Assembly (NCBI RefSeq): GCF_021398735.1
Contig: NZ_CP090349.1
Coordinates: forward strand, 431,001-495,000
Direction of reading: 5' to 3'
DNA: 64,000 nucleotides
DNA from: Methylobacterium oryzae
Lineage (GTDB): Bacteria; Pseudomonadota; Alphaproteobacteria; Rhizobiales; Beijerinckiaceae
Under the pieces are notes generated by a model. That model was not told where the DNA came from. It saw only the letters and a list, made by a program, of their open reading frames with translations, and searched no databases. Position numbers and translations under genes: made by a program. Of this stretch, positions 1 to 64,000 are shown one piece after another (the first letter of the stretch is position 1; the number at the start of each line of letters is the position of its first letter).

Positions 1-2
1 AG

Positions 3-605
3 ACCGGCCTGATCGTGCCGATCGGCGCCTGGGTGATGCAGACTGCCTTCGCCGAGGCGGCGACCTGGCCGGAGGCGATCCGGCTCGCCGTGAACCTCTC
101 CCCGATCCAGTTCCGCAACCGCGACTTGGTCGAGACCGTGCGCGGGGCGCTCGCCGCCGCGGGGCTCGACCCGCGGCGCCTCGAGCTGGAGATCACCGAA
201 TCGGTCCTGCTCGCCGACAGCGCCGCCAACCTCGCGACGCTGCACGCGCTGCGGGCCATGGGCATCCGGATCGCGATGGACGATTTCGGCACCGGCTATT
301 CCAGCCTCGGCTACCTGCGCAGCTTCCCGTTCGACAAGATCAAGCTCGACCGCTCCTTCGTGAGCCAGGTCGGCGAGAACACCCACTGCACGGCGATCGT
401 GCGCGCGGTGGCGAGCCTGGGCACCAGCCTCGGCATCGCCACCACCGCCGAGGGCGTCGAGACCGCCGAGCAGCTCGCGATGCTCCGCGCCGAGGGCTAC
501 GACGAGGTTCAGGGCTTCCTGTTCAGCCGCGCGGTCCCGGGTCCCGAGGCCCGCCGCCTGATCGAGCGCGCGCGGGAGGCGGTCCCGGACGACCGGGCGG
601 CCTGA
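3..605 (+). CDS. EAL-domain c-di-GMP phosphodiesterase, C-terminal part (start lies before the window)
   Basis: The reading frame is open to the left edge, so only the last 200 codons are visible. They form most of an EAL domain, which hydrolyses cyclic di-GMP to pGpG in the cytoplasm. The residues that mark catalytically active members are present: the Asn of NLSPIQF, the Glu of EITES, the Asp pair in DDFGTGYSSL, the Lys of KIKLDRSF, the Glu of AEGVET and the Gln of VQGF. An active phosphodiesterase is therefore more likely than a degenerate receptor. Upstream sensory, PAS or GGDEF domains, common in this family, cannot be seen. The next gene is on the opposite strand, so this gene ends its transcription unit. 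Confidence 0.93.
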   Translation, partial: TGLIVPIGAWVMQTAFAEAATWPEAIRLAVNLSPIQFRNRDLVETVRGALAAAGLDPRRLELEITESVLLADSAANLATLHALRAMGIRIAMDDFGTGYSSLGYLRSFPFDKIKLDRSFVSQVGENTHCTAIVRAVASLGTSLGIATTAEGVETAEQLAMLRAEGYDEVQGFLFSRAVPGPEARRLIERAREAVPDDRAA

Positions 606-626
606 TCCGCCCGGCCCGCGCGGGAC

Positions 627-803
627 CTACTTGGTGACCTTCACCGAGACCGGGTCGCTCGACGGGAAGGTCTCCTCCAGGGCGTCGTCCAGGCGCTCGT
701 TCAGCTTCTCCTGCTTGTTGTCGGGGTTCTTGGCGTCGCCCGGCTTGGCGCTGCCCTGCTGGAAGCCCGGCTTGGTCTCGTTCGGCTTGTGGGTCTCGGC
801 CAT
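627..803 (-). CDS. small conserved hydrophilic protein with PSSDPVSV motif
   Basis: A 58-residue hydrophilic protein, rich in Lys, Asp, Glu and Asn, with no membrane segment. The C-terminal half holds the string FPSSDPVSV. A related F-P-A/S-S-D-P-P/V motif recurs in short uncharacterised proteins of Hyphomicrobiales, and no function is known to me. The start at MAETHKP is chosen because the extension up to position 854 reads as unconstrained sequence; the Shine-Dalgarno signal is weak (GGACGAG some 10 bases upstream). The gene runs tail-to-tail with the EAL gene, separated by 21 bases. Confidence 0.6.
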   Translation of the reverse strand: MAETHKPNETKPGFQQGSAKPGDAKNPDNKQEKLNERLDDALEETFPSSDPVSVKVTK

Positions 804-904
804 GTCGCTCGCTCGTCCGTGACGGAGGCACGCAAGGGTGCCGGTGGGCATCAACGCGAGGGAGGGCGGGTGTTTCCGATCTTTCGGGCCTGATCGGTGC
901 GCCC

Positions 905-996
905 CGTCATCGCGCGCGCAGCGGAGCGACGCAGAACCGCGCCGCGTGCCGAGGCGACCCGCTGCCCTGGATTGCTCCGCCGCGCTCGCGAGGACG
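905..996. repeat. dispersed palindromic intergenic repeat, copy 1 (degenerate)
   Basis: An imperfect inverted repeat of about 92 bases. It begins CGTCATCGCGCGCGCAGCG and ends with the near complement GCGCTCGCGAGGACG, so its ends match those of the copies at 20905-21001 and 53655-53744. The middle has drifted, but a CCAGGGCAGC-like core is recognisable in the complement of the right half. It lies between a minus-strand small gene and the 3' end of a glycosyltransferase gene, and contains no coding sequence. Confidence 0.6.
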
Positions 997-1014
997 TGCG
1001 CACCGGAATCGTCC

Positions 1015-2268
1015 TCAGGCGGTCGCCAGCGGCCGCCCGAGCGGGCCGCGGGCCGCGGCCTCGCGCAGGACCGTCCCGTAGACGGCCTCGAGACGGTCGA
1101 GATGGGTGTCCAGGGTCAGGGGCGCGGCCCAGTAGCGCTCGTGCGCGGCCCGGCCCATCCGGGCGGCGAGGCCGTCGTCGGTCAGGCGGCGCAGGTGCGC
1201 GGCGAGGTCGTCCGGGTCGCCCGAGCGGAACCAGAATCCGGTCTCGCCGTCGGCCACGGCCTCGCGGCCCGCGCAGGCGTCGCTCACGATCACCGGCGCG
1301 CCGCAGGCCAGCGCCTCGTAGACGGTGAGCGGCTGGCCCTCGTACCAGACGCTCGGGAAGACCAGCGCCCGGGCCCGCCGCATCAGCGCCTGCACGGCCG
1401 CGGCGTCGCGCCAGCCGAGCATCACCGCCTCGGGATAGCGCGCGGCGAGGTCGGCCCGTTCGGGGCCGTCGCCCACGAAGGCCGCCCGCACGCCCGCCCG
1501 GCGGGCCGCCTCGGCGAAGATCGGCGCGCCCTTCTCGGTGGAGATCCGCCCGACGAACAGGAAGTCGCCCGGCGGCCCGTCGTGGACCGGCGCCGGCGCC
1601 ACCGCGATGGGGTTGTCGACCCGGTGGAAGGCGGTGCCGCGGGGCAGGAGCGGCCGCACGACGCTCTCCTGCAGGTCGCTGATCGTGATGACGTGGGCGA
1701 ACAGCTCCGGCAGCCGGGCCACGTGGGCGAGGCCGGCGTGGCGGACCATCCGGGCCACCTTGCGCGGGTAGCTGCGCGCGTCGCAGTTCGCCACGATGCA
1801 GGCGGGCGACATCGGGGTGCGGTGGCAGATCCGCTGCGCCGGGTAGGCGTAGAAGCCGCCGGTCGGGCAGACGAGGAAGAACTCGTGCATCGTGTAGAGG
1901 CAGGGCAGCCCCGAGGCCCGGAGCGCGGTGCCGATCGACGGCGACAGCGCCTTGGCGAAGGCGTGGACGTGGACCAGCGTGTCGCGGGGATCGCAGGCGG
2001 CGAGTTCCGCCGCCAGGGCGCGGCAGGCCGGCCCGTTCCAGATCGCCTGGACCGCGAAGGCGAGCTTGCTGCGCGCCGTGGTGACGTCGTCCTGGTCCAG
2101 GCAGACCACCCGGACGCCGGCCGGCTCGAGCCGCGGGTCCACCGGGCCGACCGCGGCGAACAGGCTGACGCGGATCCCCCGGGCGGCGAGCCCCAGGGCG
2201 GATTCGATGGCCACCTTGGCCTGGCCGCCGTTGATCGCGGCGTGGTCTGCGACGAGGACGACGTGCAC
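1015..2268 (-). CDS. GT4-family glycosyltransferase
   Basis: A 417-residue GT-B fold glycosyltransferase of family GT4, which transfers a sugar from an activated donor, usually in cell-surface polysaccharide synthesis. The N-terminal acceptor domain opens with a strand and loop HVVLVADHAAINGGQ. The C-terminal donor domain has GRISTEKG and the E-x7-E signature in YEGQPLTVYEA. The GTG start is set by a GGAAG Shine-Dalgarno seven bases upstream and by the match to the opening of the divergent neighbour. The two proteins resemble each other along their length (similar openings, LSPxI, HExxLxCPxGxxY / HDYALACPNGVYY, IDNPx). They are a diverged duplicate pair transcribed back to back. The sugar and acceptor cannot be inferred. 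Confidence 0.88.
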   Translation of the reverse strand: MHVVLVADHAAINGGQAKVAIESALGLAARGIRVSLFAAVGPVDPRLEPAGVRVVCLDQDDVTTARSKLAFAVQAIWNGPACRALAAELAACDPRDTLVHVHAFAKALSPSIGTALRASGLPCLYTMHEFFLVCPTGGFYAYPAQRICHRTPMSPACIVANCDARSYPRKVARMVRHAGLAHVARLPELFAHVITISDLQESVVRPLLPRGTAFHRVDNPIAVAPAPVHDGPPGDFLFVGRISTEKGAPIFAEAARRAGVRAAFVGDGPERADLAARYPEAVMLGWRDAAAVQALMRRARALVFPSVWYEGQPLTVYEALACGAPVIVSDACAGREAVADGETGFWFRSGDPDDLAAHLRRLTDDGLAARMGRAAHERYWAAPLTLDTHLDRLEAVYGTVLREAAARGPLGRPLATA

Positions 2269-2392
2269 GTCAGGACTTCCGCCGCTGCGATCCGGGACCG
2301 ACAGCTGTATCCGGCCGCGGTTGATCGCCCGTAAACCGGTCTGCCCCATCCTCCCGGCGCGCGAGAGCGATCGATCCCCGGGAGGGTTCACC
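2269..2392. promoter_or_regulatory. divergent promoter region between two glycosyltransferase genes
   Basis: These 124 bases separate two GTG-started, divergently transcribed genes and must hold both promoters. Each gene has its own good ribosome binding site: GGAAG before the minus-strand gene, GGGAGGG before the plus-strand gene. No clear -35/-10 pair or operator was identified. Confidence 0.45.
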
Positions 2393-3664
2393 GTGCACGT
2401 CGTGATCCTGGCCGAGTTCGCGGCCGCCAGCGGCGGCGCCGAGAAGGTCGCGCTCGAATCGGCCCGCGGGCTCGCCGAGGCCGGCCTCGGCGTCACCTAC
2501 ATCCAGGCGATCCCGGGCCCCGTCGACCCGCTCCTCGACCATGCCGGCATCCGCCGGATCGACCTCGGCCTGCCCGACATCTGGTCGCTCGGTGCCGCGC
2601 GGGCCGCCGCCGCCGGGATCTGGCACGCGGCCGCCGCACGCCGGCTCGCCGACGCCCTCGCCGGCCTCGCCGCGCCGCCGGACTGCATCCACCTGCACCA
2701 GTGGACCCGGACCCTGTCGCCGGCGATCGTCCCGGTCCTGTCGGAGACCGGGGTGCCGCTGGTCGTCACGCTGCACGACTACGCCCTGGCCTGCCCGAAC
2801 GGCGTCTACTACCGCTTCGACCGGGCCGAGCCCTGCGGGCTCGCGCCCCTGTCGGCCGCCTGCCTGGCGGCGCCCTGCGACCCGCGCAGCCGGGTGCACA
2901 AGGCCGTGCGAGTCGCCCGCGCCGCGGCGCTGCGTCAGGTCGTCGGCCGGGCCAGCCGACGCCGCCCGCTCCACGTCGTCCATGTCTGCGATGCCAGCCG
3001 CCAGCGGCTCGGCGCCCTCCTGGGCGGCTACGCCCTAGCGCATCACAGGATCGACAATCCCGTCCGGCTCCCGGACGGGCCGGCGGCCGAGCCCGCCCGC
3101 GGCGACGCGATCGCCTATGTGGGGCGCCTCACCCGCGAGAAGGGCGCCGACCTCGTGGCCGACGCCGCCCGCGCCGCGGGGCTCCCGGCCCTGTTCATCG
3201 GCGCCGGGCCCCTGGAGGCGGAGCTGCGCGCCCGGGACGGCGTCGAGGTGATCGGCTGGCAGCGGCCCGAGGCGGTCTGGGCGACGCTCCGGGCCCGCGC
3301 CCGGGCGCTCGCCGCGCCCTCCCGCTGGTACGAGACCGGGCCGCTCACGGTCTACGAGGCGCTGGCGGCCGGCATTCCGGTCGTGGCTTCCGACCGCTCC
3401 GGCGCCGCTGAGAAGGTCCGGCACGGCCGGACCGGCTTCGTGGTCGCGCCGGAGATCGCGCCCCTCGCCGAGGCGTTCGCGGCGCTCCGGGACGACGCCC
3501 TGGCGGCCGCCCTCGGGGCCGAGGCGCGCCGCCTCTTCCGGGTGGCCCCGATGGGTCTGGCGGCTCACACAGCGGCGCTCCGCGCGCTCTACGCCGGCCT
3601 GGCCGAATCGGCGGCCGGTGCGATGCAGCATCCACCCGCGCTCGCCCTGGAGCAACGATCCTGA
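2393..3664 (+). CDS. GT4-family glycosyltransferase
   Basis: A 423-residue GT4 glycosyltransferase. The donor-binding half has GRLTREKGAD near residue 245 and the E-x7-E signature in YETGPLTVYEA. The acceptor half starts HVVILAEFAAASGGAEK and includes LHDYALACPNG. The start is a GTG with GGGAGGG six bases upstream; an open frame continues further left but overlaps the divergent gene and its promoter. It is a paralogue of the minus-strand gene ending at 1015. The pair probably acts on the same glycan or on successive steps, but no wzx, wzy or other polysaccharide genes are adjacent to name the product. It is soluble or peripheral, with no transmembrane segment visible. Confidence 0.88.
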   Translation: MHVVILAEFAAASGGAEKVALESARGLAEAGLGVTYIQAIPGPVDPLLDHAGIRRIDLGLPDIWSLGAARAAAAGIWHAAAARRLADALAGLAAPPDCIHLHQWTRTLSPAIVPVLSETGVPLVVTLHDYALACPNGVYYRFDRAEPCGLAPLSAACLAAPCDPRSRVHKAVRVARAAALRQVVGRASRRRPLHVVHVCDASRQRLGALLGGYALAHHRIDNPVRLPDGPAAEPARGDAIAYVGRLTREKGADLVADAARAAGLPALFIGAGPLEAELRARDGVEVIGWQRPEAVWATLRARARALAAPSRWYETGPLTVYEALAAGIPVVASDRSGAAEKVRHGRTGFVVAPEIAPLAEAFAALRDDALAAALGAEARRLFRVAPMGLAAHTAALRALYAGLAESAAGAMQHPPALALEQRS

Positions 3665-3906
3665 ATCCTCCGGTGTGCTTGGTATACCAGAAGAATTCAC
3701 GATCCGTTCGCGCCCCTCTGGACAGGGAGATAGTTTTTTGCCAATCGGGTTTCCGCGGGGATCAGCAATCTTAGCCGACTGAGTCAATGGTGTAGCTTGC
3801 TCGCAACCTGCTATCTGGCCCTGGCACCGGGTCGATGACTTCGTGACATCATCGGATCGGAACTTTATCGGGCCTCCGGATCCGTGAGTGCGCCCCGAAC
3901 CTGCAC
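3665..3906. other. non-coding stretch with a 10-base palindrome
   Basis: No gene is seen here. Base composition is less GC-rich than the surroundings. A perfect palindrome TGGTATACCA lies at 3680-3689, just after the glycosyltransferase stop. It has the general shape of operators bound by FadR-type GntR regulators, but no such regulator or target promoter is adjacent, so its role is open. Confidence 0.35.
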
Positions 3907-3935
3907 TTGACTTCTTGTTGCAGTGCAACATATAG
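3907..3935 (+). promoter_or_regulatory. phasin promoter with internal TGTTGC-AGT-GCAACA inverted repeat
   Basis: TTGACT at 3907-3912 and ATATAG at 3930-3935, spaced 17 bases, form a convincing sigma-70 type promoter 60 bases before the phasin start codon. The spacer holds a perfect six-base inverted repeat, TGTTGC at 3916-3921 and GCAACA at 3925-3930, reaching into the -10 element. A protein bound there would block RNA polymerase. PhaR, the PHB-sensing repressor of phasin genes, is reported to bind TGC-rich inverted sequences in such promoters, so this is a candidate PhaR operator (inference). Confidence 0.6.
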
Positions 3936-3994
3936 AGGGGCGTCAACGCGGACGCATGCGGCGTCCCGCTCCAAGGATGATGCTGGAGACATCG

Positions 3995-4351
3995 ATGCAG
4001 ACCCCGAACTTCGAGATCCCGACCGAGATGCGCGACTTCGCCGACAAGAGCGTCGATCAGGCCCGGACCGCCGTCGGCACCATGATGGCGAACGCCGTGA
4101 AGGCCGCCGAGCAGGTCCAGGCCTCGGGCCAGACCTTCCAGTCGACCCTCAGCGCCGCGGTCGCGAAGGGGTTCGATCACGCGCAGGCCAACGCCAACGC
4201 GACCTTCGACTTCGCCCAGAAGCTGGTGCGCACGAAGGATCTCCGCGAGGCGTTCGAGCTCCAGTCCGAGTTCGTCCGCAGCCAGTTCGCCGCGCTCCAG
4301 GCCCAGGCCAAGGATTACGGCACCCTGGCGCAGAACGCCGCCGCCCGCTGA
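3995..4351 (+). CDS. phasin family protein (PHB granule-associated)
   Basis: A 118-residue, almost wholly helical phasin. Phasins coat polyhydroxybutyrate granules in the cytoplasm and control their number and size. The family pattern is clear in the C-terminal half: TFDFAQKLVRTKDLREAFEL followed by QSEFVRSQFAALQAQAKDYG. The start at MQTPNFEIP is preferred because GGAGA lies six bases upstream and phasins commonly begin this way; an in-frame ATG pair 18-21 bases earlier is possible. It has a good promoter at 3907-3935 and a strong hairpin after it at 4390-4425, so it is probably a single-gene unit with high expression. Confidence 0.92.
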   Translation: MQTPNFEIPTEMRDFADKSVDQARTAVGTMMANAVKAAEQVQASGQTFQSTLSAAVAKGFDHAQANANATFDFAQKLVRTKDLREAFELQSEFVRSQFAALQAQAKDYGTLAQNAAAR

Positions 4352-4389
4352 GGCCGGCCGCCCCGGTCCGCGATCGGGGCACGAAGACC

Positions 4390-4425
4390 GGGATCCGGCA
4401 GGGCCGTCCAGGCCCGCCGGATCCC
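4390..4425 (+). terminator. hairpin after phasin gene
   Basis: GGGATCCGGC and GCCGGATCCC pair around an inner GGGCC/GGCCC stem (about 15 base pairs, with one bulged A and a five-base loop). No T-tract follows, so it is either a non-canonical terminator or an mRNA-stabilising 3' hairpin. Confidence 0.55.
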
Positions 4426-4544
4426 CCGCTCTGACGCCCGGGCGTCACGGGCCCGGCGCCGACACCGCCGGCGAGCCGGCCGCGCACGACCTCCGGCCGC
4501 CGCTCCGTCGAGACGGGCCGACGCCGACAGGAGGAGATCGCGCG

Positions 4545-5147
4545 ATGGGAAAGCCGCGTCGACCGAGGAGCCGTCCCGCCGGGACGCCCCAGCCGTTGCA
4601 GGACGCGTCGGCCCCCCCCGAGATCCAGGCCGCAGCCGCCCCGATCGCGGCGGATGAACCCGATCAAGCGCCCGCTCCGGCGCCTGACCAATCGCCTGAC
4701 CACTTCGCCGAGGCCGTCCGGACCGGCGCCGAGACCGCGCCCGACGGCGCGGTGGACGTCCCGTCCGACCCGGTGGCCACAGCCGCCGCGACGACGTCCG
4801 AAGCCGAGTTCGAAGCCCGGTCCGAAGCCGAGTCCGGAACCGGGGCGGTGATCGACATCGCCCCCCGGCCGGTGCCGGGCGCGGGTCCGGGACTCGTCGC
4901 GGCCGCGAACCGAATCAGCTTCACCCCCGACCGCCTCGACGTCGTCGAGATCGGCTCGATCATCGCCCGCTACGTGCGCGGCGAGGGCGAGGCGGCCGTC
5001 GCGCATCTGCGGGCGCTCTCGGGTGCCCGCTCGCCGGCCGACGTCATCCGCCTGCAGGTCGGCGAGGTCCAGCGGGCCGCCGACGCGTCCCTGACCTGCT
5101 GGGTCACGGTGGTCGGGCAGGCGAGCCGGGTCGTCGCGTACCGCTGA
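4545..5147 (+). CDS. phasin-like protein with long low-complexity N-terminus
   Basis: A 200-residue protein in two parts. Residues 1 to about 125 are low-complexity (Ala, Pro, Glu, Asp), starting with a short basic segment and including a 13-base direct repeat that encodes SEAE strings. Residues about 130-200 form a helical segment, VVEIGSIIARYVRGEGEA, then GARSPADVIRLQVGEVQRA. This follows the phasin pattern (helix, short link, L-Q-x-E/G-x-V-x-x-A). Together with its place after the phasin, it suggests a granule-associated or granule-related role, but the domain call is by eye. A strong AGGAGGAG Shine-Dalgarno precedes the ATG. Confidence 0.65.
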   Translation: MGKPRRPRSRPAGTPQPLQDASAPPEIQAAAAPIAADEPDQAPAPAPDQSPDHFAEAVRTGAETAPDGAVDVPSDPVATAAATTSEAEFEARSEAESGTGAVIDIAPRPVPGAGPGLVAAANRISFTPDRLDVVEIGSIIARYVRGEGEAAVAHLRALSGARSPADVIRLQVGEVQRAADASLTCWVTVVGQASRVVAYR

Positions 5148-5283
5148 GGCGCGGCGCCCGGGCGGCCGGGACTTGTCGCATCCCGGCCACAAGGCCGGCC
5201 CGATCGAACCCGCGGCGGCAACGACCCGTTAACCAAGCCGGTCCCATGCCTTAACGGAGGGCACGGGAGACGACACCGGACCG

Positions 5284-6543
5284 ATGCCGAACTGCGCGCG
5301 CCTGATCCGTTCCGCATGGCTCCGCCTCGCCGTCGCGCTCCTGCCGGCGCTGACGGGGATGCCGGCTGCCGCGCAGAACGGCGAGAAGCCGGCCGTCGCC
5401 ATCGGGGCCGACGTCGCGAGCCAGGCCGGCACCACGCGCCTCACCCTGACTCTGTCCCGGGCCGTCGAGGCCCGCGGCTTCGTGATGGAGCGGCCCGACC
5501 GGGCGGTGATCGACCTGCCCGAGGTCAACTTCCAGCTCGATTCCGGGACCGGCAGCCGCCGCGACGGCCTCGTGCAGAGCTTCCGCTACGGCCTGTTCGC
5601 GCCCGGGCGGTCCCGCATCGTGATCGACCTCACCGCGCCCGCCATCGTCGGGAAGATCGAGACCGCGACGCGGCCGCGTGACGGCGCGGTGCTGCTCACG
5701 ATCCCGCTGCAGCGCGCCGACCGCGACGCGTTCCGCAAGGCCGCCGCCACCGCCGATCCCGCCCCCGCCCAGGCCCGCGCCGCGGCGCCGGAGCCCGCCG
5801 ACCAGCGGCCGCTGATCATGGTCGATGCCGGCCACGGCGGCACCGATCCCGGCGCCATCGCGGTGGGCGGCGTGTTCGAGAAGGACATCGTGTTCGGCTT
5901 CGCCCAGGCCCTCGTGGCGAGGCTGGAGGCGGGCGGCCGCTACCGGGTCCGGATGACCCGCGACCGCGACGTGTTCGTGCCGCTGGCCGAGCGGGTGCGC
6001 CTCGCCCGCGACGCCAGGGCCGACCTGTTCGTGTCGATCCATGCGGACTCGATCTCGGCGGCGCCCCAGGTGAGCGGCGCCACGATCTACACCAATTCCG
6101 AGAAGGCCACGGACGCCGAATCCGCCAAGCTCGCCGAGCGCGAGAACCGGGCGGATTCCGCCGCGGGCGTCGACGCCGCCGAGGCGCCGCCGGACATCGC
6201 CGACATCCTGCAGGAGCTGACCCTGCGCGAGACGCGGGGCTTCTCGTCGGGCTTCGCCCGCACGCTGATGGGCCAGCTCGCCCCCGTGATGAAGATGAGC
6301 GCCAAGCCCCACCGCGAGGCGCGCTTCGTGGTGCTGCGCTCCCCCGACGTGCCGAGCGTGCTCGTGGAACTCGGCTATCTCTCCAGCAAGCGCGACCTGG
6401 AGATGCTGCAATCGCCGGAGTGGCGGGCCGACGTCACCGGCTCCATGGCCAAGGCGATCGACCAGTTCTTCACCAACCGCGCCACGCTCGGCCGGCCGGC
6501 CCCGACGCGCCGCGCGGCCGCCGCCGCCCCAGTTTCACCATAG
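5284..6543 (+). CDS. amiC: N-acetylmuramoyl-L-alanine amidase, AmiC type (AMIN + Amidase_3)
   Basis: A 419-residue periplasmic zinc amidase that cleaves the bond between N-acetylmuramic acid and the stem peptide during daughter-cell separation. Residues 1-30 are a Sec signal peptide ending near AAAQNG. An AMIN domain, which targets the enzyme to the septum, spans about 40-145. The Amidase_3 domain follows, with zinc ligands in MVDAGHGG (His near 184), GVFEKD (Glu near 200) and VSIHADS (His near 253), and the catalytic Glu in LVELGYLS. The gene lies directly upstream of a PBP1A gene in the same orientation (170-base gap), a common alphaproteobacterial arrangement. The gap between the two is non-coding. 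Confidence 0.93.
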   Translation: MPNCARLIRSAWLRLAVALLPALTGMPAAAQNGEKPAVAIGADVASQAGTTRLTLTLSRAVEARGFVMERPDRAVIDLPEVNFQLDSGTGSRRDGLVQSFRYGLFAPGRSRIVIDLTAPAIVGKIETATRPRDGAVLLTIPLQRADRDAFRKAAATADPAPAQARAAAPEPADQRPLIMVDAGHGGTDPGAIAVGGVFEKDIVFGFAQALVARLEAGGRYRVRMTRDRDVFVPLAERVRLARDARADLFVSIHADSISAAPQVSGATIYTNSEKATDAESAKLAERENRADSAAGVDAAEAPPDIADILQELTLRETRGFSSGFARTLMGQLAPVMKMSAKPHREARFVVLRSPDVPSVLVELGYLSSKRDLEMLQSPEWRADVTGSMAKAIDQFFTNRATLGRPAPTRRAAAAAPVSP

Positions 6544-6713
6544 ATAGAGTGTCGATACGGGACGTCCGACGCCCCGTCGCATGGCCGCCGAAACCGGCAT
6601 TCCGAGGGGGTCTCACGGGACCGTCCGGGGGCCGGCCGCGCAGCGCGCGGGGTGCACGCGCCGGATGAGCCGATTCCGGCATTCGGCCGGGCCAGCGACG
6701 AGCGGAACACCGG

Positions 6714-9146
6714 ATGCGTCTGATCCTCCGTTTCTTTGGGATCCTGTTCAGCGCCGCCGCGGTGCTGTTCGTGGTCGGCGCGGCGGTGGGCGGTTACTTC
6801 TACTGGAAGTACAGCCAGGACCTGCCCGACCACGCCGCGCTCTCCAATTACGAGCCGCCGGTGATGACCCGCGTCCACGCGGCGGACGGCTCGCTGCTGG
6901 CCGAGTACGCCCGCGAGCGCCGGCTGTACCTGCCGATCCAGGCGATGCCGAAGATCGTCGTCGCGGCCTTCCTGTCGGCCGAGGACAAGAACTTCTACAA
7001 GCACGGCGGCATCGACCCCGAGGGGATCGTGCGCGCCTTCCTGACCAACGCCAAGTCGGGCAAGCGGCAGGGCGCCTCGACCATCACCCAGCAGGTTGCC
7101 AAGAACTTCCTGCTCTCCTCCGAGCAGACCTACGACCGGAAGATCAAGGAGGCGCTGCTCGCGCTCCGGATCGAGGCGGCCTACTCGAAGGACAAGATCC
7201 TCGAGCTCTACCTCAACGAGATCTTCCTCGGCACGATCGTGCCCGGCCGCAACCTGCACGGCGTCGCGGCCGCGGCGCTCGACTATTTCGGCAAGTCGGT
7301 CCACGAGCTGACCATCAACGAGGCGGCCTACCTCGCCGCCCTGCCGAAGGGGCCGAACAACTACCACCCCTACCGCAAGACCCAGGCGGCCCTCGACCGC
7401 CGCAACGAGATCATCCGCCTGATGGCGGAGAACGGCTACATCACCCGGGAGGAGGCGGAGTCCGCCAAGAAGATGCCGCTCGGCGTCAACCCGCGCGTCG
7501 CCTTCCCGAACGCCGCCAACGCCAACTACTTCACCGAGGAGGTCCGCCGCGAGATCTCCGAGCGCTACGGCGAGAAGAAGCTCTACGAGGGCGGCCTCTC
7601 GGTGCGCACGACCCTCGACCCGAAGATGCAGGCCTGGGCCCGCAAGGCGCTGGTCGACGGCCTCGTGCGCTACGACCAGGCTCATGGCTGGCGCGGTCCG
7701 GTCACCAAGGTCGACCTGACCGGACGCGACTGGGGCATGGCGGCGGCCGAGGTTCCGGCGCTCGGCGACGTGGCGCCCTGGCGGCTCGCCGTGGTGCTGG
7801 GCAACGGCGGCGGCGGCGTGCAGATCGGCCTGCAGCCCCGGCGCGAGGCCTCCGGCCAGGTCGGCAAAGACCGCGAGACCGGCGTGATCGTCCCCGAGGG
7901 CATGCGCTGGGCCGGCCGCGCCAATCTCCAGCCCGGCGACATGGTCTATGTCGAGGCGATGGACGGCGGCCGCGGCCAGTTCCGCCTGCGCCAGAAGCCC
8001 GAGGTCTCGGGCGCCATCGTGGCCATGGACCCGAACACGGGCCGCGTGCACGCGATGGTCGGCGGCTTCTCGTACGACGAGTCCGAGTTCAACCGCGCCA
8101 CCCAGGCGATGCGCCAGCCCGGCTCCTCGTTCAAGCCGATCGTCTACTCGGCGGCGCTGGACAACGGCTACACCCCCGCCTCGATCATCCAGGACACCCC
8201 GATCACCATCGAGGCCGGCCCCGGCCAGGAGGCCTGGACGCCCTCGAACTACGACGGCAAGTCGGGCGGCCCGCACACCCTGCGCTACGGCATCGAGCAC
8301 TCGAAGAACCTGATGACGGTCCGGCTCGCCAAGGATGTCGGCATGCCGCTCATCGCCGAGTACGCCCGCCGCTTCGGCGTCTACGACGACATGCTGCCGG
8401 TGCTGCCCATGTCGCTCGGCGCGGGCGAGACCACGGTCATGCGCATGGTCACCGCCTACTCGATGCTGGCCAACGGCGGCCGGCGCATCCGGCCGACCTT
8501 GATCGACCGGATCCAGGACCGCATCGGCGAGACGATCTACCGGCACGACAACCGCAAGTGCATCGGCTGCGACGCCGAGAAGTGGTCGGGCCAGGACGAG
8601 CCGAAGCTGGTGGACGATTCCGAGCAGGTGCTCGACCCGCTGACCGCCTACCAGATGGTCTCGATCATGGAGGGCGTGGTCCAGCGCGGCACCGCCACGA
8701 TCCTGAAGCAGATCGGCAAGCCGCTCGCCGGTAAGACCGGCACGACGAACGACGCCAAGGACGCGTGGTTCGTGGGCTTCTCGCCGGACTTGGCGGTCGG
8801 CATCTATATCGGCTTCGACAAGCCCCGCTCGCTCGGCGACCGCGCCACCGGCGGCGGCCTGGCGGCGCCGATCGCCCTGGAGTTCCTGAAGACGGCCCTC
8901 AAGGACAAGCCGCCGACGCCGTTCCGCGTGCCCCCGGGCATCAAGCTGATCCGCATCAACCTCGCGAGCGGCACCCGCGCCGGCTCGGGGGAGGGCGCCG
9001 GGACGATCCTGGAGGCGTTCAAGCCGGGCACCGCGCCGCCGGATTCCTACTCGGCGCCGTCCTCCGGCGGCGGCGGCCAGGCGGCCGCCCCGGCGGCGGT
9101 CGCGCCCGATCCCGACCGGGCCGCTCAGGCCGGCGGATTGTACTGA
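6714..9146 (+). CDS. mrcA: penicillin-binding protein 1A (bifunctional transglycosylase/transpeptidase)
   Basis: An 810-residue class A PBP that polymerises glycan strands and cross-links peptides on the periplasmic side of the inner membrane. A short cytoplasmic start is followed by one membrane anchor (about 5-30). The GT51 transglycosylase domain has the catalytic Glu in LSAEDKNFYKH and the motif QGASTITQQVAKN. An OB-like insert follows. The transpeptidase domain has the Ser-x-x-Lys motif in GSSFKP (near 470) and KTGTTNDAKD. The C-terminus is a Gly/Ala/Pro-rich tail. Length and motif order are those of PBP1A. The stop is followed by a hairpin terminator. Confidence 0.96.
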   Translation: MRLILRFFGILFSAAAVLFVVGAAVGGYFYWKYSQDLPDHAALSNYEPPVMTRVHAADGSLLAEYARERRLYLPIQAMPKIVVAAFLSAEDKNFYKHGGIDPEGIVRAFLTNAKSGKRQGASTITQQVAKNFLLSSEQTYDRKIKEALLALRIEAAYSKDKILELYLNEIFLGTIVPGRNLHGVAAAALDYFGKSVHELTINEAAYLAALPKGPNNYHPYRKTQAALDRRNEIIRLMAENGYITREEAESAKKMPLGVNPRVAFPNAANANYFTEEVRREISERYGEKKLYEGGLSVRTTLDPKMQAWARKALVDGLVRYDQAHGWRGPVTKVDLTGRDWGMAAAEVPALGDVAPWRLAVVLGNGGGGVQIGLQPRREASGQVGKDRETGVIVPEGMRWAGRANLQPGDMVYVEAMDGGRGQFRLRQKPEVSGAIVAMDPNTGRVHAMVGGFSYDESEFNRATQAMRQPGSSFKPIVYSAALDNGYTPASIIQDTPITIEAGPGQEAWTPSNYDGKSGGPHTLRYGIEHSKNLMTVRLAKDVGMPLIAEYARRFGVYDDMLPVLPMSLGAGETTVMRMVTAYSMLANGGRRIRPTLIDRIQDRIGETIYRHDNRKCIGCDAEKWSGQDEPKLVDDSEQVLDPLTAYQMVSIMEGVVQRGTATILKQIGKPLAGKTGTTNDAKDAWFVGFSPDLAVGIYIGFDKPRSLGDRATGGGLAAPIALEFLKTALKDKPPTPFRVPPGIKLIRINLASGTRAGSGEGAGTILEAFKPGTAPPDSYSAPSSGGGGQAAAPAAVAPDPDRAAQAGGLY

Positions 9147-9189
9147 GGCGGCTCGCCCCGCCCAGCCGCTGTCAGCCGAGATCGCTCTC

Positions 9190-9222
9190 AGCCCAGGTCG
9201 GGTCCGCCCGGCCTGGGCTTTC
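9190..9222 (+). terminator. rho-independent type terminator after PBP1A
   Basis: AGCCCAGG at 9190-9197 pairs with CCTGGGCT at 9212-9219, with an inner CGGG/CCCG stem, followed by TTTCG. The T-run is short. Confidence 0.7.
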
Positions 9223-9420
9223 GCGTTACGGATCCGGGGCGACGGTGCGACGGACGGGTCATCGCCGGGGCGAGAGGCCCGCGATCGCGACCGGCGCCGT
9301 CCGGGATCGCGCAGCTTTGCCCGAAGGGCCGGAAGGTGCGGCGGCCAAGTTCGCGCGGGCCGTTCTCGGGCGAGACCCGCCCCTCGGCACCGACCAGCGT
9401 CGCGCTCCGCAGGCGCACAG

Positions 9421-9521
9421 AAAAAAGCCGCCCCGGAGGGAGCGGCTCGAGGAGTCATCAGGGAGGCATCAAAACAGAGCGGACAAACATGTCCAACTCG
9501 ACATCCAGATCACTGGATGCC
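9421..9521 (-). ncRNA. candidate small RNA with anti-Shine-Dalgarno linker, divergent third copy
   Basis: Read on the minus strand, the order is as follows. A hairpin CATCCAG-TGAT-CTGGATG covers 9500-9521 (outer pairs G-C and G-U). A second hairpin GGACA-4 nt-TGTCC covers 9481-9494. Then comes a single-stranded stretch with CCTCCCT (9460-9466) and GACTCC. A terminator stem AGCCGC/GCGGCT (9426-9447) runs into six Ts. This is the same order of elements as in the two well-matched copies at 36903-36995 and 49478-49567, although the sequence is only partly similar. It starts 57 bases after the purQ stop on the same strand, so it could alternatively be the purQ 3' UTR and terminator. Confidence 0.45.
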
Positions 9522-9577
9522 TGTTTATGCCTCGAAAACCTTAATGCGGAGTTAAGGTGTGTTCTCTCCCGTCGATC

Positions 9578-10258
9578 TCAGGCCGCCAGACTGTCGAAAA
9601 GCCCGCGCCCGTCGGTCCCGCCGACCAGATCCTCGACGAAGTTCTCCGGGTGCGGCATCATCCCGAGGACGTTCCCGGTCTCCGACAGGACGCCCGCGAT
9701 GGCGTTGAGGGAGCCGTTGCGGTTCGCCTCGACGGTGATCGCCCCGGTCGCGTCGCAGTAGCGGAAGGCGACCCGGCCCTCGCCCTCGATCCGCGCCAGC
9801 GCCTCGGGATCGGCGAAGTAGTTGCCTTCGCCGTGGGCGACGCAGACGTCGATCACCTGACCCTGAGTGTAGGCGCTGGTGAAGCGGGTGTCGGTGCGCT
9901 CCACCCGGAGCGTCTGCCGGTGGCAGATGAAGCGCCGGTCGATGTTGCGCATCAGCACGCCGGGCAGCAGGCCCGATTCGCACAGGATCTGGAAGCCGTT
10001 GCAGATACCGAGCACGAGGCCGCCGCGGGCCGCGTGGGCCCGGACCGCGTCCATGGCGGCGGCCCGGCCGGCGATGGCGCCGCAGCGCAGGTAGTCGCCG
10101 TACGAGAAGCCGCCGGGCAGGACGGCGAGGTCGGTGCCGGCGGGGAGCGCGTGGTCCGCGTGCCAGACGAGGCTCACCTGCGCGCCGGAGCGCCGCAGGG
10201 CCCGGACGACGTCCGACTCGCGGTTGGAACCCGGGAAGACGACGACCGCGGCGTGCAT
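9578..10258 (-). CDS. purQ: phosphoribosylformylglycinamidine synthase, glutaminase subunit PurQ
   Basis: A 226-residue class I glutamine amidotransferase. It supplies ammonia to PurL in the fourth step of purine synthesis (FGAR to FGAM). The nucleophile is the Cys in GICNGFQ, and the His-Glu pair lies in MPHPENF. VFPGSNRESD at the start and PGGFSYGDYLRCGA are diagnostic of PurQ. The start codon overlaps the purS stop by one base (TGATG), so the two are translationally coupled. The large subunit PurL is not in the window. Confidence 0.97.
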   Translation of the reverse strand: MHAAVVVFPGSNRESDVVRALRRSGAQVSLVWHADHALPAGTDLAVLPGGFSYGDYLRCGAIAGRAAAMDAVRAHAARGGLVLGICNGFQILCESGLLPGVLMRNIDRRFICHRQTLRVERTDTRFTSAYTQGQVIDVCVAHGEGNYFADPEALARIEGEGRVAFRYCDATGAITVEANRNGSLNAIAGVLSETGNVLGMMPHPENFVEDLVGGTDGRGLFDSLAA

Positions 10259-10497
10259 CAGAGGATCTCGATCGCGTAGTTCTCGACGACGGTGTTGGCT
10301 AGGAGCTTCTCGCAGGCCGTGCGCAGCGTCGCCTCGGCGGCGGCGCCGTCGGCTGCCGACACCTCGATGTCGAAGACCTTGCCCTGACGGACGCCGTCGA
10401 CGCCCTCGATGCCGAGGGACCTGAGGGCGGCCTCGATCGCCTTGCCCTGCGGGTCCAGCACACCGGTCTTCAGGGTGACGATGATACGGGCTTTCAT
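10258..10497 (-). CDS. purS: phosphoribosylformylglycinamidine synthase subunit PurS
   Basis: A 79-residue PurS subunit, needed in bacteria with a split FGAM synthase to bridge PurL and PurQ. The family opening KARIIVTLKTGVLDPQGKAI and the segment VRQGKVFDIEV are clear, and the length is typical. It is the first gene of a purS-purQ pair on the minus strand, with a one-base overlap to purQ. The upstream 176 bases show no obvious promoter or purine riboswitch; expression may come from a more upstream gene in other genomes, but here the preceding minus-strand gene is a small membrane protein. Confidence 0.96.
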   Translation of the reverse strand: MKARIIVTLKTGVLDPQGKAIEAALRSLGIEGVDGVRQGKVFDIEVSAADGAAAEATLRTACEKLLANTVVENYAIEIL

Positions 10498-10673
10498 GGA
10501 TCTACGGGTCTCACGCGTGTCGGGACGGGGGTGTGACCTGCGACAACGTCACACAGACCGTCGCCGGTCGCTTCTAACAGGAAGGCCGGCGCACTGTCGA
10601 ACACGCCGCACGCATAGGGATCATTCCGCTGCTGGATGCAACTTGAACGGAAAAGTCGCCCGTGCGCGCTCGT

Positions 10674-10913
10674 TCAGCGATGCGCCGCCGGAGCCGGGCC
10701 CCGCAGGGGCTCGATGCTGGTCGCCCGGCGCCAGAGCTGGAGCATGATCCAGGCCGCGAACAGGCTGAACAGCCCCATCAGGACGTGCCCGACCCGGTCG
10801 CCGAGATCGAAGATGCCCGCGATGGCCCAGCCCGCCGCGATGGCCACGGCGAAGACCTCGGTGCCGACGAGGACCATCATGCTGATGATGGTGATGGCGT
10901 TGCGCCCGTTCAC
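10674..10913 (-). CDS. small two-helix inner membrane protein
   Basis: A 79-residue protein with a GTG start and two predicted membrane helices: about 8-33 (TIISMMVLVGTEVFAVAIAA) and about 42-62 (VGHVLMGLFSLFAAWIMLQL). A short basic Pro/Ala-rich tail follows. I do not recognise a named family. It lies between purS and the regBA pair on the same strand, with gaps of 176 and 114 bases, so it may have its own promoter. Confidence 0.65.
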   Translation of the reverse strand: MNGRNAITIISMMVLVGTEVFAVAIAAGWAIAGIFDLGDRVGHVLMGLFSLFAAWIMLQLWRRATSIEPLRGPAPAAHR

Positions 10914-11027
10914 GAGATCCGCCCTCGAAAAGATTTCGGGCCCCGGACGAACCGTCCGGGACCCGCGCAGCTAGCCCACAGAGGCGGGGCGATGCAACCG
11001 ACCGGACGGCGCCGGAGCGGTCCGGCC

Positions 11028-11627
11028 TCAGCGCGGCGCGCGCTTGGCCAAGATCCGCTGCAGGGTCCGCCGATGCATGTTGAGGCGCCGGGCGGTCTCG
11101 CTGACGTTGCGGCTGCACAGCTCGTAGACGCGCTGGATGTGCTCCCAGCGGACCCGGTCGGCCGACATCGGGTTCTCGGGCGGGTCGGCCCGCTCGCCCG
11201 GCTGCGCCATCAGCGTGCCGTGGATCTCGTCGGCGTCGGCGGGCTTGGCGAGGTAGTCGAAGGCGCCGAGCTTCACCGCGGTGACCGCGGTGGCGATGTT
11301 GCCGTAGCCGGTGAGGATCACGCCGCGGGCCTCGGGCCGGCGCTCCTTGAGGCGGGCGATCACGTCGAGGCCATTGCCGTCGCCGAGGCGCATGTCGATC
11401 ACCGCGAAGGCGGGCGCGCGCGCCTCGACGGCGGAGACGCCGTCCGCGACGCTGTCGGCCACCTGCACATGGTAGCCGCGGCTCTCCATGGCGCGCGCGA
11501 GGCGGGTCTGGAAGGGCTTGTCGTCGTCGACGATCAGCAGGCTGCGGTCGGAGAAGGCGGCCAGCGGATCGGCATCGTTGATCACGGCGGGGTCGGTCGC
11601 CGCCGAGGTCCCGGGCTGCGTGAGCAT
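11028..11627 (-). CDS. regA: RegA/ActR/PrrA-type redox response regulator
   Basis: A 199-residue response regulator of the RegA/ActR/PrrA group. These regulators activate genes for respiration, carbon fixation and other redox balancing functions when the quinone pool is reduced. The receiver domain (about 25-145) has the DDD acidic pocket, phospho-acceptor Asp78 in VIDMRLGDGNG and the Lys of LAKPAD. A linker leads to the short Fis-type helix-turn-helix, ETARRLNMHRRTLQRILAKR, that is nearly invariant in this family. The ATG start has AAAGGAG seven bases upstream. It follows the kinase gene by 46 bases on the same strand, which fits co-transcription. Confidence 0.93.
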   Translation of the reverse strand: MLTQPGTSAATDPAVINDADPLAAFSDRSLLIVDDDKPFQTRLARAMESRGYHVQVADSVADGVSAVEARAPAFAVIDMRLGDGNGLDVIARLKERRPEARGVILTGYGNIATAVTAVKLGAFDYLAKPADADEIHGTLMAQPGERADPPENPMSADRVRWEHIQRVYELCSRNVSETARRLNMHRRTLQRILAKRAPR

Positions 11628-11673
11628 CCGGCACTCCTTTCGGGTTTTCGTCGTCGGGTTCTTGGTCTGTCCC

Positions 11674-13065
11674 TCATATAGGTACGGCATCGCCCGGTGG
11701 CAGGGGGGCGCGGATACTGAGTTCCGGAGAATGTCGCGGCGCGGCGCCGCGCTCGAAGATGTGGCGGGCCCAGGAGACGCGCACGATCGCCCCGTGGGCG
11801 TCCGGCGCCGCGACGTTCATCAGGGCGAGCTGCGCTCCCGAGCGCTCGATCAGGGTCTTGGCGATGAACAGCCCGAGGCCGAGGCCGGCCCCCACGGTGC
11901 CGCCGGATTGCGGCCGGTCGTGGCTGCGGGTGGTCACGTAGGGCTCGCCCGCCCGCAGCAGCACCTCGCTGGAGAAGCCCGGGCCGTCGTCGCGGATCTC
12001 GATCCAGACCCGGTCGGGCGTCCAGCGCCCCTCGACGGTGACGCCGGCCTCGGCGAAGTCGACGGCGTTGTCGAGGATGTTGGCGAGCCCGAACATGACG
12101 CCCGGGTTGCGCCGGCAGGCCGGCTCCGGCCCCTCGCCGGCGCTGGTGACGGCGAGGGCAGCGCCGAGTGCCCGCTGCGGCGCCACCAGCTCCTCCACGA
12201 GGTGGCTGAACGTCACCGTCTCCAGGAAGCCGGCCCCGGCCCCGTCCCCGTCGAGGGAGGTCAGCTTGCCGAGGATGCCGCGGCAGCGGTCGACCTGCTC
12301 GCGCAGCAGGTTGAGATCCTCCGCCACCGCCGGCGAGGCGGTGGGGCCGAGCTGGCGGATCAGCTCCTTGGTCACCACCATGATCGTGCCCAGCGGTGTG
12401 CCCAATTCGTGGGCAGCCGCGGCCGCGAGCCCGTCGAGCTGCGACAGGTGCTGCTCGCGGGCGAGCACCAGCTCGGTGGCGGCGAGCGCCTGGGCGAGGA
12501 GCCGGGTCTCCTCGGCGACCCGCCATGCGTAGACGCCCGTGAAGGCGGTGCCGAGCAGGATCGCGGTCCAGACGCCGGAGACGTACAGGAACGGCAGCTC
12601 GATCCGCCCGTCCGCGAACCAGGGCAGGGGCCGGTGCACCAGGGCGAGCAGCGTCGCGAGGCCCACCGCCAGGAGGCCCAGCGCCAGGGTCCGCTCGGGG
12701 GGTAGGGCGGTGGCGGAGATCAGCACCGGGGCGAGGAACAGCAGCGAGAACGGGTTCTGGAGCCCGCCCGTGAGGAACAGCAGGGCCGCGAGCTGCACGA
12801 TGTCGAAGGCGAGGAGCAGGGCCGCGGAATCGTCGCTGAGCCGGTAGCTCGCCGGGAAGCGGATCCGCAGGGCGAGGTTCAGCCAGGACGAGGTGGCGAT
12901 CACCAGGAAGCACCAGCCGAACGGCAGCGGCAGGCCGAGGCCGAACTGCGCCCCGACGACCGCCGCGCTCTGGCCCGTGATGGCGAGCCAGCGCAGGCGG
13001 ACGAAGGTGTCGAGCCGCAGGTGTCGCGCGTCGCGACCGAGGCCGCTGAGATCGGTATCGGGCAT
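11674..13065 (-). CDS. regB: RegB/ActS/PrrB-type redox sensor histidine kinase
   Basis: A 463-residue membrane kinase. The N-terminal half has about six membrane helices with the quinone-binding motif GGLQNPF (residues 100-106). The H-box is AAAAAHELGTPLGT with phospho-acceptor His219. Cys261 in VDRCRG lies about 42 residues after the His and corresponds to the redox-active cysteine described in RegB. The ATP-binding domain has the N-box NILDNAVDFA and the G-boxes DDGPGF and GLGLGLFIAK. It is the cognate partner of the adjacent response regulator. Together they sense the redox state of the quinone pool and phosphorylate RegA. The next gene upstream, in the opposite direction, is phaZ. Confidence 0.94.
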   Translation of the reverse strand: MPDTDLSGLGRDARHLRLDTFVRLRWLAITGQSAAVVGAQFGLGLPLPFGWCFLVIATSSWLNLALRIRFPASYRLSDDSAALLLAFDIVQLAALLFLTGGLQNPFSLLFLAPVLISATALPPERTLALGLLAVGLATLLALVHRPLPWFADGRIELPFLYVSGVWTAILLGTAFTGVYAWRVAEETRLLAQALAATELVLAREQHLSQLDGLAAAAAHELGTPLGTIMVVTKELIRQLGPTASPAVAEDLNLLREQVDRCRGILGKLTSLDGDGAGAGFLETVTFSHLVEELVAPQRALGAALAVTSAGEGPEPACRRNPGVMFGLANILDNAVDFAEAGVTVEGRWTPDRVWIEIRDDGPGFSSEVLLRAGEPYVTTRSHDRPQSGGTVGAGLGLGLFIAKTLIERSGAQLALMNVAAPDAHGAIVRVSWARHIFERGAAPRHSPELSIRAPLPPGDAVPI

Positions 13066-13347
13066 GGGCTGTAACGGGCTGTATCGGTGCGTCGCCGGAC
13101 GGACCCGCCGGCGCGGCGTCCCGTGGACTCCCTTCGCATGACGCGGCGATGGGAATCCCGGCTCACCGCCCCGGACACGTCGTCGCTGGCGGACGATCGC
13201 CCGCGGACGTGGTCACAGGCAAGTCGCCGCAGCTCCGGGATGTTCCGCCCGCGTTCAGGGTGGAGCATTATCCTACCGACTCGGGTTGCAGGGGGTATGG
13301 GCCGCGCGGCTCGATGCCCGCGGCCGGAGCGAGACCGCGAGGTGACG

Positions 13348-14625
13348 ATGCTGCTGGCCTATTCCCTGTACGAGGGCGCGCGCGCCCTGATGGCACCCGC
13401 CCGCGTCGCCGCCGACCTCACCCGCTACGGGCTGCAGATGCCGGGCAATCCCCTGGCCTACGGACCCTACGCCCGCGCGGTCAGCGCCGGCTGCGAGATG
13501 TTCGAGCGCGTCACCCGCCAGTACGGCAAGCCCGCCTTCGGCTTCACCGAGACGGTGGTGGACGGCGCGGCGGTCCCGGTCACCGAGCGGGTGGTCTGGG
13601 AGCGGCCGTTCTGCCGCCTGATCGCCTTCGACCGCGCGTTCCCGGCGGCCCCCGCGGAGCCGCAGCCCAAGCTGCTGATCGTCGCGCCGATGTCGGGGCA
13701 CTACGCCACGCTGCTGCGCGGCACCGTCGAGGCGATGCTGCCGAACCACCGGGTGTTCATCACCGACTGGACCGACGCCCGGATGGTGCCGCTCTTCGCG
13801 GGCCAGTTCGATCTCGACGACTACATCGACTACCTGCAGGAGATGTTCGCGGTCCTCGGGCCGGACCTGCACGTCATGGCGGTGTGCCAGCCGGCGGTGC
13901 CGGTCTTCGCCGCGGTGGCGCTGATGGAGGCGGCCGACGAGCCGGCGGTGCCGACCTCCATGACCTTGATGGGCGGCCCGATCGACACCCGCCGCTCGCC
14001 CACCGCGGTGAACTGCCTCGCGCAGGAGCGTGGCCAGAAGTGGTTCGAGCAGAACACGATCAGCCTCGTGCCGCCGATCTACCCGGGCGCCTGGCGCCGG
14101 GTCTATCCGGGCTTCCTGCAGCTGTCGGGCTTCATGGCGATGAACCTCGACCGCCACGTCACCGCCCATTCGGACATGTTCGACCATCTGGTGACGGGCG
14201 ACGGCGACTCGGCCGAGAAGCACCGCGAGTTCTACGACGAGTACCTCGCCGTGATGGACCTGACGGCCGAGTACTACCTCCAGACCGTGCAGACCGTGTT
14301 CGTCGACCACGCCCTGCCGACGGGACAGATGACGCACCGCGGCACGCCGGTCGATCTCGGCGCCATCCGCCGCTGCGCGATCCTGGCGGTCGAGGGCGAG
14401 AACGACGACATCTCCGGCGTCGGCCAGACCAAGGCGGCCCTCGACCTGACGCCGAACCTTCCGGAAGCGCGCAAGGCCTACCACCTCCAGGCCGGCGTCG
14501 GCCATTACGGGGTGTTCAACGGCTCGCGCTACCGGTCGGTGATCGCCCCCCGCATCGCGGCCTTCATCCGCGCCATGCAGGCGGTTCCGGGCGCGCGGGG
14601 CGGCCACCTGCGGCAGGTGGGCTGA
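13348..14625 (+). CDS. phaZ: intracellular polyhydroxybutyrate depolymerase, PhaZ (cysteine type)
   Basis: A 425-residue cytoplasmic enzyme that mobilises stored PHB. It belongs to the PhaZa class, in which the nucleophile is a Cys rather than the Ser of the lipase box: VMAVCQPAVPVFAA, with Cys180. Other family landmarks are APMSGHYATLLRGTV, DWTDARMVP, the Asp of EGENDDISG and the catalytic His of GVGHYGVF. The ATG is chosen because GAGG lies upstream and the family start MLLAYSLYE begins there. Its divergent neighbour is the redox kinase gene regB, and 282 non-coding bases between them carry both promoters. Confidence 0.95.
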   Translation: MLLAYSLYEGARALMAPARVAADLTRYGLQMPGNPLAYGPYARAVSAGCEMFERVTRQYGKPAFGFTETVVDGAAVPVTERVVWERPFCRLIAFDRAFPAAPAEPQPKLLIVAPMSGHYATLLRGTVEAMLPNHRVFITDWTDARMVPLFAGQFDLDDYIDYLQEMFAVLGPDLHVMAVCQPAVPVFAAVALMEAADEPAVPTSMTLMGGPIDTRRSPTAVNCLAQERGQKWFEQNTISLVPPIYPGAWRRVYPGFLQLSGFMAMNLDRHVTAHSDMFDHLVTGDGDSAEKHREFYDEYLAVMDLTAEYYLQTVQTVFVDHALPTGQMTHRGTPVDLGAIRRCAILAVEGENDDISGVGQTKAALDLTPNLPEARKAYHLQAGVGHYGVFNGSRYRSVIAPRIAAFIRAMQAVPGARGGHLRQVG

Positions 14626-15106
14626 GGCGTCCATTCCGGTGCCCGCCGCCCCGGCTGGCCCTCCTCCGCGGGGGGGGGTCGCGGACTCACACAGCGCAGA
14701 CCGAAGGGCGAGGGGATCTCCGGCCTCGCGCTCGATCCCGAGCTGCGAAACGCTGTGCGATCCCGTTTCCGATCGATGATGTCGGCACAGCCGTCATCGC
14801 TGCGCTCGCGATGACGGTGCGGGACATGTCGACCGAGACGCCGCGCGCTCCGCGTTCCTGAATACATAACGCAGTCACGGCCGGGCTGGCGCGGGCCTTG
14901 CGAGACGCGGCCCGTGAGTTCGAGCCGCACCGACACAGCCCCTCTCCATGCCGCCGTCGCCCCGAGGCCGGCGGCGGTGCGGACGCGCGCCCGGACGTCG
15001 TTGTCACCACGGGCCATTGCGCCCGCGCATCAGAACCGTTCAAACTCGCCCGCAAGGTGCGGGCCGGCGACCGATGCTTGAGATCCGCACCGCCAGGGAG
15101 AAGACG
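14626..15106. other. non-coding gap between phaZ and a peptide-binding protein gene
   Basis: These 481 bases hold no convincing gene. They contain a G-run at 14671-14679, a truncated copy of the dispersed palindrome at 14791-14817, and the leader of the downstream operon. No clear -35/-10 pair stands out. Confidence 0.5.
14791..14817. repeat. dispersed palindromic repeat, copy 2 (truncated to one stem-loop)
   Basis: CCGTCATCG and CGATGACGG pair perfectly around a nine-base loop, CTGCGCTCG. The arms equal the outer ends of the longer copies at 53655-53744 and 20905-21001, as if the centre had been deleted. Confidence 0.6.
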
Positions 15107-16693
15107 ATGGACCGCAGGACCTTTCTCAAGGGTTCGGCTGCGCTCGGTTTGGCTGCGCCGCAGCTCGCGCGGCCGGCCCTGGCGCAGGGGGGCAAGGTCC
15201 TGCGCTTCGTGCCGCAGGCGAACCTCGCGAATTTCGACCCGATCTGGGGGACCCAGTACGTGGTGCGCAACGCCGGCACCCTCGTCTGGGACATGCTCTA
15301 CGGCGTCGACGCGCAGCTGAAGCCGCAGCGCCAGATGGTCGAGTCCGAGGAGGTCTCGGGCGACAAGCTCACCTGGACCTTCCGGCTGCGCCCCGGCCTG
15401 AAGTGGCACGACGGCGAGCCGGTTCTCGCCAAGGACGTGGTGGCGAGCCTCACCCGCTGGATGGCCCGCGACCCGATCGGCCTGATGATCCGCGGCATCC
15501 AAGACGACCTCGCGGCGACCGACGACAGGACCTTCCAGTGGCGCCTGAAGAAGCCGTTCCCGAAGCTGCTCTACGCGCTCGGCAAGACCAACGCGCCGAT
15601 GGCGCTGATGATGCCGGAGCGGATCGCCAAGACCGACCCGTTCACGCAGATCTCCGAGTATGTCGGCTCGGGCCCGATGAAGTTCGTCCGCAACGAGTGG
15701 GTGCCGGGCGCCCGGGCGGTGTTCGAGACCTTCACCGACTACAAGCCCCGCGACGAGCCGAATTCCTGGCTCGCGGGCGGCAAGCGCATGCTGGTCGACC
15801 GGGTCGAGTGGGTGATCATGCCGGACGCCGCCACCGCGTCGGCGGCCCTGCAGAACGGCGAAGTCGACTGGTGGGAGAACCCGATCTCCGACCTCGTGCC
15901 GCTGCTGCGCAAGAACAGCAACCTCAACGTCGACATCGCCGACCCGCTCGGCAATGTCGGGTCGTTCCGGATGAACCACCTGCACCCGCCCTTCGACAAC
16001 CCGAAGATCCGCCAGGCGGTCATGACCGCGATGAGCCAGGAGGATTACATGCGGGCGATCGTCGGCGACGACGACAGCCTGTGGAAGACGTTGCCGGGCT
16101 TCTTCACGCCGGGCACACCCCTCTACAGCGAGGCGGGCGGCGGCAATGTCGGCAAGGGCGACATCAAGCTCGGCCAGAAGCTGCTCAAGGAGGCCGGCTA
16201 CAAGGGCGAGCCGGTGGTCTGCATCGTGGCGCAGGACCAGGGGATCACCAAGGCGCAGGGCGACATCACCGCCGATCTCCTGAAGAAGATGGGCTTCAAC
16301 GTCGACTTCGTCGCCACCGATTGGGGCACCACCGGCACCCGCCGGGCCTCCAAGGCGCCGCCGCCTCAGGGCGGCTGGAACATGTTCCACACCTGGCACG
16401 CGGGCGCCGACTGCATCAATCCGGCGGGCTACCCGGCGGTGCGGGCGAGCGGCGACAAGGCGTGGTTCGGCTGGCCGAACATCCCGCCGGTGGAGACCGC
16501 CATCGCCGAGTGGTTCGACGCCGCCGACCCGGCCGCCGAGAAGGCCGCCATCGACAAGGTCAACGCCGCCGCCTGCGAGGGCGTGGTCTACGTGCCCACC
16601 GGGTTCTTCCTCGGCTACCAGGCGTGGCGCAAGAACGTCTCGGGCATCGTGAAGGGGCCGATCCCCTTCACCTGGGGCGTGTCGAAGGCGTGA
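15107..16693 (+). CDS. ABC transporter substrate-binding protein, dipeptide/oligopeptide family 5
   Basis: A 528-residue periplasmic binding protein. The start MDRRTFLKGSAALGLAA is a Tat-type signal (RRTFLKG), cut near ALAQ, so export is probably in folded form. The mature part has the SBP_bac_5 pattern, including LTWTFRLRPGLKWHDGEPVLAKDVV, KKPFPKLLYAL and DNPKIRQAVMTAM. GGGAGAAG lies upstream of the ATG. It heads an operon of two permeases, two ATPases and an amidohydrolase. The last gene suggests that the ligand is a peptide or acylated amino acid, but specificity cannot be read from sequence. Confidence 0.92.
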   Translation: MDRRTFLKGSAALGLAAPQLARPALAQGGKVLRFVPQANLANFDPIWGTQYVVRNAGTLVWDMLYGVDAQLKPQRQMVESEEVSGDKLTWTFRLRPGLKWHDGEPVLAKDVVASLTRWMARDPIGLMIRGIQDDLAATDDRTFQWRLKKPFPKLLYALGKTNAPMALMMPERIAKTDPFTQISEYVGSGPMKFVRNEWVPGARAVFETFTDYKPRDEPNSWLAGGKRMLVDRVEWVIMPDAATASAALQNGEVDWWENPISDLVPLLRKNSNLNVDIADPLGNVGSFRMNHLHPPFDNPKIRQAVMTAMSQEDYMRAIVGDDDSLWKTLPGFFTPGTPLYSEAGGGNVGKGDIKLGQKLLKEAGYKGEPVVCIVAQDQGITKAQGDITADLLKKMGFNVDFVATDWGTTGTRRASKAPPPQGGWNMFHTWHAGADCINPAGYPAVRASGDKAWFGWPNIPPVETAIAEWFDAADPAAEKAAIDKVNAAACEGVVYVPTGFFLGYQAWRKNVSGIVKGPIPFTWGVSKA

Positions 16694-16818
16694 TGGCGCC
16701 CGCTCTCGCCACGTCGGGTCGCCCGACCCGCCCGGTCTCTCGGGCGGGCTCCCGGCTTCGGATACCGCGCTCGGCAACGCGGTCGCGGGACGGGGCGCGG
16801 GTCCCTTCTCCTGTCCCT

Positions 16819-16832
16819 CTCCCGCACGGGAG
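16819..16832. repeat. short CTCCCG-CA-CGGGAG palindrome (REP-like family 2)
   Basis: A six-base perfect stem inside CCCTCTCCCGCACGGGAGCGG, between the binding-protein gene and the first permease. Similar elements occur at 31610-31632 and 56858-56995. Here it lies within an operon, where it could cause partial termination and lower the level of permease relative to binding protein. Confidence 0.5.
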
Positions 16833-16959
16833 CGGGGGCGCGTCGCGCTCCGCCGCCGGCGTTCGCGCCCGACCCGGACGCGTGAAGGTCGGCACCCGCG
16901 AGGGGGGCAGGGGCGGCCGCACCCGCCGCGCCCTCCCGCCCACAGCCTAGCGAGGCCCC

Positions 16960-17901
16960 ATGCTCGGCTATATCGGCAGGCGCATCCTCGCCACCATCCC
17001 GGTCATGGCGGTGGTCGGGCTGTTCGTCTTCAGCCTCCTCTACTTCGCCCCGGGCGACCCGGCGGCGATCATCGCGGGCGACCAGGCGACCCCCGACGAC
17101 GTCGCCCGCATCCGCGCCACGCTCGGCCTCGATCGGCCGTTCCTGGTGCGGTTCTGGGAATGGTCCTGGCAGATCCTCCACGGGGATCTCGGCACCTCGA
17201 TCTTCACCAACCTGCCGGTCACCACCATGATCGGCCAGCGGGTGCAGCCCACCGTCTCGCTGATGCTCGTCACCCTGGTCTTCGCCATCGTGGTGGCGGT
17301 GCCGCTGGGCGTCGTCGCCGCCTGGAAGGCCGGCAGCCTGATCGACCGCCTCGTGATGGGGCTCGCCGTGACGGGCTTCTCGGTGCCGGTCTTCGTGGTC
17401 GGCTACATCCTGGCCTACGTCTTCGCCCTCGAGCTCGGCTGGCTGCCCGTGCAGGGCTACACGCCGATCGAGCAGGGTGTGTGGCCCTGGCTGTCCAACC
17501 TGATCCTGCCGGCGGTGACGCTCGGCCTCGTCTACATCGCGCTGATCGCCCGGGTGACCCGCGCGACCATGCTCGACGTGCTCCAGCAGGATTACGTGCG
17601 CACGGCCCGGGCCAAGGGGCTGTCGCAGGGGCCGGTCCTGTTCGTCCACGCCCTCAAGAACGCCGCGGTGCCGATCGTCACCGTGATCGGCATCGGCATC
17701 GCGTTGCTGATCGGCGGTGCGGTGGTGACCGAGACGGTCTTCGCGATCCCCGGCCTCGGGCGCCTCACCGTCGACGCGATCCTGCGGCGCGACTACCCGG
17801 TCATCCAGGGCGTCGTGCTGCTGTTCAGCTTCGTCTACGTGCTCGTGAACCTCGCCATCGACCTCTTCTACACCGTGCTCGACCCGAGGATCCGCTATTG
17901 A
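16960..17901 (+). CDS. ABC transporter permease, DppB type
   Basis: A 313-residue inner-membrane permease with six membrane helices: a typical first helix after [20 protein letters not shown], then the large periplasmic loop with [12 protein letters not shown]. The EAA loop that contacts the ATPase reads [22 protein letters not shown]. With the next gene it forms the channel of the peptide importer. The final TGA overlaps the next start (TTGA), showing translational coupling. The 266 bases before this gene hold no gene, only the REP-like palindrome. Confidence 0.94.
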
Positions 17902-18872
17902 CCGCGACCGTCGCGCCCTTCCCCAGCAGCGCCCCGCAGGCGGGCGCCTCGCCCGAGGGAATCACCCCCAAGGCGCCCCCGCCGCCGGGCCTCGCCGTCG
18001 CGGCGCCGCTGCCCGACGTCATCCCGGCCCGCAAGCGCCGGGGCCGGGTCTGGACCTATGTGCGCCGCAACCCGACCATCGTGGTCGGCGGCGTGCTGCT
18101 CCTCATCGTCTTCCTGATGGCGGTGCTGGCCCCCTATCTCGGCACCGTCGACCCGACCGCCCTGGCGCCCGCCAAGCGCACCCGGGCCCCGTCGGCGCAG
18201 TACTGGTTCGGCACCGACATGCTCGGCCGCGACGTCTACTCGCGGGTGGTCTACGGCGCCCGGGTCTCGCTGCTGGTCGGCTTCTCGGTGGCGTTCCTCG
18301 CCTCGGTCGCGGGGCTCGCGGTCGGCCTCGTCTCCGGCATGGTGCGCTGGCTCGACGGGATCGTCATGCGGGTCGTCGACGGCATGATGTCGATCCCGCC
18401 GATCCTGCTCGCGGTCGCGCTGATGGCGCTCACCCGCGGCTCGGTCCAGAACGTGATCATCGCGATCACCATCGCGGAGATCCCGCGCGTCGCCCGCCTC
18501 GTGCGCGGCGTGGTGCTGTCGCTGCGCGAGCAGCCCTACGTCGAGGCGGCGGTCACCACCGGCACCCGGATGCCGGCGATCATCTGGCGCCACATCCTGC
18601 CCAACACGCTGGCGCCCATGACCGTGCAGGCGACCTACATCTGCGCCTCCGCGATGATCACCGAGGCGATCCTGTCGTTCATCGGCGCGGGCGTGCCGCC
18701 CTCGACGCCCTCCTGGGGCAACATCATGGCCGAGGGCCGGGCCCTCTGGCAGGTGAAGTTCTACATCATCCTGTTCCCGGCCATCTTCCTCTCGATGACG
18801 GTGCTCGCCGTGAACCTCGTCGGCGACGGCCTGCGCGACGCCCTCGACCCCCGCATGGCGAAAGACGTCTGA
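17898..18872 (+). CDS. ABC transporter permease, DppC type
   Basis: A 324-residue permease partner. A Pro/Ala-rich cytoplasmic N-terminus of about 50 residues precedes the first helix ([20 protein letters not shown]). The periplasmic segment has [20 protein letters not shown], diagnostic of DppC/OppC, and the EAA loop is [20 protein letters not shown]. The start is taken as TTG at 17898, which overlaps the previous stop by three bases. No ATG or GTG fits as well before the conserved region, although translation from an internal GTG near 18060 would still keep all helices. Confidence 0.92.
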
Positions 18873-18886
18873 TGAGGACCGGCAGC

Positions 18887-19885
18887 ATGAGCGGCACCCC
18901 TCTCCTGTCGATCGAGAACCTGCAGGTCCATTTCCGCACCCCCGACGGGGTGAATCGGGCGGTGGACGGGGTCTCGTTCGCGATCCAGTCGGGCGAGACC
19001 CTGGCGATCGTGGGCGAGTCCGGCTGCGGCAAGTCGGTGACCTCGATGTCGATCCTGCGGCTCCTGCCCGAGCCGCCGGCCCGCATCGCCGGCGCGATCA
19101 AGTTCGAGGGCAAGAACCTCCTCGACCTGCCGAACAGCGCCATGCGCAAGATCCGCGGCAACGACATCAGCGTGATCTTCCAGGAGCCGATGACCTCGCT
19201 GAACCCAGTGCTGACGGTCGGCCGCCAGATCGGCGAGACCCTGCGGCTGCACCAGGGGCTCGGCCGCCGGGAGGCCGAGGAGCGGGCCGTGGAGATGCTG
19301 ACGCTGGTCGGCATCCCCGAGCCGCGGCGCCGGGTGCGGGAATACCCGCACCAGCTCTCCGGCGGCATGCGCCAGCGGGTGATGATCGCCATCGCGCTCG
19401 CCTGCTCGCCGAAGCTCCTGATCGCCGACGAGCCGACCACGGCGCTGGACGTGACCATCCAGGCCCAGATCCTCGACCTGATGCGCGACCTGAAGGCCCG
19501 GGTCGGGGCCGCGATCATGCTGATCACCCACGATCTCGGCGTGGTGGCCGAGGTCGCCGACCGGGTGGTGGTGATGTATGCCGGCCGCAAGGTCGAGGAG
19601 GCGCCGGTCCGCGAGCTGTTCCGGTCGCCGCGCCACCCCTACACCCGCGGCCTGATGGGGGCGGTGCCGAAGCTCGGCGCCGTCGAGCACGGCGCCGACG
19701 CGCGGCTCGCCGAGATCCCCGGCATGGTCCCGAGCCTGAAGGGCCGGATCGAGGGCTGCGTCTTCGCCGGGCGCTGCCCGGACGTCACCGACCTGTGCCG
19801 CGCCTACGCGCCGGCCCTGGAGCCGAAGGCGCCGGGCCACCTCGCCGCCTGCCACTACGCGCCGAAGGACGCCCTCGCGGCATGA
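18887..19885 (+). CDS. ABC transporter ATP-binding protein, DppD type
   Basis: A 332-residue ATPase that powers the peptide importer from the cytoplasmic side. It has Walker A GESGCGKS, the Q-loop in [11 protein letters not shown], signature LSGGMRQR, Walker [13 protein letters not shown] and the H-loop ITHDLG. The C-terminal oligopeptide-transporter extension carries the [15 protein letters not shown] cysteines seen in DppD/OppD members with an iron-sulphur-like cluster. The start at MSGTPLL is preferred because of GAGGA eight bases upstream; an ATG at 18872, overlapping the previous stop, is the alternative. It overlaps the next gene by four bases (ATGA). Confidence 0.94.
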
Positions 19886-20898
19886 GCGCCACGCCCGCAC
19901 CCGCCGCCCGCACCCTGCTGGAGGTCAACGACCTCAAGAAGCACTTCGCCCTCGGCGGCGGCCTGTTCGGCCAGTCCAAGCGCGTGCTCAAGGCGGTGGA
20001 CGGCCTGTCCTTCACGGTGGCCCGGGGCGAGACCCTCTCGCTCGTCGGCGAGTCCGGCTGCGGCAAGTCTACCGTCGCCAAGGCGCTGATGCGCCTCTAC
20101 GCGCCCACCGCCGGCCAGGTGGTGCTCGACGGGCGCCGCATCGACGACCTCTCGGCCGGAGCGCTCCGGCCCCTGCGGCGCCACATCCAGATGGTGTTCC
20201 AGGACCCGTTCTCGTCGCTCAACCCGCGGATGCGGGTGCGGGCGATCCTGGCCGAGCCGATCCGCAATTTCGGGCTGGCCCGCAACGCCGCCGACCTCGA
20301 ATCCCGCCTCGCCAGCCTGATGGAGCGGGTCGGCCTGCCGCGCGAGGCGCTCGGGCGCTTCCCGCACGAGTTCTCCGGCGGGCAGCGCCAGCGCATCGGC
20401 ATCGCCCGGGCGCTCGCCGCCGAGCCGGACCTGATCATCTGCGACGAGGCGGTCTCGGCGCTGGACGTCTCGGTGAAGGCGCAGATCGTCAACCTGCTGC
20501 GCGACCTGCAGCGCGAGCTCGACCTCGCGATGCTGTTCATCTCGCACGACCTCGCCATCGTCGAGCACATGACCCACCGCGTCGCGGTGATGTATCTCGG
20601 CAAGATCGTCGAGATCGGCCCCCGCCGGGATCTCTTCCTGGCGCCCAAGCACCCCTACACCCAGGCCCTGCTCTCGGCGGTGCCGATCCCCGAGCCCGGG
20701 GCCGGGCGCACCCGCATCGTGCTCAAGGGCGACGTGCCGAGCCCGATCAACCCGCCCTCCGGCTGCCGCTTCCACACCCGCTGCCCGCACGCCTTCGACC
20801 GCTGCCGGACCGAGGTGCCGGGCCTCGACGCGGTCGGCGCCGGCCACTTCGCCGCCTGCCACCTCAACGACACGGCCGTGCCCGCCCGGGCGGCCTGA
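19882..20898 (+). CDS. ABC transporter ATP-binding protein, DppF type
   Basis: A 338-residue second ATPase, which pairs with DppD. It has Walker [10 protein letters not shown], the Q-loop in [13 protein letters not shown], signature [12 protein letters not shown], Walker [13 protein letters not shown] and the H-loop ISHDLA. The C-terminal extension has [14 protein letters not shown]. Its start overlaps the DppD stop (ATGA). A palindromic repeat (20905-21001) separates it from the amidohydrolase gene, which may still belong to the same transcript. Confidence 0.94.
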
Positions 20899-20904
20899 CG
20901 GCGC

Positions 20905-21001
20905 CGTCCTCGCGAGCGCAGCGAAGCGACCCAGGGCAGCGCGCGATCCCCGAGCGTGGCGGATCCCTGGGTCGCTTCGCTTCGCTGCGCTCGCGAGGAC
21001 G
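20905..21001. repeat. dispersed palindromic intergenic repeat, copy 3
   Basis: A 97-base inverted repeat. The left arm CGTCCTCGCGAGCGCAGCG continues AAGCGACCCAGG, and the right arm is its complement except for a five-base duplication (an extra TTCGC). The centre is GCAGCGCGCGATCCCCGAGCG. It folds into a long near-perfect hairpin between dppF and the amidohydrolase gene. Copies lie at 905-996, 14791-14817 and 53655-53744. Confidence 0.75.
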
Positions 21002-21036
21002 GGTCGGATTCCCGCGAACCACATCCGGAGTCTCTC

Positions 21037-22176
21037 GTGCAGCACGACCTCATCCTGAAGGGCGCCCGGGTCATCGACCCGTCGCAGAACCACGACGGGA
21101 TCTGCGACGTCGCCTTCGCGGACGGCCGCGTCTCGGGCTTCGGCCGCGACCTGCCGGCGGGCCCCGGCACGCAGGTCCGCGACATGGCCGGCGCGATCGT
21201 CACGCCGGGCCTGATCGACCTGCACACCCATGTCTACTGGGGCGGCACCTCGCTCGGCATCGACGCCGACGAGTTCTGCCGGACCTCAGGAGTGACCACC
21301 TCGGTCGATACCGGCAGCGCCGGGCCGGGCAACTTCGCCGGCTTCCGCAGCCACGTGATCGAGCGGTCCGAGGCGCGGATCCTCGCATACCTGCACGTCT
21401 CCTTCGCGGGGATCTTCGGCTTCTCGAAGACCATCATGGTCGGCGAGAGCGAGGACCCGCGGCTCCTGGCGCCCCGGGAGGCGGTCGAGGTCGCCGACGC
21501 CAACCGGGACGTGATCGTCGGCATCAAGGTCCGGGTCGGGCGCCACGCCTCGGGCGACCAGGGCACCGCGCCCCTCGACATCGCCCTGCAGGTCGCGGAG
21601 GAGACAGGCCTGCCGCTGATGGCCCATATCGACGAGCCGCCGCCGAGCTACGAGCAGGTGCTGGCCATGCTGAGGCCCGGCGACGTGCTGACCCACGCGT
21701 TCCGGCCGTTCCCGAACTCGCCCATCACGGCCCAGGGCGCCGTGAAGCCGGCGCTCCGCGAGGCGCGGGCGCGGGGCGTGCTGTTCGACATCGGCCACGG
21801 CAAAGGCTCCTTCGCCTTCAGGACCGCGCGGGCCATGCTGGCGGGGGGCTTCCTGCCCGACACGATCTCGTCGGACGTGCACCAGCTCTGCATCGAGGGG
21901 CCGGCCTTCGACCAGGTCACCACCATGTCGAAGATGCTCTGCCTCGGCATGAGCCTCACCGAGGTCGTCGCCGCCTCCACGGTGAACGCCGCCGTGGCGC
22001 TGAAGCGGATGGAGTACGGGACCCTGAAGGTCGGAGCGCTCGGCGACGCCACGGTGCTGGCGGTGCGGGACGGCGCGTTCGACTACGTCGACACGCGCGG
22101 CGAGCACATGACGGGCGACCGGCGGATCACCGCCGAGGGCGTGGTGCTGAAGGGCCGGTGGTGGCACCCGGCCTGA
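21037..22176 (+). CDS. amidohydrolase/deacetylase-family metallohydrolase
   Basis: A 379-residue amidohydrolase-superfamily enzyme, cytoplasmic. It starts with the beta-sandwich strand HDLILKGARVIDPSQN, followed by the metal motif LIDLHTHVYWGG (HxH). A metal-bridging Lys candidate lies in VGIKVRVG, with further His in LMAHID and THAFRP and an Asp in SSDVHQL. Relatives include dihydroorotase-like D-aminoacylases and acetylases that open N-acyl or cyclic amide bonds. The start is GTG with CGGAG seven bases upstream; a longer frame reaches left into the palindrome and is rejected. Its place after a dipeptide transporter suggests that it hydrolyses the imported compound. Confidence 0.85.
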   Translation: MQHDLILKGARVIDPSQNHDGICDVAFADGRVSGFGRDLPAGPGTQVRDMAGAIVTPGLIDLHTHVYWGGTSLGIDADEFCRTSGVTTSVDTGSAGPGNFAGFRSHVIERSEARILAYLHVSFAGIFGFSKTIMVGESEDPRLLAPREAVEVADANRDVIVGIKVRVGRHASGDQGTAPLDIALQVAEETGLPLMAHIDEPPPSYEQVLAMLRPGDVLTHAFRPFPNSPITAQGAVKPALREARARGVLFDIGHGKGSFAFRTARAMLAGGFLPDTISSDVHQLCIEGPAFDQVTTMSKMLCLGMSLTEVVAASTVNAAVALKRMEYGTLKVGALGDATVLAVRDGAFDYVDTRGEHMTGDRRITAEGVVLKGRWWHPA

Positions 22177-22230
22177 CCCGTCGGGCCTGACGATCGGGAC
22201 GAAGATCCCATCGCATACAAAATATCGACC

Positions 22231-22260
22231 TTTACAGCCTCTTCCGCGGGCCGATACACT
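22231..22260 (+). promoter_or_regulatory. candidate sigma-70 type promoter for the NitT/TauT-type ABC genes
   Basis: TTTACA at 22231-22236 and TACACT at 22255-22260, 18 bases apart, lie in a locally AT-rich stretch 72 bases before the ATPase start. A small perfect hairpin, CGCGGTT-CA-AACCGCG at 22300-22315, would sit in the leader just before the AGGGAGGA ribosome binding site. Confidence 0.45.
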
Positions 22261-22331
22261 TTCCCGTGAGGGACGGACCATCTCCGGCCCTCAGCGAAAC
22301 GCGGTTCAAACCGCGGCGCCAGGGAGGATGG

Positions 22332-23102
22332 ATGGACACGGGTCAGCCTCTGCTGGAGGTCGACGGCGTCACGCTCCGCTACAAGACGCCCGAGCACCTC
22401 GTCACGGCCACCTACCGGGTGAGCTTCCGGGTCTGGCCCGGGGACCGCTTCGTCCTGCTCGGGCCGTCCGGATGCGGGAAGTCGACCCTGCTCAAGGCGG
22501 TGGGCGGCTACATGGCACCGACCGAGGGCGAGATTCGCCTGAAGGGGCGCCCGGTCACCGAGCCCGGCCCCGACCGGATGATGGTGTTCCAGGAATTCGA
22601 CCAGCTCCTGCCGTGGAAGACGGTCCGGCAGAACGTGGTCTTCGCCCTCGAGGCCTCGGGCCGGCTGAGAGGCCGCGAGGCCCTGGACCGGGCCAACCTC
22701 TACATCGACAAGGTCAACCTCACGAAATTCGCCGACAGCTACCCCCACACCCTGTCGGGCGGCATGAAGCAGCGCGTCGCCATCGCCCGCGGCATGGCGA
22801 TGGAGCCCGACATCCTGCTGATGGACGAGCCCTTCGCGGCGCTCGACGCGCTCACCCGGCGACGCATGCAGGACGAACTGCTCGCCCTGTGGGAGGGCAC
22901 GCGCTTCACCGTGCTGTTCGTCACCCACTCGATCCCCGAGGCGATCAAGGTCGGCTCGCGCATCCTGCTGCTCTCGCCCCATCCCGGCGAGGTGAAGGCC
23001 GAGCTCAACAGCGCCGCGTCGCCGGAGGCGGCGCTGCAGCTCGAGGGCCGGATCCAGCACATGCTGTTCTCGGAAGAGATCCAGGAGGCGGAGAATGTCT
23101 AG
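22332..23102 (+). CDS. ABC transporter ATP-binding protein, NitT/TauT (SsuB/TauB) type
   Basis: A 256-residue ATPase of the nitrate/sulphonate/taurine importer family. It has Walker A GPSGCGKST, the Q-loop FQEFDQLLPWKT (LPW is typical of this family), signature LSGGMKQR, Walker B ILLMDEPFAALD and the H-loop VTHSIPEA. The ATG has AGGGAGGA directly upstream. The last codons overlap the permease start by eight bases, so the two genes are coupled. No binding protein is present on either side, so the substrate (nitrate, sulphonate, riboflavin precursor or other) cannot be named. Confidence 0.93.
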   Translation: MDTGQPLLEVDGVTLRYKTPEHLVTATYRVSFRVWPGDRFVLLGPSGCGKSTLLKAVGGYMAPTEGEIRLKGRPVTEPGPDRMMVFQEFDQLLPWKTVRQNVVFALEASGRLRGREALDRANLYIDKVNLTKFADSYPHTLSGGMKQRVAIARGMAMEPDILLMDEPFAALDALTRRRMQDELLALWEGTRFTVLFVTHSIPEAIKVGSRILLLSPHPGEVKAELNSAASPEAALQLEGRIQHMLFSEEIQEAENV

Positions 23103-24027
23103 CGCGCAAGCCCTGAGCGGCGCCCCGCTGGCCGGGCCGAGCGCCGCGCCGCGTCTGTCGTCCCTGCCGCCGTCCGGCCGGCCCGAGATCGTGCGCGAGA
23201 CCGGCCACGCCCACGGCGCCGCGGTGGTGGAGAAGCCGCTGTCGATCACCGAGCGCCTCTACAACCAGGCGTGGCTGCGCAAGATCGTGATCCTCGTGCT
23301 CCTCGCCGGGATCTGGGAGGCCTACGGGCGCTATCTCGACAACGACCTCCTGTTCCCGACCTTCACGGCGACCGTGGAGGCCTTCTTCCGGGGCATCGCG
23401 GACGGCACGCTGCCGGCCCGGGCCTGGAGCTCGCTGAAGGTACTGCTCATGGGCTACGCCGCCGGCGTCGCCCTGGCGACCGTGCTCACCGGCGTCGCCA
23501 TCGCGTCGCGGATCGGGACCGACCTGCTCGAGACGCTGACGTCGATGTTCAACCCGCTGCCGGCGATCGCGCTCCTGCCCCTGGCGCTGATCTGGTTCGG
23601 CCTGGGCAACGGCAGCCTGATCTTCGTGCTGGTCCACTCGGTGACCTGGGCGATCGCCCTCAACACCCATTCGGGCTTCCTGTCGGTCAGCCGCACGCTC
23701 AAGATGGTCGGGCGCAATTACGGACTGTCGGGCCCGCGGCTGATCGGCAAGATCCTGATCCCGGCGGCCTTTCCGTCGATCCTCACCGGCCTGAAGGTCG
23801 GCTGGGCCTTCGCGTGGCGCACCCTGATCGCCGCCGAGCTGGTCTTCGGGGTGTCGTCCGGGGCGGGCGGCCTCGGCTGGTTCATCTTCGAGAACAAGAA
23901 CATGCTCGACATCCCGAACGTGTTCGCCGGGCTGCTCACCGTGATCCTGATCGGTCTCGTGGTCGAGAACCTGATCTTCCAGACGATCGAGCGGCGCACC
24001 GTCCAGCGCTGGGGCATGCAGGCCTGA
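23095..24027 (+). CDS. ABC transporter permease, NitT/TauT (SsuC/TauC) type
   Basis: A 310-residue inner-membrane permease. An unusually long cytoplasmic N-terminus of about 55 residues (Ala/Pro/Ser-rich) precedes the first helix, IVILVLLAGIWEAYG. The EAA loop is MVGRNYGLSGPRLIGKILIPAA, and five to six helices are predicted. It starts inside the ATPase gene (eight-base overlap) with GCGGAGA upstream. It is followed immediately by a 23-base-pair perfect hairpin, so the unit has only two genes, and a binding protein must be encoded elsewhere or be absent. Confidence 0.93.
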   Translation: MSSAQALSGAPLAGPSAAPRLSSLPPSGRPEIVRETGHAHGAAVVEKPLSITERLYNQAWLRKIVILVLLAGIWEAYGRYLDNDLLFPTFTATVEAFFRGIADGTLPARAWSSLKVLLMGYAAGVALATVLTGVAIASRIGTDLLETLTSMFNPLPAIALLPLALIWFGLGNGSLIFVLVHSVTWAIALNTHSGFLSVSRTLKMVGRNYGLSGPRLIGKILIPAAFPSILTGLKVGWAFAWRTLIAAELVFGVSSGAGGLGWFIFENKNMLDIPNVFAGLLTVILIGLVVENLIFQTIERRTVQRWGMQA

Positions 24028-24028
24028 G

Positions 24029-24083
24029 CGGGGCCGGCCTCGGGCGGAGCGCTCCGGCCGCGCTCCGCCCGAGGCCGGCCCCG
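24029..24083 (+). terminator. very strong hairpin (23 bp perfect stem) after the permease gene
   Basis: CGGGGCCGGCCTCGGGCGG continues AGCG (24029-24051) and is exactly complementary to 24061-24083, leaving a nine-base loop. No T-tract follows. It begins two bases after the stop codon, consistent with a transcription end or 3' protection. Confidence 0.65.
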
Positions 24084-24205
24084 ATCTCTGCGGAGACGTG
24101 TCTTCTCGCATGTTGCTCGAATAGAGATCGAACTTCTCTGTTGCGACGGTGCGGCGAACGTTTTCTTCCTATAGGCTCCGCTGACGACCCCCGGAGCCCG
24201 TTCCC

Positions 24206-25294
24206 GTGAGCCCTGACGCCCCATCCAAGACGGCCCCGACGCCGGCCCGCCCCGAACGGGGTGGCCGGTCGGACACGGCCGCCTCGGTCCTGCCCGGCAT
24301 CGGCCTGTGCGCGGTGATCACCGCGGTGGCGATGGCCGCGCAGGCGGTAGAGGAGCGGGTCGCCGGTCACCCCTACATCGAGGCCCTGGTCCTGGCGATC
24401 CTGATCGGCATCGCGGTGCGGACCGCCTGGACGCCCCCGGCGCAGTTCCGCACCGGCATCGCCTTCTCGGCCAAGCAGCTCCTCGAGGTCGCCGTGGTGC
24501 TGCTCGGCGCCTCCCTGAGCCTCGGGGCGATCCTCGCCTCCGGCCCGGCGCTGCTGGCCGGCATCGTCGGGACCGTGGTGCTCGGCATCGCCGCCAGCGT
24601 GGCGATCTGCCGGGCGCTCGGGCTGCCGGCCCGGATGGCGATCCTGGTGGCCTGCGGCAACGCCATCTGCGGCAACTCGGCCATCGCCGCGGTGGCACCC
24701 GTGATCGGCGCGGAGGCGAAGGACATCGCCGCCGCCATCGCGTTCACCGCCGTCCTCGGCGTGCTGATGGTGCTCGGGCTGCCGCTGTTCGTGCCCCTCG
24801 CGGGCATGACCGACAACCAGTACGGGGTGCTGGCGGGGCTCACCGTCTACGCGGTGCCGCAGGTCCTGGCCGCGACCGTCCCGGTGAGCCTGCTGTCGAC
24901 CCAGGTCGGCACCCTGGTCAAGCTGGTGCGGGTGCTGATGCTCGGCCCGGTCGTGGTGGTGTTCTCGCTGATCGCCCCGCGTCTGCCGCAGGCAGCGGGG
25001 GCGCCGCCGGCGCCGTCCCGTCCGGGCTTCACCAAGCTGGTGCCCTGGTTCATCCTCGGCTTCCTGGCGCTGGCCACCCTGCGCTCCCTGGGCCTCGTCC
25101 CGGACCCGGCGGTGAAGCCGCTGACCCAGCTCGCCGGCGTGCTCACGGTCCTGTCCATGGCCGCCCTCGGCCTCGGGGTCGACGTCCGGGTCCTGGCCCG
25201 GGTCGGCGGCCGGGTCACCCTCGCGGTCACCGCCTCCCTGGCGGTCCTGATCGCCCTCAGCCTGACGCTGATCCGCGCCCTCGGGATCGGGTGA
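24206..25294 (+). CDS. YeiH family (UPF0324) putative sulfate exporter
   Basis: A 362-residue integral membrane protein with about ten helices. The family string ACGNAICGNSAIAAVAPVI (near 150-170) is unmistakable, and the C-terminal GLGVDVRVLARVG also fits. Members are annotated as putative sulfate exporters; direct functional proof is sparse. The GTG start follows a poor Shine-Dalgarno (GGAGCCCGTTCCC). The upstream region has a -10-like TATAGG near 24170 but no good -35. It stands alone between a transporter unit and mucR. Confidence 0.9.
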   Translation: MSPDAPSKTAPTPARPERGGRSDTAASVLPGIGLCAVITAVAMAAQAVEERVAGHPYIEALVLAILIGIAVRTAWTPPAQFRTGIAFSAKQLLEVAVVLLGASLSLGAILASGPALLAGIVGTVVLGIAASVAICRALGLPARMAILVACGNAICGNSAIAAVAPVIGAEAKDIAAAIAFTAVLGVLMVLGLPLFVPLAGMTDNQYGVLAGLTVYAVPQVLAATVPVSLLSTQVGTLVKLVRVLMLGPVVVVFSLIAPRLPQAAGAPPAPSRPGFTKLVPWFILGFLALATLRSLGLVPDPAVKPLTQLAGVLTVLSMAALGLGVDVRVLARVGGRVTLAVTASLAVLIALSLTLIRALGIG

Positions 25295-25439
25295 CGCCGC
25301 GCGCGGTCTTTCCCGCCGCGCGGGCTCCCGACCCGTGTAACAGGCATTCCATCGGCACCTTTGTGCAGGTGACCGGAGCCTTTCGCGCCGGCGATCCGGC
25401 CCATCCGCACCGAAAAGCGCTTCGGGTGATCATCCTTCA

Positions 25440-25476
25440 GTCAAGACCGTCTTGACACATACGCGGTTTTTGCTTT
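25440..25476 (+). promoter_or_regulatory. candidate mucR promoter with overlapping 17-base palindrome
   Basis: GTCAAGACCGTCTTGAC at 25440-25456 is a perfect inverted repeat of eight bases around one centre base. Its right half overlaps a consensus -35, TTGACA (25452-25457). A -10 is weak (TGCTTT near 25471). The arrangement suits repression, possibly autoregulation by MucR, which is known in the family; the actual MucR target sequence is AT-rich rather than this palindrome, so another factor is equally possible. Confidence 0.4.
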
Positions 25477-25506
25477 GGAACCGCAGGCATCGTCGTCGAA
25501 AGCTTC

Positions 25507-25974
25507 GTGTGGACTCGCGCAGTGCCTGAAAAGAATCCCGAGAACAGCCTCAGGTTGGTCACGCTGGTGGGCGAGATCGTCGCCGCCTACGTCTCGAACA
25601 ATTCCGTTCCGCCGACGGCCCTGCCCGAGCTGATGGCGAGCGTGCACGCGGCCCTGGCATCCCTCGACGGGCAGGCGCCGGCGGCCGCGGTCGAGCCGGC
25701 CGTGGAGCGGCCGACGCCGGCCCAGATCCGCAAGTCGGTCCAGGAGGACGGGATCGTCAGCTTCATCGACGGCCGGACTTACAAGACCCTGAAGCGCCAC
25801 CTCACCGCCCACGGCCTGACGCCGGAGCGGTACCGCGAGCGCTACGGTCTGCCGGACGATTACCCGATGACGGCGCCGGGCTACGCCGCGCAGCGCTCCG
25901 CGCTGGCGAAGGCGATCGGCCTCGGCGTGCCCGGCGGGCGCGTCGATCAGCGCAGGACGGGCACCGGCGGCTGA
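25507..25974 (+). CDS. MucR/Ros family transcriptional regulator lacking the zinc-binding Cys
   Basis: A 155-residue regulator of the Ros/MucR group, global H-NS-like regulators of exopolysaccharide, motility and cell-cycle genes in alphaproteobacteria. The N-terminal oligomerisation region reads SLRLVTLVGEIVAAYVSNNSV. The DNA-binding region follows, with RTYKTLKRHL and the flanking block GLPDDYPMTAPGYAAQRSALAK. The usual zinc ligands Cys-x2-Asp-x9-His-x3-His are here Ser85, Asp88, His98 and His102, so the first ligand is replaced by Ser. Mesorhizobium homologues that fold without zinc are known. The start is GTG at 25507; GTG at 25522 is an alternative, and neither has a clear Shine-Dalgarno. 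The 3' end overlaps the minus-strand gene by 28 bases. Confidence 0.9.
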   Translation: MWTRAVPEKNPENSLRLVTLVGEIVAAYVSNNSVPPTALPELMASVHAALASLDGQAPAAAVEPAVERPTPAQIRKSVQEDGIVSFIDGRTYKTLKRHLTAHGLTPERYRERYGLPDDYPMTAPGYAAQRSALAKAIGLGVPGGRVDQRRTGTGG

Positions 25975-26291
25975 TCGGCGGCGCGGCGCGGGGCCGCGCG
26001 CGGCGCGGTCTCGCTCCGCCGCCCCAGGAACGGCAGCACCTGCGCGGGGGCCGGCTCGGATCGGCTGGGCTCGGCGCGGCCCGGGCGGCCGAACGTGTCG
26101 GCCCAGCTCAGTTTGATCACCCGGTTGTCCGCGGCCGCGGGCTCCTCCGCGGGGCGCGGCGCCTTGCGGTTCGCGGCGCCGATCCAACGCACGATCCGGT
26201 GCTCGCGCCCGCGGCGGAGCACCGGCGGCAGATTCGTCTCGCTGCGCTTGCGGTTCTGCCGGATGTCGTCGGTCTTGTCTGAGATCGACAC
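25947..26291 (-). CDS. hypothetical protein
   Basis: A 114-residue basic protein with no recognised domain, signal peptide or membrane helix. The N-terminal half, KTDDIRQNRKRSETNLPPVLRRGREHRIVRWIG, looks constrained; the rest is Ala/Pro/Arg-rich. It has a GTG start with a weak Shine-Dalgarno. It is convergent with mucR, and the two reading frames overlap by 28 bases at their ends. The gap to the next minus-strand gene upstream holds no terminator-like structure with a T-tract. Confidence 0.5.
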   Translation of the reverse strand: MSISDKTDDIRQNRKRSETNLPPVLRRGREHRIVRWIGAANRKAPRPAEEPAAADNRVIKLSWADTFGRPGRAEPSRSEPAPAQVLPFLGRRSETAPRAAPRRAADQPPVPVLR

Positions 26292-26479
26292 GCTCGATAA
26301 CCCTGTCCCCGTGCGAGGTGCGGGCGGGGACGGATAGCGGGTGCAGCCGTGGATCCGCCGGGGTGCTCCACCCTCGACAACGGCGCTATCCTACTGAACT
26401 TGCAGGATCCGGACAGGGCGGTCCCGTCCAAAAAACTTGTCTCTGCGTCCCAGATTGGCCCGTCCGGGGCCGGAACGGC

Positions 26480-28084
26480 TCAGGAGGCGCGCGCGCCCGG
26501 CACCGCGGCGAGCAGGTTGCGGGTGTAGGCGTGCTCCGGCGCGGCGAACAGGTCCGCGGTGCCCCGCATCTCCACGATGGCGCCGCGGTGCATCACGGCG
26601 ATCCGGTCGCAGATCGTGGCGGCCACCCGCAGATCGTGGGTGATGAACAGCATCGCCAGCGACAATCTCTGCTTCAGGTCCTCCAGCAGGTCCAGCACCT
26701 GCCGCTGAACCGAGACGTCCAGCGCCGAGACCGCCTCGTCGGCCACCAGCACGTCCGGCTCCATCGCGAGCGCTCGGGCGATGCCGATGCGCTGGCGCTG
26801 CCCGCCCGAGAAGGCGTTGGGGTAGCGGGCGGCGGCCTTCGGATCGAGACCGACGAGGTCGAGGAGGCTGCGCGCCCGCTCCCGGGCCTCGGCGGCCGAG
26901 ACCCCGTGGGCGATCGGGCCCGCCGTGATGATCTGCTCGACGGTGCGCCGCGGGTTCAGCGACGCGAACGGGTCCTGGAAGATCATCTGGATCCGGCTGC
27001 GCTTGTCGCGCAACGCGCCGCTCCTCAGCGCCGTGTAGTCGAGTTCGCCCAGCCGGACGGTGCCGCCGTCGGGCTCGATCAGGCGGATCGCGAGCCGCGC
27101 GGTGGTCGACTTGCCGGAGCCGGATTCGCCCACGATCCCCAGGGTCTCGCCGCGGCGCACGTCGAACGAGACGTCCTTGACCGCCGCCACGACCCGCGGC
27201 TTGCCGAACAGGCCGGAGCGCCCGGAATAGGTCTTCGACAGCCGGTTCACCGACAGCGCGACCGGGGCGGCCGCCAGGGGCGGGCGCGGCGGCGGCGTCA
27301 GGCTCGGGACGGCGGCGAGCAGCGCCCGGGTGTAGGGCGCCTGCGGGTTCCGCAGCACCGCCTCGGCCGTGCCGGATTCCACGAGCCGCCCGCGCTGGAG
27401 CACCGCCACGTGGTCGGCGATCTCCGCCACCACGCCGAAATCGTGGGTGATGAACAGGACGCTCATCCCGCGCTTCCGCTGCAGGTCGCGGATCAGCCGG
27501 AGGATCTGGGCCTGGGTGGTGACGTCGAGCGCCGTGGTCGGCTCGTCGGCGACCAGCACCGAGGGCTCCAGCGCCAGCGCCATGGCGATCATCGCCCGCT
27601 GCCGCTGGCCGCCGGAGAGCTGGTGCGGGTAGGCCCGCACCGCCTCCTCGGGGTTCGGCAGCCCGACCTCGGCGGCGAGCGCCACCGCCCGGGCCCGGCG
27701 CTCGCTCCGGCTGAGCAGGTTGTGCGCCTCGAACATCTCGGCGATCTGGTCGCCGACTCGCATCACCGGGTTCAGGGCCGTCATCGGCTCCTGGAACACC
27801 ATGGCGATGCGCCGGCCCCGCAGCGCGCGCCACGCCGGCTCGTCGAGGGTCAGGAGGTCCCGGCCCTCGAACAGGATCGCGCCGGCCGTCGGCTTCAGCG
27901 CCCGGGGCAGGAGGCCTGTCAGCGCGTAGGCGCTCATCGACTTGCCCGAGCCCGATTCCCCGACCACGCACAGGATCTTCCCGGCCTCGAGGTCGAGGTT
28001 CAGGCCCTCGACCGCGTGCGGGCGGTCGGCGCCCTTGGGGAGCGCGATCGTCAGATCGCGGATGCGGACGACCGGCTCGCTCAT
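26480..28084 (-). CDS. fused dual-ATPase of a peptide ABC transporter (DppD-DppF fusion)
   Basis: A 534-residue protein with two complete ATP-binding cassettes in tandem, as in GsiA/YejF. The first has Walker [11 protein letters not shown]-loop [10 protein letters not shown], signature LSGGQRQR and Walker [13 protein letters not shown]. The second has [33 protein letters not shown] and [12 protein letters not shown]. Note Ser-Met instead of Ser-Thr in the first Walker A. It energises the permeases encoded further upstream in the same minus-strand cluster. Its start lies four bases after the M20 peptidase stop, so the two are co-translated. It is the last gene of the cluster. Confidence 0.95.
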
Positions 28085-28088
28085 CGTG

Positions 28089-29510
28089 TCAGGCCCTCGC
28101 GGTGCGGCGGCGGAGGATGTCGGGCCCGTCTCGGCCCAGATCCCAGAACAGGCCGGCCATGATCGCCAGGCCCTCGCGGGTGCCGGAGGCGAGCATGTGC
28201 TCGTCCGGACCGTGCTGGCGGCAGGCCGGGTAGGAATGCGGCACCCAGAGGGTCGGCAGGCCGAGGATCTCCGAGAAGGCGTCGTTCGGCAGCGAGCCGC
28301 CGAGATTGGGCAGCAGCGCCGGCTTCTTGCCCGAGCTCGCCTCGATCGACTGGAGCGCCCACTCGACCCAGGGATCCTCCACGGGCAGACGGGTCGCCTG
28401 GAAGACTTCCGCCGCGCGGGCCGGCCGGACCTCGATCATCGGGAAGCCGCGCGCGTCGAGATGGGCGCGCACGTTCCGGATGAGGTTCTGCCAGTCGGTG
28501 CCGACCACGAAGCGCAGCTGCAGGGTCGCCTTGGCGTGGGGCGGCACGGCGTTGAGCGGCCCGTCCGGGTCGCCGGTCTTGAAGGCCAGCACCTCCAGCG
28601 TGTTCCAGGCGAAGACCCGCTCGGCCGGGCTCAGGCCCGGCTCGCCCCAGTCGGAATCGATCGTGGGCGCGGTCGGGTCCTCGCCGACGCGGATGTCGGC
28701 GAGCGCCGCGCGCACGCCCTCGGGGATCGGCGGCGGCCGCAGGGCGTCCACCAGGATGCTGCCGCGGGCATCGACCATCGAGGCGATCGCCGAGGCCAGC
28801 ACCGTGCCGGGGTTGCGCAGCAGCCCGCCCCAGTTGCCGGAATGGTGCGGGCCCTCCCGAAGGTTCAGGCTGAGCTCGAAATTGTAGGCGCCGCGGGAGC
28901 CCAGGAAGAGGGTCGGCCGCTCGCCGTTGAGGCGGGGGCCGTCCGAGGCGATCAGCACGTCGGAGCGCAGGGCCTCCGCCTGCTCCCGGCAGAACGGCCG
29001 CAGGCCCGGGGAGCCCGATTCCTCGCCCATCTCGATCAGGAGCTTGACGTTGAAGCCGAGACGGCCCCCGCGCGCGGCGATCACCTGCTCCAGGGCCGCG
29101 AGGTTGAGGACGTGCTGGCCCTTGTTGTCGGCGGTGCCGCGCCCGTACCAGCGGTCGCCCTCGACCACGATCTCCCAGGGGCCGAGCCCTTCGCGCCACT
29201 GCTCGGGGTAGCCCCGCACCGTGTCGCCGTGGCCGTAGATCAGCACGGTCGGCAGGTCCGCGCCCTCGCGCCGCTCGGCGATCAGGAACGGTCCGTGGAC
29301 CCCGTCCGGGTTGGGGAAGATCTTCGGCGCGTCGAAGCCGAGGCGGGCGACGAGCGGCGCGATGAAAGCGTCGAGATAGGCGCGGAGCGCCGCCTCCTGG
29401 CCGGGAGCCTGGCTCTCGGTGGGCATCGCCACGGCCTCCCGCAGGAGCGCGAGGAACGCGCCCGAGTCGAAGGCCTCCGTGGCGCGCGCGATGGCGGCGT
29501 CTCGCGTCAT
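28089..29510 (-). CDS. M20 family metallopeptidase (dipeptidase type)
   Basis: A 473-residue cytoplasmic zinc peptidase of the M20/ArgE/DapE/CPG2 superfamily, closest in length and pattern to M20 dipeptidases. Metal ligands and catalytic residues lie in IYGHGDTVRG (His, Asp), GRGTADNKGQH (bridging Asp), IEMGEESGSPG (catalytic Glu and ligand), the Asp of IASDGPRL and the His of VPHSYPACRQHGPDEH. The start MTRDAAIARA is chosen because the in-frame extension upstream is just the translated parS-like palindrome (MFHGKH). It lies inside a peptide ABC transporter cluster, between permease and ATPase genes, so it very likely cleaves the imported peptide. Confidence 0.92.
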   Translation of the reverse strand: MTRDAAIARATEAFDSGAFLALLREAVAMPTESQAPGQEAALRAYLDAFIAPLVARLGFDAPKIFPNPDGVHGPFLIAERREGADLPTVLIYGHGDTVRGYPEQWREGLGPWEIVVEGDRWYGRGTADNKGQHVLNLAALEQVIAARGGRLGFNVKLLIEMGEESGSPGLRPFCREQAEALRSDVLIASDGPRLNGERPTLFLGSRGAYNFELSLNLREGPHHSGNWGGLLRNPGTVLASAIASMVDARGSILVDALRPPPIPEGVRAALADIRVGEDPTAPTIDSDWGEPGLSPAERVFAWNTLEVLAFKTGDPDGPLNAVPPHAKATLQLRFVVGTDWQNLIRNVRAHLDARGFPMIEVRPARAAEVFQATRLPVEDPWVEWALQSIEASSGKKPALLPNLGGSLPNDAFSEILGLPTLWVPHSYPACRQHGPDEHMLASGTREGLAIMAGLFWDLGRDGPDILRRRTARA

Positions 29511-29514
29511 GGTG

Positions 29515-29530
29515 TGTTTCCCGTGAAACA
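29515..29530. other. near-consensus ParB-binding parS site, copy 1
   Basis: TGTTTCCCGTGAAACA differs by one base from the parS consensus TGTTTCACGTGAAACA. It is followed on the right by TTTCGTTAAC. A second site with the complementary mismatch and nearly the same right flank lies at 60735-60750. It is located in the 60-base gap between the permease and M20 genes of a minus-strand operon. Confidence 0.55.
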
Positions 29531-29570
29531 TTTCGTTAACCTGCCGGCCGGTTCCGGCCTGGCGACGGCG

Positions 29571-30506
29571 TCAGTGGCGCGCCTCGGGAGCGGTGATGTC
29601 GCGCAGGCCATCACCTAAGAGATTGATCGCCAGCACGAGGAGGAGGAGCGCCACGCCCGGGATGGTGATCACCCAGGGCTGGAAGAACATGTACTGCTTG
29701 CCCTCGGCGATCATCAGGCCCCAGGAGGGCAGGGGCGGCTGCACGCCGAGCCCGAGGAACGACAGGGCGGCCTCCAGCAGGATCGCGTGGGCCATCTCCA
29801 GGGTCGCCACGACGATCAGCGCGTTCATGATGTTGGGCAGGATCTCCTGGCGGATGATCCGCAGGTCCGTGAGCCCCGCGGCGCGGGCGGCCGAGACGAA
29901 GTCCTGGTTGCGGATCTGCTGGGTGGCGGCCCGCGTCACCACGGCGAAGCGGTCCCAGAGCAGGAAGCCCAGCACCAGCACCACCACCTTGAGCGAGCCG
30001 CCGACCAGCGCCGCCATGGCCAGCGCCACCAGCACCACCGGCATGGCGAGCCGCGTGGTCACGACGTAGCTGACCACCGAATCGACCCAGCCGCCGAAAT
30101 AGCCGGCGCACAGGCCGAGCGTCGTGCCGATCAGCCCGGAGATCAGCGCCGCCGAGATCCCGATCAGGAGGGAGATCTGGCCGCCGTAGAGCAGGCGGCT
30201 CAGGTAGTCGCGGCCGAGCTTGTCGGTGCCGAGCACGTGCTCCCAGGTGCCCTTGGCCTGCCAGACCGGCGGGATCAGGCGGCGGGACACGTCCTGCGCG
30301 TAGGGGTCGTGCGGGGCGATGAGCGGGGCGGCGAGCGCCGCCAGCACGATCAGCCCGAGGATCCCGGCCCCGATCAGGAAGCCGGTGTGGCGCAGGCCCC
30401 GGCGCAGGATCAGGCGAGTGGGGGAGGGGACCGGCGCCAGCGCGATCGGCGCGTCCGGGGGCAGGGCCGGGGCGGCGAGCGCCGCCGTGTCGGGGGGGAG
30501 GCTCAT
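29571..30506 (-). CDS. ABC transporter permease, DppC type
   Basis: A 311-residue permease. A Pro/Ala-rich cytoplasmic N-terminus of about 40 residues precedes the first helix, FLIGAGILGLIVLAALAAPLIA. The periplasmic part has VLGTDKLGRDYLSRLLYGG, diagnostic of the DppC/OppC family. The EAA-type loop reads SAARAAGLTDLRIIRQEILPN. It pairs with the DppB-type permease whose stop lies 10 bases upstream, and it is followed by the M20 peptidase gene after a 60-base gap. Confidence 0.94.
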   Translation of the reverse strand: MSLPPDTAALAAPALPPDAPIALAPVPSPTRLILRRGLRHTGFLIGAGILGLIVLAALAAPLIAPHDPYAQDVSRRLIPPVWQAKGTWEHVLGTDKLGRDYLSRLLYGGQISLLIGISAALISGLIGTTLGLCAGYFGGWVDSVVSYVVTTRLAMPVVLVALAMAALVGGSLKVVVLVLGFLLWDRFAVVTRAATQQIRNQDFVSAARAAGLTDLRIIRQEILPNIMNALIVVATLEMAHAILLEAALSFLGLGVQPPLPSWGLMIAEGKQYMFFQPWVITIPGVALLLLVLAINLLGDGLRDITAPEARH

Positions 30507-30516
30507 CGGCGGATCC

Positions 30517-31434
30517 TCACGACTGGCGCAGGCGCGGGTCGAGGAAGGCGTTCAAGAGGTCGGCGGCGAGCGTCAGGCCGATATAGATCATGGCGAGCAC
30601 CAGCACGATCGCCTGGACGACCGGGAAGTCGTTGCGGGCGATGGATTCCCAGGCGAGCTGCCCGAGCCCCTGGAGCGAGAACACCGCCTCGATCACGATC
30701 GAGCCGCCCAGCATGAAGCCGAACTGCACCGCCGAGAGGGCGATCACCGGGATCACGGCGTTGCGCAGCGCGTGCCGCACCAGGATCTTGCGCGGCGGCA
30801 GCCCCTTGGCGCGGGCGGTGCGGACGTAGTCGGAGGCCAGCACCTCCAGCATGCCGTTGCGGGTGAGGCGCATCACCGCCGGCATCGCGTAGTAGCCGAG
30901 GGCGACCGCCGGCAGGACGAAGTTCTTCCACGTGGCGTTGCCCGAGACCGGCAGCCAGCGGAGGTTGACGGAGAAGATCAGGATCAGCGTCAGGCCGAAC
31001 CAGAAGCTCGGCATCGCCTGGCCGAGCACCGAGACGGCGAGCGCCGTCCGGTCGATCCACGTGTCCCGCTTCACGGCGGCGACGACGCCCAGCGGGATCG
31101 CCACGAACAGGGCCACGGCGAGCGCGATGATGCCGAGATAGAGGGTGATCGGCAGGCGGGCGGCGAGCAGGTCGATCACGCTCTCGCGGAAATAGAAGGA
31201 GTTGCCGAAATCGAGGTGCAGGGCCCGCCAGCCCCAGGTGAGGAACTGGGTCAGCAGCGGCTGGTCCAGCCCGTAATCCTGGCGGATCTGGGCGATCTGC
31301 GGGCCGGTGGCCTCGGGGCCGGCGATCGCGGTCGCGAGGTCGCCCGAGAGGTGGAGGAGCAGGAAGCTCGCCACCGAGACCGTGAGGGCCACCGCCAGGG
31401 CGACCAGCACGCGCCGGAACGTGAAGGCCAGCAT
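30517..31434 (-). CDS. ABC transporter permease, DppB type
   Basis: A 305-residue permease with six helices. The start MLAFTFRRVLVALAVALTVSVASFLLL gives the first helix. IRQDYGLDQPLLTQFLTW is the family's periplasmic segment, and the EAA loop is [22 protein letters not shown]. It follows the binding-protein gene after a 225-base gap filled by palindromic elements, and precedes the partner permease by 10 bases. Confidence 0.94.
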   Translation of the reverse strand: MLAFTFRRVLVALAVALTVSVASFLLLHLSGDLATAIAGPEATGPQIAQIRQDYGLDQPLLTQFLTWGWRALHLDFGNSFYFRESVIDLLAARLPITLYLGIIALAVALFVAIPLGVVAAVKRDTWIDRTALAVSVLGQAMPSFWFGLTLILIFSVNLRWLPVSGNATWKNFVLPAVALGYYAMPAVMRLTRNGMLEVLASDYVRTARAKGLPPRKILVRHALRNAVIPVIALSAVQFGFMLGGSIVIEAVFSLQGLGQLAWESIARNDFPVVQAIVLVLAMIYIGLTLAADLLNAFLDPRLRQS

Positions 31435-31490
31435 GGGTTCAGGCTCCTTCCTGGCGATGCAGATCGCGCCGGATCAGGACGAAGCGTCCT

Positions 31491-31546
31491 CTCCTCCCCC
31501 GGCGATCCCGGGCTTGCCCGGGATCGCTCAAGCTTGTGGGGAGGAG
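31491..31546. repeat. nested inverted repeat in the operon gap
   Basis: An outer stem CTCCTCCCC (31491-31499) with GGGGAGGAG (31538-31546) encloses a perfect inner stem GCGATCCCGGGC/GCCCGGGATCGC (31502-31527). It lies between the binding-protein and permease genes of a peptide transporter, where it could attenuate transcription or stabilise the 5' part of the mRNA. Confidence 0.55.
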
Positions 31547-31609
31547 CCGGAGGTGGGGGTGGCGCAGAATCGAGCGGTGCGGTGCCGTCTGCGCCACCCC
31601 CACCCCTGA

Positions 31610-31632
31610 CCCCTCCCCGCAAGGGGGAGGGG
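31610..31632. repeat. CCCCTCCCC-GCAAG-GGGGAGGGG palindrome (REP-like family 2)
   Basis: A nine-base perfect stem with a five-base loop, 28 bases after the binding-protein stop on the minus strand. It belongs to the same loose family as the elements at 16819-16832 and 56858-56995, and it too sits between binding-protein and permease genes. Confidence 0.55.
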
Positions 31633-31659
31633 AAAGGCGTCGCGCCTTCGCGGCCATCC

Positions 31660-33192
31660 TCACTTCCACGACGCCGCGTAGAAGCGCGGCACCTCGTCGG
31701 GCTGGGCCGTGAAGGTCAGGTCCGACGTGAAGGCGTAGTTGGTCGAGTAGGAGAACATCGGCAGGGCGTAGGCCTGCGCGGCGATCCGCTGGAGCGCCTT
31801 GGCGTAGGCGGCCTTGCGCTTCTCGGGATCCATGGAGCTGTCGCCCTCCTGCAGGTCGGCGATCACCTGCGGATCCTTGGTCAGGTCCTCCTCGCCGCCG
31901 CGGAAATACACCCCGTCGAAGGCCGAGACGTCGAGCACCGAGAACGACCCCCAGGTCTGGTAGCCGATCGAGGTCTTGCCGGCCCGCAGCGCGTCGCGGA
32001 ACGCCGCGTAGCGCAGGTAGTTGAGCCGCGCCTTGATGCCGACGGCGCCGAGATAGCCGATCACCGCCTCGGCGTAGTCGCGCTCGCGATAGGCGCCGAG
32101 GTCGATCTCGAACCCGTTCGGGTAGCCGGCTTCCTTGAGCAGCGCCTTGGCCTTGGCGGGGTCGTAGGCGTAGCGCGGCACGCCCTGGTCGGTGCAGCCG
32201 AACTGGTCGACGAAGCACAGCGCGTTCATCACCCGCGAGGCGCCGCGCACGAGGTTGTCGACCATCGCCTTGCGGTCGATGGCGTAGGAGATCGCCTGCC
32301 GGACGCGCACGTCCTTGAGCGGCGAGTTCTCCTTCGCCCGGCCCAGCGTGTCGAACTGCAGGAACCCGACCCGCATCGTCTCGGAATTGAGGACCGTGAT
32401 GTTGGGCGCGGCGCGCAACTGCTCGGCTTGGTCGCTCGGCACCCGCCAGATCCAGTCGACGCCGCCGGTCATCAGCTCGGCCATCCGGCTCTCGCCGTCC
32501 GGGATGACGCGGAACTGCAGCTTGCCGATCTTCGGCTTACCCAGAGGGCTCTCGGCCCAGTACTTGTCGAACCGCTCCATGGAGACGCCGCGGCCGCTGT
32601 CGACCTTGGTGATCCGGTACGGGCCGCTGCCGACCGGCGCCTTGGCGAAACCGTCGAGGCCGACCTTCTTGAAGTAGTTGGCCGGGAAGATCGGGGTCGG
32701 GCCGGCGAGGTATTCCAGCGCCGCCGGGAACGGGGCCTTCAGGTGGATGCGCACGCTGTGCGGGCCGGTCACCTCCACCGACTTCATCCAGTCGACGTTC
32801 TGGCGGGTGACCGTGCGCGCTTCGGGGGTCAGCACGTAGTTGAACGTGAAGGCCACGTCCTCCGGCCCGAGCGGGTCGCCGTTGTGGAAGACCACGCCCT
32901 CGCGGATCGTGAGGTCGAGGGTCGTGTCGTCCGCCCATTTCCAAGCGGTCGCCAGGAACGGCTTGTAGGTGCCGTCCTTGGGATCCCGGTACAGCAGCGT
33001 GTCCCAGCAGTTCCGGGCCAGGATCACGCCCTCGCGGGCGCTGTTGTGATACGGGCTGACGTTCTCGGGCTCGCTGTCCGACGCGTAGACCAATGTGTCG
33101 TTGGCCTTGCCGGCCAGCGCCGGGTGGGCGGCGATCAGGGTCGCGAACGAGGCGGCCAGGGTGGCGGCTCGGGTGAGGGTCCGTAGCGGCAT
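31660..33192 (-). CDS. ABC transporter substrate-binding protein, dipeptide/oligopeptide family 5
   Basis: A 510-residue periplasmic binding protein with a Sec signal peptide (MPLRTLTRAATLAASFATLIAA, cleavage near ALAG). SBP_bac_5 hallmarks include LDLTIREGVVFHNGDPLGPEDV, GSGPYRITKVDSG and VRVRQAISYAIDRKAMVD. The ATG has GGAG six bases upstream; an in-frame extension to 33255 is rejected because it lacks these signals. It is the first gene of a cluster (binding protein, two permeases, M20 peptidase, fused ATPase) and is divergent from a LysR regulator 170 bases away. The ligand is probably a short or modified peptide. Confidence 0.93.
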   Translation of the reverse strand: MPLRTLTRAATLAASFATLIAAHPALAGKANDTLVYASDSEPENVSPYHNSAREGVILARNCWDTLLYRDPKDGTYKPFLATAWKWADDTTLDLTIREGVVFHNGDPLGPEDVAFTFNYVLTPEARTVTRQNVDWMKSVEVTGPHSVRIHLKAPFPAALEYLAGPTPIFPANYFKKVGLDGFAKAPVGSGPYRITKVDSGRGVSMERFDKYWAESPLGKPKIGKLQFRVIPDGESRMAELMTGGVDWIWRVPSDQAEQLRAAPNITVLNSETMRVGFLQFDTLGRAKENSPLKDVRVRQAISYAIDRKAMVDNLVRGASRVMNALCFVDQFGCTDQGVPRYAYDPAKAKALLKEAGYPNGFEIDLGAYRERDYAEAVIGYLGAVGIKARLNYLRYAAFRDALRAGKTSIGYQTWGSFSVLDVSAFDGVYFRGGEEDLTKDPQVIADLQEGDSSMDPEKRKAAYAKALQRIAAQAYALPMFSYSTNYAFTSDLTFTAQPDEVPRFYAASWK

Positions 33193-33312
33193 GCAGGCTC
33201 CGACGGCGCGGCGGACAGGCCCGGCGGACGGTTCCGCGGCTGCCGCGTTTTTCACCCTGCCATGGTGTTGTGCATCTGGGATCGCAACAAGTAGAATTTA
33301 GCGAGTGCTGCG

Positions 33313-33327
33313 TTGCCATATCGGCAA
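33313..33327. promoter_or_regulatory. candidate LysR operator
   Basis: TTGCC-ATATC-GGCAA is a perfect five-base inverted repeat of the T-N11-A kind bound by LysR-type regulators. It lies 35 bases before the lysR start and 120 bases before the divergent binding-protein start, the classical position for autoregulation and activation of the divergent operon. Confidence 0.55.
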
Positions 33328-33362
33328 TGTGCACGGCACCATACAGCGCATCGAGCACGATA

Positions 33363-34265
33363 ATGCAGAGTACGGGCCTGCGCTACTTCCTGGCCGTGGC
33401 CCGCACCGGGTCGATCGCGGCCGCCTCGTCCCAGCTCAACGTCGCGGCCTCGGCGATCAGCCGGCAGATCGCCAACCTGGAGGCCGAGCTCGACTGCGTG
33501 CTGTTCGAGCGCCGCCCGCGCGGCATGGTGCCGAGCCCGGCCGGTGAGCTGCTGGCGCAGCACGCCCATCAGGTGCTGATCCGCTCCGAGCAGGTGGTCA
33601 CCGAGATCCGGGAGCTGGAAGGGCTCGCCCGCGGGCTGATCCGGGTCGCCTGCTCGGAGGGCTTCTCCCTCGACATCGTGCCGAACGCGATCGCGGCCTT
33701 CCACGCGGCCCATCCCGGCATCCGCTTCGAGGTCACGGTCCAGCCCCCGGCCCAGGTCACCCAGACGGTGTCGGTGGGGGATGCCGATCTCGGGATCACC
33801 TTCGCGCTGACACCCACCGCGCAGGTCGAGGTGCTCTACGACGGGCAGGTCGACATGCTGGCGCTGGCCGCGCCCGACCATCCCCTCGCGCGGGCGCCGG
33901 CCCTGCGCCTCGTCGACCTGCTGGAGTATCCCGTCGCCCTGCCGACCCGGGACACGACCCTGCGGCAGGTCTTCGACGCCGCCTGCGCGCACGAGGGCAT
34001 CGCGGTGGAGCCGGTGCTGACCTCCAACACGCTCTCGGCGCTGCTGCCCTTCGTGCGGCGCTCCCGCGGCATCGCCCTGATGTCGGCGCTGTCGGTGCAG
34101 ACGCCCCTGCGGCTCAACGAGCTTGTCAGCCTGCCGATCCAGTCCCGGACGAGCCTCGCCCGGGGCGTGAAGATCCAGGCGATGCGCGACCGGCGGCTGC
34201 CGAAGGCGGTGCGGGCATTCCTGCGCCAGCTGCTCGACGCGCTGCCACCGCCGCGCTCGCCGTGA
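33363..34265 (+). CDS. LysR family transcriptional regulator
   Basis: A 300-residue LysR regulator. The N-terminal winged helix-turn-helix spans about 1-60 (LRYFLAVARTGSIAAASSQLNVAASAISRQIANLE). The effector-binding domain covers about 90-295. The start at MQSTGLRYF matches family starts, although no Shine-Dalgarno is visible. It is divergent from the peptide transporter cluster on the minus strand, with a LysR-type palindrome between them, so it most likely controls that cluster in response to the imported peptide or its product. Its stop overlaps the following kinase-like gene (GTGA). Confidence 0.92.
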   Translation: MQSTGLRYFLAVARTGSIAAASSQLNVAASAISRQIANLEAELDCVLFERRPRGMVPSPAGELLAQHAHQVLIRSEQVVTEIRELEGLARGLIRVACSEGFSLDIVPNAIAAFHAAHPGIRFEVTVQPPAQVTQTVSVGDADLGITFALTPTAQVEVLYDGQVDMLALAAPDHPLARAPALRLVDLLEYPVALPTRDTTLRQVFDAACAHEGIAVEPVLTSNTLSALLPFVRRSRGIALMSALSVQTPLRLNELVSLPIQSRTSLARGVKIQAMRDRRLPKAVRAFLRQLLDALPPPRSP

Positions 34266-34789
34266 CCCTCGACGCGCTCGGCCCGCGGCTCTGTATCCTG
34301 GGGCCGTCGAACAGCGGTAAGTCCACCCTGGCGGTCGCCATCGCGCGGGCGCGCGGCCTGCCGCCGGTCCACCTCGACCGGCTGTATCACCAGCCGGGCA
34401 CCGACTGGGACCCGCGGCCCTTCGCGGAGTTCCAGGCCCTGCACGACGCGGCGATCCGCGAGCCGCGCTGGGTCATGGACGGCACCTATGCCCGATGCCT
34501 GCCGCAGCGTCTGGAGCGGGCGACGGGCGTGATCCTCCTCGACGTCCCGACCGCCACCGGCCTGATCCGCTACCTGCGCCGGTCATGGTTCGTGCGCGAG
34601 CGGCTCGGCGCCCTCGACGGCGGCCGGGACAGCGTGAAATGGGCGATGATCCGCCACATCGCCGTTACCGAGCGCGAGAACCGGGCGCGCGAGGCGGCCC
34701 TGTTCGACCGCGTCGCCCTGCCCAAGATCCGGCTCGCCGCGGGGGCCGGCCTGGCCGGCTTCTACCGCGCGGAGGGACTGAGCCGGTGA
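34262..34789 (+). CDS. P-loop kinase-like protein (adenylate kinase/FlaR-like)
   Basis: A 175-residue cytoplasmic P-loop protein. Walker A is ILGPSNSGKSTLA at the N-terminus. Next come VHLDRLYHQPGTDWDPRP and WVMDGTYARCLPQRLERA, the pattern of the FlaR/topology-modulation group of adenylate kinase-like proteins. These are probably small-molecule or nucleotide kinases; their named role in DNA topology is weakly supported. The GTG start overlaps the lysR stop by four bases, so it is co-translated with the regulator, a link of unclear meaning. Confidence 0.82.
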   Translation: MTLDALGPRLCILGPSNSGKSTLAVAIARARGLPPVHLDRLYHQPGTDWDPRPFAEFQALHDAAIREPRWVMDGTYARCLPQRLERATGVILLDVPTATGLIRYLRRSWFVRERLGALDGGRDSVKWAMIRHIAVTERENRAREAALFDRVALPKIRLAAGAGLAGFYRAEGLSR

Positions 34790-34799
34790 CCGGGCCCGC

Positions 34800-35579
34800 T
34801 CAAGCGCCGCCGCGGGACGCAGCGACGGTGCAACTGTGGTCCATCACGTCCTCGGCGCTGGCGCTCGGCGCCCGGTATGCCAGCAGGATGTAGCCCGGCT
34901 CGGGATCGCCCGGGGGCGTGGCGAGCGCCGCGAAGCTCGTCCGGTGCAGGTCCGGCCGGGCGCCCGGCAGGGTGTGCAGGGCCGCGAACGGGTTGAACTG
35001 CGCGGCCTCCGCCTCCGGCACGCGCAGGGCGTAGTACCGGTCGCCGGCCAGCGGCACCGGGAAGCGGCTCCAGGTGTGGCGCACCTGCCGGCCGTGCGCC
35101 CGGACGGCCTTGAGCACGCTCGGCTTCAGGCAGTCGAGGTGGATGTGGAGCTGGTCCTGGCTGCGGCCCCGGGCCGAGTTGACCGCGAGCCCGACCTCCG
35201 CGGGGGTGAGCTTCCCCTTCAGCACGTCCGACACGAGCGGCCGCGCCGCCAGGGCCGCCCGCCAGTAGGCGGCACCGCGCGGTCCCCGCAGGACCGGCGC
35301 CTCCAGGCCCGGCACGGTGTCGGTGGGCATGACGACGCTGTGGGTCGGCTCGCCGGGCGCGCGCAGGACCGCCGAGCCGGGACGGTCACCGTCCCCGAGA
35401 TCGACCGACAGGCACGGGAAGGTCCGGTTGGCGAGCCGCTTGGCGAGCACGCAGGTCTTCAGGGCGGCCCACAGCACGTCGCGGCTCGGGTCCGGCGCGG
35501 CTTCGGCCGGTGCCGCTGCGGCCGACAGGGCCGCCACGAGGGCCACGACGAGGAGGGCGGCGGGCGGCGGGCGGCGCAT
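34800..35579 (-). CDS. cdh: CDP-diacylglycerol diphosphatase
   Basis: A 259-residue secreted or membrane-anchored enzyme. It hydrolyses CDP-diacylglycerol to phosphatidate and CMP. The N-terminus is a signal peptide/anchor (AALLVVALVAALSAAAAPAEA). Family features are LWAALKTCVL, FPCLSVDLGDGDRPGSAVLR and the histidine motif GRSQDQLHIHLDC, a HIT-like active site. Further on, HTWSRFPVPLAGDRYYALRV also matches. The start is placed at MRRPPP, with GAGAG upstream; a much longer open frame continues into the antisense of the DUF2891 gene and is a GC artefact. Confidence 0.88.
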   Translation of the reverse strand: MRRPPPAALLVVALVAALSAAAAPAEAAPDPSRDVLWAALKTCVLAKRLANRTFPCLSVDLGDGDRPGSAVLRAPGEPTHSVVMPTDTVPGLEAPVLRGPRGAAYWRAALAARPLVSDVLKGKLTPAEVGLAVNSARGRSQDQLHIHLDCLKPSVLKAVRAHGRQVRHTWSRFPVPLAGDRYYALRVPEAEAAQFNPFAALHTLPGARPDLHRTSFAALATPPGDPEPGYILLAYRAPSASAEDVMDHSCTVAASRGGA

Positions 35580-35690
35580 GGGGTCTCTCACTGGGGCCGG
35601 CGCGTCCGGCCCGGCCTCACCGCGATAGCCGATCCGGGGCCGTGCCGGCAAAGGATCCGCGAGCCCTGACGCCGTGCCGGGAAACCCGCT

Positions 35691-36830
35691 ATGCCGGCGG
35701 TCGCCGAGTCCCCGCAGAACGCCCGCCGGAATGCCGCGATGACGCCCACTCCCACGCCCACTCCCACGCCCACTCCCACGCTCACCCCCGACATCGCCGC
35801 GCGCTTCGCCGCCGTCGCCCTCGGCCATGTCGGCCGCGAATATCCGAACAAGCCGGGCCACGTCCTGGCCGGGCCGGCGGATGCCCGCACCCCCGCGGCC
35901 CTGCACCCGGCCTTTCACGGCAGCTACGACTGGCATTCCTGCGTCCACGGTACGTGGCTGCTGGCGCGGGTGCTGCGGCTGTTCCCGGACGGCCCGCAGG
36001 CCCCGGCGATCCGCGCCCGGCTCGACGCGCAGCTGACTCCCGCGACGGTGGCGGGGGAATGCGCCTACTTCGCCGCCCCGACCGCCCGGGGCTTCGAGCG
36101 GCCCTACGGCTGGGGCTGGCTGCTGAAGCTCGCCGACGCGCTCGCCGCGCTCCCCGAGCGCCGCTGGTCCGAGGCCCTGGCGCCGCTGGCCGCGGTGATC
36201 GTCCGGCGCTTCGCGGAGTTCCTGCCGGTGGCGTCCTACCCGGTGCGGGTCGGGACCCATTTCAACACCGCCTTCGCGCTGCGCCTGGCGGCCGATTACG
36301 CGGAGGGCGCGGGGGATGCCGGGCTGACCACTCTGCTGCACGACACCGCCGTCGGCTGGTACGGGGAGGACGCGGATTGCCCGGCCTGGGGCGAGCCCGG
36401 CGGCGACGACTTCCTCTCCTCGGCGCTGATCGAGGCGGAGTGCATGCGCCGGCTGCTGCCGCCCGCCCGCTTCGCGCCCTGGTTCGACCGGTTCCTGCCC
36501 GGTCTCGCGGCGTCCCGACCCGCGACCCTGTTCCGCCCCGCGGGCGTGACCGACTGCTCCGACGGGAAGATCGCCCATCTCGACGGGCTGAACCTCAGCC
36601 GCGCGTGGTGCTTCCGCGCGCTCGCCGCGTCCCTCGGCCCGGACGATCCCCGCCGGCCGCCGCTCCGCGCGGCCGCGGAGGCGCACCTCGCGGCCGGGCT
36701 CCCGCACGTCACCGGCGACTACATGGGCGAGCACTGGCTCGCGACCTTCGCGCTGCTGGCCCTCGAGGCCGGTGCCGAGACCGGTGCCGGGACCGTTGCT
36801 CTGGGCGAGGCCCAGGACGGCGGGAAGTAA
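35691..36830 (+). CDS. DUF2891 family protein
   Basis: A 379-residue protein of the DUF2891 family, which has a predicted alpha/alpha-toroid fold like glycoside-processing enzymes. Landmarks are HPAFHGSYDWHSCVHGTWLLARVLRLFPD near residue 70, YGWGWLLKLADAL, VGTHFNTAFALRLAADYA, and a C-terminal NLSRAWCFRAL plus GEHWLATFALLAL. No function has been established. A Thr-Pro tandem (12-base unit, three copies) lies near the N-terminus. A start at 35739 (MTPTPTP) is the alternative. No signal peptide is evident. It is transcribed away from cdh. Confidence 0.85.
   Translation: MPAVAESPQNARRNAAMTPTPTPTPTPTPTLTPDIAARFAAVALGHVGREYPNKPGHVLAGPADARTPAALHPAFHGSYDWHSCVHGTWLLARVLRLFPDGPQAPAIRARLDAQLTPATVAGECAYFAAPTARGFERPYGWGWLLKLADALAALPERRWSEALAPLAAVIVRRFAEFLPVASYPVRVGTHFNTAFALRLAADYAEGAGDAGLTTLLHDTAVGWYGEDADCPAWGEPGGDDFLSSALIEAECMRRLLPPARFAPWFDRFLPGLAASRPATLFRPAGVTDCSDGKIAHLDGLNLSRAWCFRALAASLGPDDPRRPPLRAAAEAHLAAGLPHVTGDYMGEHWLATFALLALEAGAETGAGTVALGEAQDGGK
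35742..35777 (+). repeat. 12-base tandem repeat encoding Thr-Pro
   Basis: Three perfect copies of ACGCCCACTCCC followed by a decayed fourth. The unit is a multiple of three, so copy-number change lengthens the TPTP stretch of the DUF2891 protein without shifting the frame. Confidence 0.8.
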
Positions 36831-36902
36831 ATCTGAGAGATTCTTGAGAGCTGTCCGTCGCGGGCCATGTCGACGACTGCCCGGCGACTGACCGACGACA
36901 AC

Positions 36903-36995
36903 AAAAAAAGGACCGCCCTCAGGAGAACGGTCCGGAAGTCTAGGGAGGAAACGCCCACGAGGGGCTGCAAGACAGCGACGCCGTCGCTGTCTTGC
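36903..36995 (-). ncRNA. candidate small RNA with anti-Shine-Dalgarno linker, copy B
   Basis: Read on the minus strand, about 93 nt. Hairpin 1 (36967-36995) is a 14-base-pair perfect inverted repeat, GCAAGACAGCGACG with its complement. Hairpin 2 is GCCC-5 nt-GGGC. The open linker is TTTCCTCCCTAGACTTC. A terminator GGACCG/CGGTCC (36910-36933) is followed by seven Ts (36903-36909). Aligned without gaps to copy C (49478-49567) through the linker, hairpin 1 shows three pairs changed on both sides (A-U to G-C twice, C-G to U-A). It begins seven bases past the stop of the small gene 37002-37307 on the same strand, so it may be processed from that transcript. Confidence 0.72.
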
Positions 36996-37001
36996 CTGCC
37001 G

Positions 37002-37307
37002 TCAACCCGACAGGGACGGCCTTGTTCCTGGCTCCGGCCCGCCGCGCGGCAGGGCCCGCCCGCCCGGGACCGCCGTGAGGCCGGCGGGGCGGCGCGGCTC
37101 GCCGGGGCCGAACTCGGCGCGGTAGGTCCGCTCCAGCGTCATGAGCCCCCGCAGGGGACCTTCGGCCAGATCGAGGAGCCGCGCGTCGCGCCAGCGCAGG
37201 GTGCGGCCGAGGCGGCGCCGGAACCAGCGCCCGCGCTCCTCCTCGACGAGCAGGACCAGCTTGCCGGTCCAGGTCCGGCGGAACCAGAAACGTCCGGTCA
37301 GCGTCAT
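37002..37307 (-). CDS. small hypothetical protein
   Basis: A 101-residue basic protein of unknown function. The first half, MTLTGRFWFRRTWTGKLVLLVEE followed by RWFRRRLGRTLRWRDARLLDLAEGPLR, looks constrained, with aromatic and Arg residues in strand-like spacing. The last 30 residues are Gly/Pro-rich and may be unconstrained. There is no membrane helix or signal. It ends seven bases before the candidate small RNA on the same strand. Confidence 0.55.
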   Translation of the reverse strand: MTLTGRFWFRRTWTGKLVLLVEEERGRWFRRRLGRTLRWRDARLLDLAEGPLRGLMTLERTYRAEFGPGEPRRPAGLTAVPGGRALPRGGPEPGTRPSLSG

Positions 37308-37407
37308 GGCGGTCGAGGCCCCGGTGGTGGATGGGGATAGACTACATCCGGATCTCGTCTGCGGGAAGATTTCCGGATGATGCGCCGATGAATTCTGGCG
37401 AAGACTG

Positions 37408-40248
37408 TTAATCGGAAGCGGGTTCCGGCCGTGCGCGGGCGTCCGGCTGCCCGCCCCGCCGCGCCGCCTCGGAGAGGACCTGGGCGAGCTGCTCGGCCGA
37501 GTAGGGCTTGCGCAGGAGGGCGAAACCGTGGGCGTCGTCCTCGGCCAGGACGTGGCTGTAGCCCGAGGTCAGCACCACCGGCAGGTCGGGGCGGCGGGTC
37601 CGGAGCTGCCGGGCGAGGGCGAAGCCGCCCATCCCCGGCATGACCACGTCGGAGAAGACCGCGTCGAACCGGTCCGGCGCCCGGTCGAGTTCGGCCAGCG
37701 CCTCCTCGGCGGATTTCGCCCAGACCGGCGCGTGGCCCAGATCCTCCAGGATCTGGGTGCAGAAGCGCCCGACCCCGAGATTGTCCTCCACGACGAGGAT
37801 GCACAGGCCCCGCCGCGGCTCCGCCTCCGGGCGGGCCTCGCGGTCGGCCTCGGACGCCGCGGCGGGCGCGGCGACCTGCGGCAGGTAGAGCGAGAAGGTC
37901 GTGCCGTGGCCGAGCGCGCTCGCCACGTCGATGTCGCCGCCCGACTGCTTGGCGAAGCCGATGACCTGGCTGAGGCCGAGGCCGGTGCCCTTGCCGACCT
38001 CCTTTGTTGTGAAGAACGGCTCGAAGATCCGTCCCAGATCCGCGTCCGGGATGCCGGCGCCGGTATCGGAGACCCGCACGGCCACGAACGGTCCCTTCGC
38101 GCCGGCATGCCCGCGGATCGGCGGCATCGGGCTATCGCCCTCCAGCCGCAGGGTCAGGTTGCCTTCCCCGTCCATGGCGTCGCGGGCGTTGACCGCCATG
38201 TTGATCAGCGCGGTCTCGAACTGGCTCTGGTCGGCGCGCACGTAGCGGGGCGTCGCCGGCAGGTCGATGGCCACGCGGATGCGCGCGCCGGTGACCGAAT
38301 CGAGCATGTCGGCGATGCTGCGCAGGCGCGCGCCGATGTCGAACACCTGGGGTTTCAGCGCCTGGCGCCGGGCGAAGGCGAGGAGCTGGCCGGTGAGCCT
38401 GGCCGCGCGGTCGACGGTGTCGGAGACGGCGTCGAGGTAGCGGCGCCGGCGCGTCTCGGCCAGGTCCGGCCGGCGCAGGAACTCCACGGACGACCGGATG
38501 ATGGTCAGGAGGTTGTTGAAGTCGTGCGCCACCCCGCCGGTGAGCTGGCCGATGGCCTCGAGCTTCTGCGACTGGCGCAGCGCCTCCTCGGCCTGGCGCT
38601 GCTCGGTGATGTCGCGCCCGAAGCCGTAGAACAGCCCGTCCTCCGGAACGACGGTCCAGAGCACCCGCCGCCGGTCGCCGGCGCGGGTCAGGCAGGCCAG
38701 TTCGATATCCTCGACCCGGCTGTCCGCGCAGAGCGGGCGCAGCGCCGCCTCGGCCGCCGCGCGCTCGGTGGGGGCGAGGAAGTCCAGGGCCGGCCGGCCG
38801 ACCGTCTCGGCCTCCGACCAGCCCAGCGCCCGGCTCCACGAGGGGTTCACCGACTGGACCCGCCCGGTCCGGTCCGAGACGAGCTTCAGCACCGGCGACA
38901 GCGTCCAGACCCGGTCGCGGTCGCGGGTCTGGGCGGCGACCTGCGCCTCCAGGTGCTCTGCCCGGGACTGGAGCAGGACCTCGTTCCGCTTCCGCTCGGA
39001 GACGTCGTGGGCGAAGACGTAGAACCCGTCGACGCGTCCGTCCGGGCCGCGGCGCGGGAGGTAGCGGGTGTCGGCGATCCGGGCCTGGCCGTTCGGGAAG
39101 GTCCAGGCCCATTCCTCGCGGACCTCCTGACCGGCGAGCGCCCGCTCGATGCCGGCGCGCCGGGCCTCGAACGCGCCGGGGCCGAGGAGGTCGCCGACGG
39201 TCCGCCCGACGACGGCGTCGGGCGCCTGGCCGGTCCAGGTCTCGTAGGCGGCGTTCGCGAACCGGTAGGTCAGGTCGCGGTCGATGAAGGCGATCAGGAC
39301 CGGCATCGCGTCCGCGACCAGCCGGAGTTCCGCCTCCCGGGCCCGGAGCGCGTTCTCGCTCCGGCGGCGCTCGGTGATGTCGTTGAACAGGATCGCGACG
39401 CGGTTCCGCGCCGGCCCGTCCACCCGGTAGGCGTGCACGTCGTACCAGCGGCCCAGCGCCGCGGCGGCCTGCTCGAATCGGACCGGCTCGCCGGTCAGGG
39501 CGACCCGGCCGTAGAGGTCGAACCAGTGCTGCTCGAGGTCGGGGGCGAGGTCCCGCATCCGGCGGCCCACCGGGGCCCGCAGGCCGGTCTGCCGCTCGAA
39601 GGCGGGGTTGACCTCCAGGAAGCGGTAGTCGACGGGCCGGTCGCCGTCGGCGAACTCCACCTCGATCAGGCAGAAGCCGGCATCGATGAAGGTGAACAGC
39701 GAGCGGTAGCGCTCCTCGTTCCGGCGCAGGGCCGCCTCGGCGTTCCGGGATTCCAGCTGCGTCATCACCGTCCGGGCGAGCGCCTTCAGGATGAAGAGCT
39801 GCTGGTCGGTCAGCGTGCGCGGGACGCGGTCGAGGACGCAGAGCGTCCCGATGGCCCAGCCGTCCGGCGTCACCAGGGGCACGCCGGCGTAGAAGCGCAG
39901 GTGCGGGTCGCCGGTCACGAGGGGGTTGGCGGCGCTCTCCGGCTCCGCGGTCAGGTCGGGCAGCACGAGGGCGCCGTCCGCGCGCATGGCCTCGGTGCAG
40001 AAGCCGAACGCGAGCGGCATCGCCCGCGCGGCGTGGCCGAACGCGGCCTTGATCCACTGCCGGTCGGCGTCGACGAAGTTGATGTGGGCCATCGGCGTGC
40101 CGCAGGCCTGGGCGGCCATCTCGGCGATCTCGTCGAACGCGCGCTCGGGCGGCGTGTCGAGGATCGCGTAGGCGCGCAGGGCGGCGAGCCGCTGGGGATG
40201 CTGGGGCTCGAAACCCGACGGTCGGGATACTGTCTCGTTCGGCGACAC
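37408..40248 (-). CDS. hybrid sensor histidine kinase (GAF-PAS-PAS-PAS-HisKA-HATPase-REC)
   Basis: A cytoplasmic hybrid kinase of about 946 residues. An N-terminal GAF domain (about 20-170) starts QRLAALRAYAILDTPPERAFDE. Three PAS domains follow, ending in DITERRR, DVSERKR and DITEQRQ. The HisKA domain has GGVAHDFNNLLT (His near 573). The ATPase domain has NMAVNARDAM, DTGAGIPD and GTGLGLSQVIGFA. A C-terminal receiver domain has its Asp in VFSDVVMPGMGG (near 865). The GTG at 40248 is chosen because the frame upstream to 40401 looks unconstrained, but the start is uncertain. No partner regulator is adjacent. Confidence 0.9.
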   Translation of the reverse strand: MSPNETVSRPSGFEPQHPQRLAALRAYAILDTPPERAFDEIAEMAAQACGTPMAHINFVDADRQWIKAAFGHAARAMPLAFGFCTEAMRADGALVLPDLTAEPESAANPLVTGDPHLRFYAGVPLVTPDGWAIGTLCVLDRVPRTLTDQQLFILKALARTVMTQLESRNAEAALRRNEERYRSLFTFIDAGFCLIEVEFADGDRPVDYRFLEVNPAFERQTGLRAPVGRRMRDLAPDLEQHWFDLYGRVALTGEPVRFEQAAAALGRWYDVHAYRVDGPARNRVAILFNDITERRRSENALRAREAELRLVADAMPVLIAFIDRDLTYRFANAAYETWTGQAPDAVVGRTVGDLLGPGAFEARRAGIERALAGQEVREEWAWTFPNGQARIADTRYLPRRGPDGRVDGFYVFAHDVSERKRNEVLLQSRAEHLEAQVAAQTRDRDRVWTLSPVLKLVSDRTGRVQSVNPSWSRALGWSEAETVGRPALDFLAPTERAAAEAALRPLCADSRVEDIELACLTRAGDRRRVLWTVVPEDGLFYGFGRDITEQRQAEEALRQSQKLEAIGQLTGGVAHDFNNLLTIIRSSVEFLRRPDLAETRRRRYLDAVSDTVDRAARLTGQLLAFARRQALKPQVFDIGARLRSIADMLDSVTGARIRVAIDLPATPRYVRADQSQFETALINMAVNARDAMDGEGNLTLRLEGDSPMPPIRGHAGAKGPFVAVRVSDTGAGIPDADLGRIFEPFFTTKEVGKGTGLGLSQVIGFAKQSGGDIDVASALGHGTTFSLYLPQVAAPAAASEADREARPEAEPRRGLCILVVEDNLGVGRFCTQILEDLGHAPVWAKSAEEALAELDRAPDRFDAVFSDVVMPGMGGFALARQLRTRRPDLPVVLTSGYSHVLAEDDAHGFALLRKPYSAEQLAQVLSEAARRGGQPDARARPEPASD

Positions 40249-40587
40249 GGAGCCGTCATAGCTCAAGCTTTCGCTTCCCCCTAGTGAAACTCTGCATCGC
40301 GCGTCCGGCGGCGGGACCAGGGCAAGCATTCCGCGATCGTTCAATACTAGACAGTCCCGCCGGATCATCGGTGGGGGTGCGATTTCACGCGCGCCGTTCA
40401 AGTCTTGCTGGTCCGGCCGACCGGGCTTCGGGCGCCCGCCGGGATCTCTTCCTGCCTCGCCCGTCGCGGGCCCCGCGAAGAGCTCGGGCGGGCCCCGCGC
40501 GGCGGCTGTGGATCGGATCGCCGCGGCCGGGAGCCCGCGGGGCCGGTGCGGCGTTGCCGGCTCACGAGGGATGGGTTCGGATCAGGC
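40249..40587. other. divergent intergenic region between sensor kinase and Mfd-type gene
   Basis: These 339 bases lie between two divergent genes. Open frames run through on both strands, but without family-conserved content. The region must hold both promoters; no strong -35/-10 pair or palindrome was seen. Confidence 0.4.
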
Positions 40588-43500
40588 ATGGCCAAGCGCA
40601 GGACGAAGGCGGGCGCCCGACAGGGGCTGGAGGACGCGCCGCTGATGCCCACCGGCGCCCTGGCGGTGGCGCTCCTGGCCTTCGCCGAGGGGCCCGGGCC
40701 GGTGGTGCACGTCGCCCGGGACGCCCGCCGCCTCGAGGACCTCGCCGCGACCCTGCAGGCACTCGATCCCGACGCGCGGGTCGCGGTCTATCCCGAGTGG
40801 GACTGCCTGCCCTTCGACCACGCCTCGCCGTCGCGGGCCACGATGGGTGCCCGGGCCGCCGTGATGCGCTGGCTGACCGACCGGGACGCGCTGCCGGACT
40901 TCGTGCTGACGACCGCCCCCGCCCTCGTGCAGCGCGTGCCGCCGCCGGAGACCTGGGCGTCGGCCCGCGTGACCCTGCGGGTCGGCAATCCCCTCGACGT
41001 CGAGGCCGCGACCGCAGACCTCAAGCGCCTCGGCTACATCCTCGACGAGCGGGTCGACGAGCCCGGCGAGATCGCCGTCCGCGGGCGCACCGTGGAGGTG
41101 TTCCCCGCCGCCGCGCCGCTTCCCTGCCGGATCGAGCACGCGGCGGGCCGCGTCACCGCGATCCGCTCCTACGACCCGATCTCGCAGCGCTCGGTGGCGG
41201 AGGCCGACGAACTCGTCATCGACCCGGCCACCGAGATCGTCCTGGAGCCCGGCTCCGGCCAGAGCTTCGAGCCGTTCACCGGCCAGGAGCACCGCCTGGA
41301 CCGCTACTACCCGCGCCTCGTCACGCTCCTCGACTACGTGCCCGAAGCGCGCCTCGCGGTCGAGGACGGCACGCAGGCCCGGATCGACGCCTTCTTCGAG
41401 CAGATGGACGAGGCCCGGGGCCGGCTGAAGACCCGCGACGCGCCGGCGGGGCCCGGCACCGGCCTCTACCTGACGCCGGAGGCGTGGCGCGCCGTTGTGG
41501 CGGATCGCGGCCGGCTCGCCGCCACCGATGCGGCCGGCGAACCCCGCGCCATGCCGCGCTTCGCCGGGGAGCGCCGGCCCGGCACGGCCTTCGCCAAGGT
41601 CCTGCGCGCCCGTCTGAAGGCCGGCGACGTCGTCGTGCTCGCCGGCTCGGTCCGGCCGCTCCGACGCCTCGTGCGCCAGGCGGGCAAGATCGCCGAGCGC
41701 CCGATCCGCCTGATCGACGCCTGGGCCGACGTCGCCGAGGCGGCGCCCGGCGACGTCCTCGCCCTGGAGGCCCCGCTGGCGGCCGGCTTCCGGGTGCCCG
41801 AGCAGGGCGCCACCGTGATCGCGGCGGCCGACCTGTTCGGCCCGGAGGCCGCCGTGACCGGGGCCGCCCGTGCGATCCTGCCGATGGGCGAGGTCGACCT
41901 GCGCCCCGGCGACGTGGCGGTCGACCGGGACCACGGCCTGTGCGTGTTCGAGGGGCTGGAGCCGGTCTCCGCGCCGGGTGCCGCGCAGGACGGGGAGCCC
42001 TCCGAGGCCCTGCGCCTGCGCTTCGCCGGCGACGCGATCCTGATGGTGCCGGTCACGCAGGCCGACCGGATCTGGCGCTACGGGTCGGAGCCCGACGCCG
42101 TCACCCTGGACAAGCTCGACGGCGGCACGTGGCCGCGGCGCCGCCTGGAGGCCGAGGCCACCATGGCGCGGACCGCCCGCCTGATGCTGGAGGCCGCCCG
42201 GGCCCGCCGGGAGACCGAGGCGCCGGTCCTGGCGCCGCCGGCCCGCGAGATGGAGCGGTTCGCCGCCGGCTTCGGCTTCGCGCCGACCCCCGATCAGGCG
42301 GCGGCGGTCGACGCGCTGATGGCCGACCTCGCCTCCGGCCGGCCGATGGACCGCTTGGTCTGCGGCGATGTCGGCTTCGGCAAGACCGAGGTGGCGCTCC
42401 GGGCCCTCGCGGCCGCGATCTTCTCCGGCCGGCAGGCGGCGCTGATCGCCCCCACCACCGTGCTGGCGCGCCAGCACGCCGAGACGCTGCGCCGCCGCTT
42501 CGGCCGGTTCGGCGTCGAGGTGGCGCAGCTCTCGCGCCTCGTGGCGCCGGCCGAGGCCAAGCGCGTCAAGGCGGGGCTCGCCGACGGCTCGATCCGGCTG
42601 GTGGTCGGCACCCACGCGCTCGCCGGCAGCGGGGTGGCGTTCGCGGATCTCGGCCTAACCGTGATCGACGAGGAGCAGCGCTTCGGCGCGAAGATGAAGG
42701 CCGACCTGCGCCGCCTCGCGGATGGCGGCCACGTGCTGACGCTCACCGCGACGCCGATCCCCCGCACCCTCCAGGCGGCCCTCGTCGGCCTCCAGAGTCT
42801 CAGCGTGCTCGCCACGCCGCCGGCTCTGCGCCAGCCGGTCCGGACCGTGGTGGCGCCCTTCGACGCCGAGGCGGTCCGCGAGGCCCTCGTCCGCGAGCAC
42901 CGCCGGGGCGGCCAGAGCTTCGTGGTCTGCCCGCGGATCGAGGACATCGGCCCAATGGCCGAGCGCCTGCGCGCCCTCGTGCCGGGCCTCGACATCCTGG
43001 TGGCGCACGGGGACCTCAAGCCCTCCGCCATGGACGAGGTCATGGTCCGGTTCGCGGAGGGCGACGGCGACGTCCTGCTCGCCACCGCGATCGTGGAGAG
43101 CGGCCTCGACGTGCCGCGGGCCAACACCATGCTGGTCTGGGAGGCCGCCCGGTTCGGGCTGGCGCAGCTCCACCAGCTCCGGGGCCGCGTCGGCCGCGGC
43201 CAGCGCCGCGGCACCGTCCACCTGCTCAGCGACCCGGCCGCGCCCCCGCCGGCGGCGGCGCTGCAGCGCCTGCGCGCCCTGGAGGCCCTCGACCGCCTCG
43301 GCGCCGGCTTCGCGGTCAGCGCCCGGGACCTCGACCTGCGCGGCGCCGGCGACCTCGTCGGCGAGGATCAGGCGGGGCACGCCAAGCTCGTCGGGCTCGG
43401 CCTCTACCAGCACCTGCTGCAGCTGGCGCTCACCGCCGCCAAGGGCGAGCGCGCCGAGGACTGGAGCCCCGAGATCGAGCTCGGCCTGCCGAGCCGGATC

Positions 43501-43893
43501 CCCGAGGACTACGTTCCGGAGCCCGAGATCCGCCTCAGCCTCTACACGCGCCTGCTGCGCCTCCGCGAGCCCGAAGCGATCGAGGCACTCGCCGGCGAGG
43601 TCGAGGACCGGTTCGGCGCAGCCCCCGCGCCGGTGCTCGCGCTGTTCGACCTCGCGCGGCTGCGCGCGTCCTGCTGCGCGCTGGGCGTCGCCCGGCTCCG
43701 GGGCGGGCCGCAGGGCGTCGCGGCCGACCTGCGGCCCGACCGGCCGCTGACCGCGATGGCCGCCGAGGCGGGGATCGCGCTGCGCGACGGGCGGGTGGTG
43801 TGGAAGCGGCCCTGCCCGGATTCCGCCGCCTGCGCGGCGCTCGCGACCGACCTCTTGGAGCGGATCCGCGCCGCCCGGGAACGTGAGGCCTGA
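40588..43893 (+). CDS. Mfd-type helicase (transcription-repair coupling factor or paralogue)
   Basis: A 1101-residue protein with the whole Mfd layout. The UvrB-like N-terminal module includes YPEWDCLPFDHASPS. An RNA-polymerase-interacting CarD-like domain (about 438-520) starts GDVAVDRDHGLCVFEGL. The RecG-like motor has GDVGFGKTEVALRA (near 592), DEEQRFGAK (near 694), TATPIPRTLQ and ATAIVESGLDVPRA. The C-terminal TRCF domain reads LPSRIPEDYVPEPEIRLSLY. Mfd displaces stalled RNA polymerase and recruits UvrA. The polymerase-binding domain departs from the usual string (a Gln-Asp-Gly-Glu stretch replaces the common DCLEL-type strand). The genome may also encode a canonical mfd elsewhere, hence no symbol. 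Confidence 0.85.
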   Translation: MAKRRTKAGARQGLEDAPLMPTGALAVALLAFAEGPGPVVHVARDARRLEDLAATLQALDPDARVAVYPEWDCLPFDHASPSRATMGARAAVMRWLTDRDALPDFVLTTAPALVQRVPPPETWASARVTLRVGNPLDVEAATADLKRLGYILDERVDEPGEIAVRGRTVEVFPAAAPLPCRIEHAAGRVTAIRSYDPISQRSVAEADELVIDPATEIVLEPGSGQSFEPFTGQEHRLDRYYPRLVTLLDYVPEARLAVEDGTQARIDAFFEQMDEARGRLKTRDAPAGPGTGLYLTPEAWRAVVADRGRLAATDAAGEPRAMPRFAGERRPGTAFAKVLRARLKAGDVVVLAGSVRPLRRLVRQAGKIAERPIRLIDAWADVAEAAPGDVLALEAPLAAGFRVPEQGATVIAAADLFGPEAAVTGAARAILPMGEVDLRPGDVAVDRDHGLCVFEGLEPVSAPGAAQDGEPSEALRLRFAGDAILMVPVTQADRIWRYGSEPDAVTLDKLDGGTWPRRRLEAEATMARTARLMLEAARARRETEAPVLAPPAREMERFAAGFGFAPTPDQAAAVDALMADLASGRPMDRLVCGDVGFGKTEVALRALAAAIFSGRQAALIAPTTVLARQHAETLRRRFGRFGVEVAQLSRLVAPAEAKRVKAGLADGSIRLVVGTHALAGSGVAFADLGLTVIDEEQRFGAKMKADLRRLADGGHVLTLTATPIPRTLQAALVGLQSLSVLATPPALRQPVRTVVAPFDAEAVREALVREHRRGGQSFVVCPRIEDIGPMAERLRALVPGLDILVAHGDLKPSAMDEVMVRFAEGDGDVLLATAIVESGLDVPRANTMLVWEAARFGLAQLHQLRGRVGRGQRRGTVHLLSDPAAPPPAAALQRLRALEALDRLGAGFAVSARDLDLRGAGDLVGEDQAGHAKLVGLGLYQHLLQLALTAAKGERAEDWSPEIELGLPSRIPEDYVPEPEIRLSLYTRLLRLREPEAIEALAGEVEDRFGAAPAPVLALFDLARLRASCCALGVARLRGGPQGVAADLRPDRPLTAMAAEAGIALRDGRVVWKRPCPDSAACAALATDLLERIRAAREREA

Positions 43894-44005
43894 GCAAAGG
43901 CCTGAGCGCGCCAGTCGAGCGTGATGCCGATCTGCGGTTGATCTTGCATCGACCGCTTCAAACCGTCACAGGCTGTCGCGCCAACAACGCGAAGGGGAGT
44001 GACCC

Positions 44006-44440
44006 ATGCACGTGACGATCGAGCAGGCCGAGAAGGCGATCGCGGCCGCCCGCGCCAAGGCCGTGGAGCTCGGCACCCAGATGTGCATCGCGGTGGTCGA
44101 TTCCGGCGGGAACCTCAAGGCGTTCCACCGCATGGACGATGCCTGGGTCGGGTCGATCGACATCGCCCAGAAGAAGGCCAAGACCTCGGTGTTCTTCGGC
44201 ATGATGACCGGCCAGATCGGCCAGCTGTCGCAGCCGGGCGGGCCGCTCTACGGGATCGAGCACTCCAACGACGGGCTGATCACCTTCCCGGGCGGGATCC
44301 CGATCGTCGACGCCGACGGCGTCATGTCGGGCGCCATCGGGGTCAGCGGCTCGACGGTCGAGAACGACCACACCGTCGCGGAGGCCGGCGCCAAGGCCAT
44401 CGGCCGGACCGAGCTGCCGGCCCATCCCTGGCGGACCTGA
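44006..44440 (+). CDS. GlcG/HbpS family protein
   Basis: A 144-residue single-domain protein of the GlcG/HbpS (DUF336) family, small alpha/beta proteins that bind haem or cobalamin or associate with oxidases. Hallmarks are [51 protein letters not shown] and a terminal His-containing AHPWRT. GAAGGGGAG precedes the ATG. There is no signal peptide, so it is cytoplasmic. It stands alone between the Mfd-type gene and a convergent PAS gene. Confidence 0.9.
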
Positions 44441-44494
44441 GCCGCCGGGGCTATTCCCGAGAGCTCTTCCCAGGGCCTCTTCCCGGGGCGCGCG

Positions 44495-45085
44495 TCAGGG
44501 GTCGCGCCGCGCCAGCGCGCGGCCGATCCCGTGGAGCAGCATCCCCGAGACCGAGCGGAGATAGGGGTCGCCGTGGCGCTCCAGCGCCGCGTGGATCTGG
44601 ATGCCGTGGTCGGCCGCGGTGTTCAGGTCCGCCCCGTCGGTGGTGCCGTGCGTGACGCCGTTCATAGGGCTGTTCACGGCTCCGTTCATGGCCCCGGACT
44701 GGATCCCGTGCCGGTAGAGGTCCGTGACGTCGATGTAGGCGCCGCGCCCGCGCAGCAGGCCGTCCGAATCGGGCGTTAGGCAGCCGCGGTTGAGGATCCA
44801 GCGGATCTCGCCCGCCCCGGTCACGACGCGGAACTCGAGGGAGACCGGGCCGCCGGTCTGGCGGACGTGGCGGATCCGGCCGAACACCCAGTCCCGGTCG
44901 GCCGGGTGGATCCGGCCGAGGGCCGCGTCCAGCGGCAGCGGCGTCCCGGCGAGCCCCGGATCCCCCGCCATCAGCGAGGCCGCGCCCGAATCCAGCATCG
45001 ACCGGCCGGCCCGGACATCCGTGTCCCAGATCCCGATGAATCCGGCGGCCTGCAGGGCCGAGGCTGTCGTGGAAGCCAGCACCAT
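44495..45085 (-). CDS. PAS domain protein
   Basis: A 196-residue protein with one PAS_3-type domain (about 10-120). It has GIWDTDVRAGRSMLDSGAASLM, IHPADRDWVFGRIRHV, LEFRVVTGAGEIRWILNRG and a final GAYIDVTDLYR. The remaining 75 residues include a loose repeat (MNGAVNSPMNGVTHGT) and no output domain is seen, so it may act as a stand-alone sensor or adaptor. GGAGGGG lies six bases before the ATG. A 17-base palindrome sits immediately upstream. Confidence 0.8.
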   Translation of the reverse strand: MVLASTTASALQAAGFIGIWDTDVRAGRSMLDSGAASLMAGDPGLAGTPLPLDAALGRIHPADRDWVFGRIRHVRQTGGPVSLEFRVVTGAGEIRWILNRGCLTPDSDGLLRGRGAYIDVTDLYRHGIQSGAMNGAVNSPMNGVTHGTTDGADLNTAADHGIQIHAALERHGDPYLRSVSGMLLHGIGRALARRDP

Positions 45086-45105
45086 GGAATCCCCTCCGAA
45101 CTGGC

Positions 45106-45122
45106 TACAATCGACGATTGTA
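45106..45122. promoter_or_regulatory. 17-base perfect palindrome upstream of PAS gene
   Basis: TACAATCGACGATTGTA is two perfect eight-base arms around one base, 21 bases before the PAS gene start codon. It has the size and symmetry of a dimeric repressor operator. No adjacent regulator gene suggests its ligand. Confidence 0.5.
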
Positions 45123-45546
45123 CGATGGCGGACAGACTAATCCGCAACACATGCTGTCCGCGAGCCCGAAGTCCAGTATCGGCTGCGCGAACGGCTTTTG
45201 ACACGGCGTCGCGGCCCCCCGCCACCGGGTTGCATTGCGGATGATCAAGACTTCGGTTCCGGACAATCCCGTTCTCGACAATGCGGGGCCGCTCCGGTGC
45301 GGCGCAAAGACCGGATTCACAGCGCCGCCGCGCGGACAGTTCGATCACAAATGATCGGTAGACGCCGCGATCCGGCGGAAATCCGCACTTCGGCCCGTGG
45401 ATCGCTCCACCGCCGGGCGCCGTCGGGCGCCGCCGGCCCGCGAAGCCCGTGGCTCGCGCCGGGCCCGCCCTGGTGCGGGTTGCCGCTGCGCCGTAACCTG
45501 CACCTTCCGGTAGGCATCCCGCCGGGAGGCCAGCAGCAGAGACGCC
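45123..45546. other. non-coding gap upstream of the M20 carbamoylase gene
   Basis: These 424 bases carry no convincing gene. The left half is less GC-rich than the genome, fitting promoter DNA. The right half (45400-45540) is GC-rich leader with no clear structured RNA. Confidence 0.4.
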
Positions 45547-46833
45547 ATGGACCGCACGGTGAACCGCACCAACCTCCCGCTCTCGCGGGAGCGGCTCTGG
45601 GACAGCCTGATGGAGCTCGCCCGGATCGGCGCGCTGCCCAACGGCGGCAACGACCGGCAGGCCCTGACCGACCGCGACGCCGAGGGGCGCGCCCTGTTCC
45701 AGCGCTGGGGCGAGGCGGCGGGGCTGACGCTCACCGTGGACCGGGTCGGCACCATGGTCTTCCACCGGCCCGGGCGCGATCCGGGCCGGAAGCCGGTCGC
45801 CGTCGGCAGCCACCTCGACACCCAGCCCACCGGGGGCAAGTTCGACGGGCCGCTGGGCGTCCTCGCCGGGCTGGAGATCATGCGCGCCCTGCAGGAGGCC
45901 GGGATCGAGACCGAGGCGCCGCTCCTGCTGATCAACTGGTGCAACGAGGAGGGCGCGCGCTTCGCGCCGCCGATGAGCGGCAGCGGCGTCGCCATGGGCA
46001 TCGTCCCGGAGGCCGACATCCTGGCGACCCGGGACCTCGCGGGCCACGCCTTCGGCGACGAGCTGCGGCGCATCGGCTGGCAGGGCGCGGCGGACCCGGC
46101 CGCCCTGCGGGAGATCGGCGCCTATTTCGAGCTCCACATCGAGCAGGGCAAGCGCCTGGAGGAGGCCGGGCTCACCGTCGGGGTGGTCGACCGGGCGCTC
46201 GCCCAGATCTGGTACGAGATCACCGTGCTGGGCGAGGAGGCCCATGCCGGCAGCCCCATGGCGGGCCGGCGCGACGCGATGATGGCCGCGGCGGCGCTGA
46301 TCGCGTCGCTCGAGGGCATCGCGGAGGCGGCGGTCGGCGCCGGCGGCGAGCGCGGCCGCGCCACCGTCGGCGTGCTGCGGGCGGAGCCGGCGAGCCGCAA
46401 CATCACGCCCGGCCGGGTCTGGTTCAGCCTCGACACCCGCCACGGCGACACCGCGCAGCTGGAGGCGATGGGGGCGCGGATCCGGGCCCGGGCCGACGCC
46501 CTGGCGGCGGAGCGCGGCGTCACCGTCCAGGTCGCGGAGTTCTGGCGCGCCCCCCCGACCCCGTTCGACCCGGTCCTGGTGGACCGCGTCCAGGCGGCGG
46601 CCGAGGCGCGGGGCCATGCCTGGACGCGGATGCCGACCGCGATCTACCACGACGCCGTCTACTGCGCCCGCGCGGTGCCGGCGGCCCTGGTGTTCTGCCC
46701 CTGCCACGGCGGGATCAGCCACAACGAGGCCGAGAGCATCACGCCGGCCTGGGCCGGGGCCGGCCTGGAGGTTCTGGCCGACGCCGTGCTGGCGACGGCG
46801 GGCCTCGCCGGCCCCCGGACCGGGCCGGAATGA
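45547..46833 (+). CDS. Zn-dependent hydrolase, allantoate amidohydrolase/N-carbamoyl-L-amino acid hydrolase family (M20)
   Basis: A 428-residue cytoplasmic M20-family amidohydrolase. Metal ligands and catalytic residues lie in VGSHLDTQPTGGKFDGPLGV (His, Asp), INWCNEEGARFAPPM (Glu pair), YFELHIEQGKRLEE (His) and CHGGISHNEAE (His). Members hydrolyse the carbamoyl or ureido group of N-carbamoyl-amino acids, allantoate or ureidoglycolate. The family's substrate-binding segments (RPGRDPGRKPVAVGSH, YHDAVYCARAVP) are present, but the substrate is not decided. No hydantoinase, allantoinase or transporter gene is adjacent. The start MDRTVNRTNLPLSRERLWD is typical. Confidence 0.92.
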   Translation: MDRTVNRTNLPLSRERLWDSLMELARIGALPNGGNDRQALTDRDAEGRALFQRWGEAAGLTLTVDRVGTMVFHRPGRDPGRKPVAVGSHLDTQPTGGKFDGPLGVLAGLEIMRALQEAGIETEAPLLLINWCNEEGARFAPPMSGSGVAMGIVPEADILATRDLAGHAFGDELRRIGWQGAADPAALREIGAYFELHIEQGKRLEEAGLTVGVVDRALAQIWYEITVLGEEAHAGSPMAGRRDAMMAAAALIASLEGIAEAAVGAGGERGRATVGVLRAEPASRNITPGRVWFSLDTRHGDTAQLEAMGARIRARADALAAERGVTVQVAEFWRAPPTPFDPVLVDRVQAAAEARGHAWTRMPTAIYHDAVYCARAVPAALVFCPCHGGISHNEAESITPAWAGAGLEVLADAVLATAGLAGPRTGPE

Positions 46834-46875
46834 GCCGCGCCGCCGGCCGCGCACGAACGGAGACCGGGTTCCCGC

Positions 46876-47169
46876 ATGTCCGACGACAACGTCATCCGCC
46901 CCGCCTTCGGCGTCCCCCGCAACCCGGCGCCGGAGCCCGATCCGGCCCAGGCGCCCCTGCGCGTCTTCGGCACGGGGGCCGGCCACCGGGTCGGCCTGAT
47001 CCACGACCCGTCGGCGGTCGAGGGCGACGTCATCCGCATCGTGGTCGGGCCCGAGGACGAGCCGGGGGTCGAGACCGTGGCGCTGCTCCCCGCCGACGCG
47101 GAGGCCGAGGCCGAGCGGATCGGCTTCGCCATCCTGCGGGCGCTGGAGGTGGTCGAGGGCGCGGTCTGA
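46876..47169 (+). CDS. small hypothetical protein
   Basis: A 97-residue acidic protein with no named domain. The N-terminal MSDDNVIRPAFGVPRNP is followed by a beta-rich middle (HRVGLIHDPSAVEGDVIRIVVG, GVETVALLP) and a C-terminal helix (AEAEAERIGFAILRALEVVEGA). It follows the carbamoylase gene by 42 bases and may be co-transcribed with it. It is cytoplasmic by appearance. Confidence 0.6.
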   Translation: MSDDNVIRPAFGVPRNPAPEPDPAQAPLRVFGTGAGHRVGLIHDPSAVEGDVIRIVVGPEDEPGVETVALLPADAEAEAERIGFAILRALEVVEGAV

Positions 47170-47297
47170 GCCGCGCGCTGGATTCGCCGGCTGAACCGCG
47201 GCCTGCGCCGCGGTCTGGACCGCGGAGCGGGCGGTGCGCGTTCTCGGAAAGCGGGAGCGGCCGGCGCGAACGGTCGCCGGATCGCCGGGAGGGACGG

Positions 47298-47753
47298 ATG
47301 ACGGGCGCTCGGATCAGCAGCACGGAGATCGCGATCCCCGCGCGGGCCGGACTGGTCTGGTCCGTGTTAACGGACCTCGATTCCTACCCGGCCTGGAACC
47401 CGTACATCCGCAAGGCCGAGGGCCGCCTGCGCGAGGGCGCGCGCTGGCGCCTGGAGCGGACCCTGAACGGCCGCGCCTACCGGGCGCGCCAAGTGACGGT
47501 GACCTGCTGGGAGCCCGGCCGGCGGCTCACGTGGCGCGGCGGCATCCCGACGCCGCCCCTGCTCATCGGCGAGCACGAGATCCGGATCACCGAGACCGCC
47601 GACGGCGTCCGCCTCGTCCAGGCCGAGACCGTCGCGGGCCTGCTCGCCCCCGGCCTGTTCCCGTGGCTGCGGACGCGCATGCAGGCCCGGTTCGCCGCGA
47701 TGAACGAGGCCCTGCGCGAGGAGGTCGCGCGCCGGCTGGCCGAGAACGCCTGA
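47298..47753 (+). CDS. SRPBCC (START-like) domain protein
   Basis: A 151-residue single-domain protein of the polyketide cyclase/START-like (SRPBCC) superfamily, which binds hydrophobic ligands in a deep cavity. It has the typical opening STEIAIPARAGLVWSVLTDLDSYPAWNPYIRKAEG, a central ERTLNGRAYRARQVTV strand pair, and a long C-terminal helix (MQARFAAMNEALREEVARR). GGGAGGGACGG precedes the ATG. The ligand and role cannot be inferred from the neighbours. Confidence 0.88.
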   Translation: MTGARISSTEIAIPARAGLVWSVLTDLDSYPAWNPYIRKAEGRLREGARWRLERTLNGRAYRARQVTVTCWEPGRRLTWRGGIPTPPLLIGEHEIRITETADGVRLVQAETVAGLLAPGLFPWLRTRMQARFAAMNEALREEVARRLAENA

Positions 47754-47795
47754 GGGCCGGTCTCGGCCGTTCCGGACCGCTCCGGGCCGACGCGG

Positions 47796-48047
47796 TCAGG
47801 CGACCGGCTTCGGCTTGACGATCGGCGAGCGGGTCAGGCTCTCGATCGCGCGCCCCGGCCGCCCGGCCTTGCGGGCGATCTCCTCCTCCTGCTCGGCGAT
47901 GAGCTGCCGGGCAGGCTCGTCGCCGTCGAGGCCGCCGAGGATCTCGGCCGGCACGCGCCGGTTCGAGGCCCGGGACCCGTCCGCGAAGACGATATCGAAC
48001 AGAACGGAGCCCCGCTCCTGCGGTCTCGACTTGATGCGCTTGGCCAT
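47796..48047 (-). CDS. small hypothetical protein
   Basis: An 83-residue protein beginning MAKRIKSRPQERGSVLFDIVFADGSRASNRRVPAEIL, with a Glu-rich helix (ARQLIAEQEEEIARKAGRP) and a basic tail. The charged pattern suggests a small nucleic-acid or protein-binding factor, but no family is recognised. The start is placed here because the longer frame to 48185 reads as unconstrained. It is divergent from the methyltransferase-like gene at 48200. Confidence 0.55.
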   Translation of the reverse strand: MAKRIKSRPQERGSVLFDIVFADGSRASNRRVPAEILGGLDGDEPARQLIAEQEEEIARKAGRPGRAIESLTRSPIVKPKPVA

Positions 48048-48199
48048 AGGTGCTGATACGCCGCCGGAATCGGTCGCGGCAAGGCGCGGTGCCGGGCGGG
48101 GGTGCGCGGCGCGCACGGACGGGCCCGCGCGCCGCCCCGCTCCCGCCGCGATCCCTCCGCCGCCCGCATGACAGGGCGCCGGCAAACGAGGACGCGCGC

Positions 48200-48985
48200 G
48201 TGATACCCTGGGTTCATCTCGATACCGGATCCGTGCCCGGCGGCGGCACCGACCTGCGCCTGATGCGGCGCGGCGACGAGTTCGCCATCATGGCCGACAC
48301 GATCGAGCTGATGAACAACCGGCGCAGCGGCTCGGAAGTGGCGCTCGCGGCGATGACCTGCGCGCGGCTCCAGGACCGGCCCCGCGCCCGGGTCCTGATC
48401 GGCGGCCTCGGCATGGGCTTCACCCTGCGGGCGGCGCTCGAGGGCCTCGGGCCGCAGGCGCAGGTGGTGGTCGCCGAGCTGGTGCCCGCCGTGGTCGCCT
48501 GGGCCCGGGGGCCGCTCGCCCACGTCTTCGCCGGCTGCCTGGACGATCCGCGGGTCGACCTGCAGGAGGCCGACGTCAACCGCCTGATCCAGGCCGGACC
48601 GGAGCGCTACGACGCGATCCTGCTCGACGTCGACAACGGCCCGGAGGGGCTGATGCGCAAGGCGAACGACCGGCTCTACGACAATTGGGGGCTGAAGCGC
48701 GCCCGCTGGGCCCTGCGGCCGGGCGGTATCCTGGGCGTCTGGTCGGGCGCCCCGGACCGGAAGTTCAAGAGCCGCCTGCAGCGCTCCGGCTTCGCGGTCG
48801 ACGAGCAGCGCGTCCACGCGAGCGGCCGGGGCAGCGGCCCGAAGCACGTGGTCTGGCTCGGGACCCGGACCGAGGGGCGGGTCGAGGGCCCGGGTCAGAG
48901 CGACGGGAGGCCGGGCGACGACCGGGCGGCGGGCGGCCCGAGACCGCGCGGACCGGCCCAGGGCCGGCGCCGGCCGGGACGCTAG
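48200..48985 (+). CDS. spermidine synthase-like (class I SAM fold) protein
   Basis: A 261-residue protein with the spermidine/spermine synthase-type Rossmann fold. It has ELMNNRRSGSEVALAAMTC at the start of the fold, the nucleotide-binding loop VLIGGLGMGFTLRAAL, the acidic strand VVVAELVPAVVAWA and the active-site-like strand YDAILLDVDNGPE. A proper polyamine synthase would show the gatekeeping YHE and DSTDP motifs, which are not evident, so a different aminopropyl or methyl transferase role is possible. The GTG start has GAGGA seven bases upstream. The last 40 residues are Gly/Arg/Pro-rich and disordered. Confidence 0.8.
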   Translation: MIPWVHLDTGSVPGGGTDLRLMRRGDEFAIMADTIELMNNRRSGSEVALAAMTCARLQDRPRARVLIGGLGMGFTLRAALEGLGPQAQVVVAELVPAVVAWARGPLAHVFAGCLDDPRVDLQEADVNRLIQAGPERYDAILLDVDNGPEGLMRKANDRLYDNWGLKRARWALRPGGILGVWSGAPDRKFKSRLQRSGFAVDEQRVHASGRGSGPKHVVWLGTRTEGRVEGPGQSDGRPGDDRAAGGPRPRGPAQGRRRPGR

Positions 48986-49083
48986 GGCGGCTTCAGCGCG
49001 GGCTGCGGCGGTCCGGAGGACGGGGCTGCCGCGCACGGTCGCACCCCCTGTCCCGGCGCCGGACGCCTCCGCACATTCCCGGC

Positions 49084-49290
49084 ATGGGTGCGACGGGCGG
49101 GCATCTCTACACGGTCGAGGTCAGGCCGAGCCGGCATGATCCCGGTCACTTCACCTGGGCGATCCGCGACCGCGGCAAGCTGGTCCGGGGGTCGTACCGC
49201 CCGCACACCTCCGAGCACGCGGCGCGCGCCGTCGCGGAAGCCGAGGTCGAGCGCCTGATCGGCCAGGACGGCCGGTCCGGCGGCGCCTAG
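49084..49290 (+). CDS. small hypothetical protein
   Basis: A 68-residue basic protein. YTVEVRPSRHDPGHFTWAIRDRGKLVRGS predicts a three-strand sheet, followed by a helix ARAVAEAEVERLIGQDG. This strand-strand-helix layout occurs in many short uncharacterised proteins of Methylobacterium-like genomes. No Shine-Dalgarno is strong. It lies 98 bases after the spermidine synthase-like gene. Confidence 0.6.
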   Translation: MGATGGHLYTVEVRPSRHDPGHFTWAIRDRGKLVRGSYRPHTSEHAARAVAEAEVERLIGQDGRSGGA

Positions 49291-49442
49291 ACCCGCCGCG
49301 CGGGGCGATTTCAGGTCCGCCCGAAGAGCATCGCGTCCCAAGATCCCGGCCCGCTCGTGGGCCGGCGCGGCGCCATGCGAAACTCGCATGGGTGTGCAGT
49401 CTGACCCGGGTACATATGCATGCCTCCGCGGCGCTCGATCCA

Positions 49443-49471
49443 TTGCATGCCGCAATGCGGTATCCTATCTT
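49443..49471 (+). promoter_or_regulatory. candidate promoter of small RNA copy C
   Basis: TTGCAT at 49443-49448 and TATCTT at 49466-49471, separated by 17 bases, place transcription initiation at about 49478, exactly the first base of hairpin 1 of the candidate RNA. Confidence 0.5.
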
Positions 49472-49477
49472 TGCACT

Positions 49478-49567
49478 GCGGGATGGCGATGGCGTCGCGA
49501 TCCCGCTGCCCTTCTTGGGCGTTTCCTCCCTAGACTTCGGGCCGCTCCTTCGGGAGTGGCCTTTTTT
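49478..49567 (+). ncRNA. candidate small RNA with anti-Shine-Dalgarno linker, copy C
   Basis: About 90 nt. Hairpin 1 (49478-49506) has a seven-base-pair outer stem GCGGGAT/ATCCCGC, a G-G mismatch and an inner GCGA/UCGC stem. Hairpin 2 is GCCC-5 nt-GGGC. The linker is TTTCCTCCCTAGACTTC (49522-49538). The terminator GGCCGCTCC-UUCG-GGAGUGGCC (49540-49561) is capped by a stable UUCG tetraloop and followed by six Ts. It is flanked by small hypothetical genes but has its own promoter candidate. The same architecture and identical linker occur on the other strand at 36903-36995. The exposed CCUCC is complementary to ribosome binding sites, suggesting an mRNA-targeting regulator. Confidence 0.75.
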
Positions 49568-49653
49568 CTTTCCGCCGGCCGACCCGCCGCGCGGACCGCG
49601 CCCCGACGTCTCGACCGCGCGGAACCCGGAGCTTGGCGGTACGTTTTTCCGCC

Positions 49654-50193
49654 ATGGAACACTATCGCTCCACACTTGGGACGACTGCCGTTGCCGTATT
49701 CGGGCTGGTGGCGGCCGCGCATATTCTGCATCCGGGCAATTACGAGGTGCAGACGCGTCCCGCGCGTCCTGCCGTGACGGACGCCGCGCCGGTCTCGAAG
49801 CCGGCCGCCGCACCGGTCTCGCGGAGCGCCTGGGTCGACCCGCCGGCCAAGCTCGCCGCGCCGGAGACCACGGGTGCCCTGGCAGCCGCCCCGGCGCCGC
49901 GGGTCGCGGCGACGGTCCCGGACACTGCGATGCCGGCTGCCCCGCTCCCCGCCGAGATGGCGCGCCCGGCCGGGCCGCCGCGCAGGACCGCGGCGCACCG
50001 CGCGAAGGGGACGGAGCGCGGCGTCCACCGGGCGGCCCGCCTCCGCCACGCCGCCCTCGTCCGCACCGCCGAATCCGACCGGCCGACCGTCACCGCCGCG
50101 GCGCCGCAGCCCGCGCCGGCGGCCGCACCGTCGCAGAAGATCGATCCCATCGGCGACATCATCCGCGGTCTAGGATTCGGCCGCGACGGCTGA
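49654..50193 (+). CDS. hypothetical Ala/Pro-rich protein with N-terminal membrane anchor
   Basis: A 179-residue protein. One hydrophobic segment near the start (TTAVAVFGLVAAAHIL) could be a signal anchor. The rest is Ala/Pro/Arg-rich low complexity with a basic middle (AHRAKGTERGVHRAARLRHAALV) and a short conserved-looking end, KIDPIGDIIRGLGFGRDG. It is probably a periplasm-facing anchored protein, and no family is recognised. It directly follows the candidate small RNA and converges with the cupredoxin gene. Confidence 0.6.
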   Translation: MEHYRSTLGTTAVAVFGLVAAAHILHPGNYEVQTRPARPAVTDAAPVSKPAAAPVSRSAWVDPPAKLAAPETTGALAAAPAPRVAATVPDTAMPAAPLPAEMARPAGPPRRTAAHRAKGTERGVHRAARLRHAALVRTAESDRPTVTAAAPQPAPAAAPSQKIDPIGDIIRGLGFGRDG

Positions 50194-50207
50194 GGGCTCC
50201 CGGATCC

Positions 50208-50570
50208 CTACTCGACGTGGAGGGTGAGCTTCATCTTCGGATGAATGCCGCACTGGATGACGAAATCGCCCGGCTCGGCCAGGGTCAATCGCGTCTCGGT
50301 GCCGGGCTCCTGAGTGCCGGCGTCGAACGAGAACCGGTCCGCCTCGATGAAGGCGTGGTGGGTCAGGCGCGCGTCGCCGTTGCGCAGGGCGATGGTGTCG
50401 CCGCGGCGCAGGTACAGGTCGGTCGGCATGTACCGGCCCGCCTTCTGCAGCACGATCCGCGTCGTGGCCGGCAGCGAGGCCCGGGCCGTCCCGAGACCGA
50501 TGGTTGTCCCGATCAGCGCCAGGATCCCGGCGAACACGAGGGCGCGCAGGCACCGGCTGCGGAGGGACAT
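50208..50570 (-). CDS. cupredoxin-domain (type 1 copper) protein
   Basis: A 120-residue periplasmic protein with a Sec signal peptide (ALVFAGILALIGTTIGLGTARA). The mature part of about 90 residues is a plastocyanin/azurin-like barrel. The copper ligands expected in this fold are visible: His71 or His72 in LTHHAFI, and Cys107, His110 and Met113 in VIQCGIHPKMKLTLHVE. It would carry one electron or store copper. The start is placed at MSLRSRC, with GGAGGGACAT's complement setting the position; a longer frame to 50654 lacks a signal peptide at its N-terminus. An AT-rich region with palindromes lies upstream. Confidence 0.88.
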   Translation of the reverse strand: MSLRSRCLRALVFAGILALIGTTIGLGTARASLPATTRIVLQKAGRYMPTDLYLRRGDTIALRNGDARLTHHAFIEADRFSFDAGTQEPGTETRLTLAEPGDFVIQCGIHPKMKLTLHVE

Positions 50571-50713
50571 GACCGAGATCCAGACGTGACGCGCTGCGGG
50601 CCGGACCCTCGGGGCCCTGGCCGTGCGGCCGAGCTTGCCGCCGCGTCGCAGCATGCGCGCAGCCTCTCAACCGGGGGCTACGATATCCGGTAAAAATTTA
50701 TCAAGTTGGGCCG

Positions 50714-50756
50714 CTGTATAGCGCATATACAGATAAAGAAATCTATTTATCTGTAT
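50714..50756. promoter_or_regulatory. overlapping AT-rich inverted repeats between lysR and the cupredoxin gene
   Basis: CTGTATA (50714-50720) pairs with TATACAG (50726-50732). The overlapping ATACAGATAAA (50727-50737) pairs with TTTATCTGTAT (50746-50756). The two hairpins are mutually exclusive. The region is strikingly AT-rich for this genome and includes the stop codon of the lysR gene. It may be that gene's terminator, an operator for the cupredoxin gene, or both. Confidence 0.5.
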
Positions 50757-51703
50757 TCGCCGTCTGATCCCGCGCTGTCGCGGGGGCATCCACGCGAGGC
50801 CAGGACGGTCCGGACATGCTCGCGGAAGACCTGGACGCGGGCCGGCAGCTCGCGCCCGGCCAGGGTGACGGCGCGCAAGGTGCTGCTGCGGGTCGCCCAG
50901 GGCCCGAGCACGCGCACGATCTGCCCGGCCTCCACGGCCCGGGCGGCCACGAGGCTTGGGAGATGGCCGATCCCGGCGCCCGCGAGGGTGAGGCGGAGCG
51001 CGGTCGCGAAGTCGCTGACCCGGATCGCCGGGCTCAGCGAGAGCGGCTCCGTGCGGCCCTGCCCGTCGGAGAGGGTGAGCCCGGCCGTGCCGATCCGTTC
51101 CCGGGCGAGGATAAGGTCGTGGTCGCGCAGGCCCGCGAGGTCCGTCGGGGCCGGGCGGCGCTCCAGGTAGGCGGGGGCGGCGTAGAGGGCGAGCGCCAGG
51201 GTCGCGAGGACCATCGCGCGGTAGCCGGTCTCCTCCGCGCCGCCCAGCCGCAGGGCGAGGTCGATCCGGTTGGCCGCGAGGTCGAGGCGCGCGTCGGTGT
51301 TGAGCATCTCCACGGTGATCTGCGGGTAGGCGGCCCGGAAGCTCGCGACGATCTCGGGCATCACCTCGATCCCGAAATCGATCGAGGTCGTGATCCGCAG
51401 GTGCCCGGCCGGCACCGTGCGGGCGTCGCGGGCGGTCTCGGTCGCCTCGTCGAGGAGCGTCAGGCTCTCCTGGGCCTTGGCGTAGAAGGCGAGGCCCTCG
51501 GCGGTCGGCGAGACCGCCCGGGAGGTCCGGGCCATCAGCCGGACGCCCAGAGCCCGCTCCAGGCGGGAGATCCGACGGCTGACGCTGCCCTTGGTCTCCT
51601 GCAGCGTCGCGGCCGCGGCCGTCACCGTGCCGAGATCCACGACGGCGCAGAAGGCCCGCACGTCGTCGAGCCCGCCCCGGAAGGTTTCCGTTCTCGCAAC
51701 CAT
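50747..51703 (-). CDS. LysR family transcriptional regulator
   Basis: A 318-residue LysR regulator. The helix-turn-helix covers about 12-70 (VRAFCAVVDLGTVTAAAATLQETKGSVSRRISRLERALG) and the effector domain about 95-300. The start MVARTETFRGG fits the family; upstream codons to 51886 overlap the divergent yceI promoter and gene and are rejected. It is divergent from the yceI-cytochrome b561-yceI operon with 101 bases between them, so it is the likely regulator of that operon. The inducer is unknown. Confidence 0.92.
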   Translation of the reverse strand: MVARTETFRGGLDDVRAFCAVVDLGTVTAAAATLQETKGSVSRRISRLERALGVRLMARTSRAVSPTAEGLAFYAKAQESLTLLDEATETARDARTVPAGHLRITTSIDFGIEVMPEIVASFRAAYPQITVEMLNTDARLDLAANRIDLALRLGGAEETGYRAMVLATLALALYAAPAYLERRPAPTDLAGLRDHDLILARERIGTAGLTLSDGQGRTEPLSLSPAIRVSDFATALRLTLAGAGIGHLPSLVAARAVEAGQIVRVLGPWATRSSTLRAVTLAGRELPARVQVFREHVRTVLASRGCPRDSAGSDGEYR

Positions 51704-51804
51704 GCGGTGCCGGATAGCAGGCTCAACCGGTGCCGTGAACGGGTCTACACGGCGGCTGCGGCGCAGCGAATCGCGCTCGGCCGTCTGCTCTGCAGGAGAC
51801 ACCC

Positions 51805-52425
51805 TTGAAGTCGATTCTCGCCTCCGGCCTGCTGGCCCTGCTGGTCGCCGCCCCGGTCGCCACCCCCGCGCTGGCCCAGACCCCACCGACCCGCGACCCG
51901 GCGCAGATCCAGGCCGGCACCTACGCGGTCGATCCCGGCCACACCCAGGTCGGCTGGCGCGTCTCCCACATGGGCTTCTCGAACTACGCCGGCGGCTTCT
52001 CGGACGTGTCCGGCACGCTGGAGCTGCAGCCGAAGAACCCGGCCGCCGCCAAGCTCTCGGTGAAGATCCCGGTCGCCTCGGTGACGACGACCAGCGCCAA
52101 GCTCACCGACGAACTCAAGGGCGACCAGTGGCTCGACGCCGCCAAGTTCCCCGACATGACCTTCGTGTCCACCAAGGTCGTGCCGGCCGGCAAGGACCAC
52201 GCGAAGGTGACGGGCGACCTGACGCTCCACGGCGTGACCAAGCCGGTGACCCTCGACGTCACCCTGGTCGGCGCCGGCGTGAACCCGCTGAGCAAGAAGT
52301 ACACGGTCGGCTTCGAGGCCACCGGCACGCTCAAGCGCTCCGAGTTCGGGGTGAAGACCTACGTGCCGCTGATCGGCGACGAACTGCACCTCACCATCGC
52401 GGGCGCCTTCGAGAAGCAGGACTGA
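51805..52425 (+). CDS. YceI family periplasmic protein (first copy)
   Basis: A 206-residue secreted YceI protein: a lipocalin-like barrel that binds isoprenoid or other long-chain lipids, with an uncertain role in stress. The signal peptide is ILASGLLALLVAAPVATPALAQ. The domain starts AGTYAVDPGHTQVGWRVSHMGFSNYAGGF and contains FPDMTFVSTKV and GDLTLHGVTKPVTLDVTL. The start codon is TTG, set by AGGAGA five bases upstream. It is the first gene of an operon with cytochrome b561 and a second YceI gene. Confidence 0.94.
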   Translation: MKSILASGLLALLVAAPVATPALAQTPPTRDPAQIQAGTYAVDPGHTQVGWRVSHMGFSNYAGGFSDVSGTLELQPKNPAAAKLSVKIPVASVTTTSAKLTDELKGDQWLDAAKFPDMTFVSTKVVPAGKDHAKVTGDLTLHGVTKPVTLDVTLVGAGVNPLSKKYTVGFEATGTLKRSEFGVKTYVPLIGDELHLTIAGAFEKQD

Positions 52426-52441
52426 CCTGGGAGAATCCGCC

Positions 52442-53047
52442 ATGGCGCGAGGGGTTTCCGCGCGGCGGTACTCCGCCGTGGCGATCCTGCTGCACTGGGC
52501 GAGCGCGCTGGGCGTGCTCGTCCTGATCGGCCTCGGCCTGACCATGACGCACGCGGCCCTGGCGCCGCTGCGCCAGTTCCAGCTCTACCAGTGGCACAAG
52601 TCGGTCGGGATCACCGTGTTGGCGCTGACGGCCCTGCGGGTCCTCTGGCGCCTGACCCACCGGCCGCCGCCGCACCCGGCCGGGATGCCGGCGCGGGAGC
52701 GCCGGGCGGCCGCGGCGGCCCATCACCTGCTGTACCTGCTGCTCGTCGGGCTGCCCCTGACCGGCTGGGCCGTGGTCTCGCTGTCGCCGTTCAACATCCC
52801 GACGGTGCTGTACGGGATCGTGCCCTGGCCGCACCTGCCGCTGGCGGCCATCGTCCCTGACCCGGGCTCCGCCGAGGCCGTCCTGAAGCGGGTCCACGCC
52901 CTGGGGGCGTGGTTCCTGGCGGCCCTTCTCGCCGTCCACGTGGCGGCGGCCCTGCGCCACCACCTCCTCCTCCGCGACGACGTGCTGCGCCGCATGCTGC
53001 CGGGGCGCCGGGCGTCGACTGCCCCCAATGTGGAGCCGACCCGATGA
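52442..53047 (+). CDS. cytochrome b561 family protein
   Basis: A 201-residue inner-membrane dihaem cytochrome with four helices. Candidate haem ligands are the His in ILLHWASALG, QWHKSVGI, AHHLLYLLL and LAVHVAAAL. Such proteins pass electrons between quinol and periplasmic partners. It begins 17 bases after the first yceI stop and overlaps the second yceI by four bases (ATGA). The flanking YceI proteins suggest that the cytochrome and lipid-binding proteins form one periplasmic redox or quinone-handling module. Confidence 0.94.
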   Translation: MARGVSARRYSAVAILLHWASALGVLVLIGLGLTMTHAALAPLRQFQLYQWHKSVGITVLALTALRVLWRLTHRPPPHPAGMPARERRAAAAAHHLLYLLLVGLPLTGWAVVSLSPFNIPTVLYGIVPWPHLPLAAIVPDPGSAEAVLKRVHALGAWFLAALLAVHVAAALRHHLLLRDDVLRRMLPGRRASTAPNVEPTR

Positions 53048-53616
53048 ACGCGCGTCACCTCTGCCTGCTGGCGGTTCTCCAGGCCGTCACCTTGCCGGCC
53101 GCCGCCGCCGATTGGGCGGTGGATCCGGCCAGGAGCGCGATCCGGTTCTCCGGCGTGCAGGTCGGCGTCCCGTTCACCGGGCGGTTCGAGCGGTTCAAGG
53201 CCGACATCGATTTCGACCCCGCCAAGCCCGAGGCGGGGCGCGCGCTCGTGCTGGTCGACCTCGCCAGCGCGCGGACCGGGGACGTCCAGCGCGACGAGGC
53301 CCTGCCGCAGAAGGACTGGTTCGACGTCAGGGCGGCGAGCGAGGCGCGCTTCGAGGCGACCCGCTTCGTCGACAAGGGGCAGGGCGACTACGCGGCCGTC
53401 GGGACTCTGACGATCCGCGGCACGAGCCGGCCGGTGACGCTGCCGTTCCACCTGACCCTCGAGGGCGGCGCGGCGCACGCCGCGGGGCGCGTCGGCCTGG
53501 TCCGCACCGAGTTCGGCGTCGGGCAGGGTGCCTGGGCCTCGGGCCAGTGGGTGGCGCTCGACGTCGGGGTCGAGGTCGACATCGTCGCGACGGCGCGGCC
53601 GGCCTCCGGCCACTGA
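53044..53616 (+). CDS. YceI family periplasmic protein (second copy)
   Basis: A 190-residue YceI protein, distinct in sequence from the first copy. The signal peptide ends near AAAADW. The barrel starts WAVDPARSAIRFSGVQVGVPFTGRF and contains FDVRAASEARFEATRFV and GTLTIRGTSRPVTLPF. The start overlaps the cytochrome b561 stop (ATGA). Like the short YceI domains often fused or linked to cytochrome b561, it probably works with the cytochrome. A palindromic repeat ends the operon. Confidence 0.93.
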   Translation: MNARHLCLLAVLQAVTLPAAAADWAVDPARSAIRFSGVQVGVPFTGRFERFKADIDFDPAKPEAGRALVLVDLASARTGDVQRDEALPQKDWFDVRAASEARFEATRFVDKGQGDYAAVGTLTIRGTSRPVTLPFHLTLEGGAAHAAGRVGLVRTEFGVGQGAWASGQWVALDVGVEVDIVATARPASGH

Positions 53617-53654
53617 GGTTGGCTCGGGTCGGATCCTTCGGACGTCACGCACTC

Positions 53655-53744
53655 CGTCATCGCGAGCGCAGCGAAGCGACCCAGGGCAGCGCGCCCTCCA
53701 TGAGTGTGGCGCGACTGGATCGCTTCGCTGCGCTCGCGATGACG
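53655..53744. repeat. dispersed palindromic intergenic repeat, copy 4
   Basis: A 90-base element. The left arm CGTCATCGCGAGCGCAGCG continues AAGCGACCC and pairs with its right-hand complement, with one mismatch over about 26 base pairs. The centre starts AGGGCAGCGCG, shared with the copy at 20905-21001. It lies between convergent genes (yceI and the GNAT gene) and could terminate both. Confidence 0.78.
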
Positions 53745-53780
53745 GCGGCCGGGCGTCGGAGGCCGCCCGGTCCCGGCCCG

Positions 53781-54359
53781 CTACCCCGGCCGGTCCTCCG
53801 ACCCGGTGCCCAGCGCCCGCTGGACCATGACGCTGTCCGACCAGTGGCCGTACTTGAAGCCCACCGCCCGCAGGTAGCCGACCCGCTCGAACCCGCAGGC
53901 CTCGTGAAGCCGCAGGGAGGCCGCGTTCTCGGCGTCGATGTAGCCGATCATCTGGCGGTAGCCGCCCGCCGCGCAGGCCTCGATCAGGGCCGGCAGCAGC
54001 CGCCGGCCGATCCCCGCGTGCAGGTGGTCGGGATGCACGTAGATCGAGTGCTTGAGGGTGTAGCGGTAGGCCGGCCGCTTCCGGAACGGCACCGCGTAGG
54101 CGTAGCCCGCCACCGCGCCGTCCCGGTCGGCCACGAGGTGCGGCAGGCGCTTCTTGCGCATGGTCTTGCGCCGCCGCTTCAGGTCGTCGGGGAGCAGCCG
54201 GTCCTCCTCGGCGACGCTGACATCGGTCACGCCCTTGCCGATATGGTGCTCGTAGATCGCCACCATCGCCTCGACATCGGCGTCCGAGGAGGCGCGGATG
54301 ACGATGTCGGGGCAGGACCGGGCCGGGAGCAGGCCGGGCGTCTCGGCCTCGATCTCCAT
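53781..54359 (-). CDS. GNAT family N-acetyltransferase (phosphinothricin acetyltransferase-like)
   Basis: A 192-residue cytoplasmic acetyltransferase. It has the pattern of the phosphinothricin/methionine sulfoximine acetyltransferase group: IVIRASSDADVEAMVAIYEHHI at the start, SIYVHPDHLHAGIGRRLLPAL for acetyl-CoA binding and NAASLRLHEACGFERVGYL near the end. The N-terminal 17 residues are extra. It starts on the last base of the decarboxylase stop codon (TGATG), so the two genes are translationally coupled. This raises the possibility that it acetylates the amine or polyamine produced, but members of this group usually act on amino-acid analogues. Confidence 0.9.
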   Translation of the reverse strand: MEIEAETPGLLPARSCPDIVIRASSDADVEAMVAIYEHHIGKGVTDVSVAEEDRLLPDDLKRRRKTMRKKRLPHLVADRDGAVAGYAYAVPFRKRPAYRYTLKHSIYVHPDHLHAGIGRRLLPALIEACAAGGYRQMIGYIDAENAASLRLHEACGFERVGYLRAVGFKYGHWSDSVMVQRALGTGSEDRPG

Positions 54360-56704
54360 CAGGCGCCCTCCCGCGCCACGTAGGTGTGGAAGCGGATCCG
54401 CCCGTCCGGGTCGACCTCGCGGTAGACGCCCTGGATCTCGGCCTCGAAGCCCGGGAACAGGTTGGCGGACGCCTCGAACATCTTGAAATAGTCGAGCATG
54501 GGCTTGGCCCGGTCGTCCAGGCGCTCACCGGGCAGCACCGTGCCGATGCCCGGGGGGTAGACCAGCATCAGCGTGGTGGCGATCCGCCCCTCGGCCTCGG
54601 CGATCGGCACGTAGTCGACCTTGTTGCGCGTCAGCAGCTGGGCGGCCCGCTTGGGCGGCAGCACCATCTCGGGCAGGTGCTCGGGAGCGAACTGCCGCCG
54701 CTGCAGCGTCGAGGTGCCGGCCTCCCGGTGGAAGGCGTGGAACTCGCCGCAGAGGTCGCGCAGGCGCACGCCCCGGTAGCGGTTCGGCCGGCGGTTGACG
54801 AATTCCGGCATGGCCTCCTCCAGCGGGACGTTGTCGTCGTGGAGCCGCTTGAAGGCGACGAGGCCCGAGATCAGCGTGCCGGCCTTGGAGGATTCCACCC
54901 CCGGGGTCAGCAGGAAGAGCAGCGAGTTCAGGTCGTTCTTCTCGGCGACGATCCGGTTCTCACGCAGGTATTGCGCCACGATCGGCGCCGGCACGCCGTG
55001 CTGGGCGTAGGCCCCCGTGTGCCGGTCGAAGCCGGGGGTCAGCACGGTGAGCTTGTTCGGGTCGGTGATGGCGTAGCCCGGCGCCACATGGGTGAAGCCG
55101 TGCCAGCGCGCGCCCGGCTTCAGCTCCCAGTGGCGCGGCGTCGCGGCGAGCTCGTCCGTCGGCACGCTCTCCCACGGCACCTCCGCGCCGTCGACGTTCA
55201 CCGTCACGTCCGGCACGAACGGGTCGAAGAACCAGCGCCGCGCGGGATCGCGCTCGTTCTCCTCGAACTCGCGCCGGATCGCCCGGACCTTCTTGCGCCA
55301 CTCGATCCCGAGCCGGATCGTGTCGTCCCACAGGATCATGCCCGAGCGCCCCTTCATCATCTGGGCGCCGACGTCGAGGGAGGCGAAGAGCGGGTAGAAG
55401 GGCGAGGTCGAGGCGTGGACCAGGAAGCTCTCGTTGAGCCGCTTGTGCTCGACCCGCCGGGTCTGGCCGCGGATATGGCCGTCGCGGGTGTGGATCTGCG
55501 AGGCCTGGCTGAAGCTCGCGAGCTGCTTGTGGGTCGATTGCGTGGCGACGATGCCGGGCGAGGTCTCGTCGAGCCCGGTCAGCCCCATGGCGAAGCGCCT
55601 TGCGTAGAGCGGGTGGAACTTCATGAAGCCCGCCCAGGCCTCGTCGAACAGGATGTAGTCGCAGAGGTGGCCGATCTTCTCCAGGATCTCCTGGGCGTCG
55701 TAGATCGTGCCGTCGTAGGTGCACTGCTCGATCACCGCGACGCGGAACGGCCGCTCCTGGCGCCACGCCTCCGGGTCGGTCACCAGCGGGTTGCGGCGGA
55801 TCTTCTCCCGGATCCGGGTCTCGTCCAGGGCCTCGTGGAAGATCGGCCCGATCAGCCCGTAGGCGTTGCGGTCGGTCTCCAGGAAGATCGGGATGCCGCC
55901 GCCGAGGAACAGGGCGCCGTGGTGGGCCGCCTTGTGGTTGTTGCGGTCGAACAGGACGAGGTCGTCCTCGGCCACCAGGGAGGACAGGACGATCTTGTTG
56001 GAGGCGGAGGTGCCGTTGAGGACGAAGTAGGTCTTCTCCGCCCCGAAGATCTTGGCGGCCTCCTTCTGGGCCTTCAGCGCCGGACCCTCGTGGGTCAGGA
56101 GGTCGCCGAGGTCGAGGACCGAGTTGTCGAGGTCGTCGCGGAAGATCGCCTCGCCGAGGTGCTCCACGAAGATCCGGCCGATCGGCGACCGGTTGTAGAA
56201 GATGCCGCCGTTGTGGCCCGGGCAGGTCCAGAGCTGGTTGCCCTTCTCGGCGTAGTCGACGAGCGCGCCGAAGAACGGGGTCTTGAGGGTCTCGGCGTAC
56301 TGCGTGACCCGGCTGACGAGGCCGCGGGCGATGAATTCCGGCGTCTCCTCGGCGAGGAAGATGTAGCCGTCGATGAAGTCGAGGAGCTCGACCGGGATAT
56401 CCTCCAGCCGCTTGCGGCGGACCATGATGACGATCGGCATCTCCAGGCCGCGCCGGCGCATCATGTCGATGAGGGCGGCGGCCTTGCCGTCGAGGCCGCG
56501 CTTGCCCCAGTCGACCACGAGGCAGCCGACCGCCGCGTCGGTCTGGACCGCGATGGCCGCGTCCTCCACCCGTCGGGCGCGCACCACCTCGAAGCCGCGC
56601 TGCTCCACGGCCGCCACGATCTGGTTGACGCGCGCGCCCTCGAGATCGTCCGGGTCGAAGGCCGGGGCGCACATCAGGACCGTGAAGCGACGGTGGAAGT
56701 CCAT
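54359..56704 (-). CDS. Orn/Lys/Arg decarboxylase (fold type I, PLP-dependent)
   Basis: A 781-residue decarboxylase of the large biodegradative type. The N-terminal receiver-like wing domain (about 1-130) has VGCLVVDWGKRGLDG. The PLP core has TCPGHNGGIFYNRSPIG, LNGTSASNKIV, LFDEAWAGFMKFHP and the Schiff-base Lys in ATQSTHKQLASFSQ (near 391). The C-terminal domain carries the substrate-channel Glu region and GIGTVLPGERL. It converts a basic amino acid to cadaverine, putrescine or agmatine; which one cannot be told from sequence. No cognate antiporter gene (cadB, adiC, potE) is adjacent. Start MDFHRRFTV with GAGAGGG upstream. Confidence 0.93.
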   Translation of the reverse strand: MDFHRRFTVLMCAPAFDPDDLEGARVNQIVAAVEQRGFEVVRARRVEDAAIAVQTDAAVGCLVVDWGKRGLDGKAAALIDMMRRRGLEMPIVIMVRRKRLEDIPVELLDFIDGYIFLAEETPEFIARGLVSRVTQYAETLKTPFFGALVDYAEKGNQLWTCPGHNGGIFYNRSPIGRIFVEHLGEAIFRDDLDNSVLDLGDLLTHEGPALKAQKEAAKIFGAEKTYFVLNGTSASNKIVLSSLVAEDDLVLFDRNNHKAAHHGALFLGGGIPIFLETDRNAYGLIGPIFHEALDETRIREKIRRNPLVTDPEAWRQERPFRVAVIEQCTYDGTIYDAQEILEKIGHLCDYILFDEAWAGFMKFHPLYARRFAMGLTGLDETSPGIVATQSTHKQLASFSQASQIHTRDGHIRGQTRRVEHKRLNESFLVHASTSPFYPLFASLDVGAQMMKGRSGMILWDDTIRLGIEWRKKVRAIRREFEENERDPARRWFFDPFVPDVTVNVDGAEVPWESVPTDELAATPRHWELKPGARWHGFTHVAPGYAITDPNKLTVLTPGFDRHTGAYAQHGVPAPIVAQYLRENRIVAEKNDLNSLLFLLTPGVESSKAGTLISGLVAFKRLHDDNVPLEEAMPEFVNRRPNRYRGVRLRDLCGEFHAFHREAGTSTLQRRQFAPEHLPEMVLPPKRAAQLLTRNKVDYVPIAEAEGRIATTLMLVYPPGIGTVLPGERLDDRAKPMLDYFKMFEASANLFPGFEAEIQGVYREVDPDGRIRFHTYVAREGA

Positions 56705-56857
56705 GGAGCCCTCTCTGGCCTCGGATGCAGCGGGTGGCTTTCCGGCCCGTCTGCGACGATTGCATGACACGGCGCGCGGCGGGCGGTCGCGGTCCGGACG
56801 AAACACCGTGAACCGGGCCGGCCACGACCGCCGCGCCGTCAGGATCGGCCGCGGGTC

Positions 56858-56995
56858 CCCTCTCCCGTGCGGGAGAGGGACAGGCTGAGGGGTGAGACCT
56901 CACCGGATGAGGCTCCCCCTCGAATCGCGTCGATCGGGTGCTTGATCCCGAAGCCTCTCGTCCCTCACCCCAACCCTCTCCCGCACGGGAGAGGG
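56858..56995. repeat. paired CCCTCTCCCG palindromes facing each other (REP-like family 2)
   Basis: CCCTCTCCCG-TG-CGGGAGAGGG at 56858-56879 and CCCTCTCCCG-CA-CGGGAGAGGG at 56974-56995 are both perfect. Between them, CTGAGGGGTGAG and CTCACCCCAA are complementary, so the whole 138 bases forms a composite inverted repeat. It fills most of the 298-base gap between the dehydrogenase and decarboxylase genes on the minus strand. Such paired elements are common in intergenic DNA of this bacterial group. Confidence 0.65.
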
Positions 56996-57002
56996 GGGAC
57001 CA

Positions 57003-57983
57003 TCACACCCCGCGGCGCCGCTCCCAGACGGCCGGGTTGACCAGCCCGCCCGGCCGCCGGCCGGCGAGGGCGTCGACCACGCGGGCCGCGGCGGTCTCGG
57101 CGGTGCGGATCAGGGCCGCCCCGGTGGAGCCGCCGACATGGGGCGTCAGGATCGCCCGGGGCTGGCGGGCCAGCGGGTGGTCGACCGGCAGCGGTTCCTG
57201 GGCGAAGACGTCGAGCCCGGCGCCCGCGATCGTGCCCGCCGCCAGCGCCTCCACCAGGGCCGCCTCGTCGATCAGGCCGCCGCGGCTGGTGTTGATCAGG
57301 AAGGCCTCCCGCTTCATCCGGGCGAGCTGGTCCCGGCCGATCAGGCCGCGGGTGCCCGGGGTCAGCGGCACGTGCAGGGAGACGATGTCGGACTCCGCCA
57401 GGAGCGCGTCGACCGAGGCGGCCCGCAGGGCGCCGGCATTGGCGAAGTCCGCGTCCGGGCGGCTCGGGCCGTAGGCCAGCACCCGCAGGCCCAGGGTGGC
57501 GCCGAGCCGGGCGGTCGCCTGCCCGATCGCCCCGAAGCCGACGAGGCCCAGTGTCAGGCCGGCGAGCTCGATCAGCCGGGCGGTGAACTTGAAGCTGTCG
57601 TCGCCGGCCCGGACCGAGCGGTCGGCCTCCGGCAGGGCCTTGGCCAGGGCGAAGATCAGCGCCAGCGTCTGCTCGGCCACCGAGACGGCGTTGGCGCCGG
57701 GCGTGTTCACCACCACGATCCCGGCCCCGGTCGCCTCGGCCGTGGCGACGTGGTCGGTGCCGGTGCCGTGCACCCCGATCACCCGCAGGGCCGGCGCCGC
57801 CGCGATGGCGCGGGCCGGGAAGCCGGTGTTGCGGGTGATGACGGCGACGCAGTCGGCGACCTCGCGCGCCAGCGTCTCGGGATCGGTCCCGCTCGCCGGG
57901 CGCGGCTCCAGGCCGGCCGCGCGCAACCGGTCGAGGCCCGCCGCGTGGATCGGCTGGACGATGAGGCACGGACCGGTGATCAC
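57003..57983 (-). CDS. D-isomer specific 2-hydroxyacid dehydrogenase
   Basis: A 326-residue NAD-dependent dehydrogenase of the SerA/LdhA family. It has the NAD-binding loop GLVGFGAIGQATARLG, the catalytic Arg in INTSRGGLIDEAALV, the Glu in FAQEPLPVDHPLA and the catalytic His in LTPHVGGSTG. The length is that of hydroxyacid or hydroxypyruvate/glyoxylate reductases without a regulatory ACT domain, so it need not be phosphoglycerate dehydrogenase. The GTG start at 57983 places the family opening CLIVQPIHAAGLDRL near the N-terminus; GTG at 58022 is an alternative. It ends seven bases from the paired palindromes. Confidence 0.9.
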   Translation of the reverse strand: MITGPCLIVQPIHAAGLDRLRAAGLEPRPASGTDPETLAREVADCVAVITRNTGFPARAIAAAPALRVIGVHGTGTDHVATAEATGAGIVVVNTPGANAVSVAEQTLALIFALAKALPEADRSVRAGDDSFKFTARLIELAGLTLGLVGFGAIGQATARLGATLGLRVLAYGPSRPDADFANAGALRAASVDALLAESDIVSLHVPLTPGTRGLIGRDQLARMKREAFLINTSRGGLIDEAALVEALAAGTIAGAGLDVFAQEPLPVDHPLARQPRAILTPHVGGSTGAALIRTAETAAARVVDALAGRRPGGLVNPAVWERRRGV

Positions 57984-58309
57984 GGGAGAAGACCTCTGCA
58001 CAAGAGGAGGGGTGACAAGCACGTTTCGCGCCGGGCCCGTCTAGGCGGGGTGGGCAACCCTGGCAACCGGGCGCCCCGATCGCGGCGCCGCGGCCGCCGG
58101 TCGGCGCTCCCGCGGGCCCGTCGGGATCCGGTGGTCGCGCGGTCGAACGCCCCGGCGGCCCGACCGGCCGCGCACGATCCACGGGAAATCGCGGCCGGGT
58201 CCGACCTCGGCGGCCTCGTCCGGACCGATGATCCCGGCCGTGCGCCTCGGCCGAGCTGTGGCCCGGCCCTCCGTGAAATCGTCGCCCCGATCGCGCGAAG
58301 ATGGTCGCG
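57984..58309. other. non-coding GC-rich gap
   Basis: This stretch has no convincing gene on either strand. Open frames exist but look like GC-driven noise. It holds the upstream region of the dehydrogenase gene and passes abruptly into an AT-rich island at about 58310. Confidence 0.4.
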
Positions 58310-58450
58310 TCATTGATAAACACGACGTCCTGAAATACATCTATGTATATACGAAAATAAATATCGACAATGTTCGATCAGCGATGCGATCGCACTGTAG
58401 AATTGTAATTACTCCAAATGTATTTTTGACACATGTAGAGATATTTGCTG
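58310..58450 (+). promoter_or_regulatory. AT-rich promoter region of the TonB-dependent receptor
   Basis: An island of low GC content in a genome of about 70% GC. It contains a consensus -35 TTGACA at 58426-58431, with only a weak -10 in register (TGCCTT at 58449-58454), and a small palindrome GTAATTAC at 58405-58412. No clear Fur, RirA or Irr box was recognised. AT-rich DNA of this kind is also the preferred target of MucR/H-NS-like silencers. Confidence 0.5.
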
Positions 58451-58484
58451 CCTTGCTCCGTGATTCGGAGCCATCGTCACGACA

Positions 58485-60692
58485 ATGCAGTCCCACGACT
58501 TTTCAGTACCTGTTTCCGCAAGGAACCGGCGCCGGCGGCGCGCGGCCCGGCCGGTTCTCCCGATGGCTGTCCTGCTGGGCTTCGTCGGTTCCGGGCCGCA
58601 CGCCGCCCGCGCCGAGGAGGCCGGGGCCGGCCGGGACGTCCAGCTCGACGAGCTGTCGGTCGCGAGCGCGGCCGCGCCGCGCGGCCCGGTCCCGGCCTAT
58701 GCCGGCGGTCAGGTGGCGCAGGGCGGGCGCCTCGGCCTCCTCGGCGATACCGAGACCCAGAAGGCGCCCTTCAGCATCGCCAGCTACACCGACACGCTCA
58801 TCCGAGACCGGCAGGCGCGGACGGTGTCCGAGACCCTGGTCCTCGACCCGTCGGTGCGCGCCACCCAGACCACGGGGGCGCCGTTCGACTCCTTCTCCAT
58901 CCGGGGCTTCCCGTCCAACGAGAACACCAGCGGCGAGGTCGCCTTCGACGGGCTCTACGGCGTCGCCCCGAGCTTCCGCATCTTCACCGACTACGTGGAG
59001 CGCATCGAGGTTCTGAAGGGGCCGTCCGCCGCCCTCACGGGGGTGTCGCCGAACGGCGCGGTCGGCGGCGTGGTCAACATCGTCCCCAAGCGCGCCGGCG
59101 CGGACCTGACCCGCGTCACCCTGGATTACGGCTCGTCCGCCTGGGGCGGCAGCCAGGTCGACGTCGCCCGCCGCTGGGGGCCTGGGCGGGAATGGGGCGC
59201 CCGCGTCGTCGGCAGCCTGCACGGCGGTGCCACGCCCTTCGACCGCCAGACCGAGACGACCGGCGTCGGGGCCCTGGCCCTCGACTACCAGGGTGACCGG
59301 TTCCGCGCGTGGCTCTACCTGCTGGCGCAGACCGACCGCTTCAACGCGCCGCTGCGCCCGTTCCTCCTGCGGGCCGGCGTGCCCGTACCGCGGGCGCCCG
59401 ACGGCCGCCTGAACCTGACCCAGCCCTGGGAATACTCGGACGTCGACGATCGCGGCGGTCTGCTGCGCACCGAGTACGACCTGACCGATCAAGTCACGCT
59501 GTTCGCGGATGTCGGCGGCGGGCAGACAGGCGTGGAGCGCTACTTCCAGTCGGCGCCGACGATCCTCAATGGCCGCGGCGACACGACCAGCACGCCGCAA
59601 TTCTACGCGCTGGGCGTCGACCGGCTCACCTACGACGGTGGCGTCCGGGCCCGGTTCGAGACCGGCTTCATCTGGCACGCCCTGACCGTGCAGGGCTCCG
59701 TGTACGACGAGGCGACGGCACGGCGGTTCTCGCCCGGCCGGGGCGCCTACCTGTCGAACCTCTACGCGCCGACCCTCGTCCCGTACATCGCGCCGATCTA
59801 CGGCGTCGGCCGGCCCCGCCTGTCCGACAGCACCCTGTCGGGGATCGCGGTGGCCGACACGCTGTCGGCCCTCGACGAGCGCGTCCTGCTGACGCTGGGC
59901 GTGCGCCGCCAGCGCGTGGAGGCGCACAACTACGTGTCGAATGTCGGCACGCTCACCTCGTCCTACGACAAGAGCGCCACGACCCCGATGGTCGGCCTCG
60001 TGGTGCGGCCCTGGGACTCGGTCTCGCTCTACGGCAACTATATCGAGGGCCTGAGCCGCGGCGACGTGGCCCCGGCGGTGGCGACCAATTCCGGCACGAT
60101 CCTGGAGCCCTACGTGGCCAGACAGGTCGAGGCGGGCGTGAAGCTCGATCTCGGCCGGTTCGGCGCCACGCTCGGCGCCTTCCGGATCACGAAGCCCGCG
60201 GGCGAGCTCGGCCCGCAGGGGCGCTTCGCGGCGACCGCCGAGCAGCGCGTCGGCGGGCTCGAGCTGAGCCTGTTCGGCGAGATCACCCCGCAGGTACGGG
60301 TGGTCGGCGGCGTGACCCTGCTCGACGGACGCCTCGTCAGGACGGCGCTCGCCGCCAATCGCGGGAACCGGCCGATCGGCGTGCCGGAGGTCCAGGCGAG
60401 CCTGGGGGCCGAGTGGGACCTGCCCGGGTTGCCCGGCCTGACCCTCAACGGCGCGGTCATCTATACCGGGCGGCAGTTCGTCGACCTCGCGAACACCCAG
60501 GCCCTGCCGGACTGGGCCCGCCTCGACCTCGGCCTGCGCTACACGACCCGCGTCGCCGAGCGGCCGACGACCTTCCGGGCCAGCGTCCTCAACGTGACCG
60601 ACGCGCGGTACTGGACCGGGGTCGCCTCGTTCGGCACCTTCTTCCAGGGCGCGCCGCGCACCTACCTCCTGTCGATGGCGGTGGATCTCTGA
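58485..60692 (+). CDS. TonB-dependent siderophore receptor
   Basis: A 735-residue outer-membrane receptor. After an Arg-rich start and signal peptide (about 1-43) comes the TonB-box region (DVQLDELSVAS). The plug domain spans about 80-190 (TVSETLVLDPSVRATQTTGAPFDSFSIRGF, IEVLKGPSAALTGVSPNGAVGGVVNIVPKR). A 22-strand barrel follows, ending RTYLLSMAVDL. It resembles ferrichrome/ferric-siderophore receptors and imports an iron complex with energy from TonB-ExbBD. No ABC transporter or ferric reductase gene is adjacent. The upstream AT-rich region probably carries its regulation. Confidence 0.93.
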   Translation: MQSHDFSVPVSARNRRRRRAARPVLPMAVLLGFVGSGPHAARAEEAGAGRDVQLDELSVASAAAPRGPVPAYAGGQVAQGGRLGLLGDTETQKAPFSIASYTDTLIRDRQARTVSETLVLDPSVRATQTTGAPFDSFSIRGFPSNENTSGEVAFDGLYGVAPSFRIFTDYVERIEVLKGPSAALTGVSPNGAVGGVVNIVPKRAGADLTRVTLDYGSSAWGGSQVDVARRWGPGREWGARVVGSLHGGATPFDRQTETTGVGALALDYQGDRFRAWLYLLAQTDRFNAPLRPFLLRAGVPVPRAPDGRLNLTQPWEYSDVDDRGGLLRTEYDLTDQVTLFADVGGGQTGVERYFQSAPTILNGRGDTTSTPQFYALGVDRLTYDGGVRARFETGFIWHALTVQGSVYDEATARRFSPGRGAYLSNLYAPTLVPYIAPIYGVGRPRLSDSTLSGIAVADTLSALDERVLLTLGVRRQRVEAHNYVSNVGTLTSSYDKSATTPMVGLVVRPWDSVSLYGNYIEGLSRGDVAPAVATNSGTILEPYVARQVEAGVKLDLGRFGATLGAFRITKPAGELGPQGRFAATAEQRVGGLELSLFGEITPQVRVVGGVTLLDGRLVRTALAANRGNRPIGVPEVQASLGAEWDLPGLPGLTLNGAVIYTGRQFVDLANTQALPDWARLDLGLRYTTRVAERPTTFRASVLNVTDARYWTGVASFGTFFQGAPRTYLLSMAVDL

Positions 60693-60734
60693 GCCGGACC
60701 AGTGCGGCCGCGCCGGGCCTGTCGAGCGGCGCGA

Positions 60735-60750
60735 TGTTTCACGGGAAACA
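60735..60750. other. near-consensus ParB-binding parS site, copy 2
   Basis: TGTTTCACGGGAAACA has one mismatch to the parS consensus TGTTTCACGTGAAACA and is the exact reverse complement of the site at 29515-29530. It is followed by TTTTCTTAAC, almost the same flank as the other site (TTTCGTTAAC). It is intergenic, between the TonB receptor and the HNH-like gene. Confidence 0.55.
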
Positions 60751-60845
60751 TTTTCTTAACTCTGAGCGGCGACCGCGCGGGACCGGCAAGCTGTTGCACC
60801 GGCGCCGTCGCGGAGCCGAGCCGGCCGGGTTACCACCGGTTTGGC

Positions 60846-61601
60846 ATGACGACATCGAGCTGGCGCACCCTCCGCAACGTGCAGGCCCGGAAACGGCTGG
60901 AGAAGGCCCTGCCGGCGATCTTCCCGGCACCGGTCCTGCAGCACGCCCTCGCGCGGCCCCTGATCCCGCCGACGCCGCGGCTCGCCGTCGAGAGCTACTG
61001 GCGCAACCACATCCTCCGGGCCGACCGGCTGGCCCGGGCGCTGGCGGCGCGCTCCGGCACGCCGGAGGGCTGGGCCTGGCAGATCGGGGCCGAGGGGCGG
61101 GCCGGGAGCTTCCGCACGCCGCCCGCGCCGTTCCGCGATCCGGCCTTCGCCCGCGGCCGCGGCGCCTGCTGCATCTGCGGCCAGCCGGTCTTCCGGTTCG
61201 GCTGGCACCGGGATCTCTGGGGGCGCGGCGCGCCCAACACCAATGCCGGCTGGCACGCGGCCTGTGTCGCGGCCTGGAAGTTCTGGATCGCGCCGCACGC
61301 CCAGGTCCGGGCGCTCAAGCTCCGCCAGCGCCACCGCTGCACCACCACCGGCAAGCGCCTGCTGAGGACCGCCGAGGTCGACCACCTGCTGCCGCTCTAC
61401 CGGGTCTGGCGCGAGCACCGCGACGCCCCCTGGCCGGAGCTCCTCGGCTACTGGGGCGCGCCGAACCTGCGGGTGGTCAACCGCGCCGCCCATCTCGACA
61501 AGTGCCGCGACGAGGCGGCCGAGCGCTCCCGGACCGTGCAGCGCGCCCGTTTCCGGGTGGTCGAGGACGAGTCCGGGTTCAGCGTGGTCGAGGAGGAGTG
61601 A
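60846..61601 (+). CDS. HNH-endonuclease-like zinc protein
   Basis: A 251-residue basic protein. An N-terminal helical region of about 95 residues precedes a candidate zinc knuckle, Cys108-x2-Cys111 (CCICGQPVF) with His137-x2-Cys140 (NAGWHAACVAAW). Then follows an HNH-like core: AEVDHLLPLYR (Asp179-His180) and APNLRVVNRAAHLDKC (Asn208, His216). This order (Cys pairs, D-H, N, H) is that of HNH nucleases, although the spacing is unusual and no toxin, phage or restriction partner is adjacent. DNA cleavage is inferred, not shown. It is convergent with metB. Confidence 0.72.
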   Translation: MTTSSWRTLRNVQARKRLEKALPAIFPAPVLQHALARPLIPPTPRLAVESYWRNHILRADRLARALAARSGTPEGWAWQIGAEGRAGSFRTPPAPFRDPAFARGRGACCICGQPVFRFGWHRDLWGRGAPNTNAGWHAACVAAWKFWIAPHAQVRALKLRQRHRCTTTGKRLLRTAEVDHLLPLYRVWREHRDAPWPELLGYWGAPNLRVVNRAAHLDKCRDEAAERSRTVQRARFRVVEDESGFSVVEEE

Positions 61602-61610
61602 CCGGCCGGC

Positions 61611-62771
61611 TCAGCCGTCCAGGGCCCGGAAGGCCCGCGACAGGTCGGCCAGCAGGTCGGCCTCCGCCTCCAGGCCGACCGACAGGCGCAGCAGCCCGTC
61701 GGTGATGCCCGCGATGGCGCGGGCCTCCGGGTCCATCGCCGCGTGCGTCATGGTCGGCGGATGGGCGATCAGGCTCTCGACGCCGCCGAGCGACTCGGCC
61801 AGCGTGAACACCCGCAGGGCCTCCACGAAGGTCTTCACCGCGTCGCGGCCGCCGGCCAGCTCGAAGCTCAACATCGCCCCGAAGCCCGCCTGCTGGGCCT
61901 TGGCCAGGGCGTGCCCCGGATGCGTCGGCAGGCCCGGATAGTGGACCCGCGCCACCGCCGGATGGGCGTCGAGGAAGGCCGCCAGGGCCGCGGCGTTGCG
62001 CTGCTGCTGCTCCACACGGACGAACAGGGTGCGCAGGCCCCGGAGCGTCAGGTAGGCGTCGAGGGGCGAGCCGGTGACGCCGATCGTGTTCGCCCAGGCG
62101 GCGAGGTCCTCGCCCATCGCCTTGTCGGCGGCGATCACAGCCCCGCCGATCACGTCGGAATGGCCGTTCAGGAACTTGGTGGTGGAGTGGACGACGAGAT
62201 CCGCCCCGAGGGCGATCGGCTGCTGCAGGGCGGGCGACAGGAAGGTGTTGTCCACCACCGCCAGCGCGCCGGCCGCCTTCGCGTCCGCGGTGATCCGCCG
62301 GACATCGACCACGCGCATCAGCGGGTTGCTCGGGGTCTCGATCAGCACGACCTTCGGTCCCTGGGCCAGGGCCGCCGCCAGCGCGTCCGGATCGGTCTGG
62401 TCGACGAAGGCGACGCGGTAATGGCCCCGCTCCGCGCGGAAGCTGAGCAGGCGGTGCGTTCCGCCGTAGCAATCGTGCGGCGCGACCAGGAGATCGCCGG
62501 GCCGCAGGCTCGACAGGGCGAGGTCGAGGGCTGCCATGCCGCTCGCCACCAGGACGGCGCGGGCGCCGCCCTCGAGCTTGGCGATCGTGTCGGCCAGCGC
62601 GTCCCGGGTCGGGTTGCCCAGGCGCGAGTAATCGTAGGGGCCGGGCTGCTCGAAGGCCGGGAACCTGAAGGTCGTCGACAGGTGGATCGGCGCGATCACC
62701 GCACCGAAGGCCGCGTCCTGGGCCACGCCGTTGGCCGCCGCGACGGTACGCGCCGCTAATCCCTCTGACAT
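61611..62771 (-). CDS. metB: cystathionine gamma-synthase (Cys/Met metabolism PLP enzyme)
   Basis: A 386-residue PLP enzyme of the Cys/Met metabolism family. It has YSRLGNPTRDALADTIAKLEGG, SGMAALDLALSSL, the aspartate strand VVDNTFLSPALQQPIALGAD, the Schiff-base Lys in VVHSTTKFLNGHSDVIGG (near 200) and VESLIAHPPTMTHA. The last motif fits cystathionine gamma-synthase or gamma-lyase, and synthase is favoured by overall pattern, but the two cannot be separated with certainty. The ATG start has GGAGGA seven bases upstream. A hairpin lies between it and the preceding cytochrome b561 gene. Confidence 0.88.
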   Translation of the reverse strand: MSEGLAARTVAAANGVAQDAAFGAVIAPIHLSTTFRFPAFEQPGPYDYSRLGNPTRDALADTIAKLEGGARAVLVASGMAALDLALSSLRPGDLLVAPHDCYGGTHRLLSFRAERGHYRVAFVDQTDPDALAAALAQGPKVVLIETPSNPLMRVVDVRRITADAKAAGALAVVDNTFLSPALQQPIALGADLVVHSTTKFLNGHSDVIGGAVIAADKAMGEDLAAWANTIGVTGSPLDAYLTLRGLRTLFVRVEQQQRNAAALAAFLDAHPAVARVHYPGLPTHPGHALAKAQQAGFGAMLSFELAGGRDAVKTFVEALRVFTLAESLGGVESLIAHPPTMTHAAMDPEARAIAGITDGLLRLSVGLEAEADLLADLSRAFRALDG

Positions 62772-62793
62772 CGCCTTGTCCTCCACGCAGAGA

Positions 62794-62823
62794 TCGCCCG
62801 CCCCGTCCGACCGAGGCGGGCGA
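62794..62823 (-). terminator. hairpin between cytochrome b561 and metB genes
   Basis: A nine-base perfect stem, TCGCCCGCC/GGCGGGCGA with a 12-base loop, begins eight bases past the cytochrome b561 stop on the minus strand. No U-tract follows on that strand. It may partly separate the transcripts or sit in the metB leader. Confidence 0.4.
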
Positions 62824-62830
62824 GCGTTCT

Positions 62831-63433
62831 TTATGGAGAACGGATCAGACTTTCAAGAGAACGAGAGGGTCGTCTCGGCGTCTCGGTGGTCCTCGCCGGT
62901 GTCGACCGCCAGGGCGCCATGCTGGCGAAGACCCCGTCCCGGCGGATCAGCGCGTGCAGCAGCGCCGCCGCCAGATGCGCGAGAATCAGGGCGAACAGCC
63001 CGTAGGCCAGCGCGGTGTGGAGCCGGCGCAGGGCCGCGTACAGCATCGGGTCCTGCGGCAGGATCGGCGGGAGGACGACCGAACCGGCGAGGATGACGGG
63101 GTAGCGCGCCGCCGACAGCATCGCCCAGCCGATCAGCGGCATGGCCAGCATCAGCCCGTAGAGCAGGATGTGCGAGGCGTGGGCCGCGCGCTTCTGCCAG
63201 CCCGGAAGATCGGCCGGCAGGGGCGGCGGGGCGTGGCGCCAGCGATAGGCGAGTCGGAGCCCGGCGAGGACCAGGATCAGGATCCCGAGCGGCCGGTGCA
63301 GGGCCACGAGGGCGCCGTACTCGGCGAGCGACGCCACCATGGCGACGCCGATCAGCAGCATGGCCAGGATCAGCGCCGCCATGGTCCAGTGGAGCAGGCG
63401 GGCGGGCCGGTCGAAGCGGTCGGGCTCGGTCAC
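62831..63433 (-). CDS. cytochrome b561 family protein
   Basis: A 200-residue four-helix membrane cytochrome. Candidate haem ligands are His in LLHWTMAALI, VALHRPLGIL, HASHILLYG and LAHLAAALLHAL. The GTG start overlaps the stop of the upstream catalase-family gene (GTGA), so the two are made together. This pairing of cytochrome b561 with a small catalase-like haem protein is frequent in proteobacteria and suggests electron supply from quinol to a periplasmic peroxidase. It differs clearly in sequence from the cytochrome b561 at 52442-53047. Confidence 0.93.
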   Translation of the reverse strand: MTEPDRFDRPARLLHWTMAALILAMLLIGVAMVASLAEYGALVALHRPLGILILVLAGLRLAYRWRHAPPPLPADLPGWQKRAAHASHILLYGLMLAMPLIGWAMLSAARYPVILAGSVVLPPILPQDPMLYAALRRLHTALAYGLFALILAHLAAALLHALIRRDGVFASMAPWRSTPARTTETPRRPSRSLESLIRSP

Positions 63434-64000
63434 AGGGCGGCTCCGTGGATCGCGGCGCCGGTGACGGCACTCGGGGTCTTGGCCTCGCCGGACCGGCGGG
63501 TGACGGATCGCGCGTAGGCCGCCGACCGGGCGCTCAGCAGCGGGTCGTCGCTCGGCGCGATGCCGTCCGGCAGCACCAGCGGATCGAAGTTGACGTCGCG
63601 GCAGCTGGCGGCGGCCTCCGGCGTCGCCGCCGTGAGCGTCAGGGTGCCGACATCCACCGTCTCGCGGTCGGCCGGCCAGGGCCGCGTCGCGTCGGCGGTC
63701 GGGTCGCCGGCCTGGCCGAGCGTGACGATCAGGTGCCAGTGCCGGGGGCCCTGGGCCAGCTGCGCGGCGAGCGCGTCGAACAGGGCGTTCGCGCCGCCCG
63801 GTGCGGCCTCGGCCGCCGGCGTCGGGTCGGGGACGAGGGCCCAGCGCACCGGCCGGGCGGCGCCGTCCGCGGCGACGAACCGGAAGGCGTTGAGGCTCCA
63901 GTAGGTGCTGTCGGCGAAGCCCGCGGTCACGGTCCGCGCCCTGATCAGCGCGGCGGCCTTCGCGCTCTCCGGATGGTCCGCGAAGAAGGCCTTCAGGCGC
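63430..64000 (-). CDS. catalase-family peroxidase (SrpA-like), C-terminal part; start lies beyond the window
   Basis: The frame is open to the right edge, and 189 codons plus the stop are visible. The sequence follows the catalase-related peroxidase pattern: FADSTYWSLNAFRFVAADGAARPVRW, HWHLIVTLGQAGDPTADATRPWP, RETVDVGTLTLTA, FDPLVLPDGIAPSDDPLLSARSAAYARSV. The haem-binding N-terminal part with the distal His is outside the window. Family members are short catalases, often exported, with peroxidase activity. It is co-translated with the cytochrome b561 gene. Confidence 0.88.
   Translation of the reverse strand, partial: RLKAFFADHPESAKAAALIRARTVTAGFADSTYWSLNAFRFVAADGAARPVRWALVPDPTPAAEAAPGGANALFDALAAQLAQGPRHWHLIVTLGQAGDPTADATRPWPADRETVDVGTLTLTAATPEAAASCRDVNFDPLVLPDGIAPSDDPLLSARSAAYARSVTRRSGEAKTPSAVTGAAIHGAAL

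Follow-up and report, generated by a model that had tools for sequence, protein, structure and literature searches.

Paralogous alpha-r8 (suhB, RF00519) small RNA genes in Methylobacterium oryzae and the predicted promoter types upstream of them

The closest described systems belong to the alpha-r8 small RNAs (sRNAs). MmgR, the only alpha-R8 sRNA of S. meliloti (RF00519), has an anti-Shine-Dalgarno (anti-SD) motif and takes several regulators, RpoD and RpoN being tabulated for it, NtrC activating it and AniA repressing it, according to the available sections of PMC7143759. PhaR (AniA) was bound to the mmgR promoter in EMSA (PMC12542648, excerpt). SisA-SisD of Caulobacter crescentus are four differently expressed paralogues sharing one 10-mer, and SisA represses a TonB-receptor mRNA through this 10-mer, which was proven to pair with the mRNA leader; the excerpts of PMC12559287 report control by the sponge CrfA and no common promoter motif for the siblings. 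The suhB element was already described in 2005 as an ncRNA occurring in multiple copies and equipped with a promoter and a terminator of its own (Genome Biology, PMC1273637), and in the sections of that article at hand only the short 5' helix was considered conserved. AbcR (alpha-r15) and NfeR1 (alpha-r14) resemble alpha-r8 in their CU-rich anti-SD motifs, several copies and transport mRNA targets (PMC7143759, in part), and differ in having two or three anti-SD motifs and other structures. In most species an alpha-r8 copy adjoins the gene of N-formylglutamate amidohydrolase (FGase).

The window analysed here is a stretch of 64,000 nucleotides of M. oryzae (contig NZ_CP090349.1, positions 431,001 to 495,000). 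It contains two such RNA loci on opposite strands, with the following features.

49478..49567, + strand: alpha-r8 sRNA of about 90 nt, copy with a PhaR-box, sigma-70-like promoter (RF00519, 72.6 bits; fold z -5.0)
49443..49471, + strand: sigma-70-like promoter TTGCAT-N17-TATCTT, predicted +1 at about 49478 (sequence pattern; same layout in orthologues)
49451..49459, no strand assigned: PhaR (AniA)-type box 1, CGCAATGCG, between -35 and -10 (YGCRNYGCR core match)
49472..49480, no strand assigned: PhaR-type box 2, TGCACTGCG, spanning the predicted +1 and 21 bp from box 1 (YGCRNYGCR core match)
49478..49506, + strand: hairpin 1 (H1), conserved at its tip GCGAYGGCGUCGC, variable and covarying in the lower stem (the Rfam model omits most of it)
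49508..49520, + strand: hairpin 2 (H2), GCCC/GGGC (within the RF00519 model)
49522..49531, + strand: anti-SD 10-mer UUUCCUCCCU, the common linker running on to 49538 (published alpha-R8 10-mer)
49539..49567, + strand: intrinsic terminator and U-tract (predicted fold)
36903..36995, - strand: alpha-r8 sRNA of about 93 nt, copy with a sigma-EcfG-type promoter (RF00519, 66.2 bits; fold z -5.5)
36995-36967, 36965-36953, 36951-36942 and 36933-36903, - strand: H1, H2, 10-mer and terminator with U-tract of the 36903 copy
37004..37027, - strand: sigma-EcfG-type promoter GAAC-N16-GGTT directly upstream of the 36903 copy (fits the M. extorquens consensus)

The covariance model of RF00519 matched both loci at full length (model positions 1-77 of 77), over 49501-49576 for the 49478 copy and 36972-36895 for the 36903 copy, against a cut-off of 41 bits. 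No other Rfam family exceeded its cut-off within the 64 kb. The 10-mer UUUCCUCCCU, unpaired in both predicted folds, was flanked by a short hairpin and the terminator, as in the definition of alpha-r8, and was the same as the one given for alpha-R8 in PMC12559287 (excerpt). Since the RF00519 matches and the published 10-mer agree, the two loci are paralogues of the known alpha-r8 sRNA (MmgR/SisA, Rfam suhB) and not a new RNA; the element of 2005 (PMC1273637, in part) is the same one. Each window RNA had one anti-SD motif, and the two or three that mark alpha-r14 and alpha-r15 were not found. The sequence-only reading, in which BjrC and the 'ar' families were only suggested for comparison with Rfam, had not recognised the family. 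Its description of a structured sRNA that occurs in several copies and exposes an anti-SD motif is supported by the sequence, and its coordinates and approximately 90-nt plan proved correct and agree with the predicted folds.

Among the neighbours inspected, an FGase gene was not found beside either window copy. Another copy in the genome (C1:4845086-4845161) lies 163 bp from the end of an FGase domain match at 4844227-4844922, and the window copies are still compatible with the family because extra paralogues located elsewhere are normal (PMC12559287, excerpt). A DUF2891 protein (35691-36830, +) and a PAS/GAF hybrid sensor kinase (37408-40401, -) are encoded near the 36903 copy. The gene neighbourhood was uninformative, as 5 of the 7 neighbouring ORFs tried had no Pfam match.

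Both copies were predicted to fold into H1 (12 and 13 bp), H2, a single-stranded linker and a U-tract terminator, with minimum free energies of -50.5 kcal/mol (49478) and -46.7 kcal/mol (36903), and none of 200 shuffles of either copy was equally stable. The copies aligned without gaps through the identical 17-nt linker UUUCCUCCCUAGACUUC, and the three compensatory pairs proposed for H1 from the letters alone were recovered: 49478 and 36903 differ by G-C/A-U twice and U-A/C-G once, changed on both sides. In addition, where H1 of the 49478 copy has a G.G mismatch, the 36903 copy has an A-U pair. Across 60 aligned Methylobacterium copies, 7 of 13 H1 pairs had double-sided changes and 92.9% of cells were paired, a count biased toward H1 because these 60 (of 74 references, chosen by the H1-tip pattern from 90 Methylobacterium copies) were selected for keeping an H1 of the same geometry. 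In the same 60 copies, none of five whole-structure measures was reached by any of 500 shuffles, pairing fell from 95.6% to 39-50% when the partner strand was shifted, and terminator covariation was also seen. The Rfam model starts inside the 3' arm of H1 and omits most of it; it thus misses a 5' hairpin with clear covariation. H1 and the promoter types are described here in addition to the short helix (H2) of 2005 (PMC1273637, in part). Hairpins were also seen by eye, uncounted, at the place of H1 in other genera of the order (L009 and L093 were dropped from this set, the motif being absent).

The overlap of PhaR box 2 with the base of H1, together with the omission of H1 from the Rfam model, could be taken to mean that H1 is a DNA palindrome serving as an operator and that the transcript begins later. 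This is quite improbable: a fixed operator would not change its sequence and still keep its pairing, as the lower stem does, the predicted +1 of the sigma-70-like and EcfG elements falls at H1, and the H1 tip is absent from all 18 copies whose sigma-54 promoter is positioned for H2. H1 is better read as RNA structure, and its tip, near-invariant in Methylobacterium above a lower stem that varies with compensation, may be a second interaction site. A 14-aa peptide with its AUG in the tip and its stop at CCCUAG would make the RNA dual-function, and the frame from ATGGCGT was present in 40 of 90 copies. It was missing in the other 50, ACG replaces AUG in the 36903 copy, residues 4-6 vary without constraint and the start codon is buried in a stem-loop. 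No conserved reading frame thus explains the tip, and the peptide was rejected as very improbable.

A promoter ending at hairpin 1 of the 49478 copy had been proposed from the sequence, and it corresponds to TTGCAT-N17-TATCTT, a layout that recurs in the orthologues. The pattern TTGN3-N16..18-TANNNT occurred only twice on the + strand of the window and never on the - strand; a stricter TTGACA/TATAAT scan found no promoter at 49478. The promoter of the 49478 copy has the two predicted PhaR sites and no EcfG pattern upstream; that of the 36903 copy lacks a PhaR box and has the EcfG pattern (37027-37004, -). Over the 64 kb as a whole, five EcfG patterns were found on both strands, PhaR-type 9-mers numbered 80 vs 116 in a Markov model, and pairs of boxes 2 vs 1.4, so that the pair alone is not rarer than chance. 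The case for the promoters rests on fixed positions over many copies, since motifs at a single locus are not above chance.

Three motifs were tested in windows at set distances from the Rfam start, with background windows from the same loci. The sigma-54 pattern was the textbook -24/-12 consensus. The PhaR core YGCRNYGCR was derived from the S. meliloti PhaR motif (PMC12542648, excerpt), and the sigma-EcfG consensus was GAAC-N16,17-C/GGTT as given for M. extorquens (PMC4814048, in part), the Sphingomonas form being GGAAC-N17-20-GTT (PMC6599016, in part). In a first set of 90 over-cut-off copies from 12 genomes (the 12 copies of genome G188, genus g95, were excluded from the class counts), PhaR box 1 was found in 43/90 copies vs 120/5490 background windows, box 2 in 42/90 vs 122/7506, EcfG in 9/90 vs 2/4374 and sigma-54 in 12/90 vs 77/8334; simple tests overstate these enrichments because the copies are not independent, the 90 forming 53 clusters of upstream similarity. 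A second set comprised 83 copies of eight further genomes with patterns and windows unchanged and was partly non-blind, 2 of the 83 (L019, L034) having been seen beforehand. It showed box 1 in 37/83 vs 107/4126 windows, box 2 in 45/83 vs 99/5646, EcfG in 10/83 vs 3/3295 and sigma-54 in 8/83 vs 55/6276. The enrichments defined on the 90 copies therefore held, recurring in the 83. The classes overlap in that 11 of 19 EcfG copies also had a PhaR box, which in these copies could be kept for H1 pairing instead. An EcfG-type and a PhaR-type copy lie 12.2-12.6 kb apart on opposite strands in six genomes (the own genome, G002, G007, G010, G026 and G044), and the EcfG copies of G007, G010, G026 and G044 carry a PhaR box at H1.

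These counts also bear on whether the copies are ordinary redundant alpha-r8 genes that add dosage, with promoter differences reflecting drift and no distinct inputs. The RNA body and 10-mer are common to the copies, multi-copy suhB has long been known (PMC1273637, in part), the Caulobacter siblings have no common promoter motif in the excerpts of PMC12559287, and no recognised motif was found in 13/90 and 16/83 copies (29/173). However, the motifs keep constant positions consistent with the predicted +1 and were found again in further genomes, and the EcfG-type/PhaR-type pair has kept its spacing in six genomes, so mere redundancy is considered unlikely.

The sigma-54 pattern was found at exactly -20/-21 in 18 of 173 copies, distributed over 17 of 20 genomes, with the predicted +1 at H2; one of 12 matches in the first set and one of 8 in the second lay off this position. 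None of the 18 had the H1 tip vs 118 of the 155 others, as expected if their transcripts begin at H2. An example outside the window is C1:4038738, with a predicted start at H2 and without H1. A block, TGGTTAACG, was present upstream in 10 of 10 aligned sigma-54 copies (L007, L160, L163, L166, L168, L172-L175 and L179) and within 200 bp in 14 of the 18, and it is a possible activator site. A simple dyad pattern for an NtrC site was found in 0 of these 10.

Taken together, the likely explanation is that the loci are alpha-r8 paralogues forming one silencing module that gained several transcriptional inputs via duplication. The RNA would start at H1 and end at its own terminator, and its unpaired UUUCCUCCCU would block translation by pairing with ribosome binding sites that resemble AGGGAGGAAA, the silenced mRNAs being probably for transport and carbon metabolism. 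Genes for Hfq and PhaR were both found in the genome, and the RNA may depend on Hfq. In Methylobacterium the duplicated gene would have kept the same output under different promoters. The 49478 type would be transcribed with sigma-70 and controlled by operators of the PHB-sensing repressor PhaR, located between -35 and -10 and across the +1. PHB sequesters PhaR and relieves repression (PMC12542648, excerpt), so this type would rise as PHB accumulates; the 36903 type, with a sigma-EcfG input, would rise in general stress. Through the different promoters, the cell could deploy this one module in response to carbon storage, to general stress or to a sigma-54 signal.

The broader reading, to which slightly better than even chances are given, is that Methylobacterium split a multi-input sRNA gene into paralogues with separate inputs (PHB/carbon through PhaR, stress through sigma-EcfG, and sigma-54) and one anti-SD output, the sigma-54 type being shorter and without H1 and further copies being on plasmids. 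MmgR and the window copies are both alpha-r8 sRNAs with an anti-SD motif (PMC7143759, in part). The PhaR site of MmgR was bound in EMSA (PMC12542648, excerpt), whereas the PhaR boxes of the 49478 copy are predicted, and the inputs that converge on MmgR appear in Methylobacterium to be spread over many paralogues. Methylobacterium, like Caulobacter with SisA-SisD, has multiple paralogues that share one 10-mer. Should the promoter types be real, the genus would offer a natural test of how duplicated sRNAs divide their inputs but retain a single target site, and silencing of one group of mRNAs would be linked both to carbon storage and to the general stress response. The family itself is known, the two loci are real and were correctly described in the sequence-only reading, and what deserves testing is how the paralogues are wired to three promoter types. 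As far as the literature searched shows, these promoter types are apparently new.

The own genome had nine matches at E <= 0.001, eight of them above cut-off. The ninth (L009, C1:3878560-3878628, -) scored 30.9 bits, below the threshold, lacked the anti-SD 10-mer and was excluded from the copy-by-copy sets, which hold over-cut-off matches only; it may be a decayed copy or a chance match. Further copies and conserved pairing, on which the sequence-only reading had made its claim depend, were both found: all 59 of 59 sampled Methylobacterium genomes (own included) had matches, 4-16 each. The 20 inspected copy by copy had 3-15 over cut-off each (173 in total), and UUUCCUCCCU was intact in 147 of the 173. 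A family-wide sample gave matches in 78 of 80 genomes, and an order-wide sample in 107 of 121, mostly one to three, with a maximum of six outside Methylobacterium; surveys of more than 40 genomes (Methylobacterium, order, family) used stricter filters, by which weak matches are lost. A second genus, g95 (G188 and G227), had 14 and 12 matches in its two genomes, and in the G188 copies other sequences replace the H1 tip, often as a short hairpin just before H2. Of the control genomes, Caulobacter was above cut-off as expected and the Thermus match was below it. The excess of Methylobacterium copies over the usual one to three of the order is apparently new as far as the searched literature shows, and the Methylobacterium counts may already be in print.

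A match to the 49478 copy was found in 38 of 72,556 plasmid records, 18 of the 38 being Methylobacterium by name. The many copies, some of them on plasmids, would also fit a dispersed repeat or mobile palindrome without sRNA function. This is very improbable, since most copies have promoter motifs plus a terminator, the family is order-wide and the experiments reported in the available portions of PMC7143759 and PMC12559287 show an sRNA in two genera. In the own genome, a plasmid-sized contig of 47 kb (C5) carries two of the eight over-cut-off copies, L008 at 19123-19196 (-) and L006 at 32715-32792 (+).

The pattern GGGAGGA-N4-11-ATG occurred 119 times in the genome vs 28 for the reversed pattern, which is no proof of targeting because these are mostly ordinary Shine-Dalgarno sites. 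Among the matches listed (100 of 119), at least 26 had GGGAGGAA, one of which was the reverse strand of an alpha-r8 copy. The remaining 25 sites were inspected and 19 of their frames compared with Pfam, the six omitted being short frames and one antisense-looking frame. Among the matches listed, at least 3 of the 25 sites had GGGAGGAAA, two before Peripla_BP_6 proteins and one before a glyoxalase-superfamily protein; other inspected sites precede formate-tetrahydrofolate ligase, two MFS carriers, a CitMHS carrier and an NMT1-like protein. By complementarity only, these downstream genes are candidate targets. For a CrfA-like sponge, the one pattern tried was the exact complement AGGGAGGAAA, which occurred nine times in the genome, seven of these being alpha-r8 copies read on the opposite strand; around the remaining two no obvious small RNA was seen by eye, and a CrfA-type sponge was not recognised with this pattern. 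Finally, a further EcfG-type pattern, GAAC-N16-CGTT, was located at 49622-49645 (+), between the 49478 RNA and an ORF starting at about 49654, and is possibly the promoter of this ORF or a chance occurrence.
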